Virus record (IMG/VR): IMGVR_UViG_3300027759_000457
Span: 1-22,506 of that record
DNA length: 22,506 bases
Direction: 5' to 3' (one strand)
Source: a virus
The translations under genes and the position numbers were made by a program. How positions within the stretch are numbered: the stretch's first letter is position 1; every line of letters begins with the position of its first letter. The notes beneath the pieces were generated by a model that had not been told where the DNA came from, searched no databases, and was given only the letters and a program-made list of their open reading frames with translations. Below, one piece after another: positions 1 to 22,506 of the stretch.

Positions 1-304
1 ATCCTACGCTTCCAGTACTAGTAACCCCAGTTACACTAACCGAAGCTCCAGCTTGCACTGCAACAGAACCTACATCTCCTGCTGAACTTAAACCAGTTAC
101 ATCTACAGAACTACCAGCTTCTGCGGTTACTGCACCTACATTTCCTGTCCCACTAACACCAGTTAAGTTAACGCTGGTATTAGACTGTATTGTTACTGAA
201 CCAACTTGTCCCGTTGCAGAAACAGAAACACTTCCTTGTCCCCAAGGAGATACGCCCCAGCCTTGGTTTCCCCAGCCAGATAACGGAACAATGACATCAG
301 CCAC
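1..304 (-). CDS. Repeat-rich tail fibre-like virion protein, N-terminal part (cut by window edge)
   Basis: An open frame reads leftward off the window with no stop. The only available start is GTG at 304, directly after an in-frame stop, with AAGGG about 10 nt upstream; it follows the preceding virion gene by 13 nt. The N-terminus is Trp/Gly-rich (GWGNQGWG, SPWGQG). It is followed by at least three tandem 22-residue units of the form G.VG.V......SV.VTG.S, rich in Val, Ser, Thr and Gly. Such short beta-strand repeats are typical of trimeric phage tail-fibre shafts and related adhesins. The repeat and the gene order are seen directly; the tail-fibre role is inferred from repeat style and from its position at the end of the structural operon. 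The total length and any receptor-binding tip lie outside the window. Confidence 0.7.
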   Translation of the reverse strand, partial: MADVIVPLSGWGNQGWGVSPWGQGSVSVSATGQVGSVTIQSNTSVNLTGVSGTGNVGAVTAEAGSSVDVTGLSSAGDVGSVAVQAGASVSVTGVTSTGSVG

Positions 305-317
305 ACCTCAATTACCC

Positions 318-755
318 TTAAGCAATACGGATAATAGCGTTGCTTGCGTCAGCCGTTGGGAAAACAATCGTAAACGTACCAGCGGTAGATGTCTTAGCAC
401 CACCAAAGTCAAGGATACATACAGATGGGTCTCCAGCTGCTGTGTCGTTATAAATCATTGCGCCATATGCTGTAATGGTTGCAGATGTAAATGACAAGTC
501 AGCAAAGTCGGTAAACGCTGTAGTGCTTGAAGATGTTGGGGTAATGTTAGTCAACGCACCGCCACCAGCTGAATAGCTACCAGAAGCTGCTACTTCGTTG
601 GTTGCTGTATAAGCTGTAGTTGCTGCTGTAAATGACGCTGAGTTGTCATACATTGCCAGTTTAAAAGTATTACCAGTACTAGCCGTAAAATTGTGCGTTG
701 CTGTCATTAGCTGCACTTTAAAGCTGGTACACATAAAATTGCCTGTAAAAGCCAT
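318..755 (-). CDS. Conserved phage virion (tail) structural protein
   Basis: A 145-residue protein with a good TAGGAG site before its ATG. It is dominated by Ala, Thr, Ser and Gly with alternating hydrophobic residues, as expected of an all-beta virion protein. It opens with a MAFTGNF..SFK segment and contains GDPSVCILDFGG near the C-terminus, a pattern I associate with small tail or decoration proteins in uncultured aquatic phages. It lies between the neck genes upstream and the repeat-rich fibre-like gene downstream, which fits a tail component. There are no signal peptide, membrane segments or catalytic motifs. The structural role rests on composition and synteny; the exact position in the particle is unknown. 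Confidence 0.65.
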   Translation of the reverse strand: MAFTGNFMCTSFKVQLMTATHNFTASTGNTFKLAMYDNSASFTAATTAYTATNEVAASGSYSAGGGALTNITPTSSSTTAFTDFADLSFTSATITAYGAMIYNDTAAGDPSVCILDFGGAKTSTAGTFTIVFPTADASNAIIRIA

Positions 756-764
756 TTTGGACTC

Positions 765-1052
765 CTATTCGTCTAAAAGTTTAATTAATTCGGGGTGACC
801 AGCTTCCCTTAGCTTGTGAGCTAGTGTTACACGATCAAATTTTACTGCCTCATTCATGTAAAAAACCAACACACCACGGATATGATTACGGAAGGCATTT
901 GCCTGATCACGAACCAAAGGATGGGATTGATCCCCTACTTGAATAATTTTATCTAGTGCTCTTTCAGCTACTTCCTCTGGCGTAAAGCCTCCATGATCTT
1001 TAGTAAACACATGGATTCCGTTGGATTCACCTAAACCTTGTACGCTAATCAT
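765..1052 (-). CDS. Small conserved phage protein of the neck/tail region
   Basis: A 95-residue, mostly alpha-helical protein. Its ATG overlaps the stop of the upstream neck-protein gene (ATGA), so translation is probably coupled. Residues 24-70 include the pattern EEVAERALDKI followed by RDQANAFR..IRGVLVFYM. This helical, charged pattern recurs in small proteins next to neck genes in many tailed phages. The C-terminus is a short helical stretch (LAHKLREAGHPELIKLL). No enzyme motif is visible. I recognise it as a conserved phage family but cannot name a function; an assembly or neck-associated role is inferred only from its coupling to the neighbouring gene. Confidence 0.7.
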   Translation of the reverse strand: MISVQGLGESNGIHVFTKDHGGFTPEEVAERALDKIIQVGDQSHPLVRDQANAFRNHIRGVLVFYMNEAVKFDRVTLAHKLREAGHPELIKLLDE

Positions 1053-1708
1053 TTTACTGGATACCTCACTTGACCGCTACGATAAGAGTCTTGACGATCT
1101 TTAGCATCACCTAATTGTTTGAGTTCTACCATAGCTTCATCGTAACGGGCTTTGTAATTTGTAAGAACATCTGCATCAGACTTCATAAATGTTGCTGCTT
1201 CTAAGAGCGCCCCATAGACCAATACCATAGAGAAATTGTCCCCAAGCCAGCTTGTACCAGCAGTAACAATAGAGGTTGGATAGTAAAAATAATGCAATTC
1301 TGTAGCGTAATTAGCATTTGGAGTAGGCCCCAAAATAAATGCACTATTGTCAAATACAGCGTAATACTCTGGCTCTCCGTAAAAAGCAGTGTCAGTATCT
1401 GGATAAGCCTCACGAATAAAGTTCACATCTTTGTTTAAAAGATAGTGATATTCGTTATTGGCATTAATTACTGCAAGGCTAAATGTAGCCAACCAATCCG
1501 TAGGAATTTGAAGATATTTATTGCCTGATGTCATGTTACCTGTAACGTTCTTACGGAACGCTGGCATCTGCACCATGTTATAGATGCGTTGTTCTGCCAA
1601 CTGTACAAAAGTAGCAATCTGTTGCGCAGATGTAAACGACCCAACCGTTGCTGGGAAGTCGTTTTCAGCGTAACCTTTAATCGTAGAGGTTAAATCAGCA
1701 TAATTCAT
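1049..1708 (-). CDS. Neck / head-to-tail adaptor protein (gp11-like)
   Basis: A 219-residue protein starting at an ATG that overlaps the previous stop by one base (TAATG). The N-terminal half has an adaptor-like helical pattern (FVQLAEQRIYNMVQMPAFRKN), followed by a beta-rich middle (KYLQIPTDWLATFSLAV, EYYAVFDNSAFILGPTP) and a helical C-terminus (MVLVYGALLEAATFMKSD..LTNYKARYDEAM). This helix-beta-helix arrangement is typical of tail tubular A/neck proteins that join the portal ring to the tail. It sits two genes after a Zn-ribbon protein and near the other neck protein at 2599-3525. The adaptor assignment is from general family resemblance and position, not from a unique motif. Confidence 0.7.
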   Translation of the reverse strand: MNYADLTSTIKGYAENDFPATVGSFTSAQQIATFVQLAEQRIYNMVQMPAFRKNVTGNMTSGNKYLQIPTDWLATFSLAVINANNEYHYLLNKDVNFIREAYPDTDTAFYGEPEYYAVFDNSAFILGPTPNANYATELHYFYYPTSIVTAGTSWLGDNFSMVLVYGALLEAATFMKSDADVLTNYKARYDEAMVELKQLGDAKDRQDSYRSGQVRYPVK

Positions 1709-1977
1709 TACGCCATTGGTCCTCTAGAGGTAAAACCTTTAGTTGCTGCACCAGATCCACGTTGTTTAATTCCAGAAGTTTTAATGTTATCAGCGGCTGG
1801 ATTACCCATTGATACACGTTTTGCTGGCATACCAACTGTAGTGCTATCAGAAGAAACTGAATTTGGATCTACCAATTTTGCTGTAGAATTTTTCATAACT
1901 TTACCATCCATAGTGTGTGGTTTGGCATAGACTTTGGCATCGCCAACTTCTTTACCCATAACTTTTTTGCTAAACAT
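1708..1977 (-). CDS. Small basic phage protein ending in GSGAATKG..SRGPMA
   Basis: An 89-residue Lys/Gly/Ser-rich protein that looks largely disordered. Start and stop both use TAATG overlaps with the flanking genes, so it belongs to the coupled chain. The C-terminal 20 residues (IKQRGSGAATKGFTSRGPMA) carry a Gly/Arg-rich tail of the form RG.GAATKG...RGPMA that I associate with small proteins of aquatic phages. No fold, catalytic motif or membrane segment is visible. It may be a minor virion component or a DNA-binding capsid protein; this is a guess from charge and from neighbouring virion genes. It joins a run of similar small basic genes extending to about position 5930. Confidence 0.7.
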   Translation of the reverse strand: MFSKKVMGKEVGDAKVYAKPHTMDGKVMKNSTAKLVDPNSVSSDSTTVGMPAKRVSMGNPAADNIKTSGIKQRGSGAATKGFTSRGPMA

Positions 1978-2174
1978 TATCGACCTCTTCCAGCTTTCTT
2001 CTGGTTTGCTACACGAGCAAGATTACGACCCATATCTTTCATAGCCATAGAGCTAACGCCCATTTTCTTACTGGCACCCTTCATTGTAGCGGCTGTTGGA
2101 CCACTATCGCCTAAATTTTTACCAACGGTTTTACCTTTGGATTCAATACCACCTGCGCCTTTTTTGAATGACAT
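1977..2174 (-). CDS. Small basic Lys/Gly-rich phage protein
   Basis: A 65-residue, strongly basic protein with no recognisable domain. It has a clear TAGGAG Shine-Dalgarno site before its ATG and a stop overlapping the next start (TAATG). The sequence is low in aromatic residues and rich in Lys, Gly, Met and Ser, with a KKAGRGR C-terminus. It is probably intrinsically disordered. Position and overlap show it is a real member of the structural operon. Function is unknown; binding to packaged DNA or to the capsid interior would fit its charge but nothing in the sequence proves it. Confidence 0.65.
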   Translation of the reverse strand: MSFKKGAGGIESKGKTVGKNLGDSGPTAATMKGASKKMGVSSMAMKDMGRNLARVANQKKAGRGR

Positions 2175-2183
2175 TTTCTACTC

Positions 2184-2606
2184 CTAAGTTGTTGTTACTG
2201 TTACGACACCTACCACACAAGATGGGGCAAGATCATTTGGTGTTAAACCGTTATCTCTAGCACCGCCAACAGGGTTCCATCCCCACTGAAATACTCTACT
2301 GCCCCCTTGGGGTACTCCATTAGCATCTGGGTTAACGCTATTTGTTAATATTACCTGTAAACCGTTATTTCCAGAAACTTGATAACTTACATCTGGTCTT
2401 GGTTCCCGAACCGCTTGTGGGTCATCAACAGGATACATACCTAATGATAACTGCGGTTGGTCTGGTTCCCAACACTCAGGACAAACCTTTATATTCTTCA
2501 TTTGCTGCTTTACAACCAGCTTTCTAAGCTCTTTTAGCTTATAACGCTGACCGCATCGATCACATTCCGCAATGGCAAACTTGCCACTACTGTACTTATT
2601 AGCCAT
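2184..2606 (-). CDS. Zn-ribbon virion-associated protein
   Basis: A 140-residue protein whose first 50 residues form a zinc ribbon: Cys15-x2-Cys18 (CDRCGQRYKLKEL) and Cys42-x2-Cys45 (VCPECWEPDQPQ). The rest is Gly/Asn/Val-rich and probably beta-structured (residues 75-140). Its start overlaps the end of the upstream neck protein by 8 nt. Similar ribbon-headed proteins of 130-170 residues lie next to neck genes in many phages, so a role in head completion or neck assembly is plausible. The four cysteines are seen directly; zinc binding is inferred from their spacing, and the structural role from synteny. Confidence 0.7.
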   Translation of the reverse strand: MANKYSSGKFAIAECDRCGQRYKLKELRKLVVKQQMKNIKVCPECWEPDQPQLSLGMYPVDDPQAVREPRPDVSYQVSGNNGLQVILTNSVNPDANGVPQGGSRVFQWGWNPVGGARDNGLTPNDLAPSCVVGVVTVTTT

Positions 2607-3525
2607 AGAAGGTAGTCCTTGGCACGAATCTAGAGGCGGCTTTCTCCCTATCCTCCGTAGATGCCATCAACCATTGTTCTTCGTACTCGCTTTTTAAAAA
2701 TTGCATTCTTGGTAAAGCATCTGGTAACTTCTGGCACAAATAGAAAGCCAATCCCGCTACCATGCAAGGCAGCAAACGGAAAGGAATATCTGGCTCTACC
2801 GTGCCGTTAGTGCCAGCGTCTTGTATTCTGCGTAATCTCCAGTAAACAAATGTATAAGGACTGCCACCAGCATCGGGGGTGGGCCAGACGTTAATACAAG
2901 GAAGGTTTTGTACTGTAATAGCTGCGCCTGTTGTATGGGCAGCTGCTGTAGTACCGTTTTGACCACGATAGCAGTTTGTTAATACATTGCCTACAACGTT
3001 AGCGTAGCTAATGGTTTCGTTATCAATCTTAATAAATCCACCAATAGGAAGGGCACTAGCGTCACTAACAGTAATAGATGTGGTCGTAGCATTAATTGTG
3101 CCATTTAAGGTCACAGAGGTTAGATTAGACTGCCCTGATTGGCGGTTAAACCACATCTGAATAGGGCGACCAGTAGTTAACTTATTTGGAATAGTAGAGT
3201 AAGTAGACTCTGAAATACGAGTAATATTGATGTCTATTTGAGTGCTTTGAATACCGTTATTTTGGCGAACAACAGTATCTAAAAGATCAATCGTATTGAC
3301 GGGAACAGGATAAATAGCTTGTCCAGTAACCATTTCAATCTGACCTTGTTCAATAGTCCATAGGTTAATACCACGATTAGCCCACTCAATTGTCATTAGA
3401 TTCAATGACCTACGAGCAGTACGCATATCATAACCAGTACGCAACTCTTGACCACAACGCTCAAAAGCCTCTTCAATGAGGTTATTAAGGTCTAGGTTAA
3501 ATGTAGTTGAACCAGATGTGCTCAT
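2599..3525 (-). CDS. Neck / tail accessory protein with an inserted beta-domain
   Basis: A 308-residue neck protein. Residues 8-60 are helical with an adaptor-type signature (LNNLIEEAFERCGQELRTGY, RRSLNLMTIEWANRGINLWT). Residues 60-135 are beta-rich, and residues 245-300 are helical again (PFRLLPCMVAGLAFYLCQKLPD). Between about 137 and 206 lies a Thr/Ser/Asn/Gly-rich block with the pattern SITVSDAS.LPIGGFIKIDNETI, then YRGQNGTTAAAHTTGA. It separates QMWFNRQ from INVWPTPD, which appear to be the two halves of one core fold. The start overlaps the upstream stop (ATGA) and has AGGAAAA in front. The protein probably closes the portal channel and joins it to the tail, as P22 gp4 and T7 gp11-type proteins do; this is inferred from fold pattern and synteny. 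Confidence 0.75.
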   Translation of the reverse strand: MSTSGSTTFNLDLNNLIEEAFERCGQELRTGYDMRTARRSLNLMTIEWANRGINLWTIEQGQIEMVTGQAIYPVPVNTIDLLDTVVRQNNGIQSTQIDINITRISESTYSTIPNKLTTGRPIQMWFNRQSGQSNLTSVTLNGTINATTTSITVSDASALPIGGFIKIDNETISYANVVGNVLTNCYRGQNGTTAAAHTTGAAITVQNLPCINVWPTPDAGGSPYTFVYWRLRRIQDAGTNGTVEPDIPFRLLPCMVAGLAFYLCQKLPDALPRMQFLKSEYEEQWLMASTEDREKAASRFVPRTTFYG

Positions 3526-3770
3526 ATTTTCCTAAATGGCTTTACTTTTGCTTTTACCTTTTGCGGCTGCGGCACGAACTGCTGTCCCCGTGCTTTTCCT
3601 GCTCGTTTTGCTTTTGTCGTTGCTGCGTACTCCTGCGGACTTAGGGCTTCTATTGCTTTTTTTGGCAGGTACCGTTCCCCCGTCTTGGACGATGGTTTCC
3701 CTGACTTGGTTGTCCACTTCTGGTCTCCCCAAGCCTTTAAAGATTTTTGCGATTTTGCTAATCCACTCAT
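3522..3770 (-). CDS. Small basic conserved viral protein (W-T-SGK..GERYLP family)
   Basis: An 82-residue, very basic protein. The pattern LKAWGDQKWTTKSGKPSSKTGERYLPKKAIEALS, followed by EYAATTKAKR and a Gln/Lys tail, matches a family seen repeatedly in aquatic phages and in some large eukaryotic viruses, although I cannot give it a secure domain name. Its start overlaps the upstream stop (ATGA), and it is clearly preferred over a low-complexity reading frame at 3532-3780. Charge and abundance in virus genomes suggest a virion or DNA-binding protein, but no activity has been assigned that I know of. Confidence 0.75.
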   Translation of the reverse strand: MSGLAKSQKSLKAWGDQKWTTKSGKPSSKTGERYLPKKAIEALSPQEYAATTKAKRAGKARGQQFVPQPQKVKAKVKPFRKI

Positions 3771-4039
3771 TTATATCCACCGCCAGCCGCCTTATATTTT
3801 TTTGCTACTAGTTGAGCTTTACGAGCTGACCATTGACCAGCGCCAGTACCATGTGTTGCAGCTGCTTTAACTTGAGAAACAATCCGTTTACGTAAGCTGG
3901 GTTTTGTATAATTACCCGCAGCATTAACCTTACCGCCTTCTTTAAATTCAGTAAAGTCGGTGTCATCCCTACGGGCTTTCTTTTTCCCGCTAGGCATTTT
4001 AGAGGGGGAGATAGCTCCCATTCCTCTGCTCGGTCTCAT
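3767..4039 (-). CDS. Small basic viral protein with GQWSARKAQ...GGGYK domain
   Basis: A 90-residue basic protein. The N-terminus (MRPSRGMGAISPSKMP) is a conserved opening in small phage proteins. The C-terminal half carries PSLRKRIVSQVKAAATHG, then GAGQWSARKAQLVAKKYKAAGGGYK. That second motif resembles a domain of unknown function found in phages and giant viruses (I believe DUF5872, not certain). Start and stop both overlap neighbours by ATGA. The middle has an EFKEGGKV segment like those in the two genes upstream. No enzymatic residues stand out. It is a confident gene of unknown function within the small basic protein island. Confidence 0.75.
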   Translation of the reverse strand: MRPSRGMGAISPSKMPSGKKKARRDDTDFTEFKEGGKVNAAGNYTKPSLRKRIVSQVKAAATHGTGAGQWSARKAQLVAKKYKAAGGGYK

Positions 4040-4398
4040 ACCATTTTTCCACGGGTTTTACCCTTAACACAGCATCCGTCTGCACGTTTAGAAGCAGAAG
4101 ACACTGTACCGCCTTTAGCTTTTTTAACTGGCTCTTTATATCTTGCTGGCTTACCTTCGTAAACATCTTGCAAACTGCGCTGATCCATCTTATCGGTGGT
4201 TACCTGTTGCAAAGTGCGTTGATCCATCTTTCCTAAAGCATCTTTAGCTACTTGCTCAAGGCTACGTTGATCCATGCCTTTAACCTTATCCATTACATAT
4301 TCTTTAGCTTTACGTAATGGGTTCAAGATTAGATTGCGAGTCTCTTCATTCTCTTTACGGTCATCTTCGTAAGTCTGGTCATATCCATTTTTAGCCAT
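4036..4398 (-). CDS. Small phage protein with triplicated MDQRSLQQV repeat and C-terminal RADGC tag
   Basis: A 120-residue protein read from the ATG at 4398 (AAGGG upstream, five bases after the previous stop triplet begins) rather than from the longer start at 4431, which would overlap the upstream gene. The N-terminus is acidic and helical. Residues about 45-80 hold three near-copies of MDQRSLQQV spaced 13-16 residues apart, also visible as DNA repeats at 4159-4277. The C-terminus (GGTVSSASKRADGCCVKGKTRGKMV, split here only for naming) ends in the RADGC..KGKTRGK tag shared with the next two genes upstream. Function is unknown; the repeats may form short coiled or peptide-binding units. Confidence 0.7.
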   Translation of the reverse strand: MAKNGYDQTYEDDRKENEETRNLILNPLRKAKEYVMDKVKGMDQRSLEQVAKDALGKMDQRTLQQVTTDKMDQRSLQDVYEGKPARYKEPVKKAKGGTVSSASKRADGCCVKGKTRGKMV

Positions 4399-4400
4399 GA

Positions 4401-5099
4401 TTAAGCCCTTGTCTTTCCACGAATTGCACAACCATCAGCACGTCTAGATGCTGAGGATACAGAACCACCACGTTTAAACGCACCAGATCCACCGTCATCC
4501 GCCATACCAGATCGTTTAACTGGGATCTTTTTACCAGATTTATTTAAAACTTCTTTAACGCCCATGTTTTCGGTTGACCCGCCAAAGTTTGGCTTGCCCT
4601 GTTTAACAGGAATATCTTTGCCTTTAACGCTTACAGTTCTGGTTGGCTTTAGTGCATCTAATGCCTCGGATGGGTTAAATCCTTCTTCAGCTCTACGAGT
4701 AACGTTTTTAGCTGCGCCTTCAGCAGCTTCTTTAGCTGTACGTTTTGCGCCCATATTAACTACTTGCTTGAACATACCTTTAAGCAATCCAGCGCCAGGA
4801 ATGTAGTTTTCTGGCTCAACACGCTCAAGAGCTTGTTTTTTAACTAAGCTGTCCATGCGTGCTCTTTCAGCATCCATGTCTACTGCTGGTTTAGCAGGGG
4901 CTACAGTTTGAGAAACTTTAGAAGTACTTTTGGCGGCTGAACGAGTTACAGGTGCGCCAATATTACGAGACTCTTCACTAGCATTTTCCACAAACTTCAT
5001 GGCTTTGCTACGAGTGTCATCGTCAATACTAGGAACTGGATTCTCTGGATCTACTGTTGAGTACCCACCATCAGAAAACTTACGCAGTTTCTTTCTCAT
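4401..5099 (-). CDS. Disordered phage protein with C-terminal RADGC..GKTR tag
   Basis: A 232-residue protein, Lys/Ala/Ser-rich and largely disordered, with one helical section (residues 80-155: RMDSLVKKQALERV, GAGLLKGMFKQVVNMG, EAAEGAAKNVTRRAEEG). Its start has GGCGGAG about ten bases upstream, inside the end of the previous gene. The C-terminus reads KRGGSVSSASRRADGCAIRGKTRA, which nearly matches the end of the next gene downstream. GTTTAAAC at 4472-4479 lies within this tail-coding segment. I see no enzymatic motif. It could be an ejected internal virion protein or capsid-interior protein; both are guesses from composition and from position between the glycosyltransferase and the neck genes. 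Confidence 0.65.
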   Translation of the reverse strand: MRKKLRKFSDGGYSTVDPENPVPSIDDDTRSKAMKFVENASEESRNIGAPVTRSAAKSTSKVSQTVAPAKPAVDMDAERARMDSLVKKQALERVEPENYIPGAGLLKGMFKQVVNMGAKRTAKEAAEGAAKNVTRRAEEGFNPSEALDALKPTRTVSVKGKDIPVKQGKPNFGGSTENMGVKEVLNKSGKKIPVKRSGMADDGGSGAFKRGGSVSSASRRADGCAIRGKTRA

Positions 5100-5100
5100 G

Positions 5101-5433
5101 TTAGCAAGCTCCGCCAGACTTCATAGTAATCATTTTGCCTTTGGTGTGACCTTTAGAAACGCATCCATCAGCACGGGTTACACCGCCTTTAGCCATCTTG
5201 TGCATACGCTTCTCATGCCCTTTAACTGCCTTAGCAGCTACTTTTTTCATCATTGGCATATCTTCTTTAATATCTTCGTGTTTCATCATCCCGCCCTTTT
5301 TAAATGTTTTACCTTTGTCGGCAGCAGCAAAGTCTTTGCCAACGGATTGAGGAACGCCTACTTTTTTAGCCATTTTGGGGCTATTAGCAATCATTTCCAT
5401 AAAATTGTGTTGTTTTTTAGAGACACTTGGCAT
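5101..5433 (-). CDS. Small basic phage protein, DUF3008-like N-terminus and RADGC tag
   Basis: A 110-residue Lys/Met-rich protein. The N-terminus MPSVSKKQHNFMEMIANSP, then AKKVGVPQSVGKDFAAADKGK, resembles a short domain found in small bacterial and phage proteins (DUF3008-like, by memory). The remainder is a basic Met/Lys-rich linker ending in GGVTRADGCVSKGHTKGKM, the same type of tag as in the next two genes downstream. It sits 3 nt before the 4401-5099 gene. Eight or more Met residues and many Lys make a folded enzyme unlikely. Function unknown; association with capsid or DNA is inferred from charge and neighbourhood. Confidence 0.7.
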   Translation of the reverse strand: MPSVSKKQHNFMEMIANSPKMAKKVGVPQSVGKDFAAADKGKTFKKGGMMKHEDIKEDMPMMKKVAAKAVKGHEKRMHKMAKGGVTRADGCVSKGHTKGKMITMKSGGAC

Positions 5434-5436
5434 TAT

Positions 5437-5673
5437 TTACTTCCTAATAAGCTCATCAATTTTGCTTTCAAGCTTGTTAAACCTTGCGTCCATATGTTCA
5501 ACAATGCGCTCAACTTCTGCTTTAGTAACGTTATCACGAGCCACCTCTTCTCTTGTTTTGTTTAACAAAATATCAATGCGTTTTAGTTCATTGAACTTTT
5601 CATGCATCATATAACCAATTAGGGCTACAAATATAGTTAACCCGCCTGTCCAGAGTTCCATCATATTTAACAT
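5437..5673 (-). CDS. Small membrane protein with coiled coil (holin/spanin-like candidate)
   Basis: A 78-residue protein from the ATG at 5673, chosen because GAGG lies five bases upstream. A GTG two codons further up would put the Shine-Dalgarno site on the start codon itself. Residues about 5-22 (ELWTGGLTIFVALIGYMM) form one hydrophobic segment. The rest is a charged helix with heptad-like pattern (LKRIDILLNKTREEVARDN, VERIVEHMDARFNKLESKID) likely to be a coiled coil. One membrane span plus a cytoplasmic or periplasmic coil fits a small holin, a spanin-like or a membrane-anchored accessory protein; the sequence does not decide between these. No lysis enzyme is in the window, so the lysis link is weak. 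Confidence 0.65.
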   Translation of the reverse strand: MLNMMELWTGGLTIFVALIGYMMHEKFNELKRIDILLNKTREEVARDNVTKAEVERIVEHMDARFNKLESKIDELIRK

Positions 5674-5930
5674 TTCCACCTCGCTAAAGAGGCAGCCTTT
5701 CTGGTTGGTCTGCCTTTTTCATCCTTCATTGGACCTGGCATACCAGACATACGGGCACAGAATGATTTCTTACGAGCACCGCCTTCAGGCTGTGGAGCTT
5801 TTAAATTCGAGCCAGTAGCCGCATTATATTTAGCACGACCTTTGGCGGTAAGCCCAGCACCCTTAGATACAGGCAACTTTTCACCACGACCAATCGCAAG
5901 AGAGACTCCCTTTTTCTTTTTAGTAGCCAT
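5667..5930 (-). CDS. Small basic conserved phage protein (DUF6321-like)
   Basis: An 87-residue strongly basic protein. The pattern SKGAGLTAKGRAKYNAATGS, then LKAPQPEGG and KKSFCARMSGM, then GPMKDEKGRPTRKAASLARWKC is highly characteristic of a conserved small protein in aquatic phages, which I recall as DUF6321 without being certain. The start overlaps the glycosyltransferase stop as TAATG. Two Cys residues (in SFCARM and the last residue) are part of the conserved pattern. Function unknown. Its recurrence next to structural genes in phages suggests a virion component, which is inference. Confidence 0.75.
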   Translation of the reverse strand: MATKKKKGVSLAIGRGEKLPVSKGAGLTAKGRAKYNAATGSNLKAPQPEGGARKKSFCARMSGMPGPMKDEKGRPTRKAASLARWKC

Positions 5931-6688
5931 TATGCAGCATCCTTTTTGGATTCAATAGACTTCATCAATGGATATAAATAGTCTTCGCCAAAAGCTCCAG
6001 CAAATTCTTCCATGCCCATATGACCTAGTTTAATTGTTGGGTCAATCCATACTTCGTAACCCAGTTCTCTGGCACGATCACAGAATAAGAAGTCTTCTCC
6101 GATGTACTCGCCATCTTTGAGTGCAAAGTCAAAGAAAGCAATTACTTCATCTCCAACCTTCTTTTCATCGTGGTAAATCCACTCTGGATGCGCATCTTTT
6201 AATTTCTCAAACACTTCTCTACGAATCATCATAAAGGCAGTGGCTACACGTTTGGCTTTAACCAAACCCATGTAGTTCATAAAGATATTGTCTTCTTCGT
6301 CAGTATCTAATGTAGAGATATAGACCTTGCCTTTTTTACGGGCTACTGGAATACCAGCAACAATACCCTTTTTAGGGTCGCTATTCCAAGCCATCAGGCG
6401 AAAAATGTCTTCCGCTTCAAAATTGATGTCTGAATCAATAAACATCAGGTCTGTGCAGTCTGAGTCTAAAAAGTCTTTAGCAATTAGATTGCGTACACGA
6501 GACACTACGGAGCATCCAGAAATATTGCAAATCTGAATATCTACACCGTGTCTTTGTGCTTGAACACAAAAAGAAGCCAGCGAAATAGCCAGCTTTGCAG
6601 TCACTTTGAAGTCGTAGGTTGGAAGACCTAACATAATCTTCCGCCCTGCTAAGTCATATGAACCCTGAGCTTGAGTCGTTTCTGACAT
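5930..6688 (-). CDS. Glycosyltransferase family 2-like (GT-A fold)
   Basis: A 252-residue protein. An N-terminal Rossmann-like strand (KIMLGLPTYDFKV) is followed by helices, then the metal and nucleotide-sugar binding DxD motif in MFIDSDINF (Asp85, Asp87). Further on are GIVAGIPVARKKG, a probable acceptor loop, and the GEDFLFCDRARELGYEVW segment (Glu198/Asp199) with a late LGHMG histidine (His223). This order matches inverting GT-A enzymes that move a sugar from a nucleotide-sugar. It could modify virion proteins, phage DNA or host surface glycans; the acceptor cannot be read from the sequence. It lies inside the structural operon between virion genes, which favours a virion protein or particle decoration. 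Confidence 0.8.
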   Translation of the reverse strand: MSETTQAQGSYDLAGRKIMLGLPTYDFKVTAKLAISLASFCVQAQRHGVDIQICNISGCSVVSRVRNLIAKDFLDSDCTDLMFIDSDINFEAEDIFRLMAWNSDPKKGIVAGIPVARKKGKVYISTLDTDEEDNIFMNYMGLVKAKRVATAFMMIRREVFEKLKDAHPEWIYHDEKKVGDEVIAFFDFALKDGEYIGEDFLFCDRARELGYEVWIDPTIKLGHMGMEEFAGAFGEDYLYPLMKSIESKKDAA

Positions 6689-6691
6689 TTT

Positions 6692-7210
6692 TTATCCGTA
6701 GAATACTGTTACAAAAGTTGTGTTTGTAAAATTTACGTATATGCCTAGAGCCGCTAAAATTCCTTCTCCTGGCAAAAGTACATTTACTGGAGTTGTTTGG
6801 CTGACTATTGTGGCAAAACTAGTTAACCATTTAGCCCCGCTATTTACATAAACACAAGCAGTACCAGGAGTAACAGTTCCAGAATTAAAGTCTGTAATTG
6901 TAAAAGAGTTGGCATCTACCTTAGTAATTGTAAAATTACCGTTAGTAGCAGAAGCTCCAGAGGCAGCGCTATACGCAATACCAATACGATCTCCTGTTTC
7001 TAAACCGTGAGATGATTTAGAAACTGTAACTAATGCGCCAGAACGACCATAAGTTGCAGAAATTGGGGCAGCTGTAGTGTCAAAAATATCAATTACACCA
7101 GCACCACCGCCACTAGCTTGATAAACGATACCTTTTACACGGGCACGACCATTGGGAATAATAAACCCAACAACGTCCAGATGTCCGCTTTGAATATCCG
7201 TTTGCATCAT
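6692..7210 (-). CDS. Virion structural protein with a carried beta-domain
   Basis: A 172-residue beta-rich protein. The ends (MQTDIQSGHLDVVGFIIPNGRARVKGIVYQ and VLLPGEGILAALGIYVNFTN) look like one structural core. The middle (about residues 60-115) holds SSHGLETGDRIGIAYSAASG, then TNGNFTITKVDANSFTI, a widespread phage beta-domain whose hallmark is HGL.tGD.I followed by a G.FTIT.VD..SFTI strand pair. It is probably a head or tail surface protein. The start has TTTAGGAGA in front; a hairpin whose loop contains TTAGG lies at 7215-7229. The domain call is by pattern; the position in the particle is unknown. Confidence 0.65.
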   Translation of the reverse strand: MMQTDIQSGHLDVVGFIIPNGRARVKGIVYQASGGGAGVIDIFDTTAAPISATYGRSGALVTVSKSSHGLETGDRIGIAYSAASGASATNGNFTITKVDANSFTITDFNSGTVTPGTACVYVNSGAKWLTSFATIVSQTTPVNVLLPGEGILAALGIYVNFTNTTFVTVFYG

Positions 7211-7214
7211 AATT

Positions 7215-7250
7215 AATCTCCTAAAGATTGAATGGGGGTACTAGACCCCC
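7215..7250 (-). terminator. Intergenic hairpin pair between two virion genes
   Basis: GGGGGT (7234-7239) and ACCCCC (7245-7250) form a perfect 6-bp stem with a 5-nt loop; on the minus strand it is followed by ATTCAATCTTT, a weak U-rich tail. Just beyond, AATCT and AGATT (7215-7219, 7225-7229) form a second hairpin with TTAGG in its loop, covering the start of the next gene's Shine-Dalgarno site. It may act as a partial terminator or may lower translation of the 6692-7210 gene. Structure seen; function inferred. Confidence 0.5.
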
Positions 7251-7256
7251 GTAAGA

Positions 7257-7721
7257 TTAATTTTGTGTGCCTGATGGGTTTTGAGCGCCATTAGAACCAC
7301 GGACAGCGTAAGTAACAATAATTGTTGCAGCACCAGTAGATAATGTAGTACCAGCTAATGTGTAAGCAATAAACACATCAGAAGATCCAACGTTTAACCA
7401 GCCACCAGGAGTGGTTGCATTAGCGCCTAAAGTTACAGAACCAACAGAGGTAATTGTGCCAGTAGTTGTAAATGCTGTACCGCCAATATTTAATACGCAA
7501 GTTGTAGCAGCATCAAATACGGTTGTAGTAACTACTTTAACGTCCACAATCTGTGAACCAGCAGGAACAGCAATTAAATTGCCAGTTAATGTTCCAAAAG
7601 CAACGTTAGCAGACTGAGAAACAACAGTACAGCCCATGTTTTCAGTAGTGGTTGCAGTGGTGCCAGAAGTGTAGCGGTTTGTACCTAATAGCCAAGGACC
7701 TAGGTGAGTAGCGAATCCCAT
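7257..7721 (-). CDS. Virion structural protein (decoration-type)
   Basis: A 154-residue Thr/Gly/Val/Ala-rich, probably all-beta protein with no charged motifs or catalytic residues. The start MGFATHLGPWLLGTNRYT is a recognisable opening in phage head or decoration proteins, with AGGAAAAC before ATG. Strand-like stretches (GSQIVDVKVVTTTVFD, SDVFIAYTLAG, ATIIVTYAVRGS) suggest a jelly-roll or Ig-like sandwich. It is the first gene after the capsid terminator and the structured spacer, so it may be expressed from its own promoter. Structural role inferred from composition and from position directly downstream of the capsid gene. Confidence 0.65.
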   Translation of the reverse strand: MGFATHLGPWLLGTNRYTSGTTATTTENMGCTVVSQSANVAFGTLTGNLIAVPAGSQIVDVKVVTTTVFDAATTCVLNIGGTAFTTTGTITSVGSVTLGANATTPGGWLNVGSSDVFIAYTLAGTTLSTGAATIIVTYAVRGSNGAQNPSGTQN

Positions 7722-7744
7722 AATGTTTTCCTATATACAAGTTA

Positions 7745-7789
7745 AGCCTATTAATCGGTATATCGTCTGCTGGGGCAGTTTAATAGGCT
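7745..7789 (-). promoter_or_regulatory. Nested stem-loop in the leader after the capsid gene
   Basis: AGCCTATTAA (7745-7754) and TTAATAGGCT (7780-7789) are a perfect 10-bp inverted repeat. The 25-nt loop contains CTGC-TGGG-GCAG (7767-7778), so the RNA can fold into a nested or three-way structure. No U-run follows on the minus strand, so it is not a standard terminator. It lies about 24 nt upstream of the 7257-7721 start. A leader element controlling or stabilising that mRNA is the simplest reading. Confidence 0.45.
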
Positions 7790-7809
7790 GGTATCACCCA
7801 GATAGTTAC

Positions 7810-7837
7810 ATCTTACTACTTTTTTAAATATATGCAA
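7810..7837 (-). promoter_or_regulatory. Possible weak promoter after the capsid terminator
   Basis: On the minus strand TTGCAT (7832-7837) and TAAGAT (7810-7815) are separated by 16 nt. They would drive the virion genes downstream of the capsid terminator. Both boxes are poor matches to sigma-70, so this is only a candidate supported mainly by its position between a terminator and a structured leader. A GTTTAAAC site (7840-7847) lies just upstream. Confidence 0.25.
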
Positions 7838-7843
7838 GCGTTT

Positions 7844-7883
7844 AAACAAAGAAAATGCCCCCAAGCCTTTTGAGCAAGGGGGC
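7844..7883 (-). terminator. Rho-independent terminator after the major capsid gene
   Basis: GCCCCC (7857-7862) and GGGGGC (7878-7883) pair in a 6-bp GC stem. On the minus strand the stem is followed by ATTTTCTTTGTTT, a convincing U-rich tract. It lies 34 nt beyond the capsid gene stop, so it would cap the highly expressed scaffold-capsid transcript and reduce read-through to the tail genes. Confidence 0.8.
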
Positions 7884-7916
7884 TACTAATAGTCGAAACC
7901 ATTAGCGGGGTATTAC

Positions 7917-8831
7917 TTAAGCGCCTTGGCTTCCCCACATTCCTAGTGGATCAGACCAGCCGAAGCTGTAACGCTCACGAGACTTGTAACGAACGTTACC
8001 AGTGTCAAAATCACCATCCATGCTGTTGCTCAAAGGTGTACGAACAAAGTGCTTCATACCATTTGGAACATCAGTTGTCAGGAAGTAACCATTTGGATCG
8101 GTCAAGAAGTTGTTAACTGTGTAACCTTCTGAAACTGAACCGTTGTTTACGATAGCGTTGATGTCGTTGTCGGTTGTACCAACACGCAATTGAGTTTCGA
8201 GCAAACGAGTTGCAACGAACTGCAATGCTGGTGGAACAATCAACTTCTTAGGTTTTGCAGCGATCAAAAGACCACGCTCGTCTGTCCAAGCAGCGATTTG
8301 AATAACGGCAGCTTCCAAGGAAGTTTCGTTCAAATCAGCCATTGTGGACTGCGTGTTGCTGTTTGTACCGCCAGATACCAATGGGTGAGCAGTGCTGAAC
8401 AAAGGTACGCCATCACCACCGTAATAAGCGGCAGAGTTAGTGAATCCGTTGTTTAAAACAGCAGCAGCTTTAACCTGTTTGGTATAAGCCATAGCACGAG
8501 CCAAAGCCTTTGTATAGCGAGCTGACAAAGAATCGTAGAGGTTGTCTTCGATTGCTTCTTCAGTCAAGCTAAAGCCAAGGGCAATAGTTTCGTGGTTGTA
8601 ACGAGCTGTAAATGCCTCTTGAGCATTGTCGTAACGAATAGCAGAGCCTTCGTTTTTGACAGGTGCTGCGGAGAAGCCAGACAGCTTGGTTTCTTCTTCG
8701 AACGAACGCTCAGAGGTCTCTGTATCGTAGATCTCTTTGTGTTGTTCACCATAGCGAGCGTACTCAAGTCCGAACAATGCGTTCAGTCCAGGGAGCAACT
8801 CTTTCAGTAGTTGTGCACGTGAAATAGCCAT
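7917..8831 (-). CDS. Major capsid protein
   Basis: A 304-residue protein with AAGGAG before its ATG. The N-terminus (AISRAQLLKELLPGLNALFGLEY) and E/T-rich segment (YDTETSERSFEEETKLSGF) are followed by FTARYNHETIALGFSLTEEAIEDNLYD, then a long helix and the loop YYGGDGVPLFSTAHPL. This pattern is typical of Mu gpT-like capsid subunits of the HK97 fold. Its place directly after the scaffold, an accessory protein and a small virion protein, with a strong terminator behind it, supports the call. Hundreds of copies would form the capsid shell. I see no sign of a fused protease domain. The start region contains a 12/16 partial match to parS (8811-8826) that I treat as coding. Confidence 0.85.
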   Translation of the reverse strand: MAISRAQLLKELLPGLNALFGLEYARYGEQHKEIYDTETSERSFEEETKLSGFSAAPVKNEGSAIRYDNAQEAFTARYNHETIALGFSLTEEAIEDNLYDSLSARYTKALARAMAYTKQVKAAAVLNNGFTNSAAYYGGDGVPLFSTAHPLVSGGTNSNTQSTMADLNETSLEAAVIQIAAWTDERGLLIAAKPKKLIVPPALQFVATRLLETQLRVGTTDNDINAIVNNGSVSEGYTVNNFLTDPNGYFLTTDVPNGMKHFVRTPLSNSMDGDFDTGNVRYKSRERYSFGWSDPLGMWGSQGA

Positions 8832-8842
8832 TATTTAGCTCC

Positions 8843-9457
8843 TTAAGCTGCTGTTGCTACAGCTGCGTTGCTGTAGTAGGTGTGGACACCGAAGTTAAAC
8901 TTAACAATAACCTCAGTAAAAGAACCCGATGCATTAACTGTTTCTGGAATACCAGCTACGATACGCATTGGTAATGCGGTACCTGTACCAGTAGTTGCTG
9001 AAATAGATGCATTTGAGTCACCAGATGTTGTGCTACCAGCGGTCAAGATTAAAGCTGAATTTTGACCAATAGCTGCTTGTGTTACACCAGAAATTGTTGA
9101 TGTGCCAGCAGCAGTAACCGCTACTTTGAACAATGCATCTGGGTCATCCAATACAAAAGCATTGATGTCAGAAGCCACTGTTGAAGCTGGGTAGTACTGT
9201 TGTTGCAACAATTGCTTGGTAGTTGGGTTTGTAAACTGACAACCCAAGAAAATACCAACGGCATCGGTTGCGGTAGCTGTGGTTGAAACTTTGCTTAATG
9301 TGCCACCAGTGTTTAAACGCACGACATCACCAAAGAAAATTGATGTGCCAGAGCCAGAAGCAATGGGGATTAAGCGAGTTTGACCAGCAAATACCTGACC
9401 ACCGATCAAATTGATCGGCTGAAATCCGTAAGGACCTGAAACGGTAGGATAAGCCAT
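8843..9457 (-). CDS. Capsid-associated virion protein (decoration-like)
   Basis: A 204-residue Thr/Ser/Ala/Gly-rich protein preceded by TAGGAG. It opens with MAYPTVSGPYGFQPINLIGGQ, a head-protein-like start in phages, followed by strand-rich stretches (GDVVRLNTGGTLSKVST, DAVGIFLGCQFTNPTTKQ). It lies between the scaffold-side gene and the capsid gene, where decoration or minor capsid proteins are usually encoded. A GTTTAAAC site (9311-9318) falls inside it. No catalytic motif or signal peptide. Structural role is by synteny and composition. Confidence 0.7.
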   Translation of the reverse strand: MAYPTVSGPYGFQPINLIGGQVFAGQTRLIPIASGSGTSIFFGDVVRLNTGGTLSKVSTTATATDAVGIFLGCQFTNPTTKQLLQQQYYPASTVASDINAFVLDDPDALFKVAVTAAGTSTISGVTQAAIGQNSALILTAGSTTSGDSNASISATTGTGTALPMRIVAGIPETVNASGSFTEVIVKFNFGVHTYYSNAAVATAA

Positions 9458-9481
9458 TTAGAACTCCTAAATTAAAATTAA

Positions 9482-9925
9482 TTACTTGCCAAAGGAACTT
9501 GAGGACTTACGCTCTGAGAAGAGTGGCATCCTTGCATCACTTTGACGCATCAAATTATTGTCTACAGCTTCCGCCTGAGCATCGGTTTGTTTAGCATAAA
9601 AATTATTACGCTGTTCAACGAACTCTTCTGGAGTCTTGCAAAGCAATAACCCACCAATCTCAATATTGTCCTTAAAGCGACTATTGGGATCAATTAACAG
9701 TTGCATTTCTGGTTGTTCTTCCATCGGTACAGGTTCCCATTTTTCTCTCAGTTTCGCTGACAGGTTACGTGGATCTGCTGCTCCCAATGTTGAAATACGT
9801 ACCCAGTGGTATTTATATCCAGGAATCTTTACAGGCTCTGGAAGTAATTCGGCTGGTGCCCACTGCTGAAGGCGCTCGCTTTTATCACGGGTTTCTACTT
9901 CACGGTCAATTCTTTTCGTAGTCAT
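9482..9925 (-). CDS. Conserved phage protein next to scaffold gene
   Basis: A 147-residue charged protein with AAGGAAA before its ATG. It contains GYKYHWVRISTLGAADPRNLS, then KLREKWEPVPMEEQPEMQLLID and NIEIGGLLLCKTPEEFVEQR, a conserved set of blocks seen in proteins encoded beside scaffolding genes in many tailed phages. The C-terminus is polar and Ser-rich (SERKSSSSFGK). It starts just one base after the scaffold gene stops on the reading strand. A role in capsid assembly or as a head accessory protein is inferred; no enzymatic residues are visible. Confidence 0.7.
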   Translation of the reverse strand: MTTKRIDREVETRDKSERLQQWAPAELLPEPVKIPGYKYHWVRISTLGAADPRNLSAKLREKWEPVPMEEQPEMQLLIDPNSRFKDNIEIGGLLLCKTPEEFVEQRNNFYAKQTDAQAEAVDNNLMRQSDARMPLFSERKSSSSFGK

Positions 9926-9926
9926 T

Positions 9927-10868
9927 TTAGATTTCCTTTATTAGTTCACGGGCGTATTGCTCATTGGTTAGTCCTAACTTCTTGGCAATTGCTTGCTGGG
10001 AAGTTGTCAGGCGCACCTTCTTGGAAGATGTGCTGCGACTAGCGGAGGCTACAACAGTGCTAGGCTTTGCCTTGCTCTGAGGTTTTTCGTCTTCTACGTC
10101 CTCGAAATTCTCAGGGAATCTCTTACGCATAGTTTCGTCTATACGCTTGTAATACTCATCGGTAGTGGCATAAGCCATACCATTTTGCTTAACAAGCTTT
10201 TCATGCAATCCCAAGGCTAAACTGGTCATCTCGTCATCTTGACCAAACCAAGAGTTTTTCTCTTGCCAACCTTGGGCTTTCGTATCCCGCATTGGCTGTT
10301 GCACTGGCTGTTGTTGTATTTGTACATCATTTTCACGCTCTTGTAAAGCCCTTCTTTGATTTAAGTTTTGGGTAGCGTCAAAGACTCTATCCAACTTAAT
10401 CTTAGCGGTGGTCATTCTCTCCTGAGCTTCGACTAATTTATCGCCATCCCCAGACTCATAAGCATCTCGGTATTCTTTCTTAGCCATAGCCAGCTCTTGC
10501 TCTGCACTCGTTTTAAAGGAGTCCACAGCTACTGCCTCGCTGGAGTTAACCTTGCCTTTTAAAGCCTTATTTTCTTCATAAAGCTTCTTGGCAACTTCAA
10601 TTGCTTCCTGACGCTCTCGCTCTGCAGCATCTTTTAATCTGCGCTCGTCATGATAAATCTTGCGAAACCCTGCAATTTTCTTCTTTGCTTCCGCAGAATA
10701 CTCATCCAGCTCATCCCGCTCCAAAGATTCTACAAACTCTGGCTCAGAAGGGGTCTTGTTGCGATCTTCTGGTGGGGTGTCGTCTTCAACTTCAACTTCA
10801 AAATCGTCTTCGTTGTCAGTGTCTACTGACTTTACTTCTTCTTCATCGGGAAACTTGTAGTTTTCCAT
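9927..10868 (-). CDS. Capsid scaffolding protein
   Basis: A 313-residue protein with AAGGAG before ATG. Residues 1-60 are strongly acidic (Asp/Glu runs). Residues 60-190 are a long charged helix typical of a coiled coil (KKIAGFRKIYHDERRLKDAA, REAIEV-type repeats). Residues 195-215 are Gln-rich. The C-terminus RLTTSQQAIAKKLGLTNEQYARELIKEI is the helix-turn-helix tail that scaffolds use to bind capsid subunits. The protein should guide assembly of the procapsid and leave before DNA packaging. Position between portal-side genes and the capsid gene agrees. Family name is from pattern; the role is well established for this architecture. Confidence 0.8.
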   Translation of the reverse strand: MENYKFPDEEEVKSVDTDNEDDFEVEVEDDTPPEDRNKTPSEPEFVESLERDELDEYSAEAKKKIAGFRKIYHDERRLKDAAERERQEAIEVAKKLYEENKALKGKVNSSEAVAVDSFKTSAEQELAMAKKEYRDAYESGDGDKLVEAQERMTTAKIKLDRVFDATQNLNQRRALQERENDVQIQQQPVQQPMRDTKAQGWQEKNSWFGQDDEMTSLALGLHEKLVKQNGMAYATTDEYYKRIDETMRKRFPENFEDVEDEKPQSKAKPSTVVASASRSTSSKKVRLTTSQQAIAKKLGLTNEQYARELIKEI

Positions 10869-10889
10869 TCGTATACTCCTTATTTTCGT

Positions 10890-11294
10890 TTACTTGCGTT
10901 TAATACCACGGGGGTCATCTACTACGCCTTCCACAGAATCATCGTTGATCATGCGGAATTCACGTCCATGAATGACTAAACGGCTACCAGCATAAGGTTT
11001 GACAAGGACAAAGTCGCCCTGTTTACACCAAGCACCGCTCGGAAAGCGGTTTTTATCTGCATAGCAATCTGGTCCTAAACTAACTACAAACAGCACAGTG
11101 GTTAGAGTTTCTTCGACTCGCATTGTTTCGTCTGCCTTTGCGATACCGCTTTCAAACTCTTTTTCCTGCTCTGGGATAGCGCATAAAATGCGATAACCAG
11201 AGGGTTTAGGAAGCTGTGTTGCCTTTTCTTCGTCTGACTTATCAAGCAGATTCGTAAGATCTACTGCTTTTCCTAAGTCGATTTGATTACTCAT
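10890..11294 (-). CDS. Phage GroES-like co-chaperonin
   Basis: A 134-residue protein. After a polar N-terminus (1-28) comes a GroES-like barrel: PSGYRILCAIPEQEKEFESGIAKAD (first strand and mobile loop), VLFVVSLGPDCYADKNRFP, then AWCKQGDFVLVKPYAGSRLVIHG and EFRMINDDSVEGVV. These match the GroES order of strand, GIx loop, V..vG.G, GD.V...Y.G..v and the final D-S/I..v strand. It should cap the host GroEL ring and help fold the phage capsid protein, as gp31 of T4 does. It lies between portal and scaffold, and its start overlaps the upstream gene by 8 nt. The SGI mobile-loop core is present. Longer N-terminus than bacterial GroES (about 97 residues). Confidence 0.8.
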   Translation of the reverse strand: MSNQIDLGKAVDLTNLLDKSDEEKATQLPKPSGYRILCAIPEQEKEFESGIAKADETMRVEETLTTVLFVVSLGPDCYADKNRFPSGAWCKQGDFVLVKPYAGSRLVIHGREFRMINDDSVEGVVDDPRGIKRK

Positions 11295-11475
11295 CCGAGT
11301 TCTCCATTCTGTCTTTGAGGTCTAATACGTATCCACGAGCAATGAGCAGACCTCGAATCTCACCACACGATTTTTTGTAATCCTCGAAGTTTTCGTAATT
11401 TCCAAGGACTACTGCATCTTTAAGTTGGTTAATCTTGTCGTCAAATTGCTTAACCAACAGTTCTAATTCGGTCAT
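11287..11475 (-). CDS. Small helical phage protein between portal and GroES genes
   Basis: A 62-residue acidic, helical protein (MTELELLVKQFDDKINQLKD, KKSCGEIRGLLIARGYVLDL). Its start overlaps the portal stop (ATGA) and its end overlaps the GroES gene by 8 nt. The KSCGEIRGLL pattern recurs in small proteins at this locus in other phages. No function is known to me. Tight coupling suggests that it is made with the portal or head-assembly proteins. Confidence 0.7.
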   Translation of the reverse strand: MTELELLVKQFDDKINQLKDAVVLGNYENFEDYKKSCGEIRGLLIARGYVLDLKDRMENSDE

Positions 11476-13997
11476 TTTTTGTCATTCCCCTTGTTAGAGT
11501 TGTTTCTTGCGTTCATTTCAGCGGCTATGAGCTGTGCGGCTATTTGACCCTTCTGAGCATCTATCTGTTGCCGTTTATGAGCCATATCTACGCCTAGTTT
11601 TGTGCCATCAAACTCAGATTTACGGTCTAAAGCAGTCCTATCCTTCTCAATATTGACTCCAAGGCGGGTACCATCAATTTCTAACTGACCTTCTACCCGT
11701 TGGCGCTCGATAGCTAACTGCTCCACCCTTAATTGAGCATCCACTTGGTCTTTTTGAGCTTTACGTTGCTGCTCCTGCGCCTTAATTTGCAGTTCTTGCA
11801 TCTGCATTTGGACAATAGGGTCTTCTGCCTGTTGTTGAGCTTGCTGTTGAGCAGCTGCGGCTTGATTTTGTTGCAACAATTGAGAAGAAGCTTGTGCCAC
11901 CAGACGTGAAATTTGGATTTCGTAGTCCTCTGGGAGGGCATCTTGGTCTTCGTCCTTCATATAAGGCAGTGGAGCGCCTAGTTGTTGCTCGATCATCTGG
12001 CGGTACTTGAACCCAAAGTGCTCTGCAATGTGCGCTTGGAGTGCCGCAGTCATCTGTTGAGCTAATGGATTCTGCCCAATCACTGCCGCAGTGGTTGGAT
12101 CTTGCAAGAAGTTAGTGTGCGCTGCAATATGAGCGTCCTGATCTTGATACATAAACGCTTTTAATGGCTTTTGACTTAATACATCCATGTTTTCGGTAAT
12201 TGGATCCTTTGGTTTCTTGTCTTCTTCCAATGGAATGAGCTTCTGAGCGTTGCGAATTCCCAACACATCGAGCATTTGGCGGTGCAACTGGGGCATATTG
12301 TAGATTTGTGGGGCACCTTGAGCCAATTGAAGCACGGCTTGGTACTGAACAATCTTCTGCGCCATCGTTGCAGCGTTAGGATCAGACACAGGAATAACTG
12401 TAACAAGTGAATAATCTGATTTTTTAGCTCTTGGACGACCATCTACAGGCTCATAATCATATTCTTCTGGGGTGTAGTCCCGAATAATGTCTTTTAACAG
12501 ACGTAATTCCTGCTTCATTGAGTAGTGGATGCGGGCTTGTACCGCACTCATCACCTTTAAGGTACGTTCCAGAATAGCTAGAGTGGTTCCAACAGGAGCA
12601 TTAGCGCTCATGTCGGAAACTTTCATGTCTGCTGCGGAAGCAAATCTACGACCTTCTTCTACGATAGTGCCAAGCAACTGATACAGAACCTGACTAGGCT
12701 CCTTGTATGGCAGGGTCATTAAGTTATCTTTAATGGCTCCGCTAGGCACGTCCACATCACGGAATTCACCTGGCGCTATCGGGGTGTCGTCACCTTTGAC
12801 ACGCAATCCACGGGTCTTAAAGCCGCCTGGCAAGTTGCTAAGGGTTCCTGCGTCAACGAGCTGACGAATAAGAGACGTTCCAGACTTTGCAAAGGCTCCA
12901 ACCAAATGGATGAGACCAAAGCAATAAAAGCCAAAACCAGGCACGTAGCCGTAATGAACGAAGTGTTGCCGTTTTTGTTTGGTTTCATCTTCTGGTCTCC
13001 AGTTACGTCTAATAGACAGGATCTCTTGGGTGCCTTTTTCCATCGTTACTACGTATGGAAGCGCTATTCCTGTTGGTTCTCCGTCTTCATCTACGTCCTC
13101 GTAACCTGGTAGATCTAGGTTAACGTGGATCTCAAGCAGTTTAAACCTGTCGTCTGAAGTGGCTCTAAAGCCCATCTTCTCCGCAATTTTCTTTTCTACT
13201 TCATCTAAAGCGCCAGTAGGCTCATCTAGATCTACGTCTCGGTAGAAACCCTCATACTGCAAACGCTTGAGTTCATTTTGGGTTTTACGCATGACGTGAG
13301 TGACACGAGGGGCTTGCTCTAGACTTGAAGCACCGTAAGGAACTACGATGTCTTCCGCTGGCACAAACATCGATACCTGACGGTTTAGGGCAGGGTCAAA
13401 GTAAACCTTTTTAAATGCGTTACCCGAAAGACCTAAGCCCCAGATCATTCTTTCATGTTCAGGTCGGAATTCCTGCATCACATCTGTTAATTCATAGTTC
13501 ATGTCATCTTGGACACGAGTGGCGGCTTCTTTCTTTTCTACGGTCTCTTTGCCAATGATCTGTGTTTTAACAGGTCCTGCCGCAGGGAATGATTCCATAA
13601 TGGTTTCAGCTTGGAACTTGACTAAAGCTTCAGACAGGAGGGGGTGGTAGACACCACAGGCACCTTCCCAAGGGTCAGTACGCTCTTCAATCTTCATACC
13701 CAATAGTTCTAATCCGTCTACATAGGTCTGAATCCAGTCCTTACGGGCGCTGATGTCTTCTTCAAAGTCTCCTAGCAAATCTCCCGCAATTTCGGTTAAT
13801 TCGCCTTGGCTCATGTACTCGGCTAAGTTGTCATCAAAGTCTTCGTCATCTGAGTCTTCTTTGCCTAACTCAATTTCTAAATCGCCTATCCCAATTTTTA
13901 CGGACTCTGGGTCTTCAATCTCAATTTCAATTGCTGGCTCTTCTGTTAATGAGTCTATCCCTAAAGGGGCTTGATAAAGACTTTTTTCAATTGACAT
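11472..13997 (-). CDS. Portal protein
   Basis: An 841-residue protein with AAGGA before ATG, the largest in the block. Residues 1-60 are acidic. Residues 60-130 carry ISARKDWIQTYVDGLELLGM, then RTDPWEGACGVYHPLLSEAL, a hallmark of P22-like portals. Residues 160-430 form the wing and stem (RPEHERMIWGLGLSGNAFKK, SMFVPAEDIVVPYGAS). Residues 700-800 are a Gln/Ala-rich coiled coil (barrel helix). It should form the twelve-fold ring at one capsid vertex, through which the terminase drives DNA. Large terminase lies directly upstream and the GroES and scaffold genes downstream, as expected. A GTTTAAAC site (13139-13146) lies inside. Confidence 0.85.
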   Translation of the reverse strand: MSIEKSLYQAPLGIDSLTEEPAIEIEIEDPESVKIGIGDLEIELGKEDSDDEDFDDNLAEYMSQGELTEIAGDLLGDFEEDISARKDWIQTYVDGLELLGMKIEERTDPWEGACGVYHPLLSEALVKFQAETIMESFPAAGPVKTQIIGKETVEKKEAATRVQDDMNYELTDVMQEFRPEHERMIWGLGLSGNAFKKVYFDPALNRQVSMFVPAEDIVVPYGASSLEQAPRVTHVMRKTQNELKRLQYEGFYRDVDLDEPTGALDEVEKKIAEKMGFRATSDDRFKLLEIHVNLDLPGYEDVDEDGEPTGIALPYVVTMEKGTQEILSIRRNWRPEDETKQKRQHFVHYGYVPGFGFYCFGLIHLVGAFAKSGTSLIRQLVDAGTLSNLPGGFKTRGLRVKGDDTPIAPGEFRDVDVPSGAIKDNLMTLPYKEPSQVLYQLLGTIVEEGRRFASAADMKVSDMSANAPVGTTLAILERTLKVMSAVQARIHYSMKQELRLLKDIIRDYTPEEYDYEPVDGRPRAKKSDYSLVTVIPVSDPNAATMAQKIVQYQAVLQLAQGAPQIYNMPQLHRQMLDVLGIRNAQKLIPLEEDKKPKDPITENMDVLSQKPLKAFMYQDQDAHIAAHTNFLQDPTTAAVIGQNPLAQQMTAALQAHIAEHFGFKYRQMIEQQLGAPLPYMKDEDQDALPEDYEIQISRLVAQASSQLLQQNQAAAAQQQAQQQAEDPIVQMQMQELQIKAQEQQRKAQKDQVDAQLRVEQLAIERQRVEGQLEIDGTRLGVNIEKDRTALDRKSEFDGTKLGVDMAHKRQQIDAQKGQIAAQLIAAEMNARNNSNKGNDKK

Positions 13998-14006
13998 AAT
14001 CTATCC

Positions 14007-15509
14007 TTAGTAATACGCAACTTTTCGTTTTGGCAAATCATAATCAGGCTCATCCGAGTTAATACGGATAAACCCGCCTTGGCGGAACCTTAAGAGGGCT
14101 TGGGACGTTGAGTCCACCAAGTCGTCATGGTCTCCGTTAGGAAAAGAAGCACACTCTTCCATTACTTCCTCCGCCCATCTGGTATTGGGACACCATACAA
14201 ACCCTGATGCAAATAAGTCTGAGATGGCGTTTACACGGGCTATCTTATCACTTCCTTTGCCTGGTGTATATTCCTGAAGCGGGATTCCCATCCGCCTCAT
14301 TTCATAAATTAATGGCGCACCCGCAGCTTTTTTCTCAATAATTAAAGTGTGAGGTTCATATTCTTTGTAAAGCTCGAATGCTTTGGCTTTTAACTCAGGG
14401 AACTCCATACGCTCTTTAAACGCATCAAGCAGGATAATATGAGCCACTTCCCGCCCTTCTGAATCGGTTTTATGGAATATTCCCCACGTGGTACAGGCGG
14501 AGTAGTCGGCACGGTTATTCTTCTCAAAGGCGGTATCCCATGACTGAATGATGTAATCACAATATGGAGGCTCGTCATCTTCCCAGATCTTCCACATTTC
14601 CCGTTTGATGATTGCGCCCTCTTCTGAGGTCGGATTCTGCTGATACTGGGCTTCCCACTTAGAAACAGGGATTTCTGCCTTGATTGCTTCTAGTTCTTCT
14701 TTTTTCCAGAATTGGGGCCAGAGCGGGTTTCCTGAAGGCATCAGCGCAGGGAACTCAATCACTTCCCATTCATCACCTTCCCGCTTAATGGAGTTGGCAA
14801 TGATCTGCCCAGTAAGGTCTCGTTTAGACCAACGGGTCATCACAATCACAATAGCCCCGCCTGGTTGCAGACGCTGACGAGGACCAGAACCATACCACTC
14901 AAAAACCCTATCGTAGACCTCTGGGTTGCCTTGCATGGCTTCTTGCTCGGAATGAGGATCATCGATAATTAAGACATCCGCACCCTTACCAGTAACCGCT
15001 CCGCCTACACCAATCGCAAAGTAATCACCACCCTTGTCTGTATTCCAGCGCCCCGCTGCTTTGGAATCCGAAGATAGCTTGGTAGGGAAGATGTCTTGAT
15101 ATTCCTGCGTATTGACAAGGTTTCGCACTTTCCTTCCGAAACCTACTGCCAGTTCTGCGGTGTGGGCGGTCTGAATGATCTTCTTCTGCGGGTATTTACC
15201 TAGGAACCAAGCGGGGAACAGATAGGAAGCAAACTCCGACTTAGTGTGTCTTGGTGGCATATTGATAATAAGACGCTTTAAAGTCCCATTGGCAACTCTC
15301 TCAAAGGCATCTGCCATATCTTTGTGGTGCTTGCCTGGTATAAACGCAGCCCACATACTATTGACGAAGGAAAGGAAATGCTCTTTGCAGCGCTCCTTTT
15401 GGTCTTCTTGCAAAATGACCTTGATCTTCGGGATCTCAGGAGAGTCCTTGGGCAGGGTGTCTAGTAAACCCCTGTAACGCTGTAACTCCGCAGTGCTTAG
15501 TAGACTCAA
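14007..15509 (-). CDS. Large terminase subunit (DNA packaging ATPase and nuclease)
   Basis: A 500-residue protein. Its start is TTG at 15509, the only start after an upstream in-frame TGA, overlapping the previous gene's stop. The ATPase half has a Walker A-type motif NMPPRHTKSE (residues 83-92) and Walker B VLIIDDPH (179-186). The nuclease half has SWDTAF (323-328), the acidic IIEKKAAG (390-397) and the late GDHDDLVD (459-466). These are the classic TerL blocks. The enzyme cuts concatemeric DNA and pumps it through the portal, which is encoded immediately downstream. The small subunit is encoded separately at 16585-17202 with several tiny genes between, a less common spacing. Confidence 0.9.
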   Translation of the reverse strand: MSLLSTAELQRYRGLLDTLPKDSPEIPKIKVILQEDQKERCKEHFLSFVNSMWAAFIPGKHHKDMADAFERVANGTLKRLIINMPPRHTKSEFASYLFPAWFLGKYPQKKIIQTAHTAELAVGFGRKVRNLVNTQEYQDIFPTKLSSDSKAAGRWNTDKGGDYFAIGVGGAVTGKGADVLIIDDPHSEQEAMQGNPEVYDRVFEWYGSGPRQRLQPGGAIVIVMTRWSKRDLTGQIIANSIKREGDEWEVIEFPALMPSGNPLWPQFWKKEELEAIKAEIPVSKWEAQYQQNPTSEEGAIIKREMWKIWEDDEPPYCDYIIQSWDTAFEKNNRADYSACTTWGIFHKTDSEGREVAHIILLDAFKERMEFPELKAKAFELYKEYEPHTLIIEKKAAGAPLIYEMRRMGIPLQEYTPGKGSDKIARVNAISDLFASGFVWCPNTRWAEEVMEECASFPNGDHDDLVDSTSQALLRFRQGGFIRINSDEPDYDLPKRKVAYY

Positions 15510-15736
15510 AGCGAGGTCATCTTCTCAACGGTTTTGTCAATCGGGACAAGACTACGGATCTTATTGGGTTGAACCTTTAAGAGTCCTCTGTCCTTGAGGT
15601 CATGAATGATGCGGTGGATATTAGACTTACTCTTCAATTTAAGACCAGTGGCTATATCAGCATAACTAGGGGAAAACCCTCGGTACTTAATAAAGTCTTC
15701 TATGAAGTGCAGAACCTCCATTTGGCGCTCAGTCAT
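15506..15736 (-). CDS. LexA-type winged-helix DNA-binding protein
   Basis: A 76-residue protein made almost entirely of a LexA N-terminal domain: MTERQMEVLHFIEDFIKYRG, then SPSYADIATGLKLKSKSNIHRIIHDLKDRGLLKVQ. This matches LexA's LT.RQ.EVL.fI....g..PS..eIa..L...S...v...L..L...G.i. There is no self-cleavage domain, so it cannot act as an SOS-cleavable repressor by itself. It overlaps the TerL start by 4 nt and the previous small gene by 8 nt. It could repress early genes or its own operon, or regulate packaging; a target among the dyads at 17235-17338 is possible but untested. The N-terminal domain identity is secure; the role is inference. Confidence 0.8.
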   Translation of the reverse strand: MTERQMEVLHFIEDFIKYRGFSPSYADIATGLKLKSKSNIHRIIHDLKDRGLLKVQPNKIRSLVPIDKTVEKMTSL

Positions 15737-15875
15737 GGTCGCTTTGCTCCATACAGTCCTTCGGACTTTCTACTTGAAAGGATAAGGGGATAGTCTCGTA
15801 GTTCCGTTGTTTAAACATCTTCCAAGACTCTTCATCCCAATTCTTTAACTCTTCTAGCATCTCGTGGTCAGTCAT
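15729..15875 (-). CDS. Tiny acidic phage protein
   Basis: A 48-residue protein. I chose the ATG at 15875 over an upstream one at 15938 because AAGGAAG lies about seven bases before it and because a separate small gene occupies 15868-15984. The sequence (MTDHEMLEELKNWDEESWKMF...) is acidic and helical, with an SDHD end. It overlaps the LexA-like gene by 8 nt. No family known to me. Its place in a chain of overlapping genes makes it likely to be translated. Confidence 0.6.
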   Translation of the reverse strand: MTDHEMLEELKNWDEESWKMFKQRNYETIPLSFQVESPKDCMEQSDHD

Positions 15876-15984
15876 TTTGCTCTTCCTTATGCCCGTACAG
15901 GGATTTGATAAGGCGGAGTAGTCTTTCTCTTTCCGCATGGGTAAGGCTTTGTATAAAAGCCATAATCTCGTTAACCGTCTTCAT
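15868..15984 (-). CDS. Tiny helical phage protein
   Basis: A 38-residue reading frame: MKTVNEIMAFIQSLTHAERE, then RLLRLIKSLYGHKEEQND. The start overlaps the upstream stop as ATGA and the end overlaps the next start by 8 nt, giving an unbroken coupled chain. The helix is amphipathic and Leu/Lys/Glu-rich. There is no Shine-Dalgarno site beyond the coupling signal. No recognised family. Support comes from context and from helix-like composition; it could be an artefact of dense overlap. Confidence 0.5.
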   Translation of the reverse strand: MKTVNEIMAFIQSLTHAERERLLRLIKSLYGHKEEQND

Positions 15985-16217
15985 AGGGGCATATAGTCCA
16001 AATACACAGGGGTGTGCTCTCCCATATAAGCTCCAAGGATATTGAACTCGAAGTACTCCATAGCTTCATCTAGGTTCATATCCCGCATCAGGATCTCAAG
16101 GATCTTATTGCGGTCATAACAAACCACTAGCAGGTCACAACGCTCCACGACTCCAAGAATGGCTTCATCAAAACCATCGAGGGTAAGGAGTTCAGGGTAA
16201 TCCTCCGCAATACTCAT
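15981..16217 (-). CDS. Conserved small phage protein
   Basis: A 78-residue acidic protein. The pattern LDGFDEAILGVVERCDLLVVCYDRNKILEILMRD, then DEAMEYFEFNILGAYMGEHTPVYLD (given in two parts) is a well-conserved phage family of unknown function, often near terminase genes. The FDEAILGV, YDR.KI..IL and EYFEFN..GA..GE.TP blocks are the ones I recognise. It overlaps both neighbours by ATGA-type junctions. No catalytic residues are obvious. A recombination or packaging-linked role has not been shown to my knowledge. Confidence 0.8.
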   Translation of the reverse strand: MSIAEDYPELLTLDGFDEAILGVVERCDLLVVCYDRNKILEILMRDMNLDEAMEYFEFNILGAYMGEHTPVYLDYMPL

Positions 16218-16357
16218 TTGAGCAGCTCCAAGGCTTTTCTGACACTTGCTATAGCACTAGTCATTTCCGCCCTTTCTTGACCCCTTAGCTCGGCTTGTAG
16301 AGCCATCATAGAAAGCACGAGGCTTTTTAACTTCTCAATCAATGCATCATTCTTCAC
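16214..16357 (-). CDS. Tiny coiled-coil phage protein (GTG start)
   Basis: A 47-residue reading frame from GTG at 16357 with AGGAG about seven bases upstream, ending in TGA that overlaps the next ATG (ATGA). The product (VKNDALIEKLKSLVLSMMAL, then QAELRGQERAEMTSAIASVR...) is a single amphipathic helix, likely a short coiled coil. Too small for most gene callers. Context and Shine-Dalgarno site support it; no family is recognised. Confidence 0.6.
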   Translation of the reverse strand: MKNDALIEKLKSLVLSMMALQAELRGQERAEMTSAIASVRKALELLK

Positions 16358-16380
16358 TTCTTGCTCCTGTTTAAACGTTC

Positions 16381-16395
16381 GTGGTATGTTACCAC
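16381..16395. promoter_or_regulatory. GTGGTA-N3-TACCAC inverted repeat
   Basis: A perfect 6-bp inverted repeat with a 3-nt spacer, next to a GTTTAAAC site (16369-16376) and about 35 bp from the parS site. Could be an operator, or a short hairpin in RNA. No binding protein can be named. Confidence 0.45.
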
Positions 16396-16429
16396 ATTGC
16401 TAAAAAAATATATATAGGGGGGTGGGGGG

Positions 16430-16445
16430 TGTTTCACGTGAAACA
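16430..16445. promoter_or_regulatory. parS: Perfect chromosomal-type parS (ParB-binding centromere) site
   Basis: The 16 bp TGTTTCACGTGAAACA is a perfect palindrome, identical to the consensus bound by Spo0J/ParB of bacterial chromosomes (TGTTtCACGTGAAACA). Chance of one specified 16-mer in 22.5 kb is about 5 in a million. It lies in a noncoding spacer (16358-16584) beside the small terminase gene, between G6-T-G6 (16417-16429) and G7 (16449-16455). No parA or parB gene is in the window, so host ParB is the likely ligand. ParB bound here could clamp and spread by CTP, anchoring or segregating phage DNA, recruiting SMC, or acting as a road-block or decoy. The match is certain; in vivo function is inferred. 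Confidence 0.85.
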
Positions 16446-16525
16446 TAAGGGGGGGTTCGTATTGGATGGGATTGTTTGTGTGGATTCGAGTGTAAGGTAA
16501 AGCACGCAAGACGTGGCGAATTGAC

Positions 16526-16545
16526 GGGGGTGGGAGTGGGTGGGG
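16526..16545 (+). other. Perfect G-quadruplex motif
   Basis: G5-T-G3-AGT-G3-T-G4: four G-runs with loops of 1, 3 and 1 nt, an ideal quadruplex on the plus strand, i.e. the template for the leftward transcript. It lies just after the small terminase stop (16585 edge) and 80 bp from parS. Together with the G-runs flanking parS it makes a 130-bp G-rich locus. Could pause transcription or replication, or mark a packaging start. Confidence 0.7.
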
Positions 16546-16584
16546 TCGCCCGCAGAGCCTTATATGACAGATCCGCAGGGTTAT

Positions 16585-17202
16585 TCACTTTCCGATTAGC
16601 GCAATAGACTTATCTAATTCTTGCTTGAGCGTGTCGATGTCGATAGCCTCGGTGACTTGCTCTGCTCTAGTCTCGAACACACCTGATGCCTTAGCCATCA
16701 ACTCTAGCGCTCTCAGACGTACGTTGATTGGGACTGCGATGTCCTCGCTATGCTTGAACCATTCGTTCATTACGTATCTGCGTGCCATGCGATCATCGTT
16801 AATGATCATCTCTTTCTTGGCTTGAGTGAGAGGTTGTAGTAGTAAAGTGATATTCGCATCTGCGAGTAAGTCGTTCACTCTCTGCTGAATCGTTGCGCTT
16901 GTCAGGTGGTCACACTTGAATGCTCCCATGTAAGCCGTTATAGGTGTCATGCCATCTATGACATTGCTTGCAAAGTTCAACTGACGTTTAGTTAATCTCT
17001 TATCCCTACCGCTTGGTTCATCAGTCTCTTCTGTGTGTAATCCATATGGCAGTCCATTACTCTTAGTCTTCACCTCTACTGATTCTATATATGACCGCCT
17101 CGCTTCGCTATCTTTCCCCCGCTTTGGAATGTCTACATCATTCTCAGGTTGCGTGTTCACATTCTCTTTAATCACATCTGCCAGTAATTCAGCTTTACTC
17201 AT
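16585..17202 (-). CDS. Small terminase subunit
   Basis: A 205-residue protein with AGGGGA before ATG. After a polar N-terminus (1-65) comes a helix-turn-helix of the TerS type: RLTKRQLNFASNVIDGMTPI, then TAYMGAF and SATIQQRVNDLL (residues 69-113). The C-terminal half ends with VRLRALELMAKASGVFE, the A.eLi.K..GvF.. block typical of phage small terminases. It should recognise the packaging start and hand DNA to TerL. It is the first gene of the leftward operon; a strong promoter lies 43-71 nt upstream. It is separated from TerL by a noncoding parS/G4 spacer and five small genes. The call rests on motif order and position. Confidence 0.75.
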   Translation of the reverse strand: MSKAELLADVIKENVNTQPENDVDIPKRGKDSEARRSYIESVEVKTKSNGLPYGLHTEETDEPSGRDKRLTKRQLNFASNVIDGMTPITAYMGAFKCDHLTSATIQQRVNDLLADANITLLLQPLTQAKKEMIINDDRMARRYVMNEWFKHSEDIAVPINVRLRALELMAKASGVFETRAEQVTEAIDIDTLKQELDKSIALIGK

Positions 17203-17234
17203 TGCATTCCCCTATAGGTTTAAACGTGTTGGTC

Positions 17235-17255
17235 ACTAGCTCACATAATGAGCCT
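17235..17255. promoter_or_regulatory. Operator-like dyad, copy 1 (overlaps leftward -10)
   Basis: ACTAGCTCA-CATAA-TGAGCCT contains a perfect GCTCA-N5-TGAGC dyad (17239-17253) that covers the -10 box of the leftward promoter. A protein bound here would block that promoter. Matches copy 2 at 16 of 21 positions, with differences confined to the 5-bp spacer. Confidence 0.6.
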
Positions 17256-17273
17256 GTCGCTCTAGCTTGTCAA
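17245..17273 (-). promoter_or_regulatory. Sigma-70-type promoter for the leftward structural operon
   Basis: On the minus strand a perfect -35 TTGACA (17268-17273) is followed after 17 nt by CATTAT (17245-17250, 4/6). Transcription would begin near 17238, giving a 36-nt leader before the small terminase ATG at 17202. The operator dyad covers the -10. This is the best promoter match I found in the window. Confidence 0.7.
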
Positions 17274-17317
17274 TCCTGTTTCTGATTTGTTCACTTCTAT
17301 GTCACCTATGCAAGTTA

Positions 17318-17338
17318 ACTAGCTCATAGCGTGAGCCT
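17318..17338. promoter_or_regulatory. Operator-like dyad, copy 2
   Basis: ACTAGCTCA-TAGCG-TGAGCCT repeats copy 1 with conserved arms and an unrelated 5-bp spacer, as expected for a dimeric regulator that reads only the arms. Centre-to-centre distance to copy 1 is 83 bp (about eight helical turns), suitable for looping. A weaker half-copy (GCGAGCCT) is at 17513-17520. Confidence 0.55.
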
Positions 17339-17649
17339 TTACTACCTACCATAGATTTGCCTGATCGTCTTCGACTCTCGATCCCCCGATTGCTTAAATA
17401 TTAGGCAACTACTGTATGCCCATACATACCGCTCAAACCGATTTAAACGCTCTTAGAGACGTTTTGTGTCTACATGAGGCAAGTGCATTAGTACACACGT
17501 GAAAATGCCATAGCGAGCCTCGTCCTTATTCTATAAGGCTTGCGTGTCGGTCATCTATAAGACCTAAAAACAGGCTGAATTCATCCCTATATATAGCGTT
17601 GATTTGTGGCAATAACCCAACGAATTACTCAAGTAATTTAATCAAAGTG

Positions 17650-17680
17650 TTTACACGTTGCAATTGATTGTGTGTATACT
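17650..17680 (+). promoter_or_regulatory. Candidate promoter for the rightward accessory operon
   Basis: TTTACA (17650-17655, 5/6) and TATACT (17675-17680, 5/6) are separated by 19 nt, slightly long. The start would be near 17687, about 25 nt before the first predicted small gene. An AATTACT-CA-AGTAATT dyad lies just upstream at 17623-17638. Supported by the boxes and by position. Confidence 0.45.
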
Positions 17681-17711
17681 GTGATGTCGTATTGAGTTGA
17701 TAGGAAGTGCG

Positions 17712-17870
17712 GTGGCTAATCCACCCAATTACCCAAAGATATTTCTTAGCCCATATGTACTAGATGGTGTGCAGTCTAGGTGGCGAATGGCTCTTGTGTA
17801 CCCCCTAAACAGGGATCCGAGTCTCAGGAATGAGGGTTTTAGATATTCCATCTCATTGGACTCGCACTAA
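17712..17870 (+). CDS. Small phage protein, first of the rightward operon (GTG start)
   Basis: A 52-residue frame from GTG at 17712 with AGGA six bases upstream, about 25 nt after the predicted transcription start. The product (MANPPNYPKIFLSPYVLDGV, then QSRWRMALVYPLNRDPSLRN...) has a normal mix of aromatic, basic and hydrophobic residues and looks like a folded small protein. The start codon lies inside a GGTGG-CTAAT-CCACC hairpin (17711-17725), which could regulate initiation. No family is recognised. If not real, this stretch would be an unusually long untranslated leader. Confidence 0.5.
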   Translation: MANPPNYPKIFLSPYVLDGVQSRWRMALVYPLNRDPSLRNEGFRYSISLDSH

Positions 17871-17903
17871 GCACCCACCTACCTATAGGGGCTTGACCTG
17901 AGT

Positions 17904-17933
17904 CTAAGAGGATGCAATCTCGCATCTACTTAG
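17904..17933 (+). promoter_or_regulatory. Leader hairpin touching a Shine-Dalgarno site (copy 1)
   Basis: CTAAG-AG-GATGC-AATCTC-GCATC-TA-CTTAG folds into two 5-bp stems with a 2x2 internal loop. Its last base is the first G of GGAGG (17933-17937), which serves the ATG at 17942. The GATGC...GCATCTA.CTTA...GGAGG pattern is repeated at 18316-18345. It could protect mRNA or tune initiation. Confidence 0.55.
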
Positions 17934-17941
17934 GAGGCTTT

Positions 17942-18148
17942 ATGACATATGGTGAATACGTTAAGCAGTATGTAACCCTTGACAATGCTCTTGAATACGC
18001 AAGGCTTACCGACAAAATGGCTTTTGTGTCTGACATTACTGGACTATCAATTGACCATCGCTTTATTGGTGGTCTTGAAGATCGCCTAATCAGCATCACC
18101 ACTACCAAGGTGGGAGCTATTCCCGCTAACTTCTTTTTCTCACTCTAA
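17942..18148 (+). CDS. Small phage protein of unknown function
   Basis: A 68-residue protein from the ATG at 17942, chosen over one 30 nt upstream because GGAGG lies directly before it. The GGAGGCTTTATG start cassette is shared exactly with 18160 and 20589. The sequence (MTYGEYVKQYVTLDNALEYA, then RLTDKMAFVSDITGLSIDHR...) is mixed and likely folded. Its DITGLSI segment resembles AITGKSI in the next gene, perhaps pointing to related small helical proteins. No function known. Confidence 0.65.
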   Translation: MTYGEYVKQYVTLDNALEYARLTDKMAFVSDITGLSIDHRFIGGLEDRLISITTTKVGAIPANFFFSL

Positions 18149-18159
18149 TCGGAGGCTTT

Positions 18160-18285
18160 ATGTTTTGGACTAATGAGCAAATTAATGACTATTACGATAG
18201 TCACCCCAATTTACTTTTATCTCAACTTTCTGCCATTACTGGCAAATCCATCAAGGAATTAAAAATTATCCTGATGGGTGAGTAA
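18160..18285 (+). CDS. Tiny phage protein with TGKS.KELK motif
   Basis: A 41-residue frame (MFWTNEQINDYYDSHPNLLL, then SQLSAITGKSIKELKIILMG...) led by the perfect GGAGGCTTTATG start cassette, 11 nt after the previous stop. The LSAITGKSIKELKIIL end resembles small helical phage proteins with a LS..TG.S...LK.IL pattern. Too short for ordinary gene callers. Strong start signal supports translation. Confidence 0.65.
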   Translation: MFWTNEQINDYYDSHPNLLLSQLSAITGKSIKELKIILMGE

Positions 18286-18296
18286 GACCTATCCTC

Positions 18297-18330
18297 ATGC
18301 CCTAGTGGGCATAGGGATGCGCCTTGCATC
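18297..18330 (+). promoter_or_regulatory. Double leader hairpin before a tiny basic gene (copy 2)
   Basis: ATGCCC-TAGT-GGGCAT (18297-18312) is followed by GATGC-GCCTT-GCATC (18316-18330), then TAACTTATCAGGAGGG and the ATG at 18350. The second hairpin and its downstream sequence match the leader at 17911-17937. No U-run follows, so this is not a plain terminator; it is more likely an mRNA-stabilising or translation-tuning element. Confidence 0.5.
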
Positions 18331-18349
18331 TAACTTATCAGGAGGGCAT

Positions 18350-18451
18350 ATGCCTCGCAATTTCGTAGCTAAACACGCAAAACGTAGTGGAGCGGGTAGT
18401 CATACTGCCCGCAAGTATTCTCGCAAACAAAAACACAAGGAGGTTCTATGA
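18350..18451 (+). CDS. Tiny very basic phage protein
   Basis: A 33-residue frame (MPRNFVAKHAKRSGAGSHTA, then RKYSRKQKHKEVL) with GGAGGG before ATG and a stop overlapping the SprT-like start (ATGA). The MPRNFVAKHA..SGAG opening followed by Arg/Lys/His is a pattern I recognise from short phage proteins. About one third of residues are Lys, Arg or His. Nucleic-acid binding is plausible but not shown. Confidence 0.7.
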   Translation: MPRNFVAKHAKRSGAGSHTARKYSRKQKHKEVL

Positions 18452-19065
18452 CCCAAGCTTTACGTGAGCAATGGCTCAACAATGCAGTAACTTCGGTGCG
18501 TGGCATTTTCCACGCTAATGGTTTCCCTATTCCTGATCACGTCAGGGTCTCTTGCGGTTTCCCATCCAAGCGGGCTAGATCCCTGTACCGCAATGTCGGT
18601 GAGCATTTTTCACCTGATGCATCTGAAGATGCGACTCATCAGATCTTCATCTCCCCTGTACTCGATGATTCTGTCGAGGTTCTTGGTGTACTGGTACATG
18701 AGTTGACCCATGCGGTAACTGGCTCATCGCATGGCACAGAGTTTAAACATTGCGCCCGCAAGGTGTGGCTAGAGGGCAGTCTGACTCAAACCAAGGTAGG
18801 CGCTCAGTTCCGCAGTAACTTTGCCCCGATCCTTGAGTCGCTTGGGATCTACCCTCATGCCAAGCTGAATGTAGCTAGTAGCTATAAGGTGCAAGGCACA
18901 CGCATGATCAAGGCAACGTGCCATGAGGACAATGGCAGTCTTACTGGTGGTGAGTGTGGCTATACCATACGGCTCAGTAATAAGTGGGCAATCAACAGTA
19001 AGGGTGAGACCACTACCCCTGACTGCCCATTTTGCAAAGTGCAGTTGACTTTATCTTCTAAATAA
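18448..19065 (+). CDS. SprT-like zinc metalloprotease domain protein
   Basis: A 205-residue protein with AGGAGG before ATG. The catalytic signature VLVHELTHAVTGSSHGTEFK gives HExxH (His84, Glu85, His88) and a third ligand His95 in the HGTEF block, as in SprT/Spartan proteases. The C-terminal third has a zinc-ribbon set: Cys158, Cys170, Cys193 and Cys196 (CPFC). Spartan-type enzymes cut proteins crosslinked to DNA; bacterial SprT is less understood. No signal peptide, so it acts in the cytoplasm. It is coupled to the tiny basic gene upstream and followed 20 nt later by the MoxR-type ATPase, suggesting work on the same targets. Motifs are seen; the substrate is unknown. Confidence 0.85.
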   Translation: MTQALREQWLNNAVTSVRGIFHANGFPIPDHVRVSCGFPSKRARSLYRNVGEHFSPDASEDATHQIFISPVLDDSVEVLGVLVHELTHAVTGSSHGTEFKHCARKVWLEGSLTQTKVGAQFRSNFAPILESLGIYPHAKLNVASSYKVQGTRMIKATCHEDNGSLTGGECGYTIRLSNKWAINSKGETTTPDCPFCKVQLTLSSK

Positions 19066-19085
19066 TTTTTTCTCGGAGGCTTACC

Positions 19086-20579
19086 TTGAATATTCCAAAA
19101 ACTATCTCTCTGCTCCCACGTACTGTGGTACAGGCGGTGCTTGATCAGCATGGCTCTAAACTTTCCCCGCCAGTAGCGTTTACTGGTGATCCAATCGTTG
19201 ATGACAAGGCGATTACCGCCTTGATCACTCAGACTAATTCGCAAACCCCCGCCATTCTCACCATCGATCAGGTGCGTGCCACCAAGCCATCGGCTATCTC
19301 CCAAGCGGGTGTGCCTGACGATGTACGCAAGGCGGTCTACGATGCCCAAGCCAAGGTGGATCAAGCCTTAGCCCAAGTCGAGACCCTCCGCACGACTGCT
19401 GACAGATCCCTTGATTCTGCGTTGCAACAGTCAACACAGATCGCCAAGGACTTCAAGACCTTGACAGATCGTTTAAACGTCAAGATCGATGCAGTAGAAA
19501 AGCCTGATGCCAAGGTGATTGAAGACACCATTCGCACCGAGGTGTCCAAGCTATTCGCCTCATTCAAAAAGACCGCCACCAAGGAAGTGTTGGCTCAGGT
19601 GGCTCAGTCAGTACCGAATGTCAAGCGTGTCAAGGTCAAGAATATATTCGATGGCGCACTCAGCTACGAATATGGTGGCGAGACCATCGACTTTGCCAAT
19701 CTTGAAGTTGAGGTGTGGGGTGACCCATCCGCTCCCGCACGTGTCGATGACTACGTCTTCGATCCTAAGCATTTGCATCAAGCCTTGGTTGCTTTGGACG
19801 ATCAACTCCCTGACAACGTATGGCTTGCGGGTGAGCGTGGTACAGGCAAGACCGAGTTCGTCACTCAGCTTGCTAACCGCCTCGGACGTAGGTTGTTTCG
19901 AGTTAACTTCGATGAGGCAATGGAGCGTGCCGAGTTCATCGGTGGCAACACCATCAAGGACGGCAACGTGGTGTGGAAAGCGGGTGTCATCACTCAAGCT
20001 ATCCAACATACTGGTGCGCTGATCATCCTCGATGAGGTTGGCTTTGCAAGGGCGCAGTCAATTGCAGTACTGCACTCGCTCTGTGAGCGTAGCCCACACC
20101 GCTCGATTGTTATCGCTGAAACTGGTGAGCGCATTGCAGTTGCCTCGCACGTTGCCTTTTTCTGCGCTGATAACTCAAATGGCTTTGGCGATCAGTCAGG
20201 TAATTTTGCGGGTGTGCGTGATCAAAACACCGCATTCATTGATCGCTTTGGTTACACGTTGCGCTTTGAGTACTTGCCCTTTGCCGATGAGGTCTCGCTT
20301 GTGTCCAAGCGTACTGGCTTGCCAGTAGATGCCTCCGAGGTGTTGGTCAAGTTCGCCACAGTTGCACGTGAGAAAGCTAAGGCGGGTGTGCTGACTCAAC
20401 CACCAAGCCTACGTCAGTTGTTCGCTTGGGCTAGAGCAATCACCAAGGGTGTGCCTGTTGGTATCGCATTCGAGAATGCAATCATCAATAAGTTCCCTAG
20501 TGACTGCGAGGCTGAGTTGCGTGGTGTCTTCTCTGCCACCATCGATGTAAACAATCTCAAATCATTCCTAACTAAGTAA
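19086..20579 (+). CDS. MoxR/CobS-type AAA+ ATPase
   Basis: A 497-residue protein starting at TTG with GGAGG six bases upstream. Residues 1-200 are a mixed helical region with coiled-coil-like stretches (85-170). Residues 240-400 form the AAA+ core: Walker A GERGTGKT (249-256), Walker B ALIILDEVG (311-319), sensor-1 ADNSNG (361-366) and an arginine-finger-like DRFGY (386-390). The order and EFIGGNTI/VVWKAGVITQAI inserts match CobS and other MoxR relatives, which pair with VWA proteins to remodel complexes or insert metals. The partner VWA protein is encoded two genes on. No cobalamin pathway genes are nearby, so a cobaltochelatase role is unlikely. Extra N-terminal region is longer than in CobS (about 330 residues in total). 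Confidence 0.85.
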   Translation: MNIPKTISLLPRTVVQAVLDQHGSKLSPPVAFTGDPIVDDKAITALITQTNSQTPAILTIDQVRATKPSAISQAGVPDDVRKAVYDAQAKVDQALAQVETLRTTADRSLDSALQQSTQIAKDFKTLTDRLNVKIDAVEKPDAKVIEDTIRTEVSKLFASFKKTATKEVLAQVAQSVPNVKRVKVKNIFDGALSYEYGGETIDFANLEVEVWGDPSAPARVDDYVFDPKHLHQALVALDDQLPDNVWLAGERGTGKTEFVTQLANRLGRRLFRVNFDEAMERAEFIGGNTIKDGNVVWKAGVITQAIQHTGALIILDEVGFARAQSIAVLHSLCERSPHRSIVIAETGERIAVASHVAFFCADNSNGFGDQSGNFAGVRDQNTAFIDRFGYTLRFEYLPFADEVSLVSKRTGLPVDASEVLVKFATVAREKAKAGVLTQPPSLRQLFAWARAITKGVPVGIAFENAIINKFPSDCEAELRGVFSATIDVNNLKSFLTK

Positions 20580-20588
20580 GGAGGCTTT

Positions 20589-21647
20589 ATGTTAGCAATC
20601 AATGCTAAACGTGGTGTCGAGTCTACTGTCGAGCGTGTCTTCAATTCGACAGGCAATGCATTCTCCAAGCTACAAGTACTGTGGACTGGATCTACTGCGG
20701 GCATCATGTTTAAACGTGGTAGTGTTGGCGTGGATGCCAAGATCATTTTCCCCGCCATCGATGAGGGTGCGGAGATGAAACGCTCCACCTTTAATAACTT
20801 GATCGGCTATGCAATCCACGAATTAGGTCATGCATGGTTTACCGCTAATGAGCCTTGGGATAAAGCCCGCAATGAGCATGGTCAATTCGTTGGTAACTTG
20901 ATCAATGGTCTTGAAGATCCCCGCATCGAGCGCAAGGTAATCGAATCAGGCTATGCCCCGAATTCAAAGGCATTGTTTGAAGAGTTGCTTAACTCGATCC
21001 TCAAAAAGAATGGTTACGTTGAGGCTGACGATCTAAAGAATGTCCCATTCCTCCTTGCTGTGGAGGGAAGACGTTTAAACGGCTATCAGGTTGACGTGCC
21101 GAGCATTGTTGATGATGCCCCTTGGTCTGCTGATTTACGTTGGGCTTTAGCTGAGGCGCAGTTAGCATCGAACACTCATCGTATTGCAGAGATCGCAATC
21201 GAATTGTTCAAACGTCTTAATGACTTCGAGCCTGAGCCTACCGAGGGTGAGGATGAGGGCGAGGGTGAAGAGGGCGAGGAGCGTGGTGGCTATCCTATCA
21301 AGGGTGACAAGCCTACTGAAGATGGCGAGGATGGTCAGGGTAATGAGCCTACCGACAAGCCTACCGAGGGTGACGATCAGGGCGGTGACAAGGGCGGTCA
21401 GGGTGACGAGAAAGGCTCTGAGGGAGGCGATCAGCCATCCGATGGGGGTGAGCCTACCGATGAAAACAAACCCGCTGAAGAGGGCAAAAAGAATGGGGGC
21501 GGTAAGGACTTTGCGGGTGGACGTAATGTCGAGCCTAATGAGTTTATCGAGGGTGAATTAAACGATCAGAAGACTAATCTCAGCAAGCGTTTAGATCATC
21601 GTCCCAGTTCAGCTAAACCAACATATGCCACTTTCGAGTGGGTCTAA
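20589..21647 (+). CDS. HExxH protein with acidic linker (CobT N-terminal-like)
   Basis: A 352-residue protein with the GGAGGCTTTATG start cassette. Residues 1-205 are a folded domain with IHELGHAWF (HExxH at 77-81) and, after a helix, NGLEDPRIERKV (Glu109 or Asp110 as likely third ligand), the arrangement of a gluzincin-like metalloprotease. Residues 213-310 are a Gly/Glu/Asp/Pro-rich acidic linker with repeated EPTEG and GDKG blocks. The C-terminus (NLSKRLDHRPSSAKPTY) leads to the next gene. CobT has the same order (N-terminal domain, acidic linker, VWA) in one chain, so this and the next gene look like a split CobT-type protein. Protease activity is inferred from the motif only. Confidence 0.75.
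   Translation: MLAINAKRGVESTVERVFNSTGNAFSKLQVLWTGSTAGIMFKRGSVGVDAKIIFPAIDEGAEMKRSTFNNLIGYAIHELGHAWFTANEPWDKARNEHGQFVGNLINGLEDPRIERKVIESGYAPNSKALFEELLNSILKKNGYVEADDLKNVPFLLAVEGRRLNGYQVDVPSIVDDAPWSADLRWALAEAQLASNTHRIAEIAIELFKRLNDFEPEPTEGEDEGEGEEGEERGGYPIKGDKPTEDGEDGQGNEPTDKPTEGDDQGGDKGGQGDEKGSEGGDQPSDGGEPTDENKPAEEGKKNGGGKDFAGGRNVEPNEFIEGELNDQKTNLSKRLDHRPSSAKPTYATFEWV
21218..21505 (+). repeat. Degenerate repeats coding for the acidic linker
   Basis: Short imperfect units around GAGCCTACCGA and GAGGGTGA / GGCGGTGAC recur through this stretch, coding for the Gly/Glu/Asp-rich linker. Slippage or unequal exchange could change the linker length. Repeats seen; length variation is inferred. Confidence 0.6.
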
Positions 21648-21655
21648 GGAGATAT

Positions 21656-22462
21656 ATGCAAATCAATAAAGTTAACGCACAGATGAATTACTCTGTCGAA
21701 TTTAACTCTGAGCCTAGTGGCTTAGGCGCAACCAAGGCTACGATCCAACGCATCTTGCGTAGTCTTGATCTTGTCGGTTGGAATACGCATGAGGAGACAG
21801 GGCGGTTAGATCGCAAAGCGTTTACACGCTACGCAACAGGCGGTACTGCGATCTTCTCTAAACGTCATCACGTTGAGGCGCAAGCCTCTGCGGTCACAGT
21901 ACTGATTGACTGCTCGGGATCGATGAGCAATGGGCGCAGAATTCAAACCGCTCAGTCAGTTGCGATCCAGTTAAGCAAGATGCTTGACAAGGCAAACGCA
22001 TCATTCAATGTAGTTGGCTTTCAAGGCGGTCAGGGTGGCTTACGTCAGAATCCTACTGGTGCTAGTAACAAGACTATCGACTCACTCATTGAGTACACCG
22101 AGTTTATCCCTTTCAAGGGATGGGCTGAGTCGTTGACCAAGGCATCTGCCAAGCTTGGTGCTATTCGCTACTGCGCCAATAACTCAACACCCGACTACTC
22201 TGCCTTGACCATGACCTTGGAAGACTTGAGCAAGCGGGAAGAGCAACGTAAGATCCTGTTCTTTCTGACCGATGCTGACTCATATACTAGGTCTCATATG
22301 ATTCACGTCCAAAGTATTGCCGACAAGCTAGGTATTAAAATAATAGCCATCGGTATCGGCAACACCGATGTTGAGCAATGTTTCAAGATCGCTCAGAATG
22401 TAGAGAATGTCAGCGATCTAGCAGATGCATCGTTCGGCAAACTACTTAAGGAGTTGCGCTAA
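21656..22462 (+). CDS. VWA-domain protein (CobT C-terminal-like)
   Basis: A 268-residue protein. I chose ATG 21656 with AAGGAGA just before it; an earlier ATG at 21638 would overlap the upstream gene. A lead-in of 80 residues (RLDRKAFTRYATGGTAIFSK) is followed by the VWA core: AVTVLIDCSGSMSNGRRI (MIDAS DxSGS at 85-89), FNVVGFQGG, ILFFLTDADSY and IAIGIGNTDV near the end. The DxSGS metal site and the TD block are those of CobT and MoxR-partner VWA proteins. It starts 8 nt after the acidic-linker gene, with which it probably forms one functional unit, and it should bind the ATPase at 19086-20579. No membrane segment, so cytoplasmic. The final target is unknown. Confidence 0.85.
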   Translation: MQINKVNAQMNYSVEFNSEPSGLGATKATIQRILRSLDLVGWNTHEETGRLDRKAFTRYATGGTAIFSKRHHVEAQASAVTVLIDCSGSMSNGRRIQTAQSVAIQLSKMLDKANASFNVVGFQGGQGGLRQNPTGASNKTIDSLIEYTEFIPFKGWAESLTKASAKLGAIRYCANNSTPDYSALTMTLEDLSKREEQRKILFFLTDADSYTRSHMIHVQSIADKLGIKIIAIGIGNTDVEQCFKIAQNVENVSDLADASFGKLLKELR

Positions 22463-22465
22463 TGC

Positions 22466-22482
22466 GGGGGGCTATGCCCCCC
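22466..22482 (+). promoter_or_regulatory. GC-rich hairpin between the VWA gene and the next gene
   Basis: GGGGGGC-TAT-GCCCCCC is a perfect 7-bp inverted repeat. It is followed by AAGGGGGAG and an ATG at 22495, not by a U-run. This is the third hairpin in the rightward operon placed just before a Shine-Dalgarno site, so it more likely shapes translation or mRNA stability than ends transcription. Confidence 0.6.
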
Positions 22483-22494
22483 AAGGGGGAGATT

Positions 22495-22506
22495 ATGGAA
22501 GATGAT
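22495..22506 (+). CDS. Start of a further gene (cut by window edge)
   Basis: ATG at 22495 has GGGGGAG four bases upstream and begins MEDD before the window ends. An in-frame ATG at 22462 overlapping the VWA stop (TAATG) would add MRGAMPPKGEI and place the hairpin inside the gene. Too little is visible to say more. Confidence 0.4.

Follow-up and report, generated by a model that had tools for sequence, protein, structure and literature searches.

A chromosomal-type parS palindrome conserved in the terS-terL spacer of a phage group as a putative loading site for host ParB

In the noncoding spacer between the terminase genes of a viral DNA fragment (22.5 kb, linear; hereafter the window), from a phage represented by environmental sequence only, we found the palindrome TGTTTCACGTGAAACA, which is identical to the ParB/Spo0J parS optimum at all 16 positions and is, on comparative grounds, very probably a ParB site under selection. 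No other match was present in the window even when up to three mismatches were allowed, with 0.05 expected from shuffled sequence. The identity to the parS consensus claimed in a sequence-only reading of this DNA was confirmed, and the site proved unique. The explanation we favour, at somewhat better than even probability, is that host ParB loads in cis on the phage DNA and has a DNA-organising role in the lytic cycle.

The site and its surroundings are summarized in Table 1. Two open reading frames (ORFs) overlap the palindrome, 16354-16509(-) and 16400-16588(-), and both look like chance ORFs. On the minus strand the palindrome is flanked by C-tracts and a T-rich stretch, whose conservation is limited to close relatives. 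The 47-aa ORF that follows the site is found in most, but not all, of the relatives carrying parS. The position in a noncoding gap on the terS side, as described in the sequence-only reading, was upheld, although a larger ORF-free gap, one of 672 bp, is present at 17240-17911. This larger gap, located upstream of terS where its operon and the rightward one diverge, is devoid of ORFs of 60 aa or more and is a possible promoter or origin region. Further to the right, a CobS-like AAA ATPase (19086-20579, +) is paired with a CobT/VWA protein (21638-22462, +), with a possible peptidase-like ORF between the two. DnaA boxes were not enriched.

Table 1 Features of the window at and around the parS-type site.
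Feature	Position	Strand	Basis
parS-type 16-bp palindrome TGTTTCACGTGAAACA, putative host-ParB loading site	16430..16445		exact, unique, footprint kept in relatives
terS-terL noncoding spacer	16358..16584	-	terS stop at 16585 to GTG start at 16357
terS, terminase small subunit	16585..17202	-	phrog_51, E=1e-7
terL, terminase large subunit	14007..15509	-	PF17289, E=5e-11; relatives found
47-aa ORF, first gene past the site, GTG start 16357	16214..16357	-	family searches: no match
LexA-type winged-helix protein, 76 aa, directly upstream of terL	15506..15736	-	PF01726, E=2.9e-14

Viral contigs were scanned with the window terL, and 80 relatives were kept. A site with zero to two mismatches was located in the terS-terL spacer of all 24 window-subgroup records that hold both terS and terL (the window and 23 relatives), and was absent from the spacer of 28 sister-group records. 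Across 26 sites dereplicated by flank, about 19 of them from the window's clade and the others from more distant relatives, information content averaged 1.79 bits per column over the 16 site columns, compared with 0.21 and 0.25 in the 40-bp flanks; admission of sites at up to two mismatches somewhat inflates the value inside the footprint. The scan of relatives that the sequence-only reading had proposed thus found the 16-mer retained at the terS-side spacer while its flanks diverge. Most window relatives have a single site at one location. Two further candidates were set aside: a 2-mismatch match in L181, which lies inside a LexA-like gene, and the parS-like sequence TGCTCCATGTGGAACA, conserved in L184, L187, L193 and L199 and apparently inside an ORF.

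The remaining variation is itself of the parS type. It falls mainly in columns 1, 5 and 12, the last two of which correspond to the T/C and A/G positions in parS, and a few sites also differ at 8, 11 or 16; most of the variation among the relatives' sites obeys the ParB degeneracy TGTTYCACGTGRAACA. The commonest phage form after the exact sequence, TGTTCCACGTGAAACA, is the native B. subtilis parS within parB (PMC4333373). This pattern bears on two alternative functions of the palindrome. As a perfect palindrome with a 6-bp stem it is able to fold, and could in principle act downstream of terS as an RNA hairpin or a terminator; this reading was rejected as having a negligible probability, because the common variant C5/A12 cannot form the stem, an Rfam scan of the window gave no match, and the site was not reported by a terminator scan of the window. 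It could also be the operator of a phage-encoded DNA-binding protein that reads a parS-like palindrome by chance, for which the LexA-type winged-helix gene just upstream of terL offers a candidate. Almost every near relative with a record extending that far has this gene, and it occurs alike in relatives with and without parS, making it an unlikely cognate binder. As an unrelated operator would not be expected to track the parS variants TGTTYCACGTGRAACA, and as searches of the relatives revealed neither ParB_N nor a ParB-type HTH, we regard a phage-encoded binder as very improbable.

Mapped onto a TerL tree with 121 rows, 37 with and 84 without the site, the parS label requires 10 changes, whereas shuffling gave a mean of 31.8, a comparison in which the rows were sampled by terL, near-copies favour clustering of the label, and the positives L177, L243 and L349 rest on 2-mismatch matches. 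The site is thus inherited within clades, with several changes of state. It is not essential, since 84 of the 121 relatives are without it, among them HTVC023P, a phage of the same host strain as the isolate HTVC027P described below, in which no match within two mismatches was present. A search of the parS-minus clades for a replacement palindrome yielded none that was widely shared.

The claim that the window encodes neither parA nor parB was borne out: neither gene was seen among its ORFs, and the 11 of these that were scanned against protein families yielded no ParB or ParA. Because the window is only a fragment, relatives were needed to judge the absence of a phage parB. ParB_N was absent from 18 relative records, among them complete isolate or reference genomes from the wider family (59.8, 61.5, 57.6, 60.9 and 65.0 kb), as well as a record of 62 kb from the window's own clade. 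Likewise, no ParB-type HTH or ParA-type ATPase was found in the relatives searched, complete isolates included, and no tyrosine integrase in 21 relative records. Among site-bearing records, which are fragmentary, ParB_N was detected in 0 of the 33 that bear terL and in 3 of 50 others, a second sample of 50 giving 4.

The distribution of the site extends well beyond the terminase relatives. The exact 16-mer was found in at least 120 IMG/VR viral-contig stretches, whereas three control palindromes matched to it in composition gave 1, 7 and 1, and the variant TGTTCCACGTGAAACA likewise in at least 120. In the other loci, ORFs beside the site gave matches to portal, terminase, head and replication families, which is what phages would be expected to show. 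In the 120 exact-match loci listed, 67 of 146 sites (46%) lie outside ORFs of at least 60 aa, where 10% would be expected. Of these 120 loci, 34 contain a relative of the window terL, and 16 of the 47 sites in the 34 terL-bearing loci fall between -100 and +26 bp of the extrapolated terL start, a preference that could partly mirror where compact genomes have gaps. Other sites are kilobases away from terL, and position is variable.

This location raises the alternative of local transcription or packaging control, whereby spreading ParB would repress or time the terL operon, or mark or protect the packaging region. The site separates terS from the operon on the terL side, ahead of that operon's first gene, and in other phages it is often just upstream of terL; P. 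aeruginosa ParB is reported to repress promoters adjoining parS (PMC5521831). However, the varying position, with some sites kilobases from terL, and the lack of a sigma-70 promoter match near the site in a scan of the window argue against such control, which we consider distinctly unlikely.

Arrays occur in some viral records. L043:10535-11462 and L016:2657-3444 (about 0.9 and 0.8 kb) each have five exact parS sites with unrelated flanks, an array group located near the terL of a distant terminase (29% terL identity). Twelve sites, eleven of TGTTTCACGTGGAACA and one of TGTTTCACGTGAAACA, again with unrelated flanks, are spread over about 5 kb in L086:8906-13878, part of a 116.7-kb viral record of 65% GC; several of these seemingly coincide with gene boundaries. 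ParB_N was not found in the L016, L043 or L086 record. In L513 and L514, which are similar to the multi-site loci, the stretches read held no site. Arrays of 5 to 12 sites suit at least as well a ParB decoy, in which the many parS copies of a replicating phage would draw host ParB off the chromosome origin, disturbing segregation or freeing resources, and the integrative element SGI1 indeed destabilises its helper plasmid through parS copies (PMC10954446). Yet pure titration predicts neither the single site nor the one location seen in most window relatives, and a decoy function is, in our estimate, improbable though worth retaining. A preferred place combined with usually one copy instead favours a role in cis, as does the possession of a site by several phage lineages.

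If host ParB acts in cis, the host chromosomal protein would recognise the phage 16-mer during infection, load there as a CTP-dependent clamp and spread across the terS-terL region. The resulting ParB cluster, perhaps together with host ParA or SMC, would organise or position replicating phage DNA by the packaging genes during the lytic cycle. On chromosomes it is established that ParB loads at parS as a CTP-dependent clamp, spreads and recruits SMC (for example PMC7053999, PMC8299390, PMC4333373); for the phage, we infer ParB binding, clamp loading and a benefit. Since 17 of 17 ParBs assayed favoured parS over NBS, the Noc site (PMC7383237), recognition of the phage site would be expected in a host that possesses ParB.

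A cultured example is provided by Pelagibacter phage HTVC027P, in which CGTTTCACGTGAAACA is located at 16412-16427, within an intergenic gap of 291 bp annotated between gp31 and gp32, about 0.6 kb from terS. The host group of this phage is SAR11, where the single-cell genome AG-404-L13 pairs ParB with a matching parS: ParB is encoded at C2:16209 and the exact 16-mer lies at C2:17947, about 1.5 kb apart. A Burkholderiales metagenome-assembled genome (MAG) similarly holds ParB plus two exact sites 1-2 kb off. Assignment of a host to the window from MAG co-binning of relatives was abandoned as unreliable, the bins spanning many phyla, and a GC-skew analysis, in which parS fell close to the skew minimum of one 62-kb relative but not of HTVC027P, led to no conclusion about an origin.

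HTVC027P, the best-studied carrier, is described as obligately lytic (PMC12753301; PMC11066056), a lifestyle that speaks against partitioning over the long term. Together with the failure to find a tyrosine integrase or ParA in the relatives searched, this disfavours the plasmid-like persistence that the sequence-only reading had listed among the possible outcomes, while its proposal that a host-type parS could recruit host ParB gained support from the conserved spacer site and from the absence of a detectable phage parB. More broadly, we give an even chance to the view that several phage lineages, obligately lytic ones included, have independently acquired host centromeres and use host ParB, perhaps with SMC, lytically. 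Should this be so, there would be a link between phage infection and the machinery of bacterial chromosome segregation in a family with abundant marine pelagiphages, and parS in metagenomic contigs would be an unsafe marker of chromosomal origin regions. As cultures exist of both HTVC027P and its host HTCC1062, with an infection time course published (PMC12753301), involvement of host ParB is directly testable.

A search of the open-access literature, with subscription papers and bioRxiv preprints mostly outside its scope, returned no description of a host-type parS standing alone in a phage, in keeping with the earlier statement that no such case was known beside phage terminase genes. Compared with known systems, the site shares with the chromosomal parS of ParABS-SMC both the 16-bp sequence and the tolerated substitutions, and as a 16-bp palindrome matching TGTTTCACGTGAAACA within the known degeneracy it is of the chromosomal type; it differs in being phage-borne, in a terS-terL spacer rather than by a bacterial oriC, with no parA or parB found. 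Extrachromosomal prophages such as P1 and RedRock also have parS on phage DNA, but these encode ParA and ParB, use parS sequences of their own and serve lysogenic maintenance (PMC7157519), whereas the parA-parB pair that marks a phage-encoded ParABS was found neither in the window fragment nor in the relatives. The nearest precedent is, by analogy, the hijacking of a plasmid ParABS by SGI1, whose parS mimics are bound by the IncC plasmid ParB, making SGI1 more stable and the plasmid less so (PMC10954446). SGI1 is likewise a mobile element with a lone parS mimic and without its own ParAB, exploiting the system of another replicon, the arrangement that the phage site appears to share. SGI1 is, however, an integrative element that targets a plasmid ParB and expresses a helper protein, Sci, whereas the site described here matches chromosomal ParB and is borne by phages, of which one is described as lytic.
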